Of a stretch of 64,000 nt of DNA, positions 1-64,000 are shown piece by piece. The translations under genes were made by a program, and so were the position numbers. Position 1 is the stretch's first letter, and the number at the start of each line of letters is the position of its first letter. The DNA lies in the IMG/VR virus record IMGVR_UViG_3300017963_000011, positions 41,135 to 105,134 of that record. The stretch is one strand, 5' to 3'. The DNA comes from a virus. The notes under the pieces are model-generated. The model made no database searches and was not told the origin of the DNA. It worked only from the letters and a program-made list of their open reading frames with translations.

Positions 1-1923
1 AAGGCTCTCAGCGGTCGGGTTGGTAGTTACGAGCTTGCAGACTTTGAAGTCAAGATCGAAAACGTTACCGGGTGGGGATCAAAGGTCTTCACGGATCACA
101 ACATCTCGTTGATCAATACACCATACGAGGTGAACTACGGACTCAAGGACGAGTTCTGGGAAGATTTCCACACCTTGTTCCGTGGTGTTGTTTCTGACAT
201 TCAGTTTGATGGCTTCACGATGGGTCTCAAGTTTACTGATCCAATGCCTCGTTACTTCAATCGCTTGCCGAACCAGTATGTTACATCTGATTCTTTCCCG
301 AGCGTTGCAGATGATTTCGCTGGTTCCGTAGCAGCAATTATCGCGGGCACCGTAGAAACCGATACCGGCGCTCTCAAGGTGACGCCGGTTGATTGGGCTG
401 TTGAAATCACCGATGGTTCTGGTAGTAAGCCGCAGAATGATAAGATCGATTTCAAGTACAAGCCATTCGGCGGTAGCTTGACGACATACGCTGTTACTCT
501 GACAAGCGGTGTCTACACAGATCCTGCGGCGCTCGCCGCCGAAGTCGAAACCAGAATGAACGCGGCGATGGGTTCTCCTCCTGGCGATCCTGGTTTTGAT
601 GTCACTTTTGATACAACAGAACGCAAGTTGCAGATCGAGGTCATCAAGGGTGGAGAGCTTACGCTGCAATGGTCAGAAGGTGCAAACGCCAGCATCAACG
701 CTGCCGATGCTCTTGGTTTTGACAAAGATCAAGACAAGTCAGGTTCCAAGAAGGTCAAGTCAGACCGCAAGTATTGGAACAAGTTCGTTGTCGCAAGGCA
801 CTGGTGCAAAGAAGATTCCAATGCCAAGCTCTGGATCGAAGAAGATTATATTGGAGACAAGGATAGCCAGCAAGTCAATTTCACATTTGACCATGTAACG
901 GCTGACAGTCTCAAGTGGACTCTGGTTCACACGCCATACAAGACGGTTGGCGATAGTGAGGCCAGGGTCAATATCTCTGGCGTGACTGATGATGAGTCCC
1001 CGAGCGGTACGCTCGTCACCGATCCTGTCGACTTCCTTGAGATCGTGCTTTCCAGGTTTGTCGAGTTGCCAGACAGTCTCTTAGACAATGACTCGTTTGT
1101 CACAGCCAAAGTCTTTACTGTTCGCAATAGCTATCAAGTCGCTGGCGCCGTGACACAAGACGTTGAGTGGACCACGTTCATCGAAGAGTATTGCTACAAC
1201 TTCCGCATGGATGTGTGGCTAAAGAACAACGGCAAGATTGCTTGTGGGTTCTTTGAAACAACAGTCAATGATCCTGATGCTCGGCATATCACAGACATCG
1301 TTGACATCTTGGATGGGTCTTACAAGTATAGCACTGAGTTCACAAGCATCATCAATAAGATAAGGTACGAATTCAAGAGGGATTACGTCACAGACACGTA
1401 CCTTCTTTCGAGTTTTGAAGATGATCAGTCATCGATACAGAGGACGAAGCAGGTTTATGAATGGCCAGAGGGCACGCTGCAACTTAACTGGATACGTGAC
1501 ATTGTTACAGCACAGCGTGTCGTAGCTGCTACGATCAATCTCTTTTCCGAGGCCAATCCAATCGTCACGATGGAGATCCCTTTTACAGGGCAGTTCGAGC
1601 CTGTGGATCTAACGGACAAGTTGAACATTACGACTGCACAGGGTCCGTTCTATGATGCAGCTACTAATATTCGTGGATATACTAATCGTTTACATCGAGT
1701 TATCGAGGTAGCGGTTGATATTAACGATTACAAGATGGACATCAAGCTCCAGGACATGTTTAGGCTTTCGTATAACTGTTTCTTTCTCGGAGATGACACC
1801 TGGGATACGGACGAGCTTGACTGGCTCACTGCCAGCGAGGAGAATCAGCAGACTTACGGATACCTCTGTGATGAAACAAGTGGCCAATTCTCAAATGGCG
1901 ATCCTGGAAAGAGACTTTGTTAA
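1..1923 (+). CDS. Large tail protein, 5' end cut by window
   Basis: The frame is open from base 1, so the true start lies upstream; the TTG at 109 is only an internal codon. About 640 codons are visible. The protein is mostly beta-strand-like with an inserted segment (GSGSKPQNDKIDFKYKPFGG, window residues about 140-160) leading into a repeat-like domain rich in Asp and Thr. It heads a run of tightly spaced tail-type genes, so a baseplate or tail-tip role is likely, but I recognise no defined family. The next gene follows after an AAGGAG ribosome binding site that overlaps this gene's stop. Confidence 0.75.
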   Translation, partial: KALSGRVGSYELADFEVKIENVTGWGSKVFTDHNISLINTPYEVNYGLKDEFWEDFHTLFRGVVSDIQFDGFTMGLKFTDPMPRYFNRLPNQYVTSDSFPSVADDFAGSVAAIIAGTVETDTGALKVTPVDWAVEITDGSGSKPQNDKIDFKYKPFGGSLTTYAVTLTSGVYTDPAALAAEVETRMNAAMGSPPGDPGFDVTFDTTERKLQIEVIKGGELTLQWSEGANASINAADALGFDKDQDKSGSKKVKSDRKYWNKFVVARHWCKEDSNAKLWIEEDYIGDKDSQQVNFTFDHVTADSLKWTLVHTPYKTVGDSEARVNISGVTDDESPSGTLVTDPVDFLEIVLSRFVELPDSLLDNDSFVTAKVFTVRNSYQVAGAVTQDVEWTTFIEEYCYNFRMDVWLKNNGKIACGFFETTVNDPDARHITDIVDILDGSYKYSTEFTSIINKIRYEFKRDYVTDTYLLSSFEDDQSSIQRTKQVYEWPEGTLQLNWIRDIVTAQRVVAATINLFSEANPIVTMEIPFTGQFEPVDLTDKLNITTAQGPFYDAATNIRGYTNRLHRVIEVAVDINDYKMDIKLQDMFRLSYNCFFLGDDTWDTDELDWLTASEENQQTYGYLCDETSGQFSNGDPGKRLC

Positions 1924-1934
1924 GGAGATAGCCG

Positions 1935-2993
1935 ATGGGCGCTGTCGGAAGCGATGCAATTTTTGTTGATGGGACAGAGTTTGTTCTGAATCAGCTTTTC
2001 GGCTATCAGAGCGCAGAGGCTGGGCGCGAGCGGGGCATTCGCCTGCGCGACGGTTTCGAGTATCAGCACGCATGGGATGATACTTCAACAGATGACCCTG
2101 GCGGCGGCTGGTCGCATGATTGGCCCCTTGGTGCTCATGTGGGGACGATCGGCTGGCCAGCAGATCCTTCGCAGACACAGTTCTACGGTGATGGCGCTGG
2201 TATCACTAACATTGGTTCCAATGGTGGTCTCAAAGATCTCTCGCAGTCATTTTCTAGTGCCCAACAGTGTCTTAGCGCAACTGAATATCCACTTGCTCCG
2301 GGAAACCAGATAAGTCCGTTTCGAGCGATTATTCTGGCAACTTGGTATGACGCCACTGGTATCACTCCTGGAGTCTGGTATGCCAATACCGCAGTGCCGG
2401 GTGGTAGCCGTGTTGCTTATGATTTAACAGCAGCGTCGGGGGGACCATGGCCCACCATTGGAGACATGCCAGTACAAACTTGTATTTGGCTTTCTGGCGA
2501 TTTCACGTTGCATCTTCACTTTATGGTTGTTGCCAAGAATACGAATGGGTTTCAATGGGGCTCTGGCGATTCCATGCTCATTCGTCCCTTGTTCATCGGC
2601 CAGAATGGAACTACTTACTCATATCCATCGGATGATATCTCCATCACTACGGGGAACAATTTCCCAGACAGAGTTCAAACTTGGCACTGGCACTGCCATT
2701 GGGTTGGAAATATCACTTCCATGCCAGCTCAATTCTACTCAATCTTGTGGCAGATACAGGGCTCATGGATAGACTTCTTTAGCGGTGGTGGCGGTCCAGT
2801 TTGGGTTCAATTCTACTGCATGTCCAGAGGGCAGGTTTCCAACATAAACAGTTATGCGCCATCGGCAGGAGGGGCGCTTTTGAACAAAGCACAGCTTGGC
2901 GTTGGGGCATACTCGACTTTCAATGGTCTCGGTCAGACGTACCAATGTCAGGGCATCGACTCCTTCAACATGTTTCCGATTTTCGCTACCTAG
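1935..2993 (+). CDS. Putative structural (tail) protein
   Basis: The gene encodes 352 residues starting at ATG behind AAGGAGATAGCCG. The protein is rich in Gly, Trp, Ser and aromatic residues with little charge, typical of beta-rich virion proteins, for example WHWHCHW near residue 250. There is no signal peptide or membrane segment. Its position between a large tail protein and Ig-like tail proteins suggests a virion component. The exact role is unknown. Confidence 0.7.
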   Translation: MGAVGSDAIFVDGTEFVLNQLFGYQSAEAGRERGIRLRDGFEYQHAWDDTSTDDPGGGWSHDWPLGAHVGTIGWPADPSQTQFYGDGAGITNIGSNGGLKDLSQSFSSAQQCLSATEYPLAPGNQISPFRAIILATWYDATGITPGVWYANTAVPGGSRVAYDLTAASGGPWPTIGDMPVQTCIWLSGDFTLHLHFMVVAKNTNGFQWGSGDSMLIRPLFIGQNGTTYSYPSDDISITTGNNFPDRVQTWHWHCHWVGNITSMPAQFYSILWQIQGSWIDFFSGGGGPVWVQFYCMSRGQVSNINSYAPSAGGALLNKAQLGVGAYSTFNGLGQTYQCQGIDSFNMFPIFAT

Positions 2994-3007
2994 TGGTAGC
3001 GCTACCA
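2994..3007. repeat. Dispersed palindrome TGGTAGCGCTACCA, first of about 23 copies
   Basis: This 14-base perfect palindrome lies between two tail genes. The core TAGCGCTA recurs at 2997, 8584, 11451, 14484, 16746, 21244, 26821, 30000, 32728, 34256, 35421, 39785, 42733, 46224, 48586, 52344, 53804, 55221, 58159, 60254, 62116, 63058 and 63516. Most copies extend to GTAGCGCTAC or further. Copies lie both between and inside genes. A given 8-mer is expected about once by chance in 64 kb. The function is unknown; a DNA-binding protein site is the simplest reading. Confidence 0.9.
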
Positions 3008-3023
3008 TACGAGAGGAAAACCT

Positions 3024-3428
3024 ATGCCTCGACCGGAACTCGATAGTGACAGGTCACATCTTCTCAAGATCTATATCGGAAACGAGAAGAAGTACAAATT
3101 CGTCCTACGTGACGAGAACAACGATCCGATACCGCTCACCGTGAGTGATATCTTGTATCTCGCAGTCAAGAAGAATCCCAAAACAGAAGATGACGCCGAT
3201 GCCATTTTCAAAAAGACGATCGCACTCACTGGCCAGCCGCCGGCTGATCTCTCAAACGGCATTGTCCGTTTTACAATTACGCCAGCAGAGTCAGGAGCCA
3301 TCACGGTAGTTGGCAGGTTCCGCTGGGATTGCATGGTGTGGAGATCCGCAGGTTCTTCCATTAAGAACGTGCCCGATCCGGCGGGCCATGTCGTTATCGC
3401 ATATCCAGTACGTCGATCCACGACCTAG
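3024..3428 (+). CDS. BppU-like Ig-fold baseplate/tail protein
   Basis: The protein has 134 residues. The N-terminal pattern of an extended strand, then KFVLRDENNDPIPLTVSDI, then a VKKN strand, a DADAIFKKT segment and a late GRFRWDCMVW strand resembles the N-terminal beta-sandwich of BppU-type phage baseplate proteins. Such domains attach receptor-binding proteins to the baseplate. The start is ATG after a GAGAGG ribosome binding site. The family assignment rests on pattern resemblance only. Confidence 0.6.
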   Translation: MPRPELDSDRSHLLKIYIGNEKKYKFVLRDENNDPIPLTVSDILYLAVKKNPKTEDDADAIFKKTIALTGQPPADLSNGIVRFTITPAESGAITVVGRFRWDCMVWRSAGSSIKNVPDPAGHVVIAYPVRRSTT

Positions 3429-3458
3429 AGCCACGGGCTAGAGAGGAGGTCGCCCCAA

Positions 3459-3728
3459 ATGGTGGTCTCGGTAGATTTCGGAGCGTTTGAAGGTGGGGCG
3501 CCTGTCTGGCGTGACGTTTCTGCTTTGACAGAACTCGTTACCAGGCAGCGGTATCAGACCCCGGAAAAATTTATCGAGACGAGTCTGGCCGTTTACTTCA
3601 ACGGTCAAGTCCTAGACCGAGAGTCCGACAATGGCTTTACGGTCATCGATGATGAAACGTTTGAGTTGAAAACAGCGATCCCGGCAGGACGCGTATTTAC
3701 ACTCTTCGTCAGCTACGCCGAACTATAA
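3459..3728 (+). CDS. Small tail-associated protein
   Basis: The protein has 89 residues with the pattern VYFNGQVLDRE, then DDETFELKTAIPAGRVFTLF and a terminal beta strand. This matches the strand order of the repeated beta modules in the downstream fibre proteins (LLVFVNGAYVPKDQYTED and similar). It may be a single-module version of that fold. The start follows GAGAGGAGG. Confidence 0.6.
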   Translation: MVVSVDFGAFEGGAPVWRDVSALTELVTRQRYQTPEKFIETSLAVYFNGQVLDRESDNGFTVIDDETFELKTAIPAGRVFTLFVSYAEL

Positions 3729-3745
3729 GATAGAAAGGAAGAGAG

Positions 3746-5113
3746 ATGGGCCAGAAATCCCTTCTCGACCAGGATCTACAAATCCGAGCGTCGACCACCT
3801 ACGATGACGCTATCGCGAGTGCCCAGACTGTTGGTGTTGCCGAGGGACAGACGAACTTGCTCGGCGACCTCAACGTGATGCGCACTCTTCTCAAGCTACA
3901 GATGGGCGTGACCAACTGGTATGACGCACCCGACCAAACGCTGGCCGACATCTATGGCAGGTTCTTCATCAACCTGCTTCAGCAGTCGGGCTTCATCGAT
4001 GTGGCCAGTGGTACGGGCGGATCGACAAACGCCTTCGATACTGCGATCAAGACCATCACCAATCACAATAGCGGTGGAGGTAACAGCACGACAGAGGGTG
4101 TCGTCGTAGACACCACAAAGGTGCATCGCCTGTCGATCCGTAACCACGATACGCAGGACGCCATCGATGATGGATCTGGCAATGAAGTCTACGGTCGTCT
4201 GTCGTGGTCTGGCACCGAGTACATCATCACATGGTACTCGATGGTGTCGGGCACGGAGACCGCTTACAGCTTCACGTCTTCGGTCGATATCGATCTCGCC
4301 TGTGTTCTCGTGTCGCGCGAGTACCAGGATCTGGAATGGGATCGCTTCATCGACCCGTCATTCCACGACATGGCCGGTTTCACCGGGTCCATCTCCGACG
4401 ACAACGTTGTTGTCGATGGCATGCTCTACCTGTACAACGGTCTGACAACTCAGGCTCAGGTCAACGCGCAGGGTGACAAGCTCGGCCACGGCGACACCGC
4501 AGCCGAGGGCGCTCACCTCGTCAAGATCAACGACTCGGCCACGGGTGGCGGCTCCAACGGCTACTTCACCGGGGATGACGTGCAGGACGCTTTCACGGAA
4601 CTGAAGACGCAGATCGGCGGCACGACGTCGACGACCTACAACTTCACCGAGAACAACGTCCTGACCGACAACGACTACATCTACCCCGCGCTGGAGAAGC
4701 TCGATCTCAAGTGGGGAGATCTCGCGAGTGTGGCCACGGGCGAGGGCGCCAGCCTCGTCGGTGTCGAAGACACAGGCGGGTATTTCACGGGCACCGACGT
4801 CGAGGCTGTTCTCCAGGAGATCGGTCAGGAACTCGACGATCAGGGAGTCCAGAAGTACCAGCATACGGAAACCAGCGTCATCACGGGTGGCACCCCATGG
4901 ACCCTCCCCGGCTCGCTCCAGTACACCCCGGACTCCGGTGGTCACGCCCAGAACATGGACGTGTACCTGGAAGGCCAGTTGCAGCACGGCGGTATCCTCA
5001 CGGACACCACGACCGACTACCAGGAAGCCGCAACGGGTGCTCTGCGCACGCAGATCACTTGGAACAAGACCATCCCGGCCAACCGCAATTTCACGTTCAT
5101 GGTTCGCAAGTAG
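3746..5113 (+). CDS. Putative tail fibre protein
   Basis: The protein has 455 residues and is rich in Gly, Thr, Asp and Ser. Internal repeats of the type GYFTGDDVQDAFTELKTQI and GYFTGTDVEAVLQEIGQEL occur around residues 270 and 350; these short helical repeats are common in phage fibre shafts. The C-terminus repeats the YLEGQLQHGG to VRK beta module seen in the neighbours. The gene is followed by a strong GC-rich hairpin, which fits a highly expressed virion gene. Confidence 0.7.
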   Translation: MGQKSLLDQDLQIRASTTYDDAIASAQTVGVAEGQTNLLGDLNVMRTLLKLQMGVTNWYDAPDQTLADIYGRFFINLLQQSGFIDVASGTGGSTNAFDTAIKTITNHNSGGGNSTTEGVVVDTTKVHRLSIRNHDTQDAIDDGSGNEVYGRLSWSGTEYIITWYSMVSGTETAYSFTSSVDIDLACVLVSREYQDLEWDRFIDPSFHDMAGFTGSISDDNVVVDGMLYLYNGLTTQAQVNAQGDKLGHGDTAAEGAHLVKINDSATGGGSNGYFTGDDVQDAFTELKTQIGGTTSTTYNFTENNVLTDNDYIYPALEKLDLKWGDLASVATGEGASLVGVEDTGGYFTGTDVEAVLQEIGQELDDQGVQKYQHTETSVITGGTPWTLPGSLQYTPDSGGHAQNMDVYLEGQLQHGGILTDTTTDYQEAATGALRTQITWNKTIPANRNFTFMVRK

Positions 5114-5120
5114 TCTGAAT

Positions 5121-5148
5121 GGCCTCCCCCTGGAGTCAGGGGGAGGCC
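5121..5148 (+). terminator. Strong 12-bp hairpin after fibre gene
   Basis: A perfect 12-base-pair stem (GGCCTCCCCCTG with its complement) encloses the loop GAGT, 7 bases after the stop codon. No clear U tract follows, so it may act as a partial terminator, an mRNA stabiliser or a processing site rather than a full terminator. Confidence 0.6.
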
Positions 5149-5174
5149 CCTACTCCTAGAAAGGCTTGGATACT

Positions 5175-5654
5175 ATGCCTGACAAGCAAGATACCAAAGC
5201 CCCCGAGTCTCTCGACGACATCAAAACGGAAGTCTTCAACAAGGTGACTGGCCCGAGAGGGGCACACGCTGTTCTCGAAGCCGCGAAGCAGAAGAAGAAA
5301 CGTCTCCTGGATGAGAAGGAGAGACTGAAGCAGAGAGGGGCCTTCATCGAGGGCCAGCTTGCATCGACAGATGAAATCATCGCCACTCTGGAGTTGATGA
5401 TCAAGGAGTGTGGCCTCAGCAATGTGGTCACGTTTGCCACCGGAACGGTCGGAGAGCCGATCGCAAAAGAAGAAACCGTTGTCGCCGACGAGGAGATGGA
5501 GAAGCACAGGGCCGCCGGGCGATGCCTCTACGTCCACTTCGTTCAGGTGAAGGGCGGCAGGAAGAGGAAGTTCTGCAATCGCAAGGGCTCCAAGAAATAC
5601 GGGGGCTACTGCAAGATGCACTGGGATCGAGTGAACGGTGGGAAAGAAAACTGA
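5175..5654 (+). CDS. Coiled-coil protein with C-terminal Cys/His motif
   Basis: The protein has about 159 residues. ATG at 5175 is preferred over the TTG at 5166 because AAAGG lies at suitable spacing. A charged coiled coil spans about residues 20-75. The C-terminus carries C-LYVHF, FCNRKGSKKYGGYCKMHW, a Cys/Cys/Cys-x2-His pattern suited to zinc. It sits among tail genes and overlaps the next gene by 17 bases. The function is unknown. Confidence 0.65.
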   Translation: MPDKQDTKAPESLDDIKTEVFNKVTGPRGAHAVLEAAKQKKKRLLDEKERLKQRGAFIEGQLASTDEIIATLELMIKECGLSNVVTFATGTVGEPIAKEETVVADEEMEKHRAAGRCLYVHFVQVKGGRKRKFCNRKGSKKYGGYCKMHWDRVNGGKEN

Positions 5655-6447
5655 GATTCTCGGTCAGCAGGCAGATGGGGAATTTCTCCTAGAAGAGGAG
5701 TTCCCCATCTCGAAGACCGTGACTCCAGATCACGGTGATGCTCCGGTCTACAATGAAGTCACCGGGAAGTACGAGCCTGCCCCGGTGGCTGGTGGTCACG
5801 CACGCCTTCATGAGATCGAGAGTCCTCTCGATCACAATGTCCAGGGAACCTTGTTGGATCGCCAAACGATCCAGTACAACCTCGCTGATGAGAAATGGGA
5901 ATTCACTGATTTCCCAGACGCGAATGCCACTCTTTTACCTGGCGTGACGATGTTAGGCACTGTGCTGAACTATCCTAAATCAGCATCTTTCGGTGCAGCT
6001 TCCGATATTCAGTATGTCCGTGTTTTCTTGGTTGAGGATGCGGAATACGACTCGTTCGTTGTCTTTGTCACGAATCGAGTTGCCTCTGTCGATATCCGTT
6101 TGGGCATCTATTCCCAGACTGATCCGAGTGATATTGATTTAGATCCCAATTCTAAGGTTGCAGAAACAAATGTGCGAACGATCCTCGCGGCAGATGAGGG
6201 CACATTTGTCGAGGTAGCTCTAACATCAAGCTACACTGTCCCAACAAGCGGCTACTATTGGTTCGCTATGATCTACGACGGAACCCCAAACTCAGTGTCA
6301 TTTGCTACGAGTGAGACTTTCCCTGCCGACTATCTTCCAAGAAGAGAAGAGAGCGGTTCTGGAGATACGCTTCCTGCAACAGCGTCCGGTCTTACTAATC
6401 CAGCAAGCGCGGTCATTCTCGTGGCAGCTAAGAAAGCGGTGACGTAA
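5638..6447 (+). CDS. Putative virion protein, beta-rich
   Basis: The protein has 269 residues. It starts at GTG inside the previous gene, with GAACGGTGG upstream. A short N-terminal segment (VYNEVTGKYEPAPVAGGHARLHEI) precedes a beta-sandwich-like domain of alternating hydrophobic strands, which could be carbohydrate-binding, as in receptor-binding tail proteins. The gene ends in TAATG, sharing one base with the next start. Confidence 0.6.
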   Translation: MGKKTEILGQQADGEFLLEEEFPISKTVTPDHGDAPVYNEVTGKYEPAPVAGGHARLHEIESPLDHNVQGTLLDRQTIQYNLADEKWEFTDFPDANATLLPGVTMLGTVLNYPKSASFGAASDIQYVRVFLVEDAEYDSFVVFVTNRVASVDIRLGIYSQTDPSDIDLDPNSKVAETNVRTILAADEGTFVEVALTSSYTVPTSGYYWFAMIYDGTPNSVSFATSETFPADYLPRREESGSGDTLPATASGLTNPASAVILVAAKKAVT

Positions 6448-7106
6448 TGCCCGTTATTCCTTGCGATCTTATGGAGCAAGAGTTCAGAGAGCACAAGCTA
6501 GGCATGCTCATCGACGGGGTTTCCTTCGAGCAGGAAGCTAATCTCTGGAGTAACACTCCTCTGCAAATTGCACAAGATTTGCACATCCAAGAAGCGTGGA
6601 TCGAGTGGGAGAGTTGCAAGATAGGAGATTACGGTTTCATTGTGGCCATTCATCCTGAAGGAGAAACCAATCTCAAGGCAAGTGCGTCTCAGGGCGCAAC
6701 CTCTGTGAATGTTGGCGCGGCCTATGCGCCATATTACAATCCGGCGAATGGAAAGCGCTCCATAGAATTCTGGAACGCTGCCGAAACCGAGCTTCTCGAA
6801 GTTCGTACCGTTACTGGTATCTCAAGCCCGAATGTGAACTTCACACCTGGGCTTGCTGCCGCTCGCGATACGACGGTAAAGGTCAAGCCGGTTTACGGTC
6901 GCTACGGTCCAATTCGCGGATCGAATGGAAACCTCGGCGGTTACAGGATGATCGCTTCGGGGGTAGCCCATATCGAGAATCCATTCTCGATTTCAGCGAG
7001 GCTTCCTTCTGGTTTCATCATTGGCGTTCGTGTGAAGACTGTTAGCACCTCTGGCACTCGACAGTTTGCCATCAACTTCTTATTCAGATCACCAGAAGAT
7101 GAATAA
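6447..7106 (+). CDS. Putative tail protein
   Basis: The protein has 219 residues. An N-terminal helical part (LMEQEFREHKLGMLIDGVSF) is followed by a beta-rich part with ASQGATSVNVGAAYAPYYN and a long C-terminal strand region. It is coupled to the previous gene through TAATG and overlaps the next gene by 8 bases. The spacing suggests a fixed-order tail assembly operon. No family is recognised. Confidence 0.55.
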   Translation: MPVIPCDLMEQEFREHKLGMLIDGVSFEQEANLWSNTPLQIAQDLHIQEAWIEWESCKIGDYGFIVAIHPEGETNLKASASQGATSVNVGAAYAPYYNPANGKRSIEFWNAAETELLEVRTVTGISSPNVNFTPGLAAARDTTVKVKPVYGRYGPIRGSNGNLGGYRMIASGVAHIENPFSISARLPSGFIIGVRVKTVSTSGTRQFAINFLFRSPEDE

Positions 7107-7653
7107 ACGTGCTGGCGACATAGTGCTGTTCAAGGTGAAAGCCAAGCACCTCTGGAAGAGTCCTCTTTCGTTTTTAATAGGACTCTTTCAGGGAAGTCGC
7201 TGTACGCATACTGCCATTTTGTCAGAGCCGTCTAATAGCGTAGTTGTAGAAGCGTGGTGGCCCCTCTGCCGCGCTCATGCTATCGACTACGATCTCTACG
7301 AGATTGCTTTCATTCGACCTAAACTCATCACTGAAGGTGAGCAGATCTCGGCTGCAATGACAGCCCGACGCATGATCGGGACTAAATGTGCTTATGATGA
7401 GCCGGCCTTAATTGGCTTGGCCAAGTTCTTCCTGATCGAGCGCTTTCTTGGCATCCCGATACGTAAGGCGTTCTATAATACAGACAGTCCAGACAAGTAT
7501 TTCTGCTCCGAACTCGTGGCGGTTTGCTATATGATGGCTGGCTTCTCACTTGCGAGTCTCCTCGGCTTCAAGGACTATTCGCAGATCACCCCGTCCGACT
7601 TCGAGCGACAGATCGACAAGTTTACGATTATAGAAAGAACCGAAGGCTGGTAA
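7099..7653 (+). CDS. Permuted papain-like (YiiX/NlpC-P60-type) amidase
   Basis: The protein has 184 residues from ATG 7099. It shows the circularly permuted NlpC/P60 layout: GDIVLF at residues 6-11, a conserved His in CTHTAIL (His37), Glu51 in VVEAWW and the nucleophile Cys in YFCSELVAVCY (Cys136). Such enzymes cut amide bonds in peptidoglycan peptides or lipids. Placed among tail genes, it could be a tail-associated wall hydrolase. Substrate is inferred, not seen. The start could also be ATG 7066, but that one lacks a ribosome binding site. Confidence 0.75.
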   Translation: MNKRAGDIVLFKVKAKHLWKSPLSFLIGLFQGSRCTHTAILSEPSNSVVVEAWWPLCRAHAIDYDLYEIAFIRPKLITEGEQISAAMTARRMIGTKCAYDEPALIGLAKFFLIERFLGIPIRKAFYNTDSPDKYFCSELVAVCYMMAGFSLASLLGFKDYSQITPSDFERQIDKFTIIERTEGW

Positions 7654-7657
7654 GCCA

Positions 7658-8323
7658 ATGGCCGAGACGCACATCAAATTCGTCAACGACACCGTTACTC
7701 TCGGCGTCATGATGACGCGCAGGGGCACTCCGGTCACTGGCGAAACCCCCACAGTCGAGATGCGCAGAATGAGCGATGGCCGTTATTGGGATTGGAACAC
7801 GCTCGTCTGGAGCACATCACCGACTGGTACAAAAGAGGCAACCCTCGTTGAGAAAACCTGGCTTGGTGGTTTCTATACAAAGACTTGGGATCATGGAACT
7901 ACCGATCCTGATGCTCAGGGTGAATACACAGCCATCTATCGCAACGTCGGCGCTCCCAATGATTTCACCTCAATCGAGATCTTCTACTTCAGGTTTGACT
8001 GGAGCGAGGGAGCCGGTGTTATCGCTGATCAGGTTTGGGAAGAGGCCCTCGCTGACCATCTCGGTACAGCCGGCAGTGCGGCCGAGCAGCTTGCCATCGT
8101 CCGTGGCATGTGTCAGCAGAACTACATTCTTGACAACACAGTCCACAACTCCCTCGGGCTTCTCCTTGAGGGACGTATTAGAATTTTCGACACCGCTGCA
8201 AACGTGCCTGCTACTGGCGGCGGTAGCGAAACAACCGGGCTCATCGCAACTTACAACATCGAAACAACACCTGAGTCCGGTGATCAGGATCTCGTAGACA
8301 CCTATAGGGTGGTGAAAGCATAG
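7658..8323 (+). CDS. Ig-like tail protein with fibre linker
   Basis: The protein has 221 residues. The N-terminal half (residues 1-115) reads as a beta sandwich similar in strand order to the 3024-3428 product. The middle segment VIADQVWEEALADHLGTAGSAAEQL matches the linker type (ADxVWDEAL...HxxxGTxG) seen in many phage tail proteins. The C-terminus has two short strands. It overlaps the next gene by one base. Confidence 0.6.
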   Translation: MAETHIKFVNDTVTLGVMMTRRGTPVTGETPTVEMRRMSDGRYWDWNTLVWSTSPTGTKEATLVEKTWLGGFYTKTWDHGTTDPDAQGEYTAIYRNVGAPNDFTSIEIFYFRFDWSEGAGVIADQVWEEALADHLGTAGSAAEQLAIVRGMCQQNYILDNTVHNSLGLLLEGRIRIFDTAANVPATGGGSETTGLIATYNIETTPESGDQDLVDTYRVVKA

Positions 8324-8580
8324 TGTCGATTTGCCTTGCAACAAAAGGCGTCATCTGCGGTAGGAAGGAAAGGTATCTTACCTACTTTGAGGAGCCGCTT
8401 AACCTTACCGTGGTCGAGGAAGAAACCGTCGACCTTGAGGTCGTTGCCGAGGAAGAGATCGATATTGCTATTACAGAAGAGGAAGAGATCGATCTTCAAG
8501 TTACAGAGGAAGAAACGATAGAGCTTACTATCGATGAAGAGGAAGAGATTATTCTAATCGTTACCTGCTATGAAGACTGA
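8323..8580 (+). CDS. Very acidic repeat protein
   Basis: The protein has 85 residues with a GTG start that shares one base with the previous stop. After residue 24 it is built from about eight short repeats, each a run of Glu/Asp followed by alternating hydrophobic residues (EEETVDLEVVA, EEEIDIAITE, EEEIDLQVTE). This alternation suggests a stacked beta strand or beta-solenoid with acidic turns, possibly metal-binding. It is flanked by fibre genes. No family is recognised. Confidence 0.6.
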   Translation: MSICLATKGVICGRKERYLTYFEEPLNLTVVEEETVDLEVVAEEEIDIAITEEEEIDLQVTEEETIELTIDEEEEIILIVTCYED

Positions 8581-8606
8581 TGGTAGCGCTACAACGGGAG
8601 TAGATT

Positions 8607-9536
8607 ATGGCGAACAAGACCGCGCTAGTAGGAACGAACCGGGTCAATAGTTCTGGCGATCCAGCAGTTCAGAACTGGAACACGGGGGATACTCTCACTG
8701 ACCCTGATGGCAATGTCATCCAGACAGGGGCTAATGCGCCATCTCCTTCTGACGCGACTCCTCAACAGGTTGGCACTGGCACTGGTCAGCCTGGAACAAG
8801 CAACGACTACTCGCGAGCCGACCATGTTCACCAGACGAACGCGCAGCCCGGCACTGCTACTCCACAAGACGTGGGCTTGACAGGTGTTGTCGGGACAGCT
8901 ACAGCTTATGCCCGCGAAGATCACGTTCACGGTGGCGCTGTCGTAGGCACTGCGGGCTATCTGGAACAGGCAGCTACGGCAGCGGTGGCCACTTACACGG
9001 TGAACAACTACTCTGTCGGTGCTGATAACTTGCTCGTGTTCGTGAATGGCGCCTACGTGCCGAAGGATCAGTATACCGAGGACAATCCAACGCAGATCAC
9101 TTTCACAACCTATCCTGGTCTTCCTTTTGTTGGTAGCGAAAAGATTGTCACATTCGTACCCAAGGGTGGTCTGGGATTGACAAATCAGCTTTGGGAAAAA
9201 CAAGTTGCTGGAGCAAGTCAAGCAGTCTTCAATCTGGCGGGTTCTTACGATGTCGGCACTCACAGTCTTCTCGTGTTTGTCGATGGGACTCTCAATCTCG
9301 TAGGCGCCAGCGAGGACTACCAAGAGACGGGTACGCAGCAAGTCACGTTCAACACTCCTCTTTCTGGTGGAGAAGAAGTCCTCTTTCTCGTTCCGCGAGG
9401 ATCTACAACCGAGAACTCTGGAGCGTACAGCGCTGGAACCCCCGGCGACTGGAATGGTGCTCCGACAACGATCGGCGATGCGCTTGATAGGCTCGCCGCA
9501 GAGCTTTCGAGACTCATCGGATATCCGATTCCGTAA
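8607..9536 (+). CDS. Tail fibre protein with DHVH repeats
   Basis: The protein has 309 residues. Residues 1-40 hold the NWNTGDTLTDPDGNVI motif shared with the next two genes. Two repeats follow, SNDYSRADHVHQ and ATAYAREDHVHG, a pattern common in phage fibre shafts that can bind metal ions through the histidines. Two copies of a beta module then follow (NLLVFVNGAYV... and SLLVFVDGTLN...), each ending in V-P-(K/R)-G. It is the first of three tandem paralogues. Confidence 0.75.
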   Translation: MANKTALVGTNRVNSSGDPAVQNWNTGDTLTDPDGNVIQTGANAPSPSDATPQQVGTGTGQPGTSNDYSRADHVHQTNAQPGTATPQDVGLTGVVGTATAYAREDHVHGGAVVGTAGYLEQAATAAVATYTVNNYSVGADNLLVFVNGAYVPKDQYTEDNPTQITFTTYPGLPFVGSEKIVTFVPKGGLGLTNQLWEKQVAGASQAVFNLAGSYDVGTHSLLVFVDGTLNLVGASEDYQETGTQQVTFNTPLSGGEEVLFLVPRGSTTENSGAYSAGTPGDWNGAPTTIGDALDRLAAELSRLIGYPIP

Positions 9537-9545
9537 GGAGATGGC

Positions 9546-10310
9546 ATGGCAAACGTAATAGCGATGACTGGCAAGCCAAGCATCAACGCATCCAACGACC
9601 CTGAGCTTCGTAACTGGAACACAGGGGATACGCTGGTCACTCCTGATGGAAACGTGATCATGGTCGGTACTCCATCGAGCGCCGAATTGGCAATTCCAGA
9701 TGGGGATGCCACGCCAGATATCAGTGGTGGCGAGAACTTCAAGACTGTGAATACAGTTTTGACGACGATCACGAACTTCATCAATGGTGTCGCCGGAACC
9801 AGAATTCGCGTTAGAATCACAGACACAAATACCATCATCTCCGGTACGCTCACAAAGACGGGACGGACGATCGTATGTCTCGTCGGCGACGTCTTTGAGT
9901 GGGTTTATGATGGTGCTAGTTGGATTCAGGTCGGTGGCAATGTAGGCATGGGTGCCTACATTCGGTATCAGACTCCTATTGATGTTACTGCCGGCACCTG
10001 GATTGGCAATACTGTTATCGTTTACACAACGATTCCAATGGCTTCTTGGCTTCCTCGTCTTGGAGTGGATATGGTGCATGTGTCTTGCAAGGTGAATGCG
10101 TCGGCCGGCACACCTACTCTTTTAGCGAGAGCCGTTGGCGATACGGATAATACCCTGGCCCGCGTTGTAGCCAATTACACTACGGGTTTCTTTGGAGGCG
10201 AAGACTTCTTTGTCAAGCTGAATGATGCTGGCAATTTCGAGGCTAGATGGTGGACGGCTTTCACACCGGCTGGCTGGAACAACCTATATCTTGAAGGCAT
10301 CACACTCTAG
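9546..10310 (+). CDS. Fibre paralogue 2 (shared N-terminal motif)
   Basis: The protein has 254 residues. The first 40 residues repeat the paralogue motif (LRNWNTGDTLVTPDGNVIMVGT). The rest is a different beta-rich region with FINGVAGTRIRVRITD and a C-terminal jelly-roll-like pattern. The paralogues share the N-terminus and differ in the C-terminus, as expected for alternative fibre or spike tips on one socket. The ribosome binding site is AAGGAG. Confidence 0.65.
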   Translation: MANVIAMTGKPSINASNDPELRNWNTGDTLVTPDGNVIMVGTPSSAELAIPDGDATPDISGGENFKTVNTVLTTITNFINGVAGTRIRVRITDTNTIISGTLTKTGRTIVCLVGDVFEWVYDGASWIQVGGNVGMGAYIRYQTPIDVTAGTWIGNTVIVYTTIPMASWLPRLGVDMVHVSCKVNASAGTPTLLARAVGDTDNTLARVVANYTTGFFGGEDFFVKLNDAGNFEARWWTAFTPAGWNNLYLEGITL

Positions 10311-10319
10311 GAGGACGAC

Positions 10320-10913
10320 ATGGCAAATATTCCTGCGCTTGCGGGCTATCAAACAGCTAACGGAGAAGCTGCTCCTGCCAAGTTCGGCGGCAGTGATGTC
10401 CTTACAGATCCTAACGGGAATGTCCTCCTGACCGCTGTCGGTGGTGCTGGTTCTATCGTGCCATTCGATACTCCAGTCATTGTCATGGCATATAACAACA
10501 CGCTCTATAGTGGAGCTACAACTGGCTCTCCATGGAACTACTCTAGCCAACACGCATTCAATGGTGTGATCGATCTTAGTGGCTTGACACCGGCAATTCC
10601 TTCTGGCGCTAAAGCTGTGATTCTGGTAACACTGGCCAATCTGTACAATACAGTGGGGGGTGCAGCGCGAGTCATTAACATGTACGCTGCCAAGCTGCAT
10701 GCTTCTCTCCCAACCGCAGCGCAATACGTCATGAGTAGCGCATACCATGTCGGTGGCGTTGCCGCTGGTGCTGAAGGAGTAGAATACGATGCCAATCCGG
10801 GTTACGGTATTGTGAATTTCAATGGTGACAGGACCGTGGCTATAGCCGCCTATTCTAACAACAGTCCAAACAATGCGTACTGGTACTGGAACGTAGCCGG
10901 GTACACGATCTAG
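10320..10913 (+). CDS. Fibre paralogue 3 (shared N-terminal motif)
   Basis: The protein has 197 residues. The N-terminus (GGSDVLTDPNGNVLLTAVGG) matches the motif of the two preceding genes. The C-terminal domain is a compact beta region ending in NNAYWYWNVAGYTI. It is probably a second or third receptor-binding tip. The ribosome binding site is AGGAGG. Confidence 0.65.
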   Translation: MANIPALAGYQTANGEAAPAKFGGSDVLTDPNGNVLLTAVGGAGSIVPFDTPVIVMAYNNTLYSGATTGSPWNYSSQHAFNGVIDLSGLTPAIPSGAKAVILVTLANLYNTVGGAARVINMYAAKLHASLPTAAQYVMSSAYHVGGVAAGAEGVEYDANPGYGIVNFNGDRTVAIAAYSNNSPNNAYWYWNVAGYTI

Positions 10914-10921
10914 GAGTGAAC

Positions 10922-11446
10922 ATGCTACCAGTTTTCAAATTGATTTATGATGAGTCAACATATGAAATCGTCGACTCGGTGCCGGCGCAACCCGACAATC
11001 CTCCGTCAACTCTTGTCGACAAACCCGATGGCTTTACCTGGGACGAGCGCACTCTCTGGAAATACGACCCTACAGAAGAAGAAGTCGTCCAGAAAACCGG
11101 CCAGGAGTATGACGATGCTCTCGCGTTAATCAAAGCGAAGATCGCCTCTGATCTCGCCTTGGAGTATACCCGCAAGAACCTCGAAGACATTTTCACGGTC
11201 ATGGGCTCGATGGAGGCTATGCTCGACTGCACAAATCAGATCGTGCAGAAAGTCATGAATGAGGATACGATCACACAGGCTGAGAAGGACGCCTTCAATC
11301 TTCTCGTAAATACTTGTTCGTCCAAGTTCAAGCTAACGCTGACCAACGTTACACAAGCCATCGCCGATGGTATGAAGGCGAAGAAAGAAAAGGCCCGTGA
11401 TACCGAGACAGACATGAAGAACGATCCTAGGTGGCCGTATTCATAG
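10922..11446 (+). CDS. Putative fibre-associated or chaperone-like protein
   Basis: The protein has 174 residues from ATG 10922, chosen because AGGAG lies 5 bases upstream; GTG 10916 overlaps that site. The N-terminal 50 residues are beta-like and Pro-rich, and the rest is helical (LALIKAKIASDLALEYTRKNLEDIF). The arrangement resembles small fibre-assembly proteins that sit after fibre genes. A chaperone role is only an inference. Confidence 0.55.
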   Translation: MLPVFKLIYDESTYEIVDSVPAQPDNPPSTLVDKPDGFTWDERTLWKYDPTEEEVVQKTGQEYDDALALIKAKIASDLALEYTRKNLEDIFTVMGSMEAMLDCTNQIVQKVMNEDTITQAEKDAFNLLVNTCSSKFKLTLTNVTQAIADGMKAKKEKARDTETDMKNDPRWPYS

Positions 11447-11475
11447 AGTGTAGCGCTACAACGAGGGGGTATTAA

Positions 11476-12465
11476 ATGGGAAGGGATGGGGCAGTGGCCG
11501 ATCAGATTAGAATTCTGGTCGTCGATAATGACGAAACATCTATCCAGTCTCTTCGAGACATGCTTGGTGAATATGATTTCGAGGTCGAGGACGTTCGGGA
11601 TTCTCGCAAAGTCCTAGATCATCTTCGACAAACCAATGACTATTCTCTTCTCATTCTTGACATCAACATGCCTCACAAGGATGGCGTGACGCTGGCGTCT
11701 CAGGTCAGAAATACTCTTCACTACGACACGCCTATCTTGTTCGTATCGGCTGATATCAGCAAGACCAACCTATCGCGCATTCGTAGAATGAGTCTCGGTG
11801 GCCACACCGTAGAGTTTCTGAAGAAGGGTAGCTTCAATTCAGAGATCCTCTTCAACGTAGCTATGGCCTTGATCAAGGAACGCATCTCCACAAACAACGT
11901 TTCTGAGATCAAAGGACGCGTTTCCAAGATGCAGAAATCCCAGGATGAGATCAAAGAAACAATATCTGATTTCATCCTGAAGCTGGAAGACAAGCCACTC
12001 GTGTCCATTGATCATTGCAAGGCTCAATCCGAGGAACTTGTGAAGTCCCTTCGCAAGGAGGTCATTGGCATCACCCTCGGGGAAGCTAGTAAGAAACTAG
12101 ATGAGGCACTGAAGCCTGAGCCTCTCGCTGTGAGGATTGGCGCCGCGCTCACGGAGAAGCCCCAAGCTATCGAGCCTGCTCTTGAACCAAATCTCATGTT
12201 TGCAAAGACACGCCAAGCCGCCGCATGGAAGATGGCCGTCTATTTCTTGCTCGTTATCTTTGCTGGGCTCTGCATTTTCTGGGGAAACATGTGGACCAAA
12301 GCTGATCATGCCGACGATGGGGTTCGTAAGCTAGAGATCCAGCAAAAGCAAGTTATCGATACGATGCAACAACAAACGACTGCGATGAAATCTCATTTCA
12401 GGCGTCTTCAGAAAATGTTCAAGTCCAACCCAAGCATGTGGGTTACAACCAAAACGCACCCGTAA
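11476..12465 (+). CDS. Membrane-anchored response-regulator receiver protein
   Basis: The protein has 329 residues. Residues 11-125 form a two-component receiver domain: ILVVDND with Asp17 in the acidic pocket, ILDINMP with phospho-acceptor Asp62, VSAD with Ser91, and the conserved Lys in FLKKG (116/117). A long helical coiled-coil region follows (130-230), then one membrane segment near 252-271 and a C-terminal helix of about 55 residues. There is no DNA-binding or enzymatic output domain. It lies between fibre and lysis genes with an AACGAGGGGG leader. Receiver domains are rare in phage late operons, so its target is unknown. Confidence 0.85.
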   Translation: MGRDGAVADQIRILVVDNDETSIQSLRDMLGEYDFEVEDVRDSRKVLDHLRQTNDYSLLILDINMPHKDGVTLASQVRNTLHYDTPILFVSADISKTNLSRIRRMSLGGHTVEFLKKGSFNSEILFNVAMALIKERISTNNVSEIKGRVSKMQKSQDEIKETISDFILKLEDKPLVSIDHCKAQSEELVKSLRKEVIGITLGEASKKLDEALKPEPLAVRIGAALTEKPQAIEPALEPNLMFAKTRQAAAWKMAVYFLLVIFAGLCIFWGNMWTKADHADDGVRKLEIQQKQVIDTMQQQTTAMKSHFRRLQKMFKSNPSMWVTTKTHP

Positions 12466-12474
12466 GGAGGTAGC

Positions 12475-12969
12475 ATGGCACTGGTGACGAAGAACGATAT
12501 CAGGAGTACGGAGACCCATTCATACGCATTGAAAGGGCTCGGTGAAATCCGATACGTCGATCTCCCCCGTGGCTACATCAAGATCATCAACGACTTCCCA
12601 CAGAAGTGCCTCATCAGAGAGACCTTTCCCATCATCGGCACGAAGTACGTCCACAAGGTGATGGCTCCAATGCTGATGAAGGTGATGGAGTTCATCCGCC
12701 ACAAGGTCGAGTACGATGCGGAATGGGAGTACATCCTTCACGGGAGCATCTTCAATCCGAGGCACATGTGGTATCACAAGAACAAGCCGATCTCGATGCA
12801 TGCTTTCGCGGCTGCGGTCGACATCAATCCATGGGAGAACCAGCCCGGAACGCCCGGCACCATCCCCCAACATATCATCCACCTGTTCGAGTCCAATGGT
12901 TTCAAGTGGCTCGGGCACATGGATCGACCCGACCCGATGCACTTCGAGGTGGACATCGATAAGCTCTAA
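12475..12969 (+). CDS. Endolysin, peptidase M15-type D-Ala-D-Ala carboxypeptidase
   Basis: The protein has 164 residues, the usual size for single-domain M15 endolysins. The zinc and catalytic motifs are SMHAFAAAVDIN (His109, Asp116) and HMDRPDPMHFE (Asp150 as catalytic base candidate, His156). It is expected to cleave peptidoglycan peptide stems for host lysis. No signal peptide is seen, so export would depend on a holin; the next gene is holin-like. The ribosome binding site is AAGGAGG. Confidence 0.85.
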   Translation: MALVTKNDIRSTETHSYALKGLGEIRYVDLPRGYIKIINDFPQKCLIRETFPIIGTKYVHKVMAPMLMKVMEFIRHKVEYDAEWEYILHGSIFNPRHMWYHKNKPISMHAFAAAVDINPWENQPGTPGTIPQHIIHLFESNGFKWLGHMDRPDPMHFEVDIDKL

Positions 12970-12994
12970 ATCAAAAGTTCCAACATTTATCTTG

Positions 12995-13023
12995 CAACAT
13001 CCTCCGGGGTGTTGTATCTTTTA
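12995..13023 (+). terminator. Probable intrinsic terminator after endolysin
   Basis: An 8-base-pair stem CAACATCC/GGGTGTTG (one G-U pair) with loop TCCG is followed by TATCTTTTA. It would give partial termination before the holin-like gene. Confidence 0.6.
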
Positions 13024-13042
13024 CGGCAGAAAGGGGGTGAGC

Positions 13043-13429
13043 ATGGCAGAGGAGAAAAAGTACAGTCCGTGGGAGAGCGTGATCTGGCATTTTCGTTCTC
13101 GGAAATCCAGGCTTGCCATGGCAGCGGTGATCGCGATAATCCTTGCCAACAGTAAGTGGGTTCAGAGCAAACTCAGCCTCGATCCCTCCACCATCCCGGC
13201 ACTGTCCCAGAACATCGTGATCTGTCTCGGCATCATCATCGCTGCCGTCTCAGGAGAGAAGATCATGATGAACGGTAACGGAAATGGGAAGACGCCCGAT
13301 CCCAAAGAGGGAGTCACACTCAGCGTGGAATCCGTTGTCGACTTGAAGCTCAAGGAGAAGTTACACGAGGAACTCGAAAAGGGCCTCGACAAACTGACTG
13401 ACAAGATCAAGGAGAAACTCAACAAATGA
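13043..13429 (+). CDS. Holin-like protein with two membrane segments
   Basis: The protein has 128 residues. Two hydrophobic segments lie at about residues 23-37 and 55-72, and a long charged coiled-coil tail spans 95-128. Its size, topology and place just after the endolysin fit a class II or phage-holin-like lysis protein. ATG 13043 follows AAAGGGGG; the open frame upstream overlaps the endolysin and is not used. The identification is by position and topology only. Confidence 0.65.
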   Translation: MAEEKKYSPWESVIWHFRSRKSRLAMAAVIAIILANSKWVQSKLSLDPSTIPALSQNIVICLGIIIAAVSGEKIMMNGNGNGKTPDPKEGVTLSVESVVDLKLKEKLHEELEKGLDKLTDKIKEKLNK

Positions 13430-13809
13430 TGACCCTGAAGGCCGCAGAAAAGAAGGGCTACGTTCCGACCAAGATCCAGATCGAGGTGCTCATGCACCCC
13501 GAGACAGGCAACATCCTCTATCCCTGCGACGGCTGCGTGACCAAGGCGTATGACACCTACGCCATCATCTCCGACCCCCTCTACAACGACGACGGCAAGA
13601 AGGAAGACAAGGTGGTCAACCTCGTCTGCAAGAAGCACAAGAAGCGCTACCAGAAACCCTCGGCTCCGACGTTCGAGGGCATGGTTCGCCTCAACCTTCA
13701 GATGCTCGTCGGCAAGAAGTGGGAGAAGATCTCCCAGGCCATGGTCAAGCGCATGCGCAAAAGCCAGGGCTGGTTCGACTGGCTCTACCCGGAGGACGAC
13801 GACGAATGA
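13426..13809 (+). CDS. Small zinc-finger-like protein of the lysis region
   Basis: The protein has 127 residues and its ATGA start overlaps the holin-like stop. Cys residues in CDGC and CKKH (residues about 34-65) could hold a metal ion, and a basic helical segment precedes the acidic end (EDDDE). The function is unknown. It is the last gene of the plus-strand block. Confidence 0.55.
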   Translation: MMTLKAAEKKGYVPTKIQIEVLMHPETGNILYPCDGCVTKAYDTYAIISDPLYNDDGKKEDKVVNLVCKKHKKRYQKPSAPTFEGMVRLNLQMLVGKKWEKISQAMVKRMRKSQGWFDWLYPEDDDE

Positions 13810-13844
13810 CTGGCCAGATTTGAGATCAAGGTCAGGTTCTAGGA

Positions 13845-13873
13845 AGCCGGGGCGCAAGGCCCCGGCTCTTTCT
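13845..13873 (+). terminator. Terminator between convergent blocks
   Basis: The 9-base-pair stem AGCCGGGGC/GCCCCGGCT with loop GCAAG is followed by CTTTCTTA. It closes the plus-strand late block and abuts the end of the minus-strand block. Confidence 0.85.
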
Positions 13874-14481
13874 TATCCCATCTTCTTTTGGATTTCTGCG
13901 ATCTCAGCCGCGACTTGTTGGTCGCTCTTAGCAGCTTTGGCCTTGAAGATCTCAGATGGGCTCATCGGTTCGCCACACTCGCCTACGACTACGCACTTGG
14001 CGTAGTACATCTTAGCCTGCTTCGAGATGTGTTCGAGGTTGGTCTCATACATGTCCTGGATCTTCTTCCAACCATCGTAATCCATACCGAGAATGTGGCA
14101 GTATTCTAGCATGGGTATGTGCTCTTGTGTGAGCTTGTTCATCGCTTTGACGAAGTTGCCCAGGACTTCTATGAAACGCATGATCGACTTGACGGTGAAA
14201 CGCTCGGCGGCCAGTGTAATCTTGGCGTCATCCGTGATGCGCAGATTGCACTTGACGCACTTGAGCTTGCCCTTCTTGATCTGTTCATCGGTGTATGTTC
14301 TAGGCTTGTAGCCACGGTGGTAGATCAATGCTCCCACGAGCAGACGCCCTTTCTCGGGCTTCTTGGCGTAGCAGAAGGCTTCCTCTTTACATTGGCTGCA
14401 TTCGGCATAGAACTTCATGCGTTTCATCATCTGTTCTGCAATTTGTTGGACTTGGGGACCGAGGTTGGGAGGAATTGCCAT
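13873..14481 (-). CDS. Zinc-binding protein of unknown function
   Basis: The protein has 202 residues. Four cysteines in CSQC near residue 28 and CVKC near residue 76 fit a zinc ribbon, followed by a long helical region. It is the last gene of the minus-strand replication block. A copy of TGGTAGCGCTACCA covers the ribosome-binding area directly upstream, so a protein bound there would affect its expression. Confidence 0.6.
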   Translation of the reverse strand: MAIPPNLGPQVQQIAEQMMKRMKFYAECSQCKEEAFCYAKKPEKGRLLVGALIYHRGYKPRTYTDEQIKKGKLKCVKCNLRITDDAKITLAAERFTVKSIMRFIEVLGNFVKAMNKLTQEHIPMLEYCHILGMDYDGWKKIQDMYETNLEHISKQAKMYYAKCVVVGECGEPMSPSEIFKAKAAKSDQQVAAEIAEIQKKMG

Positions 14482-14488
14482 GGTAGCG

Positions 14489-15499
14489 CTACCACTCTTT
14501 CAGTAGTGAGTCCCAATCACTTGAGGCTCGTCTCTTGTTTACGATATGGACGGAATTCTTGACACAGCGCAAGAATTCTTGCGCTGTTTTCAGATCATCG
14601 GCATCTTTGCCATCCGGGAAGATTATTCTTGTGATACTCTCGACTTCCCCCGAGAGTTCTTTGATCATATCCGCAGCACCATCGTTACCTGCCTCGTCGT
14701 TATCGAGGGCTATGAAGACGCTGCTCCAGTTCTCTAGGATAAGAGCAAGGTGGTCGTCCGACGCCACTGCTCCGAAAATGGCAATGGCCGACTTGAAACC
14801 GAATACCGAAAGACGGATGACATCGAGAGGGCCTTCGCAGACAATAACGTATGGAGATCCTTTTGCGCGGTCGAAGTTGTATAGGATGCGGTTGCGGGGC
14901 AGACCCGGCTGGTGATCCCACTTGCCCAGATACGCTTCCTTTCGTATGTCTCGGGCTGTAAAGCCTCTAAGCTCTCCATCAAAGTGAACAGGAAAGAAAA
15001 CGTAATCCGGCCGAGTTCGATCGTAGGAGACGCCAAAGGGACGAAGATCTTTGTTTCGATAACGTCGAGTTTTGGGCCACGGATGATTCCTCGGCATGGG
15101 CTCCAGTGTTCGCGGCCACTCGAAAACGGGAAGGGGTCCATCATCATCCTCTTCTGATACGTCAGGAATGTTCTTGATAATCTGAGCCCACGAGAGTTGC
15201 TCTTTTTGGAAATTGGCTAGGATCTCCAGAGCATGTTCTCGTGAACAGTCAATGCCAGTGAGCTTCTTCTCCATCAACTGAATGAACCGTATGAATTTGC
15301 CACCACCGCACTTCGGCTTGCCTCTCTCTTTAGCAAAACATTTCCATTTGCCATTGTGGCGATTGATCGAGAAGTTGAGGGGCGTCTTGCCACTACTCTC
15401 ATGGAGGGGACACTTGCAGTAGATGTTCTTGTTTGACGTGTTGTCCTTGAGGACGTCAACGAAGTAATGATCGAGGATCTCACGTACAGGCTGGCTCAT
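14489..15499 (-). CDS. DnaG-type DNA primase
   Basis: The protein has 336 residues. The N-terminal zinc finger has CPLH (Cys30, His33), Cys54 and Cys64, the CHC2 arrangement. The TOPRIM core has VIVCEGPLDVIRL (Glu222) and IALDNDEAG (Asp267, Asp269). It makes RNA primers for replication. It is shorter than bacterial DnaG (about 580 residues) and lacks a clear C-terminal helicase-interaction domain. Its start overlaps the upstream gene through ATGA. Confidence 0.9.
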   Translation of the reverse strand: MSQPVREILDHYFVDVLKDNTSNKNIYCKCPLHESSGKTPLNFSINRHNGKWKCFAKERGKPKCGGGKFIRFIQLMEKKLTGIDCSREHALEILANFQKEQLSWAQIIKNIPDVSEEDDDGPLPVFEWPRTLEPMPRNHPWPKTRRYRNKDLRPFGVSYDRTRPDYVFFPVHFDGELRGFTARDIRKEAYLGKWDHQPGLPRNRILYNFDRAKGSPYVIVCEGPLDVIRLSVFGFKSAIAIFGAVASDDHLALILENWSSVFIALDNDEAGNDGAADMIKELSGEVESITRIIFPDGKDADDLKTAQEFLRCVKNSVHIVNKRRASSDWDSLLKEW

Positions 15500-16119
15500 C
15501 TCCAGTCCTTCCTCAGATCGGATTTCTTTATTTCATTCGGCTTCTTGAACTTGCGCTTCAAGCCACGGCGCACAAGAGCCGGATAGATGTTCCAGTAGAT
15601 GCCTGGACGCTCCTCTGCTTGTATTAGCTGGGCGTATGTGGCATCGCTTGTCATGATCTCGTCCAGTTTAGCACAGAAGTCTTTCCCACTGTACTCGTAA
15701 AGCCTGGCAATCTCTGTACGCTTCCAGGGGCGGCACACTAGATCGAATGCAGTGCCAAATACGAGGAAGACGTCCTGGCAGCAGTAGGGCTTCAGTAGCG
15801 TGGCTTTCCATCTGGAGATCTTCCACCCGCTCGGTGGTAGTTGCCCTATACGCTTGCAAGCCCTGTTGATCACGTCGTTCTTGCCGCGTAAGCCAGAGCC
15901 AAGTTCTTCGCGCAGGGAGATGTACAGATCGTAAGACAAGAGTTGTGGCAAGCTCAGGTAGATCCTGGCAGTTGTATGATGGTCACGTCTGAACTCCCGG
16001 CCAAGGTTTACCCACTCAAGGCCGGGCATCTTGCGTATCGTCTCGCCAACGTTCTTAGACCAGAGTGCTTGATCGTGCCAGAAGAACGCGACGAGATGTC
16101 TTGAAAAATAATGGATCAC
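15496..16119 (-). CDS. Conserved-looking protein in replication operon
   Basis: The protein has 207 residues, basic and rich in Trp, Tyr and Arg, with no recognised motif. It is coupled by ATGA overlaps to the primase gene downstream and the HU-like gene upstream, so it is probably co-expressed with replication functions. Confidence 0.6.
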   Translation of the reverse strand: MIHYFSRHLVAFFWHDQALWSKNVGETIRKMPGLEWVNLGREFRRDHHTTARIYLSLPQLLSYDLYISLREELGSGLRGKNDVINRACKRIGQLPPSGWKISRWKATLLKPYCCQDVFLVFGTAFDLVCRPWKRTEIARLYEYSGKDFCAKLDEIMTSDATYAQLIQAEERPGIYWNIYPALVRRGLKRKFKKPNEIKKSDLRKDWR

Positions 16120-16457
16120 ATCTCGCCGTTCAGACGTCTAATGAAGTGTGGGTTAACCTCACAAGAGATGAAGGTCTTCTTGCCCTTCATGCCCGCGAAG
16201 AGGCCAGTCTTGGTCCCTTGGCGGGCTCTCTTTTTGAGCCTGATAGTGCAGAAACCACGGAACCACATGTAGCCCTTGTTGCCAACACACTTGGACATCG
16301 CCCGGATGATGGCCGAAGCGATCAGTCTGTGATTGAGCGTACTGATTGAGATGTCCTTGATGATCCCCTTCCGGCTCAGTGTTCGTAGGATCTCGGCGTA
16401 ATCCTCGACACCGAAGAAGTTCTTACTCGTTCCCGTTATTCTCTTGAACCCTGGCAC
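16116..16457 (-). CDS. HU/IHF-like DNA-binding protein
   Basis: The protein has 113 residues with a GTG start after AAGGAG. Two N-terminal helices, then GYMWFRGFCTIRLKKRARQG, TKTGLFAGMKGKKTF and a C-terminal NPHFIRRL segment follow the HU order (G-F-x-F strand, basic arm, closing helix). The arm lacks the usual RNP tip, so the match is moderate. It would bend or coat phage DNA. It overlaps the upstream ATPase gene by 35 bases. Confidence 0.5.
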   Translation of the reverse strand: MPGFKRITGTSKNFFGVEDYAEILRTLSRKGIIKDISISTLNHRLIASAIIRAMSKCVGNKGYMWFRGFCTIRLKKRARQGTKTGLFAGMKGKKTFISCEVNPHFIRRLNGEM

Positions 16458-17166
16458 GTGTCACATCTCCTTCTAGTGTAAACCTGATTGCGAGGCCAGC
16501 GCGGGCTGCGTATTCGTCCTCGTTAGTCACCATGATGAGTTGAATATCGAACTCGTCTACTATCTTATGCAGCAGATCCATGAAGTAGTCACGTCGATCT
16601 GGAGAAAGATTGGTTACTGGCTCGTCAGCAAACAAGATACGATCTGGATCGGTCGGGTGGTTCACGAGCAAGATGATGCGAAGAATGAAGAATGCCACAT
16701 CGGCTGCTCCACCACCAGTACATTCGAGGATGGGTTGCTCGATGGTAGCGCTACCATACTGACGAGTGACTGTGAAATAGGTTTCTAGTTGGTTCCTTTT
16801 CTCTATGGTCTTAATGTTGAAAGATACGATGTTGTCGTTGACCAGTTTCTGCAAGATGTCTGTGATGACAGCCTGGATCGCCTTTGTTGGATCGTGTTCG
16901 AGAAGATAGTCAGATGTTGCTACGAGTAGCTTGTGAACGTTCTCCTCGATCTTGAGCGTCACCTTCTTTTCTTTTATAGTCCCTTGGATCTTTTTGGATT
17001 GCTCGATCAAGAGCGCAGCGTTGGCCGCTCTCGCGAGTTGCTCCCGCGACACCTTCTTCGAGATCTCTCTGGCGAACTTGCGCTGCTCGGCCGCCGTCTT
17101 GGTTCCGAGCTTGGAGTCCTGTAACTGATACAAGACCGTTTTCATTTGTATCAAGTCAGCGATCAT
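16423..17166 (-). CDS. SbcC/Rad50-type ATPase, C-terminal half only
   Basis: The protein has 247 residues. It carries the second half of an ABC/SMC ATPase head: a signature-like CTGGGAAD (149-156), Walker B ILFADE (177-182), D-loop NLSPD (186-190) and switch-like VTNED (213-217). It has no Walker A motif and starts with about 120 residues of helical coil. The missing Walker A half is encoded separately at 21212-22372, and the SbcD nuclease lies between them. One TAGCGCTA palindrome is embedded in codons GSAT (near residue 138-141). Confidence 0.75.
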   Translation of the reverse strand: MIADLIQMKTVLYQLQDSKLGTKTAAEQRKFAREISKKVSREQLARAANAALLIEQSKKIQGTIKEKKVTLKIEENVHKLLVATSDYLLEHDPTKAIQAVITDILQKLVNDNIVSFNIKTIEKRNQLETYFTVTRQYGSATIEQPILECTGGGAADVAFFILRIILLVNHPTDPDRILFADEPVTNLSPDRRDYFMDLLHKIVDEFDIQLIMVTNEDEYAARAGLAIRFTLEGDVTRARVQENNGNE

Positions 17167-17558
17167 ACGTCGACTTCCTCGTTGAGGATCTTGTAAACCA
17201 TGCGAGACGCCCGAAAGTAGCCTTGCTGGTACGGATCTTGGAATTCTTCCGGGCCTTCTGGCATGTGTATGCCTTCTACCCATCTGAAGAGGCGAGCGAT
17301 GGTTTCGTACTTGGCCTGATTCATCAAGGCCATGATGATTGCCCAATCCTTGAGCATCCCACATGTTTCCATGCTGTCTGCGGCTTTTCTAGCCTCGATT
17401 ACGTCGGCCGGCGGTTTGTAATACACTTCAAGCGTGTCAATGACGGCTTTGAGATGTCTCGCCTCAATCTCTATGTCATAGGTAAAGCCTTCAGTGTGCT
17501 CCGCTAGTGCCTGCTTGATCGCATCAATGGCTTCTCCAAACTCTTTCTCTTTGTTCAT
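17163..17558 (-). CDS. Unknown protein, SbcCD operon
   Basis: The protein has 131 residues, mostly helical and acidic. ATGA overlaps join it to genes on both sides. Its position between the two ATPase halves suggests a link to the repair complex, but no motif is seen. Confidence 0.55.
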   Translation of the reverse strand: MNKEKEFGEAIDAIKQALAEHTEGFTYDIEIEARHLKAVIDTLEVYYKPPADVIEARKAADSMETCGMLKDWAIIMALMNQAKYETIARLFRWVEGIHMPEGPEEFQDPYQQGYFRASRMVYKILNEEVDV

Positions 17559-17839
17559 TCTTCACCTTCCAGCTTGTCCAGAGCAGCCTCAACCTCGGAG
17601 ATCTTCTTGTCCAAAGCCTTGTTGAGCTTCTTCTTACGAATGACGATGTGCTTCTTCAACTTGTCATGATCTTCCGGTTTCTTCACACCAAGCTCGCGTA
17701 GGCGCTCATAGCAACCCTCTCGCTCCTTGGCGAGAGCCTTTAACTGACCATCAAGTTCGGCACAGCCCTTGGCCAGCTTGTCGACCTTCTCTGTCAGGTC
17801 GTTGAACTTGTCTCTCAGCGTCGGAGTCTCTTCAGACAT
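17555..17839 (-). CDS. Small coiled-coil protein
   Basis: The protein has 94 residues, nearly all heptad-like charged coil, with two cysteines near residues 31 and 43 and a short break (LGVKKPEDHD) in the middle that could turn an antiparallel coiled coil. Since the ATPase half genes carry short coils, this may be a separate coil piece of the split SbcC. That is a guess from position and shape. Confidence 0.55.
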   Translation of the reverse strand: MSEETPTLRDKFNDLTEKVDKLAKGCAELDGQLKALAKEREGCYERLRELGVKKPEDHDKLKKHIVIRKKKLNKALDKKISEVEAALDKLEGEE

Positions 17840-18696
17840 AGTTCCACCTCGATCTCACTGTATGTTGAATTCTTGGCCAGAGTTCTCACCACATCCTCGA
17901 TACGGAACGCGCCCATCTCCTTCGATAGCGACTTGAGTGCCGATACCGCGTCATCGAGTCTTTGCTGGCGCACCACATCTTTCTGGCTTGCCTTCTCAGG
18001 TACGGAAATGACATCCTCGGCAGGCTTTGCTGACTGAAGGGCTCTGAAGTAGGCATCGACTTCTCCTCGCTTGGAGATCTCGATAATTGCAACGCTTGGA
18101 ACTTTGCAAATGTCCTCGCTGGATCTTCCGATACGGGCAATAGCCCCAGGTGCGACAAAGTGAACTCTCTTACCACCTCTTGTTTTGATGACGTGATAAC
18201 CTTGACCTGGATGATAATCGCTGACGAGGAAGATGTCGCCTGGGCCTTCGTAGTCGGTCCAAAGGTGATGGGGCCACATGACTGGTTTTCTGACGAATTG
18301 CTCATGGCGACTGTGTACCTTCATCCCGTTGACAGGTATCAATAGATAGCCCTCATGGAGTATGATCAAGTTCATCTCCATGAGGGTCTTGAGAGCAGAT
18401 TTCTCTCGCCAGTCTTCCCAGCGCCCACGCCATTCGTGGTTTCCGAGAACAACGTGAATAGGCAATAGGCGTTTTGGAATTTTATCGAAGAACTCCAGTA
18501 CCCGATTGAGGAGATACACAGACTGGTGGGCTTGATCGAAGAAGTCGCCACCATGGATGATGTAGTCGACTGACAACTCAGTGGCGATCTCGGCTACCTC
18601 AATCAGTTTGAGCATCAACGAATCAAGGTAGTTGTCGATCCGCGAAACCGGGTTCTTCTCCTTGAGATGAGTGTCTGTTAGGTAGAGGATCTTCAT
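17815..18696 (-). CDS. SbcD/Mre11-type nuclease
   Basis: The protein has 293 residues. Metallophosphoesterase motifs are in order: TDTHL, GGDFFD, GNHEW, HEGY and DYHPG (in place of the usual GHxH). Together with the split SbcC ATPase it should form an exonuclease/endonuclease complex acting on DNA ends and hairpins. ATG 18696 overlaps the upstream stop as ATGA. The C-terminal 60 residues form the expected helical ATPase-binding part. Confidence 0.88.
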   Translation of the reverse strand: MKILYLTDTHLKEKNPVSRIDNYLDSLMLKLIEVAEIATELSVDYIIHGGDFFDQAHQSVYLLNRVLEFFDKIPKRLLPIHVVLGNHEWRGRWEDWREKSALKTLMEMNLIILHEGYLLIPVNGMKVHSRHEQFVRKPVMWPHHLWTDYEGPGDIFLVSDYHPGQGYHVIKTRGGKRVHFVAPGAIARIGRSSEDICKVPSVAIIEISKRGEVDAYFRALQSAKPAEDVISVPEKASQKDVVRQQRLDDAVSALKSLSKEMGAFRIEDVVRTLAKNSTYSEIEVELCLKRLRR

Positions 18697-19253
18697 AGCG
18701 CGTCCACCCAACAGAACTTTTCTGCCAAGTCTGGATAGCGCTCGTCTATTGGTACTTTACGTTTGTCACCTGGAGTGCGCTTCAGCACCAACAAACCATG
18801 ATGTTTGGCTGAGTCCTCTGGATCGAGCGCTGCGAACCCTTCCAAGTTCTCCCTGAACGGAGGGTAGAGGATGGCATTTTGACCGACACGAGTTAGTACA
18901 GCATAGACTACCTCGCGACTGATGTGGATGAACGTAGCCTGCAAACCTATACCAGTGCCAGCGTTGATACGCTTGCCCATTGTGAGTTGATGGTCCTCTA
19001 GCTGTTTGTCGAAATGAATGGCGAAACCCTTGCGCTTGGGAATCTTCTTGGTTGGGATGTATTTTGCTTCGATGCCAAGAAAGCTAGAGGCCAAGAGAGT
19101 GTTGTCTACGCAGTAGACGTAATCCGGCATTCCCTTCTTTTGGAAGATGCTGCCATGGATCTTGGTGCCGATCGCTATGAATTCTCGGTACACCCACATC
19201 AACGCCGCATGGAATTGGCCGGCGTATTCGTTTTCCTTTTTCTTTTTACTCAT
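18693..19253 (-). CDS. PD-(D/E)XK endonuclease
   Basis: The protein has 186 residues from ATG 19253, which overlaps the helicase stop by 8 bases. The motif GMPDYVY (Pro43-Asp44), a hydrophobic strand, then IEAKY (Glu62, Lys64) is the PD-(D/E)XK nuclease core. The following QLEDHQ segment fits the conserved C-terminal Gln motif of Holliday-junction or VRR-type nucleases. It is probably a recombination or repair nuclease. Confidence 0.8.
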   Translation of the reverse strand: MSKKKKENEYAGQFHAALMWVYREFIAIGTKIHGSIFQKKGMPDYVYCVDNTLLASSFLGIEAKYIPTKKIPKRKGFAIHFDKQLEDHQLTMGKRINAGTGIGLQATFIHISREVVYAVLTRVGQNAILYPPFRENLEGFAALDPEDSAKHHGLLVLKRTPGDKRKVPIDERYPDLAEKFCWVDAL

Positions 19254-20775
19254 CGAAGAAGTCATCCTCCTCGTCTTCATCTTCACTGTCATCTACCAGA
19301 TCGTCTTGAGGCTCTGATCTCTTGAACTCCGAGAAACCCATCTTCCAGAGTTCCTTGCGGAGATAGAAGTCGCGTGGTTGAAAGTACCTGCCCTTGACGC
19401 ATTGAAGCCTGAGTAGTTGATCTGAAAGAGGCAGAAGGCCCCACATGCCGTCGAGATTGTCCATGATTTTATCGGCATCTCTCAGGTGCTTGGCCGTGAG
19501 TCGCTTGACACCCTCGGCCGATCGGTTCAACTGGAGCGCGGAGAGGATCGGTATTTCACGGGCTCTGGCAAAACCGTGTAACTGTTCGGCGAGTTGACCC
19601 CAATACAGATCGGGCCTTTGAACGTTCGGGGGTACGTAGAGTAGGTTGAAGTAGTCAATGATAACAAGGACATCTTTCCTACCATGCTTGGCAAGGAAGT
19701 TGTCAACCATTCGGAAGATGGTTGTGAGCTTTGTCTGGAGCGGGATGTCGACGATTTGATAGTTCTCGTTGTCTTCGATCGTATTGATCCAAGCATCGAC
19801 ACCCTCCTGTACTTGAGCAATCGTCTCGTCTGAGACTTGCTTGGTCATTAAAGCCTCGAAGCTCACGCCACAAAGATAGGCCATAATGCGATAGCGAAGT
19901 TCTTCAAGGACTGGCATTTCAAGATTGAACTCCAGCACGAGATGGCCTGCCGTAGCAGCCACGTTACCGCACTGGAGAAGTAGTGCAGACTTACCTATAC
20001 CAGAACGGGAGGCGAACATGTAGAGGCGTTTGTCCATCCACCCGCCGATATTCTCTGTGAGTTTGGGAAAGGGAGTAGGCAATCCTTTGACGATGCGGTT
20101 GCCATCCTCATCGACGTCTAGCTTGTCAATGCGGAGCTGCTCAACGCCATCTGGGAGGATCTCCGTGACGTTATAGATACGCACAGAGGTGCCCATCGTA
20201 TCGAGCTTGATCTGCTCGGTCTTGGTTGCAACATGGTCTAGGGTGAAGATGCTACGATCTCGTTCACCCGACTTGATCATGAGCTTGCACTCTTCTTTGT
20301 AATCGCAAGTGCGGCACTTCTCTTCCTTCTTGTCATAGTTGCCCATGCATCTAAGGGTATAGAAGGCCGCCATCTCCCGAGTCAGCACCTTGTGTCTGAA
20401 CTCCCGATACTCGAAGATGAGATCGTCAAGCCGTTCTTTCCACTCCCCTAGCTTGATCTTCCTGTGCTTGCGTAGCTCGTTCCACTTCTTCTTGTAAGAT
20501 GCGATCCTGGCACGGCCTGCCCGTCTAGTTAGGAGCATCTTCTTCACATAGGAGAACGTCACAAGCTCCGCATGTTTCTCGTAGTATTCTAGCGCGCAGT
20601 GTGCAATGAAGATGTTTTCTTTCTTGCCATGCGTCATCTCCGTGCGCTCCGAGAACTCATAGAAGAGATCCTCGCTATAATCTGCACGGGCATAGTGCTC
20701 GACGGCCTTTGTATTGCTAACTAATCCAGCAACCACGAGCGTATGCGTGTCTGGCGCCTTCGAAGCCATACTCAC
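19246..20775 (-). CDS. DnaB-like replicative helicase
   Basis: The protein has 509 residues. Walker A is SRSGIGKS (256-263), Walker B VIIDYF (Asp374), and a later ALQLNRS segment resembles motif H3. It unwinds DNA ahead of the polymerase and should work with the primase. An N-terminal region holds a four-Cys cluster (Cys143, 154, 157, 163) within CMGNYD...CRTC...CK, similar to the cluster in the 30013-30978 protein. The GTG start (or ATG 6 bases inside) overlaps the upstream stop. Confidence 0.9.
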   Translation of the reverse strand: MSMASKAPDTHTLVVAGLVSNTKAVEHYARADYSEDLFYEFSERTEMTHGKKENIFIAHCALEYYEKHAELVTFSYVKKMLLTRRAGRARIASYKKKWNELRKHRKIKLGEWKERLDDLIFEYREFRHKVLTREMAAFYTLRCMGNYDKKEEKCRTCDYKEECKLMIKSGERDRSIFTLDHVATKTEQIKLDTMGTSVRIYNVTEILPDGVEQLRIDKLDVDEDGNRIVKGLPTPFPKLTENIGGWMDKRLYMFASRSGIGKSALLLQCGNVAATAGHLVLEFNLEMPVLEELRYRIMAYLCGVSFEALMTKQVSDETIAQVQEGVDAWINTIEDNENYQIVDIPLQTKLTTIFRMVDNFLAKHGRKDVLVIIDYFNLLYVPPNVQRPDLYWGQLAEQLHGFARAREIPILSALQLNRSAEGVKRLTAKHLRDADKIMDNLDGMWGLLPLSDQLLRLQCVKGRYFQPRDFYLRKELWKMGFSEFKRSEPQDDLVDDSEDEDEEDDFFDE

Positions 20776-21215
20776 ACCGTTTCATACTCGATCGTGACAA
20801 AGCAAAAATAGATCAGTTCTTCTTCCTCATTCTTGAAGAATTCCAGGCGTGTGAGCCTGACCTCCAGAATGAGTTTGTGTTTCACCAGGACATTCACGAT
20901 GTCCTTGAGCTTGGCTTTCTTCTTGCCTTTGCCAAGAGTTGTCTTGGCTGGTACGTAGCCGATGTTGAGCCACCCTCTGGAACCAGAGTAGACGTCGATC
21001 GCCACAGCCTTGTCATCGTGTTCGTTCTCTGGTTCAAGCCTGAGTCTTGTTCTGATCGATGCCAGCCCTTGCTTATATTTCAGGCGAGACAAGGCGTCCT
21101 TGAGCTTTCCCCCGGCTCTCTTCTTGAGAACCCTCCGTAGCTTCTTCAGGATAGCCTGACGGCCATCCATTGTGACGCCGGCAACCCTGAATGTATAGAC
21201 TTGTTCCATCCTCAC
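20772..21215 (-). CDS. HIRAN-like domain protein
   Basis: The protein has about 147 residues. The pattern FRVAGVTMDGRQ, LRLEPENEHDDKAVAIDV, IGYVPA matches the HIRAN fold core found in DNA-repair helicases and alone in bacteria, which binds 3' DNA ends or damaged DNA. It sits between SbcC-N and the helicase, which fits a DNA-end sensing role. The start may be the GTG or the ATG 6 bases inside. Confidence 0.75.
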   Translation of the reverse strand: MRMEQVYTFRVAGVTMDGRQAILKKLRRVLKKRAGGKLKDALSRLKYKQGLASIRTRLRLEPENEHDDKAVAIDVYSGSRGWLNIGYVPAKTTLGKGKKKAKLKDIVNVLVKHKLILEVRLTRLEFFKNEEEELIYFCFVTIEYETV

Positions 21216-22372
21216 CCCTCATCATTCTCGGCGCCGCGAATGGTAGCGCTACCACCAAGCGATAGCTTCTTGGCGCATGCTTCCGGGAGCGGTTCAAGAG
21301 TAAATGGACAGATCTCGTGTTCTTGTAGGAAGAGATAGAGATCGTATTGAGCTTCTTCAAGCTCGTCACGTTTTTCATGAAGATTGTGGTCGACATCTAG
21401 CAAGTATTGCTCGACAACTTCTATACGCTTTGCCTGATCCACCACTTGTAAGTACGCACTGTAGAGTGCCTCGATATCTTCGACACCTTCCCCGGCGGCG
21501 AGTAATTCAGAAGGTTCGAGGTCTGGGATCTCAGGAATGCGATTAGTGATTTCTATGATCGAACCAAGGGAACTGATCTCCTCGACTATAGCAGTAGAAT
21601 CAATAACCTCAAGGCTTGCGCGCAAGTCTGCAAGTTCTTCCTTGACGGCCGCGCTTTCAGCATTGATCTGTTTGAGCTTCTTACTCTTGAGGATCACCTT
21701 AGACAAACGTTGGTGCTCGGCTAAGAGTTCATCACAACATAGATCATCATCCGGGATTGTGGCTTGGATGTTCTCGATCTCTACCTTTTTATTCTCTAAC
21801 TCTTCCTGAGCCGATGTGATGTCTTGTTTGATGTTGCGGATCTGTGCGTTGGTTTCTTTGAGCGCACTATCCACAGCGTTACGGCCAGACATAGAACCAA
21901 GAAGTTTCGATATCTTCGATGGCTTGAGAGCCAGTGGCAAGATGCGATCGAACTGGCCTATGAAGTTGAGCGAGACCTTCTCGTTGACGTCTTCGATGTC
22001 AAGGTTGGCGATGCGTGTGCGCTTAATCAAACCCTCTGGGATCTGCTTCTTGTACTTGCGCCAGGGCTCTTTCTCACCGGAGACTTTGATGTAGTCGTCG
22101 AGGACTCTTCCGGTTGCTGAAATATCAGTGTGCCGCTTCAGCTTGTAGTCGGTGTGATCGACAAGAACTGCCATGTCAGTTTCGCCGCACCGTATCCACG
22201 CCTTGCCCAGAAGATAGGCGTAACGGGTTCCTCGTATGAACGAGGACTTACCAGAGTCAGTCGATCCGTGAATTGCGACTAGCCTTATAGGTTCTCCGTC
22301 GCTACCAGTCAAGGTCAATGTCGTCGTCTTGTGACTCTGAAAGTTCCGAAACTTCGTCTTCCTGATCGGCAT
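21212..22372 (-). CDS. SbcC/Rad50-type ATPase, N-terminal half only
   Basis: The protein has 386 residues. It starts like Rad50 (KTKFRNFQSHK), with Walker A GSTDSGKSS at 36-44, a Q-loop-like NFIGQFD region, then about 170 residues of coiled coil and CPFTLEP near residue 362, which may be a short zinc-hook-like Cys region. It stops without signature, Walker B or D-loop; these are encoded at 16423-17166. Its start lies 70 bases inside the end of recA, behind GGAAGAAG. A TAGCGCTA palindrome and a variant CTCGGCGCCG palindrome lie in its last codons. Confidence 0.8.
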   Translation of the reverse strand: MPIRKTKFRNFQSHKTTTLTLTGSDGEPIRLVAIHGSTDSGKSSFIRGTRYAYLLGKAWIRCGETDMAVLVDHTDYKLKRHTDISATGRVLDDYIKVSGEKEPWRKYKKQIPEGLIKRTRIANLDIEDVNEKVSLNFIGQFDRILPLALKPSKISKLLGSMSGRNAVDSALKETNAQIRNIKQDITSAQEELENKKVEIENIQATIPDDDLCCDELLAEHQRLSKVILKSKKLKQINAESAAVKEELADLRASLEVIDSTAIVEEISSLGSIIEITNRIPEIPDLEPSELLAAGEGVEDIEALYSAYLQVVDQAKRIEVVEQYLLDVDHNLHEKRDELEEAQYDLYLFLQEHEICPFTLEPLPEACAKKLSLGGSATIRGAENDEG

Positions 22373-23471
22373 CTTCGTCTTCTTCCTTCTTGAGCGTTTC
22401 GACCTGATCTCTGAGCTTGTTGAAGGTCGTTGGGTAGTTCGCACACCACTCGCGCACTGCACGCATTCCCTGGCCGATGGTCTTCTCCTTGTAGCTGAAC
22501 CACCCGTTGCTGGCCTTCTCGATCAGATCGAATGAGATAGCATCCTCGATGATGAGTGTGTACGGGCAAAAGCCCTCACCGTAGTAGAAGGGGATCTCTA
22601 CCTCTTTGCCGAGACAGGGGCCGACCTGATCCTTCTTGATGACAACCCGGATCACATGGCCGACAGTCTCACCCTTCTCCTTGAGGTTGCGCAACTTGTT
22701 CATGAAGATCCGCATGGCCGCGAAGTGGCGAAATGCCTTGGCGCCGGGCGAGTCCCAATAGACGTAGTTCGAGCCCTTCTGCTGAACGAGGCGAGCCTGA
22801 TTGAGCCATACTACGCAGCAACGGCTTTTGCCAACAGGACCAGAGATCTTGCGGCAATGCTGGGACATGATCCTCGCCTGGAGAGCATAGTGTTGCTTGC
22901 CCACAGCGTTTTCCTCTTCCTCTTTGGGAAGGATCGCTGCGGCTGAGTCACCGACGATCAGATCGAAGGCATGGGACTTGACCAACTGTTCCATCTTGTT
23001 CGTGCCTTCTTCTGCCGTGTCGGGCTGGTAGAAGCGGAAGCCGTTGTCTTCGAGCACCTTCTTCTTTTTGCCTTTGATCTTGATGTACTCGGGATGGACG
23101 AGGCCGTATGTGTTCTCGGCATAGAAGGCGTCATGCTTTGTCTCGAAATCAACAAAGGCTCCCCGGCCGGGAGCCTTTGGATTGGCAGCGTCAAGCGTTG
23201 GAAGATCGTTCTCCTTTGCGATCAGGAACTTCTCCTGGATGACCGACAGGGCTTTGTATGCCTTAGAAGTCTTGCCCACATTCTCTGGAGCAAAGATCTC
23301 GACGATGCGGCCACGGGGGAGGCCACCACCACTGGCTCGATCGAATTCTGGAATGCCCGTAGGAATGCGCTCGATCTTCTTGATGCCGTCGCTGAACGTT
23401 GTCGCCTTGCATAGCTGCTCATCGAGCCGGTTGAGTTCAGCTTGCATGTCGAAGGCTTTCTTCTTTGCCAT
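22302..23471 (-). CDS. recA: RecA/UvsX-type recombinase
   Basis: The protein has 389 residues. It shows the RecA layout: TGIPEFDRASGGGLPRGRIVEIF, Walker A APENVGKTS (61-69, with the first Gly replaced by Ala), a VDFE segment, LIVGDSAAAILP as Walker B and VVWLNQAR as the L2-proximal strand. It catalyses strand exchange in phage recombination and replication restart. The C-terminal 35 residues are very acidic, and their codons double as the start of the SbcC-N gene. The ribosome binding site is GGAG. Confidence 0.92.
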   Translation of the reverse strand: MAKKKAFDMQAELNRLDEQLCKATTFSDGIKKIERIPTGIPEFDRASGGGLPRGRIVEIFAPENVGKTSKAYKALSVIQEKFLIAKENDLPTLDAANPKAPGRGAFVDFETKHDAFYAENTYGLVHPEYIKIKGKKKKVLEDNGFRFYQPDTAEEGTNKMEQLVKSHAFDLIVGDSAAAILPKEEEENAVGKQHYALQARIMSQHCRKISGPVGKSRCCVVWLNQARLVQQKGSNYVYWDSPGAKAFRHFAAMRIFMNKLRNLKEKGETVGHVIRVVIKKDQVGPCLGKEVEIPFYYGEGFCPYTLIIEDAISFDLIEKASNGWFSYKEKTIGQGMRAVREWCANYPTTFNKLRDQVETLKKEEDEDADQEDEVSELSESQDDDIDLDW

Positions 23472-23487
23472 ATCAACTCCGAATTAG

Positions 23488-23545
23488 GGCAGAGCCGCCC
23501 ACACAAATCCTTCCAGGTACGGAAAGGAGCGCGAACGGCTCTGCC
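23488..23545 (-). promoter_or_regulatory. Nested stem-loop in the SSB-recA intergenic region
   Basis: GGCAGAGCCG (23488-23497) pairs with CGGCTCTGCC (23536-23545), and the enclosed sequence holds a second inverted repeat (CCTTCC / GGAAAGG). In the mRNA it lies between the SSB-like stop and the recA ribosome binding site. It could be an autoregulatory or processing element, since SSB proteins of some phages repress their own mRNA. Function is inferred. Confidence 0.6.
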
Positions 23546-23553
23546 ACAGCGTG

Positions 23554-24981
23554 CTAGAACGGAATGTCTTTCTTCTTGACTCTGCCCTTCTTGGCGGCCG
23601 GCTTCTTCTTGGCCGGGGCCTTCTTCTTCGGAGCGGCCTTCTTGGCAGGCGCCTTCTTTTTCGCAGGCGCCTTCTTCTTGGCCGGGGTCTTCTTCTTCCT
23701 GGACTTTTTGGCCGCTGCGATTGCCGCAGCCTCGGCCTCCTCGTCCTCTTCTTCCTCGTCGTCGGACTCGTCCTCGTCTTCTTCTACTTCTTCTTCGGAG
23801 TCGTCCTCCTCCCCGTCTTCATCTTCCTCTTCGTCTTCTTCCTCGCTGTCCTCGTCGTCCTCGTCTTCTTCCTCATCTCCTTCTTCTTCGTCATCGTCTC
23901 CGTCGTCTTCATCCTCCTCGTCGTCCTCTTCTCCGTCCTCTTCCTCTTCTTCCTCTTCGTCGCTCTCGTCGTCGTCGTCTTCCTCGGAGTCCTCGCTTTC
24001 TTCGTCTTCGTCATCGTCATCTTCTTCCTCGTTGTCGGCCTCATCGTCTTCACCTTCTTCCTCGGGCTCGTCGAAGTCGTCCTCGACGTCCTCATCTTCA
24101 TCGCTGGAGGAGCCGACGAAGAGGGGGTTGATGGGACCGATGGCCTTGTCGAGCTTCTTGAAGCTCATCTTGGCCGTGAGGGCTTCGAGATCGGGGAAGG
24201 TGCCGTCGTCGATGGCTTCCTTGATCGCGTTGTACTCGTCGGTGCCCTTCTTGATGGGAACGAATTCCTCGAAGTCGAACTTGTACTCCGTGTCGATTCC
24301 CTTGCCCGACTTGGAGCAGAAGATCTTGTAGCCACCCTTGAGGTCGCCGGGGAGGTCGCGCTTCGGTGGGCAGTTGTCGAGCCAGTGAGCTTCCTGGTCG
24401 ACGCTCTTGAGCTTCTTGATCTCGGGATGCTTCTTCTTCCACTGATTGAGCGTGTACTTCTTCTCCGTGATCAGGGGGAGGAGTTTCTCGCGGAAGTAGT
24501 AAGCCTGGAGCCTGTAGGGTTCGATGCCCACGACGTCGCCATCGTCGTTGTACGTGATCGAGACCCAATAGACCCACTCCTTGGCCTTGGTCCCGTTGTA
24601 CATGCGGGCGATCTCCTTGGCGTGCTTCCTCTTGCCTCTCTCGTCGAGCTTGTCGGCGAATGCCGAAACGGGGTCGAGCTTCTTGCAGACGGGGCATGTG
24701 TCGGTGCCCGAGCCGATGCAGACAGCCTCGTAGAGATCGGACTTGGGGAACATGGACTGCGCCGAGTTCTTGCCCTTCAAGAACCTGTGAAGCCAGATGA
24801 AGATGAACGTCGAGATCGTCTTCTTCCTTGACTTGACAGGACGCAACATCGAGTGCGTGGTTTTGCCGCTCTGGCCCCAATCGTGGAACTTTGCCGTGTT
24901 CCTTTCTCGGGCCTTCTCCTCCATGATGATGCCTACTAGCGCGGCTTCTTCGGCATTCATCTTCCGTTCTTTGGTCGCCAC
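23554..24981 (-). CDS. SSB-like protein with acidic linker, H1-like tail and DIPF tip
   Basis: The protein has 475 residues. Residues 1-290 form a basic/aromatic globular part with CPVC at 96-99 and further Cys at 204 and 222, consistent with a gp32-type zinc-containing ssDNA-binding core. Residues about 294-417 are nearly all Asp, Glu and Ser. Residues about 425-471 are histone-H1-like AKKKAP repeats. The final residues DIPF equal the C-terminal tip that recruits partners in bacterial SSB. Upstream of recA, this is the likely phage SSB. The linker-basic-tip order is unusual. Confidence 0.75.
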   Translation of the reverse strand: MATKERKMNAEEAALVGIIMEEKARERNTAKFHDWGQSGKTTHSMLRPVKSRKKTISTFIFIWLHRFLKGKNSAQSMFPKSDLYEAVCIGSGTDTCPVCKKLDPVSAFADKLDERGKRKHAKEIARMYNGTKAKEWVYWVSITYNDDGDVVGIEPYRLQAYYFREKLLPLITEKKYTLNQWKKKHPEIKKLKSVDQEAHWLDNCPPKRDLPGDLKGGYKIFCSKSGKGIDTEYKFDFEEFVPIKKGTDEYNAIKEAIDDGTFPDLEALTAKMSFKKLDKAIGPINPLFVGSSSDEDEDVEDDFDEPEEEGEDDEADNEEEDDDDEDEESEDSEEDDDDESDEEEEEEEDGEEDDEEDEDDGDDDEEEGDEEEDEDDEDSEEEDEEEDEDGEEDDSEEEVEEDEDESDDEEEEDEEAEAAAIAAAKKSRKKKTPAKKKAPAKKKAPAKKAAPKKKAPAKKKPAAKKGRVKKKDIPF

Positions 24982-24992
24982 TAGGACTCCTT

Positions 24993-25502
24993 TCAGTCTG
25001 GGCTTCCACGGTTGATAGTTTTCTTCATCGACATGATCATCATTGACTTGGTTGCAAATGGTTCAACAAGGGCTTTCACAGCGGAGTCGAATACGTACTG
25101 AAATCTCAGGATCGCCTCCCTCCTAAGTCGATAGCCCTTCGTCACCATGATCTCGTCGTCAACTTCTCGTTCTTTGACTTCTCCTGGCCTCGGCCCTCTC
25201 AATCTTGTCGCAGTGCCGTAATAGACACTCAGTTGATGCTTCCTTTCTTCGTGTATCTTCACCCGGACGGCGCGCCTTCTTCGAGCCATCCAGATCTTGA
25301 ACTCTTCTTGCGCTGATTCGAGCTTCCCTTTCACCTCGGCCCAGAAGAGGCCGATATCTGCCATCGTGTCGGCTGCCTTCTCTCCGTCCTTTATCAGTCC
25401 AACGGCATCGCGAGAGATTGGGAGTTGTTTGCGTAACTTCCCGATCTCTTTAGTCTTCTCCTGAGCCCACTTCTTCGAGCCCTTCCAAGAGTCCTTTATC
25501 AC
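24993..25502 (-). CDS. Unknown helical protein after DNA polymerase
   Basis: The protein has 169 residues, basic and helical, with a GTG start after GGAG, 53 bases inside the polymerase 3' end. There is no recognised motif. Position between the polymerase and SSB genes suggests a replication accessory. Confidence 0.5.
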   Translation of the reverse strand: MIKDSWKGSKKWAQEKTKEIGKLRKQLPISRDAVGLIKDGEKAADTMADIGLFWAEVKGKLESAQEEFKIWMARRRRAVRVKIHEERKHQLSVYYGTATRLRGPRPGEVKEREVDDEIMVTKGYRLRREAILRFQYVFDSAVKALVEPFATKSMMIMSMKKTINRGSPD

Positions 25503-28179
25503 GAGCCCACTCCGTCACTGCTTTCTTGTCTGAGACGTGCATAGACTTCATTCCCCACATGAGAGTATATGCACGATCACGTCGTTTTGGATCACTCAGT
25601 CCTTTCTTAAATCTCTCTATTCTCTTCTGTCTTTTAGCCTCGTCGTCAGGGTTGCACGACTCCCATGGGATGTCGGGTTGTACAGCGTCGAGTACCCTCT
25701 TCAACTTGGAAAAGATGAGTTTCGACCAGTAGTGATTGCGGTCGAGTTTGAGATCCCTTTGGAGGAAACGCTCGATCTGCTCACCTTGTTGTAGCTTCTC
25801 GTCAGACTCGATGATGACGTATCGCAACACATCGCCGATGAAGAACTGATCTTTGTCGGTCCACATCTTGCGAACAATCCTGGCGTGGACAGGTTCATTA
25901 GCGTAGTCATCCGGCGCCTTCAAGACCCTCGTATGGATCACGAACTGCTCGATGATGTCTGTATCGTCAATCGCCATCTCGAAGAACTTGTCGGCTTCTT
26001 TGAGAACCCACCTACGCAACTTCTCTGGGTCGTTGAATGAACGCTTCAGGATCAACTTGCGCACCAGCTTTTTCTGGAGCTTGGCGGCATAGGGGATCGT
26101 GTTACGCTTTACGTAGTCGATGCCCATCGCCTCCCACTCTTTGGAGTGGCGGTTCCAGCCAATGTAGTTCTTCTTGCCGATCAGGAGAAACCGATGATAC
26201 ATCAACTTCGGTTCGATGCCGTACTTATGCTCGTCAATGTTGAAGTAGTATTTGAGGTTCTCATCCATGAACGATCTGAACCAGCGATTGAATGCACGAT
26301 CGAACTTGCGCAGAGCCTTGCGAGTTCCAAGACGTAGCAAGAAGAAGATCGAGTCCGTGTCACCGTAGATAGCCGGCGTGCCGAACTTCTCCATGGCGCC
26401 TGTGCGGATCATGTTGATGATGACCTGGCACCCTAGTGTGATCGTGCAAGCGATGGCGTGAGAGTAGCAGCGATTCTTGTGACTCGACATGTAGCCGAAC
26501 ACCACGTTACCCATCAACTTGTAGGCGAGGTTGTACTGCTTGGCGATTTTATACTCGCGGCTCTCCCTGTACAAGAGATCGGTGTCTTCGGCGTGTTCGA
26601 TGTCAATGCGCTTCATCTCATCTTTATAGACGCTGCGCTCTTGAACGAAGGTCTCTAACATCTCATGGACGAGCGATGTTGGCTCCTTGAGAAAGAAGAC
26701 TTGCTTCTTGTAGACAAACACCAGATCGCCGCCGCAATGCTCCGTCTTGACGAATGGCTTCAGGATGTTTAGAGACTTGAGCGTGATGTGTTTCTGGATC
26801 TCGACAGTGAGCCACGAGTGTAGCGCTACCACGGCTTCTTCATCAATATCCTTGATCCGTATGCGCCACCAGTCTTTAGAATGCTTGACTCTGTAGCCAG
26901 TCTTCTCACACCACTCTTCGATCAACTTGTACATCAACTTGATGACGATGTAGATAGGAGAGACGATCATCTCTGAGGTGTCATGTTTGTGAAGATCTTG
27001 CTCGTCGATGATCCTGAGAGTTTCAGGCGAGATGTTGAAGGCCCGCATGGTTGTCGAGTAATACTGGTTCAAGTCCCACACGTATGCGTTGTCATAGATG
27101 CCAGTGTCTTCTCGGATGACTCGGCCCCCCGGCATCTGGATCTTCAGACGCTCGTGCTTGGTTGGCAGCGCCACCTTCCTCCCGTGAGCCAGCCGCAGAA
27201 GATACATGTCAGTGAGACGAGTATTCCAGAAGCGGTTGATGAAGTTGCCACAGAGCTTGCACTGGAGCACCATCGTGTCGATGGCTTCGAGATGCTCGTC
27301 GAGCTTCTTGAGGAGCACAACGTCCTTGATGTTGTATTGCTTGTGGACTTCTGGATATTTCTTCCACGTCTCGTAGAACCCTGCCGGCATCACCATCTTT
27401 CTTTCGTTGAGGAAGTGTTCAGACAGGGCGTCCAGGGAGAAACGGCTCGGGCCTTCCTTGTCAAACTTGAACAGGTCTACAATCCGCTCGTGGAGATCGA
27501 TGTGGATCATGTCGCTAAGATCGAATTCGATGCCGTGGTAGCGGCACCTTGCCTTGATGTACGGAAGGTCAAACTCTCGACTGTAGAAGCCGACGATCAT
27601 CGTGTAGCGACGTAGCGTCTGGACCATTTTGCGCAGGAGCCGTCCCTCGTTACCGGAGGTGAGGTAACGAACTTCCCCGTAGTTGTCGACCACAGCCATC
27701 GAAAGGATACGTGTGGCACCGATCTCGATCTCCTTGTTGCGGTCGTCGGTCTCGATGTCGAAGTAGCCCTTGTAGTAATCGTCCTCGATCTCTGGGCGTA
27801 GGTCGATGAGTAGTCGGTCCAGGGATGTCAGGTCTGACTCGAAATCCTCGATGCCAAGCGCTGCTAGTCGATCGAGGAGTTCGAGCTTCTGATCTGTTTC
27901 GCCATCCTCGATCTTGAATTCCGGGAGGTTTTTGTTCTTGACGTAGATCCGCACGAAGTCATCACCATAGGGGGCGTAACCCTGGATTTCTTTGTCTCTC
28001 TTCATGCACTTGAACATGTCCTTGTGTTGAAGAAAGTCTGTCTTCTTGATCAAGAAGTAGTAGCGATGGCGACTTTGCGGGACGTCGATGAACTTGCGAA
28101 CATGGCCGACCTGATAAAAAAGACGCACGGTACTGCCTAAGCAGATACCGTGCGTAAATTTTCTATTCGGAAGTTCCAT
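25450..28179 (-). CDS. Family B DNA polymerase
   Basis: The protein has 909 residues from ATG 28179 (AAGAAG upstream; the TTG 18 bases earlier is less likely). Exonuclease motifs: YFDIET (Asp141, Glu143), GFYSREFDLPYI and YNIKDVVLL. Polymerase motifs: motif A DLNQYYSTTM, motif B region YKLMGNVVFGYMSS and motif C YGDTDS. This is the replicative polymerase with proofreading. Motif A has NQYYSTT in place of the usual xxSLYPS, a notable departure. A TAGCGCTA palindrome at 26821 is embedded in codons VVAL. Confidence 0.93.
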   Translation of the reverse strand: MELPNRKFTHGICLGSTVRLFYQVGHVRKFIDVPQSRHRYYFLIKKTDFLQHKDMFKCMKRDKEIQGYAPYGDDFVRIYVKNKNLPEFKIEDGETDQKLELLDRLAALGIEDFESDLTSLDRLLIDLRPEIEDDYYKGYFDIETDDRNKEIEIGATRILSMAVVDNYGEVRYLTSGNEGRLLRKMVQTLRRYTMIVGFYSREFDLPYIKARCRYHGIEFDLSDMIHIDLHERIVDLFKFDKEGPSRFSLDALSEHFLNERKMVMPAGFYETWKKYPEVHKQYNIKDVVLLKKLDEHLEAIDTMVLQCKLCGNFINRFWNTRLTDMYLLRLAHGRKVALPTKHERLKIQMPGGRVIREDTGIYDNAYVWDLNQYYSTTMRAFNISPETLRIIDEQDLHKHDTSEMIVSPIYIVIKLMYKLIEEWCEKTGYRVKHSKDWWRIRIKDIDEEAVVALHSWLTVEIQKHITLKSLNILKPFVKTEHCGGDLVFVYKKQVFFLKEPTSLVHEMLETFVQERSVYKDEMKRIDIEHAEDTDLLYRESREYKIAKQYNLAYKLMGNVVFGYMSSHKNRCYSHAIACTITLGCQVIINMIRTGAMEKFGTPAIYGDTDSIFFLLRLGTRKALRKFDRAFNRWFRSFMDENLKYYFNIDEHKYGIEPKLMYHRFLLIGKKNYIGWNRHSKEWEAMGIDYVKRNTIPYAAKLQKKLVRKLILKRSFNDPEKLRRWVLKEADKFFEMAIDDTDIIEQFVIHTRVLKAPDDYANEPVHARIVRKMWTDKDQFFIGDVLRYVIIESDEKLQQGEQIERFLQRDLKLDRNHYWSKLIFSKLKRVLDAVQPDIPWESCNPDDEAKRQKRIERFKKGLSDPKRRDRAYTLMWGMKSMHVSDKKAVTEWARDKGLLEGLEEVGSGED

Positions 28180-28444
28180 TGGGCATCTTCTTCCCAAACA
28201 TCTCGATGAGCTTCTGTGCGATCACAAGCCGCTGACTGTCGCAGAACTGGAATGCCTCCGGGTCGTTCTGCCAGAGATGGGCTGCCGCTGCGCCGCCAGC
28301 GATGTCCAGCCTTTCTCCGAGCTTCTCAAGAGCACCACATGCGCCACTGTACTCGTCGGTCACGCGCAAGTCGAGTTCTGGGATGCGGGCTTCTCCGTAA
28401 CCGCTGTCTTCGCCTTCCACGATGATGTGGAATGTCTTCATCAT
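28163..28444 (-). CDS. Small unknown protein
   Basis: The protein has 93 residues from ATG 28444, chosen for GAGG 7 bases upstream. It starts with FHIIVEGEDSGYGEARI, a beta-strand pattern like that of small antitoxin-like or dUTPase-unrelated phage proteins. The function is unknown. It overlaps the polymerase start by 17 bases. Confidence 0.55.
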   Translation of the reverse strand: MMKTFHIIVEGEDSGYGEARIPELDLRVTDEYSGACGALEKLGERLDIAGGAAAAHLWQNDPEAFQFCDSQRLVIAQKLIEMFGKKMPNGTSE

Positions 28445-28445
28445 G

Positions 28446-28709
28446 TCAAGCCTCACTCTCTGTTAATTCTGCGAAACCATCGCCATGCCTGCTCTTGATA
28501 ACCTTGATCGTGAGAGCCCTAGCGCCATCTGGCAACAAAGCCATTACGCTTGAGCAGTGATCGGCTACTCTGGTGCTCTCTGTGAGTGCTGACAATGGAG
28601 GGCGGCGTGAGTTGAGAGGCGCAACATAGATGGCCAAGCCGTTCTTGCCATACTTCAATGCATGTAGCAGTTCTTGAAAGATCCGTTCCCTAATCAGTTC
28701 GTATGCCAT
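28446..28709 (-). CDS. Small unknown protein
   Basis: The protein has 87 residues from ATG 28709 with GGAG upstream. An N-terminal helix precedes a beta-hairpin-like part (GLAIYVAPLNSRRPPLS...DHCSSVMALLP). No family is recognised. Confidence 0.55.
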   Translation of the reverse strand: MAYELIRERIFQELLHALKYGKNGLAIYVAPLNSRRPPLSALTESTRVADHCSSVMALLPDGARALTIKVIKSRHGDGFAELTESEA

Positions 28710-28725
28710 TGTCTTCTCCGTCCTG

Positions 28726-28899
28726 TTATAGAACCCCAATGTAGTCCACAAACTGGATGTCGTTATCTTCTGGAAACCACCCGAGATAAATGAGCCTGTC
28801 TTTTGGAATTTGCTTGGCGTAGAAAAAATAGTTATCGTTTTCTTCTAATATACTCAGCTTATTTACTGTTTCTTGTATCTCTTCCCAGGATGGTTTCAT
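28726..28899 (-). CDS. Small acidic protein, 57 residues
   Basis: ATG 28899 is preceded by AAAGGA at 6 bases. The product is acidic, with ILEENDNYFFYAKQIPKDRL in the middle and a final IQFVDYIGVL. It lies just downstream of the tRNA cluster in the direction of transcription. Confidence 0.5.
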   Translation of the reverse strand: MKPSWEEIQETVNKLSILEENDNYFFYAKQIPKDRLIYLGWFPEDNDIQFVDYIGVL

Positions 28900-28916
28900 G
28901 ATCCGTCCTTTCTAGT

Positions 28917-28928
28917 CTCGGCGCCGAG
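28917..28928. repeat. Dispersed palindrome CTCGGCGCCGAG, first exact copy of 22
   Basis: Exact 12-base copies start at 28917, 35268, 38804, 41630, 44253, 45258, 47080, 48037, 48511, 49204, 50368, 51207, 52088, 52694, 53215, 54884, 55290, 56498, 59112, 60798, 61828 and 63133. One-mismatch variants lie near 21226, 51846 and 56129. Flanks are usually ATT or AGT on the left and A(A/T/C)T on the right, extending the symmetry. In the 38-53 kb block most copies lie in a gap of about 20-40 bases between a stop codon and the next ribosome binding site. Confidence 0.92.
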
Positions 28929-28931
28929 ACT

Positions 28932-29064
28932 GATTGCGGTAGCGGGAGATGGAATTCTACCACCCGATCATCCTTTGGTTCACGGGAACGCTAGGCATAT
29001 AGGCTCCATCCTTCCCTAGCCAGCCGCAGGGGGCCTATTCCTGCGAGCCCCGCTACCGTCAATC
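28932..29064 (-). ncRNA. Highly structured RNA candidate next to tRNA genes
   Basis: A 15-base-pair outer stem (28932-28946 with 29049-29064, one bulge) closes a 133-base element. Inside are GCTAGG/CCTAGC (28990-28995 with 29015-29020) and CGCAGG/CCTGCG (29025-29030 with 29040-29045). The loop of the first (ATAGGC, 28999-29004) complements the loop of the second (GCCTAT, 29033-29038), so a kissing-loop or pseudoknot is possible. No open frame is present. It would be transcribed directly after the tRNAs. No known family is recognised. Confidence 0.6.
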
Positions 29065-29076
29065 AGAATTCTCATT

Positions 29077-29152
29077 GGGGCTGGTGACAGGAATCGAACC
29101 CGCAACCACCTCATTACAAGTGAGGCGCTCTACCATTGAGCCACACCAGCCC
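29077..29152 (-). tRNA. tRNA-Thr (anticodon TGT)
   Basis: The cloverleaf is complete: acceptor GGGCTGG/CCAGCCC, D-arm GGCTCAATGGTAGAGC, anticodon stem CCTCA/TGAGG with loop CTTGTAA, and T-arm GCGGG TTCGATT CCTGT. No CCA is encoded. It reads ACA codons, which are rarer in GC-rich hosts. Confidence 0.92.
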
Positions 29153-29167
29153 GTCAATAGGCCGAGG

Positions 29168-29221
29168 GGCGACTATCCGCTTAGGCGCAGACCGGGACCG
29201 CCCTAAGTTTCAGAGGTCGCC
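29168..29221 (-). other. Structured spacer between tRNAs
   Basis: GGCGAC/GTCGCC ends (29168-29173, 29216-29221) enclose CTTAGGCG/CGCCCTAAG (29180-29187, 29199-29207). The element could be a degenerate tRNA or a processing hairpin. Confidence 0.4.
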
Positions 29222-29239
29222 TTTCTCCTCGATGATCTT

Positions 29240-29345
29240 TGGTGGAGGGGGCAGGATTCGAACCTGCAACTGAGACACGGGCGTATGGCGCCTTAAACCC
29301 GCGCTCACCGCTTAACGGCGCGTCTGCCACTTCCGCCACCCCTCC
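29240..29345 (-). tRNA. Class II tRNA, probably Leu, oversized
   Basis: Acceptor GGAGGGG/CCCCTCC, a Leu-type D-arm (GCGGAAGTGGCAGACGC), T-arm GCAGG TTCGAAT CCTGC and an encoded CCA are clear. The body is about 103 bases without CCA, against 85-90 for normal tRNA-Leu. Two TTAAG/TTTAAG stretches compete as the anticodon loop, and GCGCC/GGCGC can enclose both. An extra segment of roughly 17 bases in or next to the anticodon arm is suggested. The anticodon is uncertain (TAA likely). Confidence 0.6.
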
Positions 29346-29357
29346 TTGTTCTATACG

Positions 29358-29450
29358 TGCCGGTGCGCGGGAGTCGAACCCACCACTCCGAGTCTAGTGC
29401 CCCGGCGATCATGAGGAGTCGAACCTCACCGTTTCCGAAGGACACCGGCA
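29358..29450 (-). tRNA. tRNA-like element, class II
   Basis: Ends TGCCGGTG/CACCGGCA pair over 8 bases. There is a good T-arm (GTGGG TTCGACT CCCGC) and an internal 5-bp stem with a 7-base loop (TGAGG TTCGACT CCTCA) that could be an anticodon arm with anticodon CGA (Ser) or a second T-arm. The D-arm is weak and no CCA is encoded. It may be a genuine tRNA-Ser, a fused pair of tRNA parts or a tRNA remnant. Confidence 0.45.
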
Positions 29451-29457
29451 ACTTAGC

Positions 29458-29547
29458 GGGAGAGTGAGGGATTTCAACCCTCGGGTGACATGCGCCGGCC
29501 CCGGAGGTTCAAACCGGGGACCACTCCGTCACGGAGCCCGCTCTCCC
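29458..29547 (-). tRNA. tRNA-like element, possibly Ser (TGA)
   Basis: Acceptor GGGAGAG/CTCTCCC and a T-arm GAGGG TTGAAAT CCCTC are present. CCCCGG/CCGGGG encloses TTTGAACCT, which could present anticodon TGA. An extra hairpin CTCCG TGA CGGAG lies between the acceptor and the anticodon arm, so the D-arm is not standard. No CCA is encoded. Confidence 0.45.
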
Positions 29548-29556
29548 TGTGATCAC

Positions 29557-29772
29557 CTATTCCTGATTGCGGGCCAGCGCTGCGTTGGCCCACATGATGC
29601 CTTCCTCGATCTTCCTGATCGCGAGCGTTTGCTCGGCGCACTGCGGCGTGTACTTGAGGATCGCCTCAGCCGTGATCTTGCCCATGTTGCGGAGACTCTC
29701 GAACTTGTGGATGTTCTCTTCCTGCGGTTTGTGGTACGTGAAGATCCTCTTGATGTCGGCTTCCGTGATCAT
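29557..29772 (-). CDS. acb2: Acb2/Tad1-type cyclic nucleotide sponge (anti-CBASS)
   Basis: The protein has 71 residues from ATG 29772 (GAGAGGACAGAA upstream). It matches the Acb2 pattern: an N-terminal RIFTYHKP segment, a helix with ESLRNMGKITAEAILKYTP and the signature AIRKIEEGIMWANAALARN at the C-terminus. Proteins of this family bind the cyclic di- and trinucleotides made by CBASS and so block that host defence. It lies among the early replication genes next to the tRNAs, a good site for early expression. Confidence 0.8.
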   Translation of the reverse strand: MITEADIKRIFTYHKPQEENIHKFESLRNMGKITAEAILKYTPQCAEQTLAIRKIEEGIMWANAALARNQE

Positions 29773-29829
29773 TTCTGTCCTCTCAGTATGCACCCTCGGG
29801 AGCGCGCCACGGGGACAGGATGGCATCTC

Positions 29830-30012
29830 TCCCGAGAGCGACTTTCAGTCCCCTGAGCCAGCCATGGCTATCGGCCTATCGTGCGCTAAGTATTCTACCC
29901 TAGCGCAAGGTAACGGAGCGCTACCACCGGCTGATCCTGGGAAGTATATCCTGCCCCTTTCCCAGGCCACCGTGTCAGGTCACTTTTTCAACACGGTGGT
30001 AGCGCTACCACT
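29830..30012 (-). promoter_or_regulatory. Gene-free leader with three hairpins
   Basis: Three inverted repeats follow each other: TGCGCTA/TAGCGCA (29882-29888, 29901-29907), CCTGGGAA/TTCCCAGG (29936-29943, 29959-29966) and CACCGTGT/ACACGGTG (29968-29975, 29991-29998). A TAGCGCTA palindrome lies at 30000 and a partial copy at 29918. The stretch separates the H1-like gene from the Acb2 gene. A regulated or processed leader is likely. Confidence 0.5.
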
Positions 30013-30978
30013 TTACTTCTTCTTGCCCTTGCCAGCAGCGAGCACGTCCTTGATGACGGAGCGCCACTCGTTGATCTCTTCCAGGTTGAGCTTGAGGGCT
30101 TCCTGCGCGCCAGCGTCGAGGACGAGGCTCTTGCGCTTGGCGAGCTTCTTGGCGTCCTGGAACTTGCCCTGGAGATTGGTGGTCGTGTTCTTGACGAACT
30201 TGATGAACAGTTCCACCGGGTCTTTCCGGCCGGGATCTTCGTCACCGAGCAGCTTGGCCCGGTCCTTCATCACGCTCTCGCGGAACTCGCGGCTCGTCTG
30301 GTCGGCGATCTTCTTTTGGTTCTTCTCTAGGTACTTGACCGGGTTCGGGTGGGCCAGGACGGCGAACAGCTTGTACTGGCCATCGACCGAATCGAGGAGT
30401 TCGGGCTTGTCCTTGAAGGTCTTGTACGCTTTGATGTACCGGATGCAGACGGAGCGCTCGTAGTTGATCTTCTCGCGGCACCACTTGTCGAAGTCGTCGG
30501 GTGTGAGGATCTCCTGGACCTCTTGCATGAGGGGTGCCGACTTCATCACGAGATTGACGAAGGCCGTGCGGGTCTTGTCCTTGAGGTCGTTGATCTTGAC
30601 CGCTGCCTCGGCGGCCCTCTTCTTGGCCTCCTTCGCCGAGACTGCCTTCTTCTCGGGCTTGGCGAGCTTCTTGCCGACCTTCTTCTTGACCTTCTCCTTC
30701 GGCTTCTCGGCCTTGATCTTGAGGGGCTTCTTGACCTTCTTCTTCTTGCTGGCGAGCTTCTTGACGGCCGCCTTCTTCTGCTCGGCCGTGGGCTTTTTCT
30801 TGACTACCTTCTTCTTGACCACCTTCTTCTTGGCAGCGGCCTTCTTGACCACCTTCTTCTTGGCAGCGGCCTTCTTCTTCGGGCTGGACCCCTTGCACTT
30901 CTCGGCCTGATCGCAGAGTTCGCACTCGAAGTCGTTCTCGTCGTAATTTCCGAATCGGTCGCACTTGTCCTTTGCCAT
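30013..30978 (-). CDS. Histone-H1-like protein with Cys4 motif
   Basis: The protein has 321 residues. An N-terminal Cys4 motif (Cys6, 19, 22, 28) in CDRFGNYD...CELC...CK is followed by about 85 residues of Lys/Ala/Val H1-like repeats (31-130). The C-terminal 190 residues are helical and include DFDKWCREKINYERSVCIRYI, a DUF3102-like pattern. It probably binds phage or host DNA. The Cys4 motif resembles that of the helicase at 19246-20775. Confidence 0.65.
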   Translation of the reverse strand: MAKDKCDRFGNYDENDFECELCDQAEKCKGSSPKKKAAAKKKVVKKAAAKKKVVKKKVVKKKPTAEQKKAAVKKLASKKKKVKKPLKIKAEKPKEKVKKKVGKKLAKPEKKAVSAKEAKKRAAEAAVKINDLKDKTRTAFVNLVMKSAPLMQEVQEILTPDDFDKWCREKINYERSVCIRYIKAYKTFKDKPELLDSVDGQYKLFAVLAHPNPVKYLEKNQKKIADQTSREFRESVMKDRAKLLGDEDPGRKDPVELFIKFVKNTTTNLQGKFQDAKKLAKRKSLVLDAGAQEALKLNLEEINEWRSVIKDVLAAGKGKKK

Positions 30979-30979
30979 C

Positions 30980-31543
30980 CTATACCTCCGTGGTAACGGC
31001 TCTGGTCGCCTTTCGGATCTGTTTGAGTATGGGTTTCACCTGATGCGTTTCCAGGTAGAGTTCCTCGCCTATTTCACGCTTGGACATCCCCGCCAAGCGC
31101 CCGATGAACACGCGTTTCTGGATCGGACTCAGCCTCTCCATCACTTCCTCGATTATGTCGTGAACGACTCCCTTCAATCCAACCATGCTCGGCAAGAGTG
31201 GTACGGTAGTTAGGTTCTTACGTCTCAGAAATCTATGCCGAAGGATCATCTTGATCCTATTGTGCGCTGCATCCCAGAAATACTTGAAGAATGAAAAGCT
31301 CTCGTAGCACTCTTGGCATCGTCGGGCGCACTGCCAGAGAACTTCGTCGAGCAACACCGCGACTTCCTCACCTTCCTCCCAAACGACTCGGCCATACTGT
31401 TTGCCGATCTTGTAGTATACTCCGAGCACCCGACTTCTCAAACTATTAAATGCACGATCACGTTCAATCGGACACGCGCCTGCACGATTAATAGCCCGGA
31501 CCTCGAATTTCCATTCATCCCCTTCCAGTCTTTTCCGCTCCAT
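30980..31543 (-). CDS. Sigma-70-family-like factor
   Basis: The protein has 187 residues. The C-terminal part (137-178: MERLSPIQKRVFIGRLAGMS then KREIGEELYLETHQVKPIL) reads as sigma region 4 with a helix-turn-helix. The N-terminal half is helical with a region-2-like FNSLRSRVLGVYY. It could redirect host RNA polymerase to phage promoters. The N-terminal half is divergent, so a plain DNA-binding role is possible. Confidence 0.65.
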   Translation of the reverse strand: MERKRLEGDEWKFEVRAINRAGACPIERDRAFNSLRSRVLGVYYKIGKQYGRVVWEEGEEVAVLLDEVLWQCARRCQECYESFSFFKYFWDAAHNRIKMILRHRFLRRKNLTTVPLLPSMVGLKGVVHDIIEEVMERLSPIQKRVFIGRLAGMSKREIGEELYLETHQVKPILKQIRKATRAVTTEV

Positions 31544-33306
31544 TAGCGCCTTAGACCTTTCGCGATCTGGCGAAGAGTTTTTGAGTTGATGAACTTCAAA
31601 AAATTCTTTCGCTCCCTAAGACACTTCCTCACCGGCATGTCGATTGACGACATAGCCAGAAGATCGTACACTACCACCTTTCCCCCGTGTAGCTGCTTGG
31701 CCTTGTTGTCGTAGTTGCGGGCCTCTGCCTGTTCACGCTCGGCGAGTAAGTGCCGATTCTCGTAGAAGACCATGTACTTGGCCTGCGAGAGGCTCAGTCC
31801 CATACTCAGCATCGTTGGGTTGGCAACCATCACCGAACAGTTGTCGTCGTTCTGGAACTTGTACTTCTGCTCGTGCCGCTCCCTGTCCGTCATTGTGCCA
31901 TCGACACCGGACACCAGAGCGTAGTTAATCCCTTCCTTTATTAACATGTTCCTGATCATGTCCATCGTCTCGTGGTGGAAGCCCCAGACCACGATCTTAC
32001 GACCCTTGCGGATCACTTGATCGAGGATCTCTCGGAGCTTCTTCAGCTTTGGATTGTTCGGGAACAAGTAGCGAGTACCGTCTGGCAAATACATGAAGCC
32101 GGATGTGATCTGAACCATCTTCATGGTCTTGGTCAGGATCGTGGCCTCGATGATCTGCCCATCTATCTCGGTTGCAAGTTCTTCGCAGAGTTCTCGATGT
32201 GCTTTCTTCTGCTCCTTTGTTAGCTCGACCTTGCCTGTAGTGTAGAGCCGGTCGGGCATGTCATGACATTCCTCGATGCGCACCTTGTGAGAGAACTTGT
32301 TGATGCGGCGCCATAGTTCTTTTTGGTTCTCGCGCCTTGGTCTGTCGTAGATCTGGTGGCCACCGATGGTCTTGAAGATGCAATACTGCGCTCCGAAGCC
32401 ATCCTCATCTTCCGGGAAGATGTAGTTGTTAATGATCTTCATCTGCTGGTAGGCGTCCAGCGGCGACTTCGTGATGATGGTCCCTGTGAGCCCCACCCTG
32501 CGTGGTATCCAGCGGCGTAGCTCCAGCATTCCTTGCGTGCGTGCTGACGTCCTGTGCTTGAACAGATGGATCTCATCCACGCAGAGCATGTCGAAGTTGA
32601 ATTCCTTGAAAGCCTTAACGAGTTCTTGATTGCGTAGCGAGTCCGTGTTTGTGATGTAGAGATCAGCGTGGCCTGGCACACGGCGAACGTATGGACCATC
32701 TACCACCGTGATCTGATCGTCTCGTTGTAGCGCTACCATCTGTTGCTTTGTGCCGGTCCCGAGGATGAGACACTTGAGGTCTGTGAAGTCAGAACACTCC
32801 TGAACCCAATTAATGCGAATGTCCTTGGGGCACACTACCAGACCGCGTTTCACGATCCCCTGCTGTTTCAGAAACTCGAACGCTGAAGCGAATGCATAGG
32901 TCTTCCCCGTGCGCATGTCCCAGAGAAGCATCACCCCGGAGCAGTTGATGATGAGGCGGAAACCGATTAGCTGATTGTTCCACGGCTTGACCTTGAACTT
33001 GTAGAAATCGATCTCCTGATTCGGCATCCTCTTGATCTTGCGAATGCGATCGGCGATCTCCTTCGTTTCGTCGAATTCTCTCTCTGCTGCTTTGAAATCC
33101 CGTATCAGATCCGGGTGGATCTCGATCTTCCTGAAGCGGTCCTGGAGCGTCTCTATCACCTGTACGTTACACGGTAGCATGAAGCCGTTCCAGGACTCGT
33201 GAAACTTGGCCTCCCTCTTGAAGATGCGCAGGATCTTGAAGTATTGCTTCTCCGAGAAACCCTTGAGTAGCAGACAGTGCGGGCTGCGCACGCGCTTGAT
33301 CGTCAT
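31543..33306 (-). CDS. SNF2-type superfamily 2 DNA helicase
   Basis: The protein has 587 residues from ATG 33306 (ATGA overlap with the upstream stop). Motifs: I LLWDMRTGKT, Ia LVVCPKDIRINWVQE, II CVDEIH, III LTGTII, and C-terminal motifs NPTMLSMGLSLSQA and QAEAR. This is a DNA translocase or remodelling helicase, common in phage early regions. A TAGCGCTA palindrome at 32728 falls in codons MVALQ. Confidence 0.88.
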   Translation of the reverse strand: MTIKRVRSPHCLLLKGFSEKQYFKILRIFKREAKFHESWNGFMLPCNVQVIETLQDRFRKIEIHPDLIRDFKAAEREFDETKEIADRIRKIKRMPNQEIDFYKFKVKPWNNQLIGFRLIINCSGVMLLWDMRTGKTYAFASAFEFLKQQGIVKRGLVVCPKDIRINWVQECSDFTDLKCLILGTGTKQQMVALQRDDQITVVDGPYVRRVPGHADLYITNTDSLRNQELVKAFKEFNFDMLCVDEIHLFKHRTSARTQGMLELRRWIPRRVGLTGTIITKSPLDAYQQMKIINNYIFPEDEDGFGAQYCIFKTIGGHQIYDRPRRENQKELWRRINKFSHKVRIEECHDMPDRLYTTGKVELTKEQKKAHRELCEELATEIDGQIIEATILTKTMKMVQITSGFMYLPDGTRYLFPNNPKLKKLREILDQVIRKGRKIVVWGFHHETMDMIRNMLIKEGINYALVSGVDGTMTDRERHEQKYKFQNDDNCSVMVANPTMLSMGLSLSQAKYMVFYENRHLLAEREQAEARNYDNKAKQLHGGKVVVYDLLAMSSIDMPVRKCLRERKNFLKFINSKTLRQIAKGLRR

Positions 33307-33776
33307 AGCCATGGATCGCACTCTCCAAACTTGAGCTTCAGCCCGTTCTTGAAGATCACAAGCCCTGACTTTGCAGCAACTAAGTTGCGAGCTTCTAACC
33401 AGATCCGCCCGTGGTAGGCTTCTAGTGCGTATTCTATGGCCTTGTACTCTCGTGAAAGAGGTGACGCGAGGCCGCCGTGGAATAGGACGATCTCTTCCTT
33501 GCCGAGCTTGGAAAGATTGAACAACATATTCCTAACCGTGCATCGTAGATCGGTCAGGATCAGTCCGGGCGACCCTACCTCCACGACGACCTCGCATCGA
33601 AATAGAGTGATACAGTATTGGAGCAGTTCCATGACGTGCTTGTTGGCTTTCTTGAGTGAGCAGTAATCCTCGGCGCGTTTCAGTTCGATCTGAAGGCCAA
33701 CCGGCAGCGTACGGCCGGCCAGAATTTTCCTTATCATCTTCTTTATGCGGGCCGCACGTCGCTCGGCTGCGTTCAC
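33303..33776 (-). CDS. Unknown protein upstream of SNF2 helicase
   Basis: The protein has 157 residues. The N-terminus is strongly basic (RRAARIKKMIRKI). The middle holds a Cys pair and hydrophobic strands (CEVVVEVGSPGLILTDLRC). No family is recognised. It is coupled to the helicase gene. Confidence 0.55.
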   Translation of the reverse strand: MNAAERRAARIKKMIRKILAGRTLPVGLQIELKRAEDYCSLKKANKHVMELLQYCITLFRCEVVVEVGSPGLILTDLRCTVRNMLFNLSKLGKEEIVLFHGGLASPLSREYKAIEYALEAYHGRIWLEARNLVAAKSGLVIFKNGLKLKFGECDPWL

Positions 33777-34151
33777 TCAGATCACCTTGACCTTGTGGAC
33801 CTGCTTCGTGTTCTCCTCCTTGAGCTTCTTTTCAAGCTCGTCGAAGTCCTTGCCGAACTCCTCGCAGAGTTCTTGTGCCACGGTCTTCCAGGAGATGGAG
33901 GTCTTGGGGCCTTCGGTCACGATGAGTTGCAGCTTGCCCTCACCTTTGGCGCTGCGTTTTCCATCCTTGTGCGCCTCGATAAAGAGGTTTTCCAGGTCTT
34001 CCTTGCGCGACTTCTCGAACTTGAGTTTTGCAGCCCACTTGGCCATTGTGCGCACGATGTTCTGGAATTCCTTGAGAGCTTCTTGCGTGACGAACTTCCC
34101 CTTCGTCACCTTGATCTCGTCCTCGAACATGAGACCGTTTTGCTTTGCCAT
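33777..34151 (-). CDS. Unknown basic protein
   Basis: The protein has 124 residues from ATG 34151 with AAAGGAG upstream. Lys and Glu are both abundant, and a helix-rich C-terminus contains TSISWKTVAQELCEEFG, which could be a small DNA-binding helix pair. It is the first gene of this operon after a 120-base gap. Confidence 0.55.
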   Translation of the reverse strand: MAKQNGLMFEDEIKVTKGKFVTQEALKEFQNIVRTMAKWAAKLKFEKSRKEDLENLFIEAHKDGKRSAKGEGKLQLIVTEGPKTSISWKTVAQELCEEFGKDFDELEKKLKEENTKQVHKVKVI

Positions 34152-34274
34152 TGTCAACGCTCCTTTCCGTACCTGTGTACGATTGTAACCATGCAGCGCC
34201 ACCTTGTCAATCTCTTTTTTCCAGTCTGACTCGGCAGTTTTCACCGGGCCAGTGGTAGCGCTACCATCCTCTAC

Positions 34275-34370
34275 TTAGTAGTTGCCACGAATGGCGAGCC
34301 ACTTTTCGATCAGTTTGTACAGCACCAGCACCACCAGCACGACTAGCGGCGGCACGAAGATCTCGACCAA
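34275..34370 (-). CDS. 31-residue membrane peptide
   Basis: TTG 34370 is preceded by AAGGAG at 6 bases. The product is VEIFVPPLVVLVVLVLYKL followed by a basic end, a single membrane helix with positive residues outside. The clean ribosome binding site and topology support a real gene despite its size. Confidence 0.5.
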   Translation of the reverse strand: MVEIFVPPLVVLVVLVLYKLIEKWLAIRGNY

Positions 34371-34422
34371 GGAAGACTCCTTCTCTTTGTATACATATAT
34401 ACCCGTAGCCTAGCTCAGGAGA

Positions 34423-34456
34423 ATCTATCTCCTACTCCGTAGGAGTAGGGATAGAT
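34423..34456 (-). terminator. 15-bp hairpin with adjacent polypyrimidine tract
   Basis: ATCTATC-T-CCTACTCC pairs with GGAGTAGG-GATAGAT around a GTA loop. On the minus strand it follows a 60-base pyrimidine run (34459-34520), which itself follows the 34521-34742 gene. A terminator or RNA stabiliser is likely; no plain U run follows the stem. Confidence 0.5.
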
Positions 34457-34520
34457 AATCATGATAGATAGAGAGTAAGAAAGAGAGGGGGTGTGGGGGA
34501 GAGAAAGGGAGAGAGAAAGA

Positions 34521-34742
34521 TCACTCCCTTTTCACACCGTCTCCACACCATTCCGCTCGGACTGTTTGAGGCCACCTCTTGGTGACGACATCGAATCCTG
34601 AGTTTGGATTGCGGTATTTCACCACCACCGGGGCGTGCCGGCGGCACTCTCCGTCGATTGGATCATCGTCGGGCTCGGTTGCACCGTCGATGATGGGCGA
34701 CCAGAACTTGCAGTCGTCACAGTGGACGCATTCACTCGCCAT
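34521..34742 (-). CDS. Cys-rich zinc-binding small protein
   Basis: The protein has 73 residues. The CxxC-KFW start, central GECRRHAP and final RAEWCGDG match a small zinc-binding domain common in phage and bacterial proteins of unknown role. Confidence 0.65.
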   Translation of the reverse strand: MASECVHCDDCKFWSPIIDGATEPDDDPIDGECRRHAPVVVKYRNPNSGFDVVTKRWPQTVRAEWCGDGVKRE

Positions 34743-34908
34743 CCTTCACCTCCCGCTTGTAGCAGTTCTCGTATTTCCTGATCCGTTTCTTCTCTGCTTG
34801 GATCATATCGCAGATGAGAGTCCTTGGCATGTTCTGGCTCAAGTCATAGTCATCCAGGTCATTGGTCACTGTGAAGACTTCACCCCCGCAGATGATAGCT
34901 AGTTTCAT
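34732..34908 (-). CDS. Small unknown protein, 58 residues
   Basis: ATG 34908 follows AAGGAG at a good distance; the longer frame upstream is a shadow of the next gene. The N-terminus KLAIICGGEVFTVTNDLDDY is strand-rich and the rest is a charged helix. The function is unknown. Confidence 0.55.
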   Translation of the reverse strand: MKLAIICGGEVFTVTNDLDDYDLSQNMPRTLICDMIQAEKKRIRKYENCYKREVKDGE

Positions 34909-35252
34909 CGAAGCTCCTTTTCGGTCAGTTCTTTGTTCTTGCGCAGTTCGGGGAAATACTGGTCGACCAGTTGTTTGGCATGCCAGTTGGCTTGCTCGAA
35001 CATCTCGGGCTCGCCGTCCCAATCGTACATGGTCACGTGTGCGCTGTCGAATTCGAGTTCGCGCCTCATCTTCTTCAGGATCGAGGTGCGGTTCCACTTG
35101 AACGCCTCACGCTCGATCTCGTGTACGGTGAGGCAAGATTGGAATTCTCTGAGCAGCACATTGATGATCTTGTACCTGCCGACTCGATGCTTCACCGAGA
35201 TCGAGAGCCTTGGCACACCGTCCTTGCTCACTGTCGCTTTCATTCTTGCCAT
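34905..35252 (-). CDS. Unknown protein, 115 residues
   Basis: ATG 35252 with AGGAAGG upstream. The protein has a basic beta-rich start (MKATVSKDGVPRLSISVKHRVG) and a helical acidic end. It overlaps the following gene by 4 bases. No family is recognised. Confidence 0.55.
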   Translation of the reverse strand: MARMKATVSKDGVPRLSISVKHRVGRYKIINVLLREFQSCLTVHEIEREAFKWNRTSILKKMRRELEFDSAHVTMYDWDGEPEMFEQANWHAKQLVDQYFPELRKNKELTEKELR

Positions 35253-35262
35253 GTCAACCTTC

Positions 35263-35418
35263 CTAATCTCGGCGCCGAGAATGCCACCACTCGGGAGGCT
35301 GGCCGACACCGCCATCGAAGAGATCGCACTTTGGTTGATCCCCGGAGTTCTTGAGGTCAGGGTTGTTTCCGTAGGGGCACTTCTTGCCCCACCAGAGCTT
35401 GCACTGTTTGCACTGCAT
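35263..35418 (-). CDS. Small Cys-rich protein ending inside a palindrome
   Basis: The protein has 51 residues. It starts CKQCKLWWGKKCPYGNNPDL, a zinc-binding knuckle, with a later Cys in KCDLF. The last codons HSRRRD are formed by the CTCGGCGCCGAG palindrome, and the TAG stop lies just after it. Its start lies just after a TAGCGCTA palindrome (35421-35428), so the gene is bounded by both repeat families. Confidence 0.6.
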   Translation of the reverse strand: MQCKQCKLWWGKKCPYGNNPDLKNSGDQPKCDLFDGGVGQPPEWWHSRRRD

Positions 35419-35425
35419 TGTAGCG

Positions 35426-35530
35426 CTACCACCATTCCGCTGTTACGAGAAGAAGTGTAAGTACGAAGCCGACGATCAGGCCGGCGGCGATCGGGCCGGG
35501 CGGGATCTCCCACCACGGTGCTTCATCCAA
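35426..35530 (-). CDS. 34-residue membrane peptide
   Basis: TTG 35530 with GAGG 6 bases upstream gives a peptide with one membrane helix (IAAGLIVGFVLTLLLV). Its start overlaps the previous stop, and its TAG stop is part of the TAGCGCTA palindrome. Confidence 0.5.
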   Translation of the reverse strand: MDEAPWWEIPPGPIAAGLIVGFVLTLLLVTAEWW

Positions 35531-35921
35531 GTGCTTCCTCGGTCGAGAAGGCGATGCGGCTCCGGTCAGTGAGGAAAGAGACGTAGCAGTTAACGAGGGC
35601 CTGGTGCCACGTGTTCGCCCAGCCACGGTAGGTCGTTTCGTATTCGGAGTATTCACCCCGCTCGATGAACTCGCATTGGATGCGGTACATCTTCTTGGCT
35701 TTCGAGAAGCCGTGACTTCTCCCGCCGACTCCAGCATGGCCGAAGTACCATGCGGTTGCTCGGGTGAGGAGATCCCAGAAGGCGATCTTTTCAGCGAGGT
35801 TGCCGGCGTGGTATTCCTTGCCCCCGTTGTCATATTCTTTCGGCCGGCGCATCTCTCCGTAAAGGCTGCTCGCTTCGATTTTTTCCGGCGCTTTGCTCTC
35901 GCTCGTTTTCTTCCCATTCAT
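35523..35921 (-). CDS. Unknown protein, first gene of leftward block
   Basis: The protein has 132 residues with a ribosome binding site GAAAGGAA. It is rich in Trp, Tyr and Glu and has no recognised motif. It is the first gene after the divergent promoter region near 36 kb, so it is probably expressed early. Confidence 0.6.
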   Translation of the reverse strand: MNGKKTSESKAPEKIEASSLYGEMRRPKEYDNGGKEYHAGNLAEKIAFWDLLTRATAWYFGHAGVGGRSHGFSKAKKMYRIQCEFIERGEYSEYETTYRGWANTWHQALVNCYVSFLTDRSRIAFSTEEALG

Positions 35922-35980
35922 CCGGTTCCTTTCTGACTCTACAGATCCGAAAGTTGTACTTGCGCTGATCGGGCCGGTCG

Positions 35981-35986
35981 ATTATA
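35981..35986 (-). promoter_or_regulatory. Extended -10 element for leftward early operon
   Basis: On the minus strand AGTATAAT lies 60 bases before the first leftward gene. No good -35 box is seen at 17 bases, so an activator or extended -10 recognition would be needed. Confidence 0.45.
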
Positions 35987-36102
35987 CTACGGACTGAAGC
36001 TGGCGTCGGGGGCGAACCCCCCAGCCCCCGGTGCTTGCTCCGTTCAAGACTCACCACCTTTCCGAGCCCCCTGAACCACCAGACAGGGGGCTCGAACTTT
36101 AT

Positions 36103-36131
36103 TTGACATCTTTCATCCCAGGATGTATACT
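36103..36131 (+). promoter_or_regulatory. Strong sigma70-type promoter
   Basis: TTGACA and TATACT are separated by exactly 17 bases, near consensus. The start would be near 36138, which is the beginning of a structured, gene-free stretch. Confidence 0.8.
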
Positions 36132-36137
36132 CTTGTT

Positions 36138-36234
36138 AACCGGCTTGTCCGGTTCTTTGGCTCCCGTCCGGTGCGTTAGCATCGGCCCCTAGCGGTTCTT
36201 GGCAGATCTGTTGGGACGGGGGCCAAAAATCTTT
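36138..36234 (+). ncRNA. Structured small RNA candidate
   Basis: It starts right after the strong promoter. AACCGG/CCGGTT (36138-36143, 36149-36154) forms a 5' hairpin. GGCTCCCGTCC (36159-36169) pairs with GGACGGGGGCC (36214-36224) over 11 bases and is followed by AAAAATCTTTATT. No open frame with a ribosome binding site is present. It may be a regulatory RNA or a transcript leader. Confidence 0.5.
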
Positions 36235-36242
36235 ATTAGCAC

Positions 36243-36271
36243 TTGACTTATGTGCGACTCTGGTGCATAGT
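36243..36271 (+). promoter_or_regulatory. Second sigma70-type promoter
   Basis: TTGACT and CATAGT are separated by 17 bases, 35 bases before the gene at 36306. The -10 is weaker than that of the promoter at 36103. Confidence 0.6.
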
Positions 36272-36305
36272 ATAGCACTGCCAAGAACAAGGCTAAGGAG
36301 TCAAG

Positions 36306-37304
36306 ATGCTAACCGAGACACTCAGAAAGTTCCACCGCTCGCAGAGCGGTTCGCCCGTATTCTCACTCCCTTCCGGGAAGCGCGTTGATCTGCGAGAGAA
36401 GCGCTCTCGGCAGGATCTTGCCAAGTGGATCGCCGAGCAGTTCAACGGCGATCTTGATGCGGCCGACGACGCAGTGAGTTCTGTCATGGCAAGGGCATTG
36501 AGGGAAGCCCGAGCCCCTTGGCCATACCTCCTATCGGCTCTCCGTGGTATCGCCGAAGAAGCTGACACGAGAGAGCCTCTTTCTCGCCAATGCACGAATG
36601 CCATGTTCTCCTCTCGCATCGGCAAGTGCCACTACCGCATCGCTCGCAATGTGCTCGGCGACCTTACCGACCCCCTCACCCTTAGTGGCCGAGAATACAA
36701 CCTGTCAAATTCCGACGACTACTCGCTGGCCGTTCAAGAACTTCTAGGCGATGACCCTTTCCCGCTGTTCATGGCCACTGCCCCTCAGTTCGCCAAGTTC
36801 ATTACGAGCCGGCGCCTCGTCGATGACTTGATCCAGTACCGTGCCATCACCAACGACGTGAGCGAGGCAAAGGAAGCTCAGGCTACCTTTCTCGGCTTTG
36901 TCGGGCAGGCACTTGCACAGTGTGTTTTGACGAATGAGTTCCGTGAATGTCTCAAGGTCATCAAGAGCTTCTATTCCCGGTTCTTCCACCCGGCTATCCT
37001 CGGGGTGAGGGTGCCGGGTATCGGAGTCATGCGCTGTCTTAGCAACGCAGGCTATCGTGAGTTTCTCCACGCCCTCTTCAGGCACCGGCAGGATCACGAA
37101 CTCCTACGCTCCGATTGGTTGCGGCAGGCGTTGCACCTGGGCATCGTAACGAACCCTATTTCGTGGCTCGTGTTCATACTCACCCGGAACGTTGATACCG
37201 CCGAGGACTGGATGGATGTCCAGTGGTATGATACAATTAAGATGACGCAGGAGTTTGGACTCAGGCGTGTAACTGAGCTTTTCCCGAATCTGGTGGCGGT
37301 ATGA
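36306..37304 (+). CDS. Unknown protein upstream of small terminase
   Basis: The protein has 332 residues behind AAGGAG. The N-terminal 70 residues are basic with a helical DNA-binding look (KRVDLREKRSRQDLAKWIAE), the rest helical and hydrophobic. No family is recognised. The next gene overlaps by 4 bases and is a likely small terminase, so a packaging-related role is possible. Alternatively it may be an early regulatory protein. Confidence 0.65.
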   Translation: MLTETLRKFHRSQSGSPVFSLPSGKRVDLREKRSRQDLAKWIAEQFNGDLDAADDAVSSVMARALREARAPWPYLLSALRGIAEEADTREPLSRQCTNAMFSSRIGKCHYRIARNVLGDLTDPLTLSGREYNLSNSDDYSLAVQELLGDDPFPLFMATAPQFAKFITSRRLVDDLIQYRAITNDVSEAKEAQATFLGFVGQALAQCVLTNEFRECLKVIKSFYSRFFHPAILGVRVPGIGVMRCLSNAGYREFLHALFRHRQDHELLRSDWLRQALHLGIVTNPISWLVFILTRNVDTAEDWMDVQWYDTIKMTQEFGLRRVTELFPNLVAV

Positions 37305-37867
37305 GTAAAGATCCAGCAGTCGAGGTCTATGACGACGATGATGAGTTCTTCGATACCGAGGAAGACGAGGAACTCACTAGCGTTCAGAAGGTTTGGAGAG
37401 CCCGGCAAGTAGCCGTGTTCTTCTGCACCGGCAAGAACTTCGAGGACATCGCTCAAGAACTTGAAGTGACCGCTGACACGGTGCGTCGATGGTTCAACAC
37501 GCCCGAGTGTCAGAAGGTCATCAACAAGATCCAGCACAGCGACATCAAGCTGGCTCGGAATAGTCTCCGTGAAGTTCTCCCTGATTTCTGCGATCGGCTC
37601 AAGACCGACATCCAGAACGAGGGCGATAACACGTACCAAGCGATGAAGCTGTACGCCAAGGTGATGGGCCTTGATGAGCGGCAGAAGGGCACGGACGCTG
37701 CGCTCTCGAACTACGAGGAAGTCATGCGCATGGTCTTTGGCGATGACGATGAGGATGACATCACCGAAATCGCGCATCCTAGTCAACTCCTTTCTGAGAC
37801 AACAGAAACCAACTCTCACGATGATGACGATGAAGAGGAGGCTTCTAGCGAGGTAGACGACACATAA
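37301..37867 (+). CDS. Probable terminase small subunit
   Basis: The protein has 188 residues. An acidic start (EVYDDDDEFFDTEEDEE) is followed by a helix-turn-helix FEDIAQELEVTADTVRRWFN and helical oligomerisation region, with another acidic end. This matches the order of small terminase subunits that recognise packaging sites. The large subunit is not in the window. A general HTH regulator is the alternative. Confidence 0.6.
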   Translation: MSKDPAVEVYDDDDEFFDTEEDEELTSVQKVWRARQVAVFFCTGKNFEDIAQELEVTADTVRRWFNTPECQKVINKIQHSDIKLARNSLREVLPDFCDRLKTDIQNEGDNTYQAMKLYAKVMGLDERQKGTDAALSNYEEVMRMVFGDDDEDDITEIAHPSQLLSETTETNSHDDDDEEEASSEVDDT

Positions 37868-37914
37868 CTGAGATGCACGCAATCGAGCGAACGATGCGTC
37901 TCTACATACTGAGC

Positions 37915-38409
37915 TTATCTGAACCCTGCCAGAGTGGCGGGGTTTAGTGTTAGTAGCCTCCTTTTCCTGGGCGACTCCTTGAAGCTGTAGTAGTCATCCT
38001 CTCCGATGATGATGTGGTCGAGCACCTCGATCTTGAGGAAGGCGCAGAGCATCACCACTGCCTTAGTGAGCATCACATCCGGCATACTGGGCTCAGGCCC
38101 ACAGCCGGGGTGGTTGTGGAAGATGACGATCTTCTTGCCGCCCACCATGATGATGTGGCGTAGCAGGGCAGTGATATCTACCACTGACATGTCAGAGTCT
38201 CCAGCGTTGATCTGAGACTCGCCGATGTACCTCTTCTCCAGGTCCAGCGCTACCACCAGGAAGCGCTCGTTGGTGTACTTGCCGATGGCCTTCCTGCCGT
38301 GCTCGGCGATGTCGCAGACGTACTCGAAATTGATGTGGTCGATGCGTCGGTCAGTCGTCTTCCAGACGACCTCGAATTCTTTGGCGAATCTAGGCGTCTC
38401 CTCCTCCAT
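37915..38409 (-). CDS. RadC-type JAMM/MPN domain protein
   Basis: The protein has 164 residues from ATG 38409. The JAMM motif is complete: HNHPG with His98 and His100, Ser108 and Asp111 (H-x-H-x7-S-x2-D). RadC-like proteins are widespread in phages and mobile elements; their biochemical role is not settled. The N-terminal helix-hairpin-helix of bacterial RadC is missing. It is the last gene of the leftward block. Confidence 0.85.
   Translation of the reverse strand: MEEETPRFAKEFEVVWKTTDRRIDHINFEYVCDIAEHGRKAIGKYTNERFLVVALDLEKRYIGESQINAGDSDMSVVDITALLRHIIMVGGKKIVIFHNHPGCGPEPSMPDVMLTKAVVMLCAFLKIEVLDHIIIGEDDYYSFKESPRKRRLLTLNPATLAGFR
37920..37945 (+). terminator. Hairpin between convergent genes
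   Basis: AACCCTGCCA/TGGCGGGGTT form a 10-bp stem (one G-U pair) with loop GAG, ending the plus-strand pair. The 3' side has few U residues, and the stem overlaps codons of the opposite RadC-type gene. Confidence 0.4.
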
Positions 38410-38593
38410 CGTCGTCCACCTCCAGTGCTCGACCATCGCTGGTGTGCATGAGTGCGCAGGCCATGCAGACGTAGATCCTGCGGCCATATTTCTCGCTTTC
38501 TTGTGGATCGTATTCGAGGATCTCCCCGCACTCGGAGCATTCGATCGGATCATTGTACTCGTCATAGATTGCCAGGACCAGATCGTCATCCAC
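38390..38593 (-). CDS. Small zinc-ribbon protein
   Basis: The protein has 67 residues with a GTG start after AAAGGA. CSEC and CMAC make a zinc ribbon; the end is acidic. It overlaps the RadC-type gene and the upstream gene by about 20 and 8 bases. Confidence 0.6.
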   Translation of the reverse strand: MDDDLVLAIYDEYNDPIECSECGEILEYDPQESEKYGRRIYVCMACALMHTSDGRALEVDDDGGGDA

Positions 38594-38792
38594 AGTACAC
38601 GTTTCCTTTCGGGTAGGGGTAGGCGATGGTCTTGCCGTCTTCGGTCTTGATCTCTCCGTGCTTGATCTTGTCCGTCTTGCCCAGGAAGAAATCGTGACGG
38701 ATGTTGTGATCGGGGCACTCGATCGTGCCATCCTGATTGAAGATGAAGACTAGCTTCTCGGGCTTATCCACATCGTTGTCCACAGTATCCAC
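38586..38792 (-). CDS. Small unknown protein
   Basis: The protein has 68 residues with a GTG start behind GAGAGG and a CTCGGCGCCGAG palindrome. The pattern is strand-rich (KLVFIFNQDGTIECPDHNI). No family is recognised. Confidence 0.55.
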   Translation of the reverse strand: MDTVDNDVDKPEKLVFIFNQDGTIECPDHNIRHDFFLGKTDKIKHGEIKTEDGKTIAYPYPKGNVYCG

Positions 38793-38816
38793 ACCCTCTC
38801 ATTCTCGGCGCCGAGA

Positions 38817-39179
38817 TTAGTTGACCTCTGGGTGGCTGCTTGCGTAGAGGTTGATCTCGGCCCACCATACGAGGTAGTCGTCGTCCTTTGACCAGAGCCA
38901 GTTCCAGTAGTGGTGCTCCCCCGGCCAGTTAGGCCGGTCCCGCATTAGATAGTGGAAGGACTCAGGGTCATCCTCGAATAGCAGGAACAGCCTCTGGCGC
39001 AAGAGGCGGAACTCCAGCTTCTTCTTGTACTGGTAGAACAGAACCCTCTTGCGCCTGACCGGATCGAAGACCCAACTCAGGTCGTCATCTTGACCTTCGG
39101 CTTCGGTTTCACCTTGTCGTCGTCGTAGTACGTCTCCTTCTTCGTCTCGTCCAGGGTCACGAAGCCGTCTGTCAGCCAT
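38817..39179 (-). CDS. Unknown protein, start uncertain
   Basis: The reliable part runs from about residue 32 (DDDLSWVFDPVRRKRVLFYQ) to the end (HYWNWLWSKDDDYLVWWAE). The only ATG in frame is at 39179, 100 bases inside the DUF2997-like gene; the N-terminal part from there looks like a shadow. A non-standard start near 39090 is more likely. Confidence 0.5.
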   Translation of the reverse strand: MADRRLRDPGRDEEGDVLRRRQGETEAEGQDDDLSWVFDPVRRKRVLFYQYKKKLEFRLLRQRLFLLFEDDPESFHYLMRDRPNWPGEHHYWNWLWSKDDDYLVWWAEINLYASSHPEVN

Positions 39180-39298
39180 TTCGTCTTCTCACATGCCTTC
39201 CCTTTGAAGCCTTGCATGTCGATGTTGATCTTGCCGTCTTTCCAGGTCACGATGATGCGCTTGCCATCGTACTCGCTTACGAAGCCGTCACCTGCCAT
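39077..39298 (-). CDS. DUF2997-like small protein
   Basis: The protein has 73 residues. RIIVTWKDGKINIDMQGFKG followed by ACEKT matches the DUF2997 pattern (strand, DG, strand, GF-KG-x-C). The family usually accompanies DUF1257 and Ycf46-like ATPases, and it does so here. Confidence 0.7.
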   Translation of the reverse strand: MAGDGFVSEYDGKRIIVTWKDGKINIDMQGFKGKACEKTKWLTDGFVTLDETKKETYYDDDKVKPKPKVKMTT

Positions 39299-39299
39299 G

Positions 39300-39767
39300 T
39301 TACCACCCCGCGCTCACTTTCTGCTTGCCCTTGGGGCGAAGCTCCATGTAGTTCGTGCCGTCCGGGAGCACCTTGCGCTCGAACGTCATCCATTCCTGGC
39401 CTTCCATTGTTTCGGCCAGTTTCTTGCGCACCTGACCCTCGGGATAGATCTGCTCGATCTTCTCCTGGAAGCCGAGGTTGAGGTTCACGTCGTTGACCTT
39501 CAGGGCGTAGGTGCCATCGTCTTGCAGCTTGAAGCCGATGTCCTTGTGGTAGTGCCGCCGCCCCTGGATCTCCGTAGTTCCCCCGAGGATCGTGATGTCG
39601 GCGAATTCGTCGCCATGATCAAAGCCGGCATAACCGACCATCTTGCGGTTCGGGGTCAGGTCGATCTTCTCCTTGGGGATGCCCAGGCCCCACTCCTTGT
39701 TGGTCAGGCACTCGATCAGTAGCTCTCGATCCGTGAACGGGAGAGCCGATTGCAGGAACTTACTCAT
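39300..39767 (-). CDS. DUF1257 (Ycf35-like) protein
   Basis: The protein has 155 residues. The order of LLIECLTNKEWG, NRKMVGYAG, ADITILGG, KDIGFKLQDDGTYALKV and a Tyr-rich helix with KKLAETMEG fits DUF1257/Ycf35. The role is unknown. It is followed by the DUF2997-like gene and preceded by the Ycf46-like ATPase. Confidence 0.7.
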   Translation of the reverse strand: MSKFLQSALPFTDRELLIECLTNKEWGLGIPKEKIDLTPNRKMVGYAGFDHGDEFADITILGGTTEIQGRRHYHKDIGFKLQDDGTYALKVNDVNLNLGFQEKIEQIYPEGQVRKKLAETMEGQEWMTFERKVLPDGTNYMELRPKGKQKVSAGW

Positions 39768-39789
39768 CTCGTCTCCTCTCGTGGTAGCG

Positions 39790-41610
39790 CTACAACCTGA
39801 CTTTCTTCTTCACGCGCTTCTTGCCGTTTCCTTTGGCACGGTGCTTGTCGGGATCGTAGGCGAGCGGGATGTTGCCGTCCAGTGCCCACTGCCTGTACTG
39901 CTCGGTCCTCTCTGGGTGAGTCACGCTTGCCGGCGTGGTATTCTTGATCGTCTCCAGGAACATAGCCGTTGTGGCCTTCTGGTCTGGAGCCCGGTAGGCT
40001 TTCTTGAGCACGGCCTTCGCCAAGCTCTCGATTTCGGAACCGGACCACCCTTCCAGGTCCACAGCGATGCGGCAGATCTCGAAGTCCTCGGAGTTGTAGT
40101 TGTTCATCTCGTTCCGTCGCTTGTCGATGTGATATCGCAGGATCTGCTCGCGAGCCTCTGGCTCGGTCGGGAGATCCATGAACCACTTGCCATCGGTGTC
40201 GATGCGGTGGCCACCGAACAACTCGGGCGGCAGCTTGCTTGGGTCGTTGCTGGTGAAGATGAAGTAGACGCCCTCCCGCTTCTTATGATCCGAGAGAAAG
40301 CTCAGGAACGTTCCGAAGAAGCGCTTGGTCGTGCCGGCGTCCACTTTGTCGGAACTGTCCGACCCGCCCAGCCCCTTCTCCACCTCGTCGATCACCACGA
40401 ACACCGGGCTCAGTGCCACACAGGTGTCCAGCGCCCGCCTGAGCTTGGCGTTCGTTTCACCGATGTGCGAGGAGAAGCATTTCTCCAGGCGCAGGATCAG
40501 CGTGGGCTTCTTCGCCTTGCTCCCGAGCCTCTTGGCTACGGCCGTTTTGCCGGTCCCGGAGGGGCCGACGAGCAGACAACCGAGAGGCCACGAGCCGATG
40601 AACTCTTTGGCTTTTTTGGTGAAGGCATCGACCAGTTCGTCGAAATACGCCATCAAGTCATCGCAGCCTTTGATGCCTTCGAGTGGTTCGTCCGGGTCAC
40701 AGAACTCCATGATGCCATCCTTGGCGAGGATCTCGGCCTTCATCCGTCCGACCACGAGAGGATCGAGCACGCCATCCCGACTCAGCGAGAGAGCCGTGAT
40801 ATTCATTGCCTCCTGACGAGTCAGACCTCGGAGCCCTTCGGCGATCTCCGAAACGGTGAACTCGCCAAGGATCTCGGCTCGTTCCTCGTCCGTTTCTGCG
40901 TTCTCAAGGATGACCTCGACAACCTTCTCCAGGTCAGGCTGCGTAGGCAGTGGCAGATGGAACTTGCGGAAGCATCGGCTCAAGCGCTCGGGCACCTCAT
41001 CGTTGCCGGTGAGGATGATGATGAGCGAGCCTGTGCTCTCGTATTCCATCTTGCGAAGTCGCAGCATGTCGGCCACGCCTTCACGATCGAAGTAGCGGTC
41101 GAAGTCTTTGAGGACAACGCAGACCGGCTCATCCTCGGTGGAAGGGACATTCACGGCATCGTCCAGGGCAGCGCCGAATTGCCGGAAGAAGTTGCGTAGC
41201 GAGAGGAAGCGCTCGTTCGGGGCCGGCTCGATGCTGATGCCGCTCTTGAAACGTTGCTTCAACTCGGGTCGGCTGGAGATCATCTCGCGGATCGTGAACA
41301 GCTTGTTGTCCACCGGGCGAGTGACCATCATCTGGCGAATGGGAGCGACGATGTTGCCGTCCTCATCGACCTCGTTGTCCTCGTAGTCGGCCAGACCACG
41401 GGATGCGTCCCACTCATACACATGCAGCGGCGGGTAGTATTCGTCCTCTCCCTCTTTCGGCCGCTTGCGTTTGACCTTCTTGTGGACCGCTTCCGCGATC
41501 AGTTCCATGGCTTCCTCGTAGTCGTGGGACACCAGCCATGCGGCGCCCCCTCCCGACGAGGCGAAGTGGTGCAAGTCCTTGACGATGGGCTTGCTGAACT
41601 CCTGATCCAT
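39790..41610 (-). CDS. Ycf46-like AAA+ ATPase
   Basis: The protein has 606 residues from ATG 41610. The AAA+ core has Walker A VGPSGTGKTAVAKRLG, Walker B VFVVIDEVEKGLGG, the KVDAGTTKRFFGTFLSFLSD segment typical of Ycf46, sensor 1 FIFTSND and a DLPTEPEARE segment. The N-terminal half is also Ycf46-like (VLKDFDRYFD ... LIIILTGND). A TAGCGCTA palindrome covers its stop at 39785. With the two following genes it forms a three-gene module known from cyanobacteria, plastids and phages. Confidence 0.85.
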   Translation of the reverse strand: MDQEFSKPIVKDLHHFASSGGGAAWLVSHDYEEAMELIAEAVHKKVKRKRPKEGEDEYYPPLHVYEWDASRGLADYEDNEVDEDGNIVAPIRQMMVTRPVDNKLFTIREMISSRPELKQRFKSGISIEPAPNERFLSLRNFFRQFGAALDDAVNVPSTEDEPVCVVLKDFDRYFDREGVADMLRLRKMEYESTGSLIIILTGNDEVPERLSRCFRKFHLPLPTQPDLEKVVEVILENAETDEERAEILGEFTVSEIAEGLRGLTRQEAMNITALSLSRDGVLDPLVVGRMKAEILAKDGIMEFCDPDEPLEGIKGCDDLMAYFDELVDAFTKKAKEFIGSWPLGCLLVGPSGTGKTAVAKRLGSKAKKPTLILRLEKCFSSHIGETNAKLRRALDTCVALSPVFVVIDEVEKGLGGSDSSDKVDAGTTKRFFGTFLSFLSDHKKREGVYFIFTSNDPSKLPPELFGGHRIDTDGKWFMDLPTEPEAREQILRYHIDKRRNEMNNYNSEDFEICRIAVDLEGWSGSEIESLAKAVLKKAYRAPDQKATTAMFLETIKNTTPASVTHPERTEQYRQWALDGNIPLAYDPDKHRAKGNGKKRVKKKVRL

Positions 41611-41642
41611 TGTATTCCGTCCTCTCATTCTCGGCGCCGAGA

Positions 41643-42665
41643 TTAGAAGCGAACCATCCGGCGCTTGCGCTTGGCGAGAGTGTTGAGCTTCTTGTTGGTC
41701 TTGTTCTCCTCGGTCCCTATCTTCCTCTCGATTTGCACGATCTTGTTGTAGATGTCCTGCGGGGTACTCCCCTCGTTGGCCGATGCGTAGTCGGACTCTG
41801 GCAGAATGTCGATCAACTCCTGCATGAGCCCGATGATCTTGTCATCGCCGAAGTAGTTGGAGAGGATGTGGTCACGCAGGAAGAAGCGAGCATTCTTGAT
41901 CTGGTGCCCCTTGATTTTGATGGGCTTGCCTTTCTCGTCCTCGCCGCCTTCGGCCACCTTCTTCAGGGCTGAGAGGCGATCGACGAGCAGCTTGCACCAT
42001 GTGATCTTGTGGGCGAGTTCGATCTCGGCTTCGTCGAGCTTGGCGAGACGGATCAGCTTGTTCCTGGCCTCGGCTCCCTTCTTGTCGAGTTCGGTCAGGA
42101 ACTCCTCGCCCTCTCGCGTCGGCAGGAGAGCCATTGTCTTGCTCGGGAGAAGGCGTGCCTTCAGCCTTTCCGGGAGGGACTCCTTTGCCGGATAGGCGGC
42201 CTTGAACTCGCGGATCAGTTCGTTGATGATGGCCCGGTCGATGTCCGGGTTCTTTGCAATCAGATCCTCCTTGATCTCCTTGAGTTGCTGACGCATGATC
42301 GAGTCGTAGTTCTCCTGAAGCTCGGCGATGACTGCGTTGTAGTCGGCCAGCTTCTGCTCCCATCCCTTCTTGCCGGCCTCCTCGTCACCGTACATGAACT
42401 TGTTCCACAGTGCGTCCGGGATCAGAAAGACCGACGAGGTGGACTCCAGTTTGAAGCCGCCTGCGTGCTTCGGGTGATCCCGTAGCGCCTGACTCTTGGC
42501 GTGGATCTTCTTGCTGTGCTCTTTCGGGAGTAGCTTGACGCCACCCTTGCGGAAGTATTCCGCACTCAGCTTGGCGCCTCCGAGGCGAGTCTGGTCGAAC
42601 GAATGGTCGCCGCCCCATGCATCAATCTCAACGCAGATGGCGACTCCTTTGTGGAAAACGGACAT
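41643..42665 (-). CDS. Unknown helical protein, 340 residues
   Basis: ATG 42665 with a GGAGG site. The first 80 residues are beta-rich (AICVEIDAWGGDHSFDQTRL), the rest a long charged helical region. Its place directly before the AAA+ ATPase suggests it may be a substrate or partner. No family is recognised. Confidence 0.6.
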   Translation of the reverse strand: MSVFHKGVAICVEIDAWGGDHSFDQTRLGGAKLSAEYFRKGGVKLLPKEHSKKIHAKSQALRDHPKHAGGFKLESTSSVFLIPDALWNKFMYGDEEAGKKGWEQKLADYNAVIAELQENYDSIMRQQLKEIKEDLIAKNPDIDRAIINELIREFKAAYPAKESLPERLKARLLPSKTMALLPTREGEEFLTELDKKGAEARNKLIRLAKLDEAEIELAHKITWCKLLVDRLSALKKVAEGGEDEKGKPIKIKGHQIKNARFFLRDHILSNYFGDDKIIGLMQELIDILPESDYASANEGSTPQDIYNKIVQIERKIGTEENKTNKKLNTLAKRKRRMVRF

Positions 42666-42666
42666 G

Positions 42667-43416
42667 TTACCTCCTTGACAGCCGGTACAAGACCGGCTTC
42701 TGTTTGAACCAGGGGCGCAGCGCATTCTTGTGTAGCGCTACCACCTCGTCAATGTCGAACAGGTTCGTGATGGCTCGGGTGTTCCTGCGCTTGGCTTTCT
42801 TGGAGAAGAAGCCCTTGGGCAGCACCACCACCGCGCGTGCTTTCTCGTAGAGCTTGGCGACTCGCAGTAGCATCGTCATTGCTATGTCAGCCACGCCTTG
42901 CTGTTTCCCGGTCGGTGGGTTGAGCAGCACCACGTTGGGTTGGAACGTAGGACGTGTCAGTGAGAAATTCTTATACTCGACATGTTCGTATCTCGGGTAT
43001 TCGAGAAAGTCCCGGCACATGATGTGTAGCTTCGGGTCCAGTTCCTTTGATACCTCGACGAGCCACTTGTCGATCTCGTAGCCGATGGTTTTGCCACCCG
43101 CAGCTTGTGCTACCTTGAGCAGCACACCGATGCCGGCGCAAGGGTCCATGACTGTCTCACCTTCTTCGATCTCGGCAAGCTCGACCATCTTGATCGCCAC
43201 CTTCTTCGGCGTGAACCATGCCGACTTGGGCGCACCCTTGATGTTGATGAGGTGATCCCACAACTCGATCGCCAGGGCGAATGGTGTGTCCTCGTATTCG
43301 AGTTCAGTGAGATGCCCTAACTTGCTGAAGCCGAAAATGGATCGAGCATAGCGCTCTCGCCAGTTGCTAGAGTTAGAGATAAACTCGGCGTACTCGACCA
43401 CCGATAGCTTGCTCAT
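42667..43416 (-). CDS. N6-adenine DNA methyltransferase
   Basis: The protein has 249 residues. Motif I VMDPCAGIG (Asp91-Gly95) and motif IV LLNPPT (Asn166) follow the HsdM/type I-like order, with IGYE as motif II. A recognition domain is not obvious, so it may be a solitary modification enzyme protecting phage DNA. A TAGCGCTA palindrome at 42733 lies in codons VVALH. Confidence 0.85.
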   Translation of the reverse strand: MSKLSVVEYAEFISNSSNWRERYARSIFGFSKLGHLTELEYEDTPFALAIELWDHLINIKGAPKSAWFTPKKVAIKMVELAEIEEGETVMDPCAGIGVLLKVAQAAGGKTIGYEIDKWLVEVSKELDPKLHIMCRDFLEYPRYEHVEYKNFSLTRPTFQPNVVLLNPPTGKQQGVADIAMTMLLRVAKLYEKARAVVVLPKGFFSKKAKRRNTRAITNLFDIDEVVALHKNALRPWFKQKPVLYRLSRR

Positions 43417-43603
43417 ACGCCTCCATCTCCTTTGCGATCATCCAGAGGACGAGCCCAGGTTCTTCCGAGTCCCATAGGTCGCCCTCGCCTTCCTCCGGTG
43501 ACATGTCAGAGTTGAAGCACCGGATGGCAGCACGTTTCGCGGCTGCGTTGTCACAGAGCCCTACCCAGACGGGCTCAGTAGTTCCTTCGTTTCGCTTCTT
43601 CAT
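43373..43603 (-). CDS. Small unknown protein
   Basis: The protein has 76 residues with a basic start (KKRNEGTTEPVWVGL) and acidic middle. It overlaps genes on both sides. No motif is seen. Confidence 0.5.
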   Translation of the reverse strand: MKKRNEGTTEPVWVGLCDNAAAKRAAIRCFNSDMSPEEGEGDLWDSEEPGLVLWMIAKEMEAYEQAIGGRVRRVYL

Positions 43604-43946
43604 GCCTGTCCTTCTCGTGTTGTAGGACTAGGCGTATGGCTCTCACGAGTCCGGGTTTCTTCTCCAGAGTATTCACGCACCAGTCGAGGTAGTCCGGGTC
43701 CATCTGAAAGACCTCGTTGATTGGGAAGCCCTTGTACTTGCCGAACATGAACCGCGTACTGAGCGCTTCGTCCAGAGTCAACGTATCGTTGAGTAGGATT
43801 TCGCCACGCTCGTAAGCTGTGAGGAGCCTCTCGAATGTGACTCGGGCGCTGCCGGCGAGATACTTCCAGTCGATTTCACTCCCGCCGGCAGCGGCCTTGT
43901 TGTAGTCGGCGAGCCAGACGCGCAGTCCATTGAGCGTGTCTTTCAT
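43575..43946 (-). CDS. ExoX C-terminal-like domain protein
   Basis: The protein has 123 residues. FMFGKYKGFPINEVFQMDPD followed by YLDWCV matches the small domain found at the C-terminus of ExoX-type exonucleases and alone in phages. It may bind nucleic acid or nucleotides; catalytic residues are not visible. Confidence 0.65.
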   Translation of the reverse strand: MKDTLNGLRVWLADYNKAAAGGSEIDWKYLAGSARVTFERLLTAYERGEILLNDTLTLDEALSTRFMFGKYKGFPINEVFQMDPDYLDWCVNTLEKKPGLVRAIRLVLQHEKDRHEEAKRRNY

Positions 43947-43949
43947 GGC

Positions 43950-44234
43950 TCACCTCTTGAACTTGAGCTTGATCTCCTGTTCCTTGCCATCCTTAATGGC
44001 CTGCGGGCCGACAACGTACACGTGGCAGAAGATTTCCTTCTCACCCTCCTTCCCGTTGGGCATGTCGCTCACGCGCACCTCGATCCTGAGTTCGGTGGGG
44101 CTGATGTCGCCTTCCTCCCGGAAGAGGACGCGTTCGTAGCTGCCACCGTTGCCGTTCTTCGGGCCAGTCTCTACCTTGCTCGTGCGGCCGTCCACTTCGA
44201 GCATGTGCCAGACGTTTCTTACGTTTCGAGGCAT
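43950..44234 (-). CDS. Unknown beta-rich protein
   Basis: The protein has 94 residues from ATG 44234 with AAAGGA upstream and a palindrome before it. The pattern is alternating strands with a basic end (EQEIKLKFKR). No family is recognised. Confidence 0.55.
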   Translation of the reverse strand: MPRNVRNVWHMLEVDGRTSKVETGPKNGNGGSYERVLFREEGDISPTELRIEVRVSDMPNGKEGEKEIFCHVYVVGPQAIKDGKEQEIKLKFKR

Positions 44235-44265
44235 GGTTTCAGTCCTTTCATTCTCGGCGCCGAGA

Positions 44266-44778
44266 TTAGCTGATGTTGATTTCTTCTCCGCTGAGAAACT
44301 CGTGGCTATCGTCGTCATCGGAATTCTTGCCGGTGTCGTTGCTCGACGAGCAACCCGGCAGAAGATCCTTGGGGTCGCTCTCGTCATCGAGGTCGCTCTC
44401 GAAGACCAGGGCGTCGTCCCAGCCCATGTTGAACACTGTCCAGGCGTCTTTCTCCAAGCGGAGCACGGCCTCGTCGAAGACTTCTCGGATGATCTTGAGC
44501 ACATCCGGTAAAGACACAGGCAGTGAGCGCCGCCGGTTGTAGGTTTTCACCCGCAACTCCCTGCCTTCGATTCCATGGGCCGCCCAGATGTGAACCTTCT
44601 GGCACCGACAGAAGGTGTCGTGGTTCTTGCTGTCATCTACGTGTTCGAGGTAGATGTTGAACAGCTTGGGCACCTTCCAGACCATGCGCTCCATCTCGGG
44701 CTCGTTCCAGTCGAAGATACCCGTGGACTGGAGGAAGCTGGTCAACTGCCCCCAGTATACTTTCTTCACTTTCGCCAT
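44266..44778 (-). CDS. Unknown protein, 170 residues
   Basis: Mixed alpha/beta protein with a Cys-x-Cys in DTFCRCQKV and a very acidic, Ser-rich C-terminus. It is the first gene behind the T7-like promoter at 44795-44817. Confidence 0.55.
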   Translation of the reverse strand: MAKVKKVYWGQLTSFLQSTGIFDWNEPEMERMVWKVPKLFNIYLEHVDDSKNHDTFCRCQKVHIWAAHGIEGRELRVKTYNRRRSLPVSLPDVLKIIREVFDEAVLRLEKDAWTVFNMGWDDALVFESDLDDESDPKDLLPGCSSSNDTGKNSDDDDSHEFLSGEEINIS

Positions 44779-44794
44779 TGTGTTTCTCCCTTCA

Positions 44795-44817
44795 CCCTAT
44801 AGGGCCGCGATTGGCAA
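44795..44817 (-). promoter_or_regulatory. T7-like phage promoter, copy 1
   Basis: On the minus strand TTGCCAATCGCGG is followed directly by CCCTATAGGG, 17 bases before the next ATG. It is one of seven related sites, each upstream of a minus-strand gene or transcript. Confidence 0.6.
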
Positions 44818-44820
44818 GCC

Positions 44821-45240
44821 CTAGATTGAGCCGTAGTGCATTCTGATCCAGGGATCTGGCTCGAACTGCTTCTGATCCTTGAAGCGGTGCATGGTCGTGA
44901 CCCACCCTTTGGTTCGGGCAGCGCCGTACCACCAGACACCGTGGACGTCCTTGGCGTGCCACCATACGCAGCTTCCACAGAAGCCGCGCCTTGTTGTGTA
45001 GGTGCTCGTCACCGTGGCCAGCTTTCCCCCGCTCCATGTGGTGATGAGCTTGCCGTCGCTGGAGAGGTAAGCCTGGAACTTGGTGGCCGTCTTGAGTTCC
45101 TTGCGCTGGGCTTTGTTGGCGCAAGCATAGCACATGGTCTTTCCAGTCTCCCGGTCGTGGCACACGCCAGTAGCGCAGCTACCTTTCTTGCGCCTTGTGG
45201 GGAGGTGCCCACAGTCGAGCAGTGTTCCAGTTTTTGCCAT
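44821..45240 (-). CDS. Phage zinc-ribbon protein
   Basis: The protein has 139 residues. The start LLDCGHLPTRRKKGSCATG, then CYACANKAQRKEL and CGSCVWW, matches a zinc-binding protein common in actinobacterial and other phages, of unknown role. Confidence 0.7.
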   Translation of the reverse strand: MAKTGTLLDCGHLPTRRKKGSCATGVCHDRETGKTMCYACANKAQRKELKTATKFQAYLSSDGKLITTWSGGKLATVTSTYTTRRGFCGSCVWWHAKDVHGVWWYGAARTKGWVTTMHRFKDQKQFEPDPWIRMHYGSI

Positions 45241-45278
45241 GTCAGAGTCCTTTCAGTCTCGGCGCCGAGACTAGGCGT

Positions 45279-45524
45279 CTAGTAGCGGTAGCTGATCTTG
45301 CGGGCGACGACGCGCCGGAACCCGTTGCGGTAGATGAAGACGAGCCGGCCACGGTAGCCGCGCCCGATGTTCAGACTCGCCCAGTAGAGGCCAACCAGCC
45401 CTGACTTTCTCTTGTCGAACGTCCAGCGGCGCTCGTAGGCGCTGCGTTCGGTCGGGCGCTTGGTCGACTCGATGGCGATCTTCACGACGTTCTTGGGGAT
45501 CTCGATAGTGCGTTGCTGGTTCAC
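45279..45524 (-). CDS. Small basic protein
   Basis: The protein has 81 residues, very basic and strand-rich (GRLVFIYRNGFRRVVARKI). A CTCGGCGCCGAG palindrome lies just after its stop. No family is recognised. Confidence 0.5.
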   Translation of the reverse strand: MNQQRTIEIPKNVVKIAIESTKRPTERSAYERRWTFDKRKSGLVGLYWASLNIGRGYRGRLVFIYRNGFRRVVARKISYRY

Positions 45525-45526
45525 GT

Positions 45527-45805
45527 TCAGTCCTCCTCATAGTATCCGCGCTTCTCGCGCATGGTGGTGAGACGGTCGAGGGTCTTCTCGAAGCCGTGCT
45601 TGTTGAAGTAGTCCTGGGCTTCGACCTGCGCCTCCCAGGACACGGAGATGTAGTCGATCCCTCTAGGGTTCGTTGCAATCTCGATTTCCTCGGCAAGCTC
45701 ATGGGCGAGCTTCTCGTGCAGACTCAGGTAGGAACCGGGTCGTTTCAGGTCTGAGAAGTCAACCTTGCTCTCCATCAACTTCTGAACTCCCTTGGATACT
45801 GCCAT
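45527..45805 (-). CDS. Small unknown protein
   Basis: The protein has 92 residues, helical and acidic-basic mixed, ending in GYYEED. The start abuts the previous stop (45806). Confidence 0.5.
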   Translation of the reverse strand: MAVSKGVQKLMESKVDFSDLKRPGSYLSLHEKLAHELAEEIEIATNPRGIDYISVSWEAQVEAQDYFNKHGFEKTLDRLTTMREKRGYYEED

Positions 45806-46207
45806 CTAGTCCTCCTCCGTATCTTCCCCGTCCTCGGTCAGGCCGAAGAATTCTGTGTCGGAACCATGTTCGCCAAGCAGACGAGCGGCTGTTCTTGCGC
45901 AGATGACCTCATCCTTCTGATTGCGGGTGATGCCGGAAGCATAGCTGTTATCGCCGAAGCAAGCCGCATCGACTTCTTCGAGGGTCATGTCTACCGGCAG
46001 TTCGCTCTCGCTCAGGATCTCGAACGTGATTGTGCGCTTGTAGAACTTGCGCTGGCTCTTGGCCGCCTCTTTCCTACACTCTTCCGAGCAGACGTAGGTG
46101 AACGCCTTCTTTCCGCAGAGGCCGCCCTCGATCAAGCGGCCGTTTCGAGTAGTAAGTCTGAGCCGCTTGTTGCACGCCGCACAGTGCGAGAAGAACGTCT
46201 TGTCCAT
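45806..46207 (-). CDS. Zinc-finger-like protein
   Basis: The protein has 133 residues. CAAC near residue 9 and a later CSEEC with LCGKKAF form a zinc-binding N-terminus; the end is acidic. It shares one base with the upstream stop. Confidence 0.55.
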   Translation of the reverse strand: MDKTFFSHCAACNKRLRLTTRNGRLIEGGLCGKKAFTYVCSEECRKEAAKSQRKFYKRTITFEILSESELPVDMTLEEVDAACFGDNSYASGITRNQKDEVICARTAARLLGEHGSDTEFFGLTEDGEDTEED

Positions 46208-46881
46208 TACTCCTCCTTCAACGTAGCGCTACCATCCTTGACAGCCTGCTGCGCATCTTCGAGGCTCTCGGGCAAGCCGTGCATCTTGCGAGTGAGCTTC
46301 TTTTCGTCGCTGTCGCTCTCGCTGTAGCGGTACAGCCCGGCGAGCACGTCACCCTTGAGCATGTCCCACCCGGTCGAGCCGATCTTGTTCTGGCCACGAT
46401 CCATCTCGAAACCGAACGTGATGCCGAGTATGGCCAGATCCTTGTGCATCTTTCGCCAGAGCTTCTTGATGTTGTTGCCGTTCTCCTGCCACACGATGGC
46501 GCCGAAGCCATAGTCGGATAGGATCTGCACACGGAAGTTCGGATCGTCCAGAGGCATCTGGGCCAGGTCTTCCTCTGTCCAGCCGCAGGAGTCGACCGCT
46601 TCTTTCCAGCCCTTCTCGCCGGCCTCGCTTGGCGAGATGGCCTTGACTTCCACTCCGTAGGTTGCGCCGACCTCTTCCTTGCAACCGTGTTCCTCCCACG
46701 GGATGATTTCCGCGACGAGCCAGAAGTAGAACTCGCCATTGCACATGCGCTGGGAGATGAACTTCCCCCCGTAGGTGAGGTAGTTTACGTCTCCCGTGAG
46801 GAATTTGAAGATGGGCTTTGCGATGTGGATGCGGGCGCACTCGCTGATCGGATTCTTACGCGGCGGTTTCCAGCCTAGCAT
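46207..46881 (-). CDS. Unknown protein, 224 residues
   Basis: Mixed alpha/beta protein with several Trp residues and an acidic C-terminal helix. A TAGCGCTA palindrome lies in its last codons (GSATLKEE). No family is recognised. Confidence 0.55.
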   Translation of the reverse strand: MLGWKPPRKNPISECARIHIAKPIFKFLTGDVNYLTYGGKFISQRMCNGEFYFWLVAEIIPWEEHGCKEEVGATYGVEVKAISPSEAGEKGWKEAVDSCGWTEEDLAQMPLDDPNFRVQILSDYGFGAIVWQENGNNIKKLWRKMHKDLAILGITFGFEMDRGQNKIGSTGWDMLKGDVLAGLYRYSESDSDEKKLTRKMHGLPESLEDAQQAVKDGSATLKEE

Positions 46882-47066
46882 TTGTCACCGTCCTTTTCAT
46901 AGAGCCAGTGCAGTTCTTTGTACGGACACTTCGAGCAGTCGACCTCGAATGCGTTGCGCCCGATGATCGACGGGTGCTTGCAGGAGAAGTCCCATGCGCT
47001 GCGCCACTTGCATGTGTGGTCAGAGGCTGCCGGGCCATCCGGTAGCCAGAACCTCGGTCTTGCCAT
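46875..47066 (-). CDS. Small protein with CPYKxL motif
   Basis: The protein has 63 residues from ATG 47066 with GGAGG upstream. Its end CSKCPYKELHWLYE resembles LKCPYKDLDRFYE in the 48598-49188 protein, suggesting a shared Cys-containing domain. Confidence 0.55.
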   Translation of the reverse strand: MARPRFWLPDGPAASDHTCKWRSAWDFSCKHPSIIGRNAFEVDCSKCPYKELHWLYEKDGDKC

Positions 47067-47093
47067 AGCAGCCTCCATTCTCGGCGCCGAGAC

Positions 47094-47321
47094 TCAGTAG
47101 TTTACAGCGTGGACCAACGTGTCGAGACAGTTGATGCCATCGGGCCATGTGAAGCAGTCGATGTCTTCGATCTCCTCGACCCACACGCCATCTTTCAGGA
47201 CGCCGGGATCGGCTGCGCGGTTCACCACGCAGCCGCCCTCGACGACATACCAGTCACCGTACACGAGCACCATGCAAGGGGTGCCTTCGGAACCGTAGGT
47301 TCCCCGGATCGTTCGTCTCAT
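47094..47321 (-). CDS. Small unknown protein
   Basis: The protein has 75 residues; ATG 47321 overlaps the previous stop as ATGA. A beta-hairpin pattern (PCMVLVYGDWYVVEGGCVV) precedes an acidic end. No family is recognised. Confidence 0.5.
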   Translation of the reverse strand: MRRTIRGTYGSEGTPCMVLVYGDWYVVEGGCVVNRAADPGVLKDGVWVEEIEDIDCFTWPDGINCLDTLVHAVNY

Positions 47322-48019
47322 TCCCATTCTCCCGTCACGTTGCCGTCGTCGTCGATCTTGCGGGTCATGTAGGGCTTTTTCTCGAACCATTCGGTGTCGA
47401 TGGCGAAGCAGCACACGCCGCTCGTCGGGCTCCAGTAGCTCTCGCGGCCAGTCATGTACTCCTCGAAGCTGGATGGAGTGCCCAGGTCGCCGGCATTGGG
47501 CACGCACGGCGAACAGCGATGGGCGAAGGTCACGATGGGAGCATCGAGGACGAAGATGATCTCCGCCCCGCCGAGGTAGGACATCTCGTAGATGAAACCG
47601 CCCTCTTCCAGCCGGTACGTCGGCTCGTCGCACTCCCACTGTTCCATGTAGGCGTCGATGAGTTCGGTTTCACCGTCGAATTCGACATCGACAGACACAT
47701 TGGTAGTGATGATGTCTCCGTCGTCATCGTCGATGATTTCGTCGAAATCGTGGATGAGATCGGCGCAGACTTGCTCGCGGATCGTGTCGATCATGTTGTC
47801 GGCCCTGCGCTTGGCTTCTTCCAGAGCCTTGCGGATTTGCTGCTTGATCTCTTCTCGTTTCTGCTCGACGGTCACGTTGGTGCCGTGCTCGAAGATGTGC
47901 TCCATGAGTTCGGGTACCCTGTTCCCGTAGATTGTGCCGTAGGCGATGCCCTTCTTCGGATGCACGTTGGCGATCTGCCCATCGTGAGGCAGGTTCGGAT
48001 TGATGGTCGATCTTGCCAT
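47318..48019 (-). CDS. Phage protein with CSPC motif
   Basis: The protein has 233 residues. A helical, acidic N-terminal half leads to RCSPCVPNAGDLGTP and GVCCFAID, a pattern found in many phage proteins of unknown role, likely metal-binding. Confidence 0.6.
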   Translation of the reverse strand: MARSTINPNLPHDGQIANVHPKKGIAYGTIYGNRVPELMEHIFEHGTNVTVEQKREEIKQQIRKALEEAKRRADNMIDTIREQVCADLIHDFDEIIDDDDGDIITTNVSVDVEFDGETELIDAYMEQWECDEPTYRLEEGGFIYEMSYLGGAEIIFVLDAPIVTFAHRCSPCVPNAGDLGTPSSFEEYMTGRESYWSPTSGVCCFAIDTEWFEKKPYMTRKIDDDGNVTGEWE

Positions 48020-48049
48020 GTCAGAGTCCTTTCATTCTCGGCGCCGAGA

Positions 48050-48493
48050 TTAGGCGGCGTTGTTCAACTCTTTCTCGAATCTGCAAGCCGGGCAGCAACC
48101 GGCCTTTGTGGGCTCGCGCTTGTCACGGCCGCACTTCTCGCACTTGTATTTCTCTTCGATCTCCTCGATAGTGGTGACGTACACGAAGCCCTGATCGCTC
48201 TCCTCCAGATGAACTTCCCTGACCCCCTCCAACTCCGGGAACATGGCGACATCTTCTTCCGTGACCTGGAAGATGTCGATGGGCTTGTGCGGGCACTCGT
48301 CGGCCTCGCAGCCGTCCTCACCGTAAGCCTCGCACTTCTCTTCGTCGCACGGGTACTCTCGCTCGCCGCCCCCTTCCATCATGATGTCGTAGAAGTAGGG
48401 AGCGTAGAGCATTTCTGCCTCGAACTTGCCGGGCGAGCGGATCACGCCATGCTCGTCCACCTTGTAGTCTCTGAGGATTTTTTCTCTGGTCAT
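48050..48493 (-). CDS. Zinc-ribbon protein with several Cys pairs
   Basis: The protein has 147 residues from ATG 48493 (AAAGG upstream). Cys-rich segments CDEEKCEAYGEDGCEADEC and C-terminal CEKCGRDKREPTKAGCCPAC give two metal sites. The rest is acidic. Confidence 0.6.
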   Translation of the reverse strand: MTREKILRDYKVDEHGVIRSPGKFEAEMLYAPYFYDIMMEGGGEREYPCDEEKCEAYGEDGCEADECPHKPIDIFQVTEEDVAMFPELEGVREVHLEESDQGFVYVTTIEEIEEKYKCEKCGRDKREPTKAGCCPACRFEKELNNAA

Positions 48494-48556
48494 CCCGACC
48501 ACCTTTCAGTCTCGGCGCCGAGATTGCTCGGCGCCGGCTAGTTCCATGTACCCTCA

Positions 48557-48579
48557 CCCTATAGGGCCGAGAATGGCAA
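48557..48579 (-). promoter_or_regulatory. T7-like phage promoter, copy 2
   Basis: Minus-strand TTGCCATTCTCGG followed directly by CCCTATAGGG, 64 bases before ATG 48493, with a CTCGGCGCCGAG palindrome in between. Confidence 0.65.
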
Positions 48580-48597
48580 CCGTGGTAGCGCTATCCC

Positions 48598-49188
48598 CTA
48601 GTCTTTGTACTCATCAGTCTTGAGCCAGTTCAGGAACCACTCGCTCTCCTTGAACTCTGAAACGCAGACAGGCCAGGAACCATCCCAGGTTCCATCGTGA
48701 GTGTGTTCGTCGTGGAAGTCCTGCACGTAGTCATCGTAGGCACGGAGAACTTGTTTGTCGTCTGCTTCACTCGGGTCGAGGAAGATTACGTCGTCGAAGT
48801 GACCGAAGCCCCGAGCCCCCTCGTCGAGCTTGTCGGTCAAGATCCCCCACACTTCCGTGCGTGACCAGAAACCAGAACCATGCCCTTGTCGAGAGAGCCA
48901 GAAGTCGCACGCTGCTTTCTCGATACGATGCGGGCCTATCATGCGCCCGAATCTTTGAAGGAATCGGGCGCAGTCTTCGCGCATCTTCTTGAGCGTGTCT
49001 TTCCCTAACTCTTCCCGTAGATTCTCCGTGCTTGAATTCGTGCGGCTGTCCGGGCACTCGGCCCAGCACGCGGAGTCCACGTAGGTTTCATAGAAGCGGT
49101 CCAGGTCTTTGTACGGGCACTTGAGCCCGCAGTTTTCTTGTTGAGATGCGCTTGCATCACACTCGATCCTGCCTTCTTTGCAGAACAT
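48598..49188 (-). CDS. Phage protein with FWLSRxGHGxGFW motif
   Basis: The protein has 196 residues from ATG 49188. An N-terminal Cys motif (CKEG...CGLKCPYKDL) precedes a helical region with DFWLSRQGHGSGFWSR and a late RGFGHFDDVIF. The latter signature is common in phage proteins of unknown function. The end is charged. Confidence 0.6.
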   Translation of the reverse strand: MFCKEGRIECDASASQQENCGLKCPYKDLDRFYETYVDSACWAECPDSRTNSSTENLREELGKDTLKKMREDCARFLQRFGRMIGPHRIEKAACDFWLSRQGHGSGFWSRTEVWGILTDKLDEGARGFGHFDDVIFLDPSEADDKQVLRAYDDYVQDFHDEHTHDGTWDGSWPVCVSEFKESEWFLNWLKTDEYKD

Positions 49189-49216
49189 AGGCATCCTTTC
49201 ATTCTCGGCGCCGAGA

Positions 49217-49609
49217 TTAGAAGTCGATGTAATCGAGAATCTTCTTGAGCAGATTGATAGGCGCAAGGTCATCCCACTTGGTCTTGCGCTTCTCGTTGAG
49301 AGACTCGTCGGCGTTGCTGTAGAATGCCCCCGTTTCGATCCTGTCAATGGCGAAGATCTCTACCCCGCAGTAGCCGTGCCTGCGATTGATTGTGAGCACG
49401 TAGGTGTACGGCACCTTCACGCCCCACTGGTCGCGAATCAACTCGCGGAAGACATGGATCTCATCTGACTCTCCAGCCTGGAGAGTGACCGTGTGCCTGC
49501 CCACTTTGTCTCGGTACGTGAGCGTGAGAGCACGGTTGTAGCGCTGGGCTTCCCGCGCCTCGTCCCACGTTTCGTGCTTGATCTCGTAGTTGCGCACCGT
49601 TCTGATCAT
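49217..49609 (-). CDS. Unknown protein
   Basis: The protein has 130 residues. Strand-rich, basic and acidic mixed. ATGA overlaps the upstream stop. No motif is seen. Confidence 0.55.
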   Translation of the reverse strand: MIRTVRNYEIKHETWDEAREAQRYNRALTLTYRDKVGRHTVTLQAGESDEIHVFRELIRDQWGVKVPYTYVLTINRRHGYCGVEIFAIDRIETGAFYSNADESLNEKRKTKWDDLAPINLLKKILDYIDF

Positions 49610-50133
49610 TCGATACCCTCTCCGTCACCGATGAATTCGGCGCTCTTGCCTTCCTCGAAGGTGTTCTGGATGTCGTCCCAGTTGTCGTACCCACAGCCCT
49701 CACAGGCGAAGGTATCCTCTCCAGGTTCCCCCACCTTGAAGTCTCTTCCGCAGTTGTAGCACGTGAAGCGGCCGTCCCAGTTTCCACGCTTGAGCATGCA
49801 GTACAGGCGCTGGAACTGTGTTGAGATGTTGAAGCTCGACGCTCCCCACGGGTCATGCTTGTCGCCTGACACATCAGGAAGCTCCGGCCAGCCCAGGCCA
49901 AGGGCTTGCTTGATCTCGACATAGCCGGCGGCCATGCTGAGAGCTTGCGAGATACGTGCGATGATCTTGTCACGGAGTTCGTTGCTGATCTGGCGGTATA
50001 GCTTGCCCTTCATTTTGCACCAGAAGAATTGCGGGATACCGCCTTCGTTCAAGTCGTGCTCGATGATGAGCGCCTTGCCATCCTCACGTGGCTCGAAACC
50101 GATGCTTCCACACTGATACTGTACCAGTTTCAC
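49606..50133 (-). CDS. Zinc-binding protein
   Basis: The protein has 175 residues with a GTG start at 50133 behind AAGGAGG. C-terminal CYNCGRDF and CEGCGYDNW form a zinc ribbon; the N-terminal 100 residues are mixed alpha/beta. Confidence 0.6.
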   Translation of the reverse strand: MKLVQYQCGSIGFEPREDGKALIIEHDLNEGGIPQFFWCKMKGKLYRQISNELRDKIIARISQALSMAAGYVEIKQALGLGWPELPDVSGDKHDPWGASSFNISTQFQRLYCMLKRGNWDGRFTCYNCGRDFKVGEPGEDTFACEGCGYDNWDDIQNTFEEGKSAEFIGDGEGIE

Positions 50134-50354
50134 GCGGTCCTCCTTGCACTTGCGTAGTGATTGCACTTGTTCGTGCGCATTGCCTCGTTGAACTCGTCCT
50201 TCGTCACGTAGCGATTGTCACAAGCGGCCTCATCCTTTGGACAGGTGGGCGTACACTTGCATCCCTTGTAGAAGAAGAGACATCCCGAGCACAGGTCGCC
50301 GATGTGATCCTCTTCTGTCTCGCCGTACCACGGCATCCTCTTAGGCTTTCGCAT
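50130..50354 (-). CDS. Small Cys-rich protein
   Basis: The protein has 74 residues with CSGCLFFYKGCKCTPTC and a later Cys, likely metal-binding. GGAGGGC precedes ATG 50354, directly after a palindrome. Confidence 0.55.
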   Translation of the reverse strand: MRKPKRMPWYGETEEDHIGDLCSGCLFFYKGCKCTPTCPKDEAACDNRYVTKDEFNEAMRTNKCNHYASARRTA

Positions 50355-50811
50355 TGCCCTCCTTAGTCTCGGCGCCGAGACTGGGCTCGATGAGCCCGAG
50401 CCTCGTGTTCACCTCGTTACGCAGGCGTTTGTACTCGACGAGCATCTTGTCCCACACGGCTTGCATGCCATGCTTGACGTAGGTGCAAGCGAGCGAGATA
50501 CCATCCCCGCTGGAGCTATCCGTGCGTGCCGGTCGTCCGTTGATGAGCCAACAGCCCGGCCTCCCGTTCTTTTCGTCATACGCATGCCAGGAGACGCACC
50601 TGCCTCGCACCGCTTTCTGGCACCCCGTTTTGACGATGGAGCCGTTTTCCTCGATCCGTTCTACGATGCCCGTATATAGATCGAAACGCACCGCAGCATA
50701 CATGTTGTCCGTCACTACGAAGATGTAATCGCGCTCGAAAACATCACCAGGTACGTAGCCTTCGCCGTTGTTTCTCCCGCTCACATAGAGCTTGAACTCG
50801 ATCTCAGGCAT
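50341..50811 (-). CDS. Unknown protein reading through a palindrome
   Basis: The protein has 156 residues from ATG 50811 with GGAG upstream. Beta-rich with a terminal helix. The CTCGGCGCCGAG palindrome encodes part of SLGAET near its end, so here the repeat is translated. It overlaps the next gene by 14 bases. Confidence 0.6.
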   Translation of the reverse strand: MPEIEFKLYVSGRNNGEGYVPGDVFERDYIFVVTDNMYAAVRFDLYTGIVERIEENGSIVKTGCQKAVRGRCVSWHAYDEKNGRPGCWLINGRPARTDSSSGDGISLACTYVKHGMQAVWDKMLVEYKRLRNEVNTRLGLIEPSLGAETKEGNAKA

Positions 50812-50812
50812 G

Positions 50813-51190
50813 TCATTCTCCAATCAATGCGTAGAGTTCCCCCACGGCTTTTGCCATGAGACTACGTAGTTTCCGTCCGATTCGAGACGACTCTTCAACG
50901 CTGATACCAGTGGGCTGCACCACTCCCGAACCTACTGTGCGAGGGATATGCAGTCCACCGCCCTGGCGCCAGATCGCATGCGCCTGTCCGAAGGCGACCA
51001 GCGCATGCTCTAGTTCATCCCGCCCGATACGCGCCAGGCATTTGGCGATAGCGCTCTCCATAGAGCGCACGAGCTTGTCTTCGTCCAGGCAGTAGTAGAC
51101 CTTGCGCTGGAATGCGAGATCCGCGTCATGCGCTTTCGGTTGCGTCATGATCTTGAGCACGAGTCCGTTGAACTCATTGATGACCGACAT
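50813..51190 (-). CDS. Unknown helical protein
   Basis: The protein has 125 residues from ATG 51190 with GGGAG upstream. Helical, including RKLRSLMAKAVGELYALIGE at the end. No family is recognised. Confidence 0.55.
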   Translation of the reverse strand: MSVINEFNGLVLKIMTQPKAHDADLAFQRKVYYCLDEDKLVRSMESAIAKCLARIGRDELEHALVAFGQAHAIWRQGGGLHIPRTVGSGVVQPTGISVEESSRIGRKLRSLMAKAVGELYALIGE

Positions 51191-51191
51191 C

Positions 51192-51533
51192 TCACTCCCA
51201 TTCATTCTCGGCGCCGAGAATGGGCTCGATCTCTTGCCAAGCCCATCCCATGCGCTTCCAGAAATTGTCGAGCACAGGGCTGGAGATGTGCAGCCACCAC
51301 ATGATCCCGAGCGTAATCCCGAGATTGATCTGTGCGCTTTTCACGTTGTCCTCGTCGAGAGCCGCAGTGACTTTCTTGAGAGTCTCTCGCATGCGCAAGG
51401 CCAGTTCGCGCGGGGTCTGTGTACGGAAGAAGTCATCGTAGATGACCTTCATGCGGAGCCGAGCCACGCATGGATGCTTCTCGATGATCTTGTCGACGAG
51501 CCTCTGAAGTTCCATCATCCTGTCACGCTTCAC
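51192..51533 (-). CDS. Unknown helical protein
   Basis: The protein has 113 residues from GTG 51533 (GTGTGA overlap). Its last codons ILGAENEWE are provided by a palindrome copy. Helical throughout; no motif. Confidence 0.55.
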   Translation of the reverse strand: MKRDRMMELQRLVDKIIEKHPCVARLRMKVIYDDFFRTQTPRELALRMRETLKKVTAALDEDNVKSAQINLGITLGIMWWLHISSPVLDNFWKRMGWAWQEIEPILGAENEWE

Positions 51534-51832
51534 ACCATCCCCCTCGCGTGGAGTTCGTCTTGCAGGCGGATCTTGAGCTTGGCCAGCTTCTGAAACTGCG
51601 TGACGAGATCGCCGCAATACGCCTTCTGCACGATCTTGTTGTCCTGCGCCGTCTTGAATGAGTCTACGGCTGCCTTGATCCGAACCCATGCGCTTCGCAG
51701 GCAGCCGATGCGCCTGTCCTTGTGCATGCAGTCGACGAAGTTCTGGACTGCGAGCGAGGCATCGGCTACGCTCTCCTTCAGATGGTTGACGAGCCCTAGC
51801 CCTACCTTCTCCGCAGGATTGATCCCAGACAT
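51530..51832 (-). CDS. Unknown helical protein
   Basis: The protein has 100 residues from ATG 51832 with GGAGGC upstream. Helical, with single Cys residues (VDCMHK, GCLRSAW). A variant palindrome precedes it. Confidence 0.55.
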   Translation of the reverse strand: MSGINPAEKVGLGLVNHLKESVADASLAVQNFVDCMHKDRRIGCLRSAWVRIKAAVDSFKTAQDNKIVQKAYCGDLVTQFQKLAKLKIRLQDELHARGMV

Positions 51833-51858
51833 AGTTGCCTCCATTCTCGGTGCCGAGA

Positions 51859-52071
51859 TTACTTGCTCATCAGCGTGCGCCACACGCTGCCTTCACCCTT
51901 GAGAACGACCCGACTCGTGGGCTCACCGTTGACGAGATCCACGACGAGCATGAGAGCCGTGACCCATGCTTGCTTGGCGAGTTCTCTGTACTTGGCGAGC
52001 GCTCTCCCGTAGTTCGTAAACGGCTCTGGCTTAGTCTTGCCGAATTGCGGGTTCACGATGACGAAGTACAT
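51859..52071 (-). CDS. Small unknown protein
   Basis: The protein has 70 residues from ATG 52071 behind GAGGAGC. It reads as MYFVIVNPQFGK, a strand pattern, then a helix with tandem Lys. No family is recognised. Confidence 0.55.
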   Translation of the reverse strand: MYFVIVNPQFGKTKPEPFTNYGRALAKYRELAKQAWVTALMLVVDLVNGEPTSRVVLKGEGSVWRTLMSK

Positions 52072-52156
52072 TCGGGCTCCTCTCATTCTCGGCGCCGAGA
52101 TTGATCGGCACCGAATTCGTACTTGGCTTCTCAGGGGCGATGTGCATGCCCCTCTA

Positions 52157-52179
52157 CCCTATAGGGCCGAGAATGGCAA
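52157..52179 (-). promoter_or_regulatory. T7-like phage promoter, copy 3
   Basis: Minus-strand TTGCCATTCTCGG followed directly by CCCTATAGGG, 86 bases before ATG 52071, again with a palindrome in the leader. Confidence 0.65.
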
Positions 52180-52188
52180 GGTTGTACG

Positions 52189-52217
52189 CAAAAAAAAAAG
52201 CCAGCCCGAAGGCTGGC
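52189..52217 (-). terminator. Terminator with 10-base U run
   Basis: On the minus strand GCCAGCC/GGCTGGC with loop TTCG is followed by ten T residues. It closes the transcript started at copy 4 of the promoter. Confidence 0.9.
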
Positions 52218-52316
52218 GTGGAGAGTTCAACGCGATTGGAGCATTGTCGTTGTGGGGCGTGCCCCTACCCCGGACGCATCTCAATCACCTCCCGATCAAG
52301 GGAACACATTGTTCAA
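52218..52316 (-). ncRNA. Short transcript candidate between promoter and terminator
   Basis: A promoter copy (52317-52338) and a terminator (52189-52217) frame about 130 bases without a convincing gene; the only ATG with a Shine-Dalgarno site opens a four-codon frame. A small RNA is the simplest reading. Confidence 0.5.
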
Positions 52317-52338
52317 CCTATAGTGCCGAGAATGGCAA
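52317..52338 (-). promoter_or_regulatory. T7-like phage promoter, copy 4
   Basis: Minus-strand TTGCCATTCTCGGC followed directly by ACTATAGG. The GCACTATAGG core is nearly the T7 core CACTATAGGG. Confidence 0.6.
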
Positions 52339-52348
52339 CGTGGTAGCG

Positions 52349-52681
52349 CTACGCTCTGGGATCTCCGATGTAGGTGCCATCGGCTCTGAAGTCGCCGCCC
52401 TTGTGGCCAACGATCCGAGCCATCTTTCCCTCGCCAGCGTACCATAGATCACCGAGCCAGTCACAGATGTTGCACGCGGCCCAATAAGCAAACTTCTCGC
52501 CATTGCCGCAACCAAAGTCTTCGTACTTAGGCCACGCCTGATTGGGGAAGCGTACCTCGATCCGGCGCATGCGCTTGTAGAGCGGGCAGGCTTTGCCACC
52601 GTGTCTGTCTTCGAGGAAGCAATGCCAGGCAATGAAGAGGTCCATTCGAGTGAAGGTGCCATCCCAATGACCCTTGAACAT
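52349..52681 (-). CDS. Unknown protein, 110 residues
   Basis: The protein starts MFKGHWDGTFTRMDL after GGAGGC and a palindrome. Several Cys and Trp residues (CGNGEKFAYWAACNICDW) hint at metal binding. It is the first gene after promoter copy 5. A TAGCGCTA palindrome lies in its last codons and stop. Confidence 0.55.
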   Translation of the reverse strand: MFKGHWDGTFTRMDLFIAWHCFLEDRHGGKACPLYKRMRRIEVRFPNQAWPKYEDFGCGNGEKFAYWAACNICDWLGDLWYAGEGKMARIVGHKGGDFRADGTYIGDPRA

Positions 52682-52748
52682 TCAGCCTCCATTCTCGGCG
52701 CCGAGAATGAGCGCCGATCCGATCCGATGCGATTCGCAAATGCTCTCA

Positions 52749-52771
52749 CCCTATAGGGCCGAGAATGGCAA
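52749..52771 (-). promoter_or_regulatory. T7-like phage promoter, copy 5
   Basis: Minus-strand TTGCCATTCTCGG followed directly by CCCTATAGGG, 68 bases before ATG 52681, with a palindrome between. Confidence 0.65.
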
Positions 52772-52863
52772 CGTTGATCCGGCGCGATTGATCCCATGCG
52801 ATTCGCTCATGATCCGACGCGATTCGCCTTGATCCGACGCATGATCCCATGCGATTCGCGTAT

Positions 52864-52896
52864 AAAAAAAAAAGCCCCGCACATTGTGCGGGGCTC
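52864..52896 (-). terminator. Terminator with 10-base U run
   Basis: AGCCCCGCACA/TGTGCGGGGCT (11 bp, one-base loop) is followed on the minus strand by a T run. It separates two promoter-driven units. The 60 bases to its left carry ATGCGATTCG-type short repeats. Confidence 0.9.
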
Positions 52897-53276
52897 GTCT
52901 CCGTCGCCTCTTGCGGCCGATAGAATGTTGGGTATATGTTGTGTCAATGATCGGGATGCATGACTACCTCCAGAGTAAGAGCGCGCCCCCCTGTTTTATT
53001 AGACGGCGGGGGGCTAGTTAGTACCGTCATCCTCTTGATCGTTGGATGTACGCCGGGCGGCTCAACTGCTCACGAGTTATGCCTTGCAATTATCACGACT
53101 TGTGCCGTGTGCGTGGGGCCTCGGTCACAGGAGCCTTGTGCCCGTAAAACGAAACCCGGCTAGGGAGGATGGGAAGTGTCGTAGTTGTTACGGAGCACTG
53201 ATCCTCATTCCATTCTCGGCGCCGAGAATGCCGGTCACTCTCGGCCGCCCTTCGGCTTTGGGCTTGCTGCCCGTCA
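52897..53276 (-). ncRNA. Gene-free transcript candidate
   Basis: Promoter copy 6 (53277-53299) and the terminator at 52864-52896 frame about 380 bases. A palindrome copy lies at 53215. On the minus strand the longest frame with a start near a Shine-Dalgarno site is only a few codons. It may be a long leader or a non-coding RNA. Confidence 0.4.
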
Positions 53277-53299
53277 CCCTATAGTGCCGAGAATGGCAA
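53277..53299 (-). promoter_or_regulatory. T7-like phage promoter, copy 6
   Basis: Minus-strand TTGCCATTCTCGGC followed directly by ACTATAGGG; the last ten bases CACTATAGGG equal the T7 core. Confidence 0.65.
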
Positions 53300-54080
53300 G
53301 CCTCTGCCGGGACGCGTTTCTACATCTATTATATAGCATGTTTCCAGGTCGTATTCCACTACCCTCTCGCGCGCGTGCGCACGCACCACTACCCTCTCGC
53401 ATGTGTGTTCTCGTTTTCACCACCTTACCCGTCACCACCCTCTCATGCGCGTTATCACCACCTTACCCCCCACCACCTTATCGACGCGTATCACCCCCGT
53501 GCGTCATGGTTGACGCCTCGACGGGTCTACGCGCGGGCGGGCGCGGGTTGACGGGTCTACGCGGGCGGGCGCGCGTATAGTATATATAGACACGAGAGAC
53601 GCGCGCGGGCGCCCGCGCCCGCGAAGAAAGGAATCGCACGCGCGCATGCGGGCGCGCGTCCTATAGACGGGCGGGCGCGTCTATCGGGCCGGCTCGCTTC
53701 CTTTTCTTCGGGCGTGCGGGCGGGCGCATGCGTGCGCGCGTCCTATAGACGGCGCGCGAATCCATTGAATCAGCGGGCGCCGCCCATGCTACGTCTCATG
53801 GCGTAGCGCTACCACGGGCGGGCGCCGGCCGCCGGCTCGGGCCGGCGGCCCGAGCGGCCCGCAAGGCGGCGCCAGATTCGCCACGAGAGCGCCGGAATCG
53901 GCCCGAATTGGGCCGCAAGCCAGCCGGCCCGAGTATCGGCCCGGCTCGGCCCCTTGCGGCCGTTAGACGGCGAATCTGCTAGACGCTACGCACGCGCCCG
54001 CGTCTATATAGTACATGACGCACGGGCACGGGCGCGCGAAGAAAAGGAAAGGGCCGGCCCTTTCAATGCGTAGACGGGCG
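53300..54080. other. GC-rich gene-free region with repeated blocks
   Basis: About 780 bases without a gene. Short direct repeats ACCACC-CTCTCGC and TACGCGCGGGCGG, alternating GC runs, the blocks CGAAGAAAGGAA and CCTTTTCTTCGGGC (reverse complements of each other) and TATA-like boxes occur. Repeat element A and a TAGCGCTA palindrome (53804) are embedded. Confidence 0.7.
53874..53984 (+). repeat. Long repeat element, copy A
   Basis: About 111 bases from AGATTCGCCACGAGAG to CGAATCTGCTAGAC. Inner parts contain GGAATCGGCCC and CGTTAGACGG. The ends are inverted (AGATTCGCC...GGCGAATCT). A TAGCGCTA palindrome sits about 65 bases to its left. Confidence 0.8.
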
Positions 54081-54118
54081 CGCGTATAAAGAAAGCCGCC
54101 GGGCACGGCCCGGCGGCG
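54081..54118 (-). terminator. Terminator of sigma54 unit 1
   Basis: The stem GCCGCCGGGC/GCCCGGCGGC is followed on the minus strand by TTTCTTTAT. Confidence 0.8.
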
Positions 54119-54132
54119 CTGGCGCTCGGCTG

Positions 54133-54312
54133 TCAGCCGAGCCATGCGAGCATACGCACGAGAGCGAGCCCGCCGGCCGTGCCGATCGCCATGGCGAAGG
54201 CGGCCCCTAGCAGAATCACGCGCGCCCGCATTCGACGGGCGGCGCGCTCGGCTCGTATGTCTTCGATACGAGACGGAATCACTCGAAATGAAACGCACAT
54301 GGCTTGTCTCAT
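54133..54312 (-). CDS. Small membrane protein (59 residues), sigma54 unit 1
   Basis: ATG 54312 overlaps the previous stop as ATGA. After a basic N-terminus, residues about 33-58 form a membrane segment (VILLGAAFAMAIGTAGGLAL). It is the last gene of the unit. Confidence 0.6.
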   Translation of the reverse strand: MRQAMCVSFRVIPSRIEDIRAERAARRMRARVILLGAAFAMAIGTAGGLALVRMLAWLG

Positions 54313-54491
54313 GGCGTCTCGATTCCAGCCACGCTATATACGTCTTCGATAACGTAATACGTGGCGCCGCGCCGCCCGATATAGACAACGCGGCCCGGCT
54401 TGAAAAACGAGCCGCCCGAGCAAGACGCTTGCACGTCTTCGAAGCGGCCCATGTGTACTGTCGCCGTCTCGCCGTCTCGTGCGCGTATCAC
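54309..54491 (-). CDS. Unknown small protein, start uncertain
   Basis: The certain part from GTG 54491 is IRARDGETATVHMGRFEDV and on to VAGIETP, strand-rich with one Cys. The frame stays open upstream with protein-like codons (FHVYELDNRIG) to about 54605, without an ATG, so the true start may be a rare codon further up. Confidence 0.5.
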   Translation of the reverse strand: MIRARDGETATVHMGRFEDVQASCSGGSFFKPGRVVYIGRRGATYYVIEDVYSVAGIETP

Positions 54492-54608
54492 GCCGATTCG
54501 GTTATCAAGCTCGTATACATGGAATTCGGCGCCCGTACCACGGGCGGCCGGCGCTACGGTCGCCGAGCCCGGCGCAATGCCGAGCCCGGCGCCGTTTGCC
54601 GCGCCGTT

Positions 54609-54773
54609 TCATCCTACAAGCGAGACGAGCACGAGCACGAGCATGACGAGCCCGAGCACGGCCGAGCCGGCCCGCTTCGCCAGCCGCAAGCGGCGGGCGT
54701 CTCGCTCGGCGAGAATGGCGCGGGCGGCGCGCCGCGTTTCCTTGCGAATCTTCTTCGCCACGATACCTCGCAT
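54609..54773 (-). CDS. Small basic membrane protein (54 residues), sigma54 unit 1
   Basis: ATG 54773 follows GAAAGGGGAACACAC, the leader shared by most genes in this region. Residues 1-34 are strongly basic and 37-53 form a membrane helix (AVLGLVMLVLVLVSLVG). It is the first gene of unit 1. Confidence 0.65.
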   Translation of the reverse strand: MRGIVAKKIRKETRRAARAILAERDARRLRLAKRAGSAVLGLVMLVLVLVSLVG

Positions 54774-54833
54774 GTGTGTTCCCCTTTCGGGAGTCTCGGC
54801 CGGCCGCTCGGCTCGGCGGCTCGGGCCGTCTAA

Positions 54834-54855
54834 CCTATGTCGCCGAGAATGGCAA
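54834..54855 (-). promoter_or_regulatory. T7-like phage promoter, copy 7 (degenerate)
   Basis: Minus-strand TTGCCATTCTCGGC followed by GACATAGG, 60 bases before ATG 54773. It directly follows a sigma54-type box, so two promoter types overlap here. Confidence 0.45.
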
Positions 54856-54870
54856 GCAAGGGCCGTGCCA
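54855..54870 (-). promoter_or_regulatory. Sigma54-type promoter of unit 1
   Basis: Minus-strand TGGCACGGCCCTTGCT has GG and GC separated by exactly 10 bases and fits the -24/-12 consensus TGGCAC-N5-TTGCW. The gene starts about 83 bases after the -12 box. Confidence 0.75.
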
Positions 54871-54939
54871 GCCGGGCCGCATTCTCGGCGCCGAGAATGA
54901 GCCGGCGCTTCGTATCATGACGCCCGATTCATTAAATTT

Positions 54940-55062
54940 TTTTGCCCCTGTATAGTACGCGTGCATGCGTCTATATATAGGGGCCAAATTGCTTCCTTTT
55001 CTTCGGGCGCACGGGCGCGCGCCCGTGCGGGCGCGTGCGTATAGTATATATAGACATGTATC
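54940..55062. other. GC-rich gene-free stretch with TATA and purine block
   Basis: Alternating GC runs with TATATATA boxes and CCTTTTCTTCGGGCG lie between two units, left of repeat B. No open frame with the local leader motif is present. Confidence 0.6.
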
Positions 55063-55173
55063 GTCTAGCAGATTCGCCGTCTAACGGCCGATCGCCTTTC
55101 ATGCGGCCCGATACTCGGGCGGCCGGCCGATCGGCCGAATCCGGCCCGATTCCGGGCGTCTCGTGGCGAATCT
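55063..55173 (-). repeat. Long repeat element, copy B
   Basis: The same element as copy A in the opposite orientation, from GTCTAGCAGATTCGCC to CTCGTGGCGAATCT. A TAGCGCTA palindrome follows about 48 bases to its right (55221). Confidence 0.8.
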
Positions 55174-55252
55174 GGCGCGCCGCTCGGGCGCCCGAGCGGG
55201 CCGCCGGCCGGCGGCGGGCGTAGCGCTACCACGAGACGGCGCGCGCGCGTAT

Positions 55253-55283
55253 AAGAAAAGCCGCCGGCCGATCGGCCGGCGGC
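55253..55283 (-). terminator. Terminator of sigma54 unit 2
   Basis: The stem GCCGCCGGCCGA/TCGGCCGGCGGC is followed on the minus strand by TTTTCTTAT. Confidence 0.8.
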
Positions 55284-55302
55284 CCGAGTCTCGGCGCCGA
55301 GA

Positions 55303-55710
55303 CTACATGCGGCGGCGGCGCCGGCTCTCGTGCTCTCGCCATTCGCGCCGCATGCGGGCGTCTCGGCGGCGGGCGTCTCGATCGCGCCGCTTGTAAAGCC
55401 TACGTATGGCGTGCTCGGCGCGCTTATACGTCTCGCTCTCGGGCTCGAATTGCCCGAGTAGATTCCACAGTGGCGAATCGTCACACGTCATGCCTTCGCC
55501 GTGCTCGTTTACGGCTTGCGCTACTCGATTCAGCGCTTCGGCCGCGCCTTTTGCCATGTCTCGGGCCGTGCGGCGCTCTCGCTCGGCGCCGGGCCGGCCG
55601 GCGGCTTCGGCGAAGATTCGCATGTCGTCTTGTCTCGTGGCGTTTTTGTACATGACGCCCGCCATGAGACGCAACATGAAGGCGACGACGTTTCGCGTGT
55701 CTTTGTCCAT
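55303..55710 (-). CDS. Unknown protein, sigma54 unit 2
   Basis: The protein has 135 residues. It starts 2 bases after the previous stop. The helical N-terminal part (NVVAFMLRLMAGVMYKN) may be membrane-associated, and the C-terminus is Arg-rich (EWREHESRRRRRM). Its stop lies at a palindrome copy, which adjoins the terminator. Confidence 0.6.
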   Translation of the reverse strand: MDKDTRNVVAFMLRLMAGVMYKNATRQDDMRIFAEAAGRPGAERERRTARDMAKGAAEALNRVAQAVNEHGEGMTCDDSPLWNLLGQFEPESETYKRAEHAIRRLYKRRDRDARRRDARMRREWREHESRRRRRM

Positions 55711-55712
55711 GT

Positions 55713-55997
55713 CTAGTCTACTCGCTTCCCGTGCTCGTCAATCTCGTATGCGTCAAGATACATGGTCACACTGGCTTCGGCGGGCTCGGCGACGGCGGCG
55801 CGGCGCTGGCGCCAGCCGTCCATGCGCGGGCCGAGCGAGCGGCCCGCCGAGACGAGCCCGAGAGCGAGCACGGCGCCGAGCACGAGCCCGGCGGCCCATG
55901 CGAAGGCGCGGCGGCGGCGGCGCCGGCGGCCGGCGGCCCGTGCGCGAATGATAGACCGTGCCATGTGGCTTCGGCCCTTAATCGTTTCGTCTTTCAC
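55713..55997 (-). CDS. Membrane protein, sigma54 unit 2
   Basis: The protein has 94 residues from GTG 55997 behind GAAAGGGGAACAC; ATG 55964 is the alternative. An Arg-rich stretch precedes one membrane segment (FAWAAGLVLGAVLALGLV), followed by an outside domain with YLDAYEIDEHGK. This is a single-pass membrane protein. Confidence 0.6.
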   Translation of the reverse strand: MKDETIKGRSHMARSIIRARAAGRRRRRRRAFAWAAGLVLGAVLALGLVSAGRSLGPRMDGWRQRRAAVAEPAEASVTMYLDAYEIDEHGKRVD

Positions 55998-56050
55998 GTG
56001 TTCCCCTTTCGGCCCGGCGCCGCTCGGCCGGCGGCGCACGCATTCGACTA

Positions 56051-56066
56051 TGCAAGGGCCGTGCCA
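56051..56066 (-). promoter_or_regulatory. Sigma54-type promoter of unit 2
   Basis: Minus-strand TGGCACGGCCCTTGCA is a perfect -24/-12 match, 54 bases before GTG 55997. Confidence 0.85.
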
Positions 56067-56164
56067 TTCTCGGCCATGACATGTCAGCCGTGCCCGAGCA
56101 CGGCGCCGAGAGCGAGCCGGCCCATGTTCTTGGCGCCGAGAATGGCGGGCGCCAGCCGGGCCGA

Positions 56165-56286
56165 GACTGACAGCCATGCCAGTCTCGCCGAAGCATACAA
56201 TGTCAGCCGAGCGGCTGAAAGCCGCTTCCAGAGCGGATTAGAGCCTACTGACAAAAATGTCAGTATGGCTGACATGGATGCCAGCC
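56165..56286. promoter_or_regulatory. Shared upstream operator cluster 1
   Basis: Contains ACTGACAGCCATGCCAGT (56167-56184), CTGACAAAAATGTCAG (56248-56263) and GGCTGACATGGATGCCAGCC (56267-56286). It lies between the divergent promoters at 56051 and 56434. Similar groups lie near 59131-59253 and 61810-62015. Such inverted repeats fit enhancer-binding-protein sites. Confidence 0.7.
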
Positions 56287-56433
56287 GGGCCGGCCTTATA
56301 GTAGACGGGCGCATGACGCGCGCCCGCACGCGCGCCCGCACGCGCGCCCGAAGAATCGGAAGCGATCGGCCATACAACGCGCGCGGGCGGGCGCGTAGAC
56401 TGCGCCCGCGTCATGTATATAGGGCCGCCGAGC

Positions 56434-56450
56434 TTGGCACGGCCCTTGCA
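56434..56450 (+). promoter_or_regulatory. Sigma54-type promoter of unit 3
   Basis: TTGGCACGGCCCTTGCA matches -24/-12 perfectly. The gene starts about 210 bases later, leaving a long leader with a palindrome copy (56498) and a separate TTGACA box. Confidence 0.85.
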
Positions 56451-63698: not shown

Positions 63699-64000
63699 CT
63701 ACAAAAGTGCGCGTTTTATCCGCTTTTCGCTCATAACAGCGTATTTCTTATTGATCTCTATGCCGATGTAGCGCCTGCTCAGAGAGCAAGCAGCGAGTCC
63801 TGTAGTACCTGCGCCAGAGAATGGATCTAACACGATGCAAGGTACGGTTTCTTCGGTATCGCATGCGCACATCTGCTGCCAGCCTAGTGTGTGATAATCT
63901 GCTACTCCGCGGGTTACGGTCTCGTCTAGTGCTTCTCGTTTGCCTATTTCTCTGAAGCCAGATGCTACCGGGCCTTTGCGTGTAGAGGACTTCCGTTCAA
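63699..64000 (-). CDS. DNA methyltransferase, C-terminal part (cut by window)
   Basis: The last 100 residues are visible. A CxC pair in CACDTEE is followed by CIVLDPFSGAGTTG (motif I, AdoMet binding) and YIGIEINKKY, typical of the C-terminal end of N4/N6-type phage methyltransferases whose target motif precedes motif I. The 5' part lies beyond base 64000. Its composition matches the main genome rather than the GC-rich region. Confidence 0.88.
   Translation of the reverse strand, partial: ERKSSTRKGPVASGFREIGKREALDETVTRGVADYHTLGWQQMCACDTEETVPCIVLDPFSGAGTTGLAACSLSRRYIGIEINKKYAVMSEKRIKRALL

Follow-up and report, generated by a model that had tools for sequence, protein, structure and literature searches.

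Gene content and organization of the locus

The window analysed here is a stretch of 64,000 nucleotides, corresponding to positions 41135-105134 of a 105-kb virus record. The genes located around 25-33 kb of the window all lie on the minus strand, where a 321-amino acid open reading frame (ORF) is followed by a 242-nt non-coding leader, an 89-amino acid ORF, three class-II tRNA-like genes, an 80-nt spacer, tRNA-Thr, the element studied here, a palindrome with a ribosome site and a 57-amino acid ORF, and then by two more small ORFs and the DNA polymerase. The features of this region are listed below, in window coordinates:

29912..30012, minus strand: second stem-closed element of similar build, within the Acb2-like gene's leader, with an outer stem of 15 bp (29915-30009)
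29557..29826, minus strand: 89-amino acid ORF of an Acb2/Tad1 hairpin-domain protein, the unit's first gene; its start is more likely at 29771
29240..29547, minus strand: three class-II tRNA-like genes (29458-29547, 29359-29449 and 29240-29345), read from the sequence
29076..29150, minus strand: tRNA-Thr (UGU), the last tRNA of the array, called by ARAGORN and Rfam
28930..29066, minus strand: the whole element, a putative stem-closed structured RNA module of ~137 nt, with a 17-bp outer stem and fold z-scores of -3.2 to -4.5
29049..29066, minus strand: 5' arm of the outer stem, CUGAUUGaCGGUAGCGGG, pair probabilities 0.97-1.0
29025..29045, minus strand: hairpin 1, CGCAGG/CCUGCG, with AUAGGC in its loop (29033-29038), pair probabilities 0.97-0.99
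28990..29020, minus strand: hairpin 2, with GCCUAU in its loop (28999-29004), only 44% populated (pair probability 0.44)
28947..28965, minus strand: hairpin adjoining the outer stem, ~6 bp, with the 7-nt loop UAGAAUU
28930..28946, minus strand: 3' arm of the outer stem, CCCGCUACCGCAAUCAG, pairing with 29049-29066
28915..28930, minus strand: GTCTCGGCGCCGAGAC palindrome, followed by a ribosome site and the ATG at 28899 of the 57-amino acid ORF

A preliminary description of this DNA had placed the element after a tRNA cluster and in the same transcript. Its position was confirmed, as it lies directly 3' of tRNA-Thr with a gap of ~6 nt, similar to the spacing of the other array members, whereas the cluster itself had to be qualified: tRNA-Thr alone was called by ARAGORN and Rfam, and the three tRNA-like genes upstream were not called by ARAGORN on 29240..29547, two of them reaching a sub-threshold 24 bits with the Rfam tRNA-Sec model. 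We infer the shared transcript from the common strand and from our finding no promoter-like or terminator-like site between the tRNAs and the element. The three tRNA-like genes exhibit long variable arms and odd D-arms. The spacer that separates tRNA-Thr from the tRNA-Leu-like gene (29155-29240, minus strand) has a hairpin of its own (z -1.3) and contains GGCCUAUU, which is perfectly complementary over 8 nt to the hairpin-1 loop AAUAGGCC.

The element is present as a single copy, searches of the phage revealing no convincing third copy, and no significant ORF crosses it. Its far end abuts the next gene's start cassette, which in leftward genes has the form TCTCGGCGCCGAGAATGAAAGGA..ATG. All 17 copies of the palindrome TTCTCGGCGCCGAGAA located before 54 kb directly precede a ribosome-site-like motif and a start-codon triplet of a leftward gene, and therefore the element is probably no part of the cassette from which the next gene starts.

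Folding of the element and its outer stem

The outer stem, initially described as 15 bp, proved to be real and 2 bp longer, comprising 10 bp, one bulged base and a further 7 bp (28930-28946/29049-29066). The predicted folding energy of the element was -58.6 kcal/mol on the plus strand and -59.1 kcal/mol on the minus strand, with z-scores of -4.5 and -3.2, respectively, and none of 200 shuffles folded as low on either strand. Since both strands fold about equally well, energy does not choose between them. In a sliding scan of the whole window the element ranked by z among the best 1.2% of windows on the plus strand and about 7.4% on the minus strand, and is therefore not a genome-wide extreme.

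A search for stems of at least 15 bp within 220 nt identified seven in the window, five of which fell inside its GC-rich last 10 kb, leaving in the first 54 kb only that of the element and that at 29915-30009. A stem of at least 17 bp appeared in the first 54 kb in one of 20 shuffles. Because of this comparison with shuffled sequence, we conclude that the outer stem is real and that a chance origin is unlikely. An inverted repeat that arose by chance in a compact intergenic stretch would agree with the 0-2 stems of at least 15 bp that shuffles yield per window, and with the frequency of the loop match described below, yet both such stems lie at one unit, and the 17-bp length and the energy comparison speak against it as well, making this explanation of the element very improbable. 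The folding statistics, together with the place in the array and the absence of an ORF, support a structured RNA beside the tRNA genes.

Inner hairpins and the proposed loop-loop contact

Within the outer stem, the preliminary description had recognized two hairpins whose loops can pair. Hairpin 1 and the 6-nt complementarity of the loops (GCCUAU/AUAGGC, 28999-29004 with 29033-29038) were borne out, while the kissing contact itself was not: hairpin 2, at a pair probability below one half, is rivalled on the transcribed strand by the pairing GGGAA/UUCCC at equal energy (-59.0 versus -59.1 kcal/mol), and 2.3% of shuffled interiors, as well as 37 of 1608 genome windows, likewise contained two hairpins with 6-nt complementary loops. 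Unrelated bacterial repeat pairs, taken on either strand, gave a comparable loop match in 8 of 62 cases. As a free duplex the 6-bp contact amounts to -6.6 kcal/mol, which could tip the balance toward hairpin 2; a loop-to-loop contact is possible, at a level weakly above chance. The hairpin at 28947..28965 resembles a T-arm by shape, not by sequence.

The purine riboswitch is a three-way junction with a loop-loop contact, and the element is similar to it in having a closing stem and two neighbouring hairpins with complementary loops; it differs in its lack of an Rfam match, in its unstable hairpin 2 and in an additional 40-nt segment. The two mutually exclusive pairings of hairpin 2, equal in energy, could represent the switch of a riboswitch-like or attenuator-like leader acting in cis on the 57-amino acid ORF, whose ATG, preceded by a good ribosome site, lies ~30 nt downstream of the element. 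Such a role is improbable, given that no Rfam riboswitch matched, that the ORF's own palindrome separates its ribosome site from the element, and that the tRNA genes upstream put the element in the middle of a transcript rather than in a 5' leader.

Searches for relatives of the element

The statement that the element does not resemble tmRNA, RNase P or a known riboswitch held in Rfam searches at gathering and relaxed thresholds, in which no riboswitch, tmRNA, RNase P or ribozyme model matched 28932-29064 at E-values up to 10. Partial matches to beta-tmRNA and YrlA near the element were rejected, since they rely on a tRNA-like gene's T-arm. BLASTN searches of phages and plasmids returned only tRNA-Thr or words of up to 25 nt, and the phage, plasmid and viral contig sequences that we searched contained no sequence relative of the element. 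A search of viral contigs for the kissing motif yielded one simple hairpin, not accompanied by tRNAs, and a palindrome scan yielded single sites without common genes; both were judged to be chance.

Relatives of the phage itself were sought in viral contigs using polymerase, helicase, recombinase and terminase peptides, and no close one was found. Among annotated phages, the polymerase, recombinase, helicase and terminase matches reached only about 22-36% identity, and a polymerase profile search gave only relatives of 21-32% identity, in which the covariance model of the element had no match. The phage is a tailed phage and an orphan, with no relative found that is close enough for covariation analysis.

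A second stem-closed element upstream of the Acb2-like gene

The 89-amino acid ORF matched PF24729 with 46.4 bits (E 4.4e-12, cut-off 27) and also phrog_1454. Proteins of the Acb2/Tad1 family are phage sponges for defence signalling nucleotides. The Acb2/Tad1-like anti-defence gene lies directly upstream of the tRNA array, and its 242-nt leader, which holds the second element, has a fold z-score of -4.8. The two long stems sit on opposite sides of the Acb2-like/tRNA unit.

A covariance model with the element as its sole input, run over nearly the whole record, returned the element, its antisense and 29912-30012 (15.3 bits, E 0.34), the latter being the only match in the record that was neither self nor antisense. 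Direct alignment of the two elements gave p-values of 0.002 (local) and 0.0003 (global) relative to dinucleotide-shuffled sequences, and in a genome-wide ranking of alignments the second element narrowly led, with 42 versus 39.5. These results are suggestive of a common origin of the element and 29912-30012.

The main rival to a stable RNA, and to our minds a rather unlikely one, is that the two stems are processing brackets, cut by a nuclease of the RNase III type that is specific for double strands, which would separate the Acb2-like/tRNA unit from the neighbouring genes and protect the ends, the interior being functionless. That the only two stems of at least 15 bp outside the GC-rich region flank a single unit, and that no non-self match to the first scores higher than the second, either by covariance model or, apart from the antisense, by direct alignment, argues for this explanation; however, the match barely exceeds the next-best windows, it was noticed before being tested, and a bulged stem of 17 bp is short for RNase III unless stacked on another helix. 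More speculatively, and with little likelihood, the two could be diverged copies of a stem-closed phage RNA, small and of a new class, that bracket the Acb2-like gene and the tRNA array, vary in their loop-loop contacts and serve the unit's anti-defence or tRNA function, possible examples being an RNA decoy or a processing guide.

Comparison with Blastocatellia repeats

The two arms of the outer stem, expressed as the pattern CGGTAGCGGG-N85-115-CCCGCTACCG, matched 65 stretches in genome contigs, mostly of Blastocatellia (Acidobacteriota) and several per genome, compared to ~7 expected by our own estimate, and none in viral contigs. In Blastocatellia an interspersed inverted repeat, GTCAGAACCACCTGCGGTAGCGGGTGGTT, has the pattern as its core; a limited literature search found no description of this repeat. 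It is abundant in the group, where a genome may carry as many as about 75 copies of the core. The repeat shares with the element the words TGCGGTAGCGGG / CCCGCTACCG as an inverted pair, whereas its hairpin stem ACCACC/GGTGGT is absent from the phage and the interiors are unrelated; likewise, the full repeat unit, GTCAGWACCACC-TGCGGTAGCG-GGTGGT, was not found in the phage, only a core of 10-12 bases being common.

These matches raise the alternative that the stem consists of inverted repeat units acting at the DNA level, akin to the interspersed palindromic repeat of a host or to the GGTAGCGCTACC palindromes of the phage, the RNA fold being a by-product. The excess of matching stretches points in this direction, as do the up to 75 occurrences of TGCGGTAGCGGG in some matching genomes and the 35 GGTAGCGCTACC-like palindromes of the phage. 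Nevertheless, the host repeat (GTCAGAACCACC..GGTGGTT) is absent from the phage beyond the common bases, the covariance model matches in these genomes covered the outer stem only, among the alignments listed, the element is single-copy, and there was no independent sign of a Blastocatellia host: a comparison of the phage with 147 Blastocatellia genomes gave only low-complexity, tRNA or a few short matches. We consider this alternative distinctly unlikely, and the match of the outer-stem words may be coincidental, helped by the GGTAGCG-rich palindromes of the phage.

Comparison with T4 and other phage RNAs

The reading that we prefer, at a probability of roughly 0.38, is that the element is a non-coding RNA module that ends the Acb2-like/tRNA unit, is co-transcribed and processed with the tRNAs into a stable RNA, and is placed like the species 1 and species 2 RNAs of T4. 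In the annotation of T4 record X03016, the array's final tRNA is immediately followed, on the same strand, by species 1 RNA (137 nt) and species 2 RNA (120 nt), so that both the position and the size correspond to those of the element, and species 1 is strongly folded (z -4.4). The T4 RNAs have no detectable homology to the element in sequence or structure, the covariance model matching neither species, and species 1 has a T-arm, GGUUCGAAUCC, and is without a long closing stem. In the stable-RNA reading, leftward transcription would carry the element together with the tRNAs, the 17-bp stem joining its two ends would protect it, and 3' processing of the tRNA just upstream together with cleavage at or below the stem would release a stable RNA of ~135 nt, whose junction and loops would most likely bind a protein or RNA of the host or phage.

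The closing stem, with pair probabilities near 1, and the T4 precedent favor the stable-RNA reading, as do the folding energy, lower than in any shuffle, the ~6-nt gap to tRNA-Thr, the absence of a significant ORF and the position of the element relative to the next gene's cassette. Counted against it are the weak fold of species 2 (z -0.8), the folding energies that do not distinguish the strands, the lack of a homologue of the element in our searches and the second similar stem, which is found in a gene leader rather than behind a tRNA and fits processing or leader roles better.

Phages also encode the GOLLD and ROOL RNAs, which often lie near tRNA islands and have kissing loops (PMC12286853). 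Unlike the element, these are far larger (many GOLLD RNAs exceed 800 nt), ornate and supported by covariation, and their Rfam covariance models did not match it. Phage tRNA arrays have yielded stable RNAs ever since T4, and the larger GOLLD and ROOL proved to be structurally remarkable; a small, well-delimited RNA adjoining an anti-defence gene would offer an easy target for testing the role of such RNAs.

Palindrome families and the GC-rich end of the window

The palindrome TTCTCGGCGCCGAGAA occurs at 25 sites between 21225 and 63146 of the window (e.g., 28915-28930 and 45256-45271), compared to 0.7 expected. The second family, GGTAGCGCTACC-like, has its 35 copies distributed across the whole record (2995-63514 in the window), many of them intergenic. 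Both families have the common centre GCGC, on which 29 of the 46 perfect palindromes of at least 12 nt outside the GC-rich end are also centred. That end (54000-64000) has a GC content of 64%, versus 54% elsewhere, and is rich in palindromes and very stable predicted folds, with several long inverted repeats as well.
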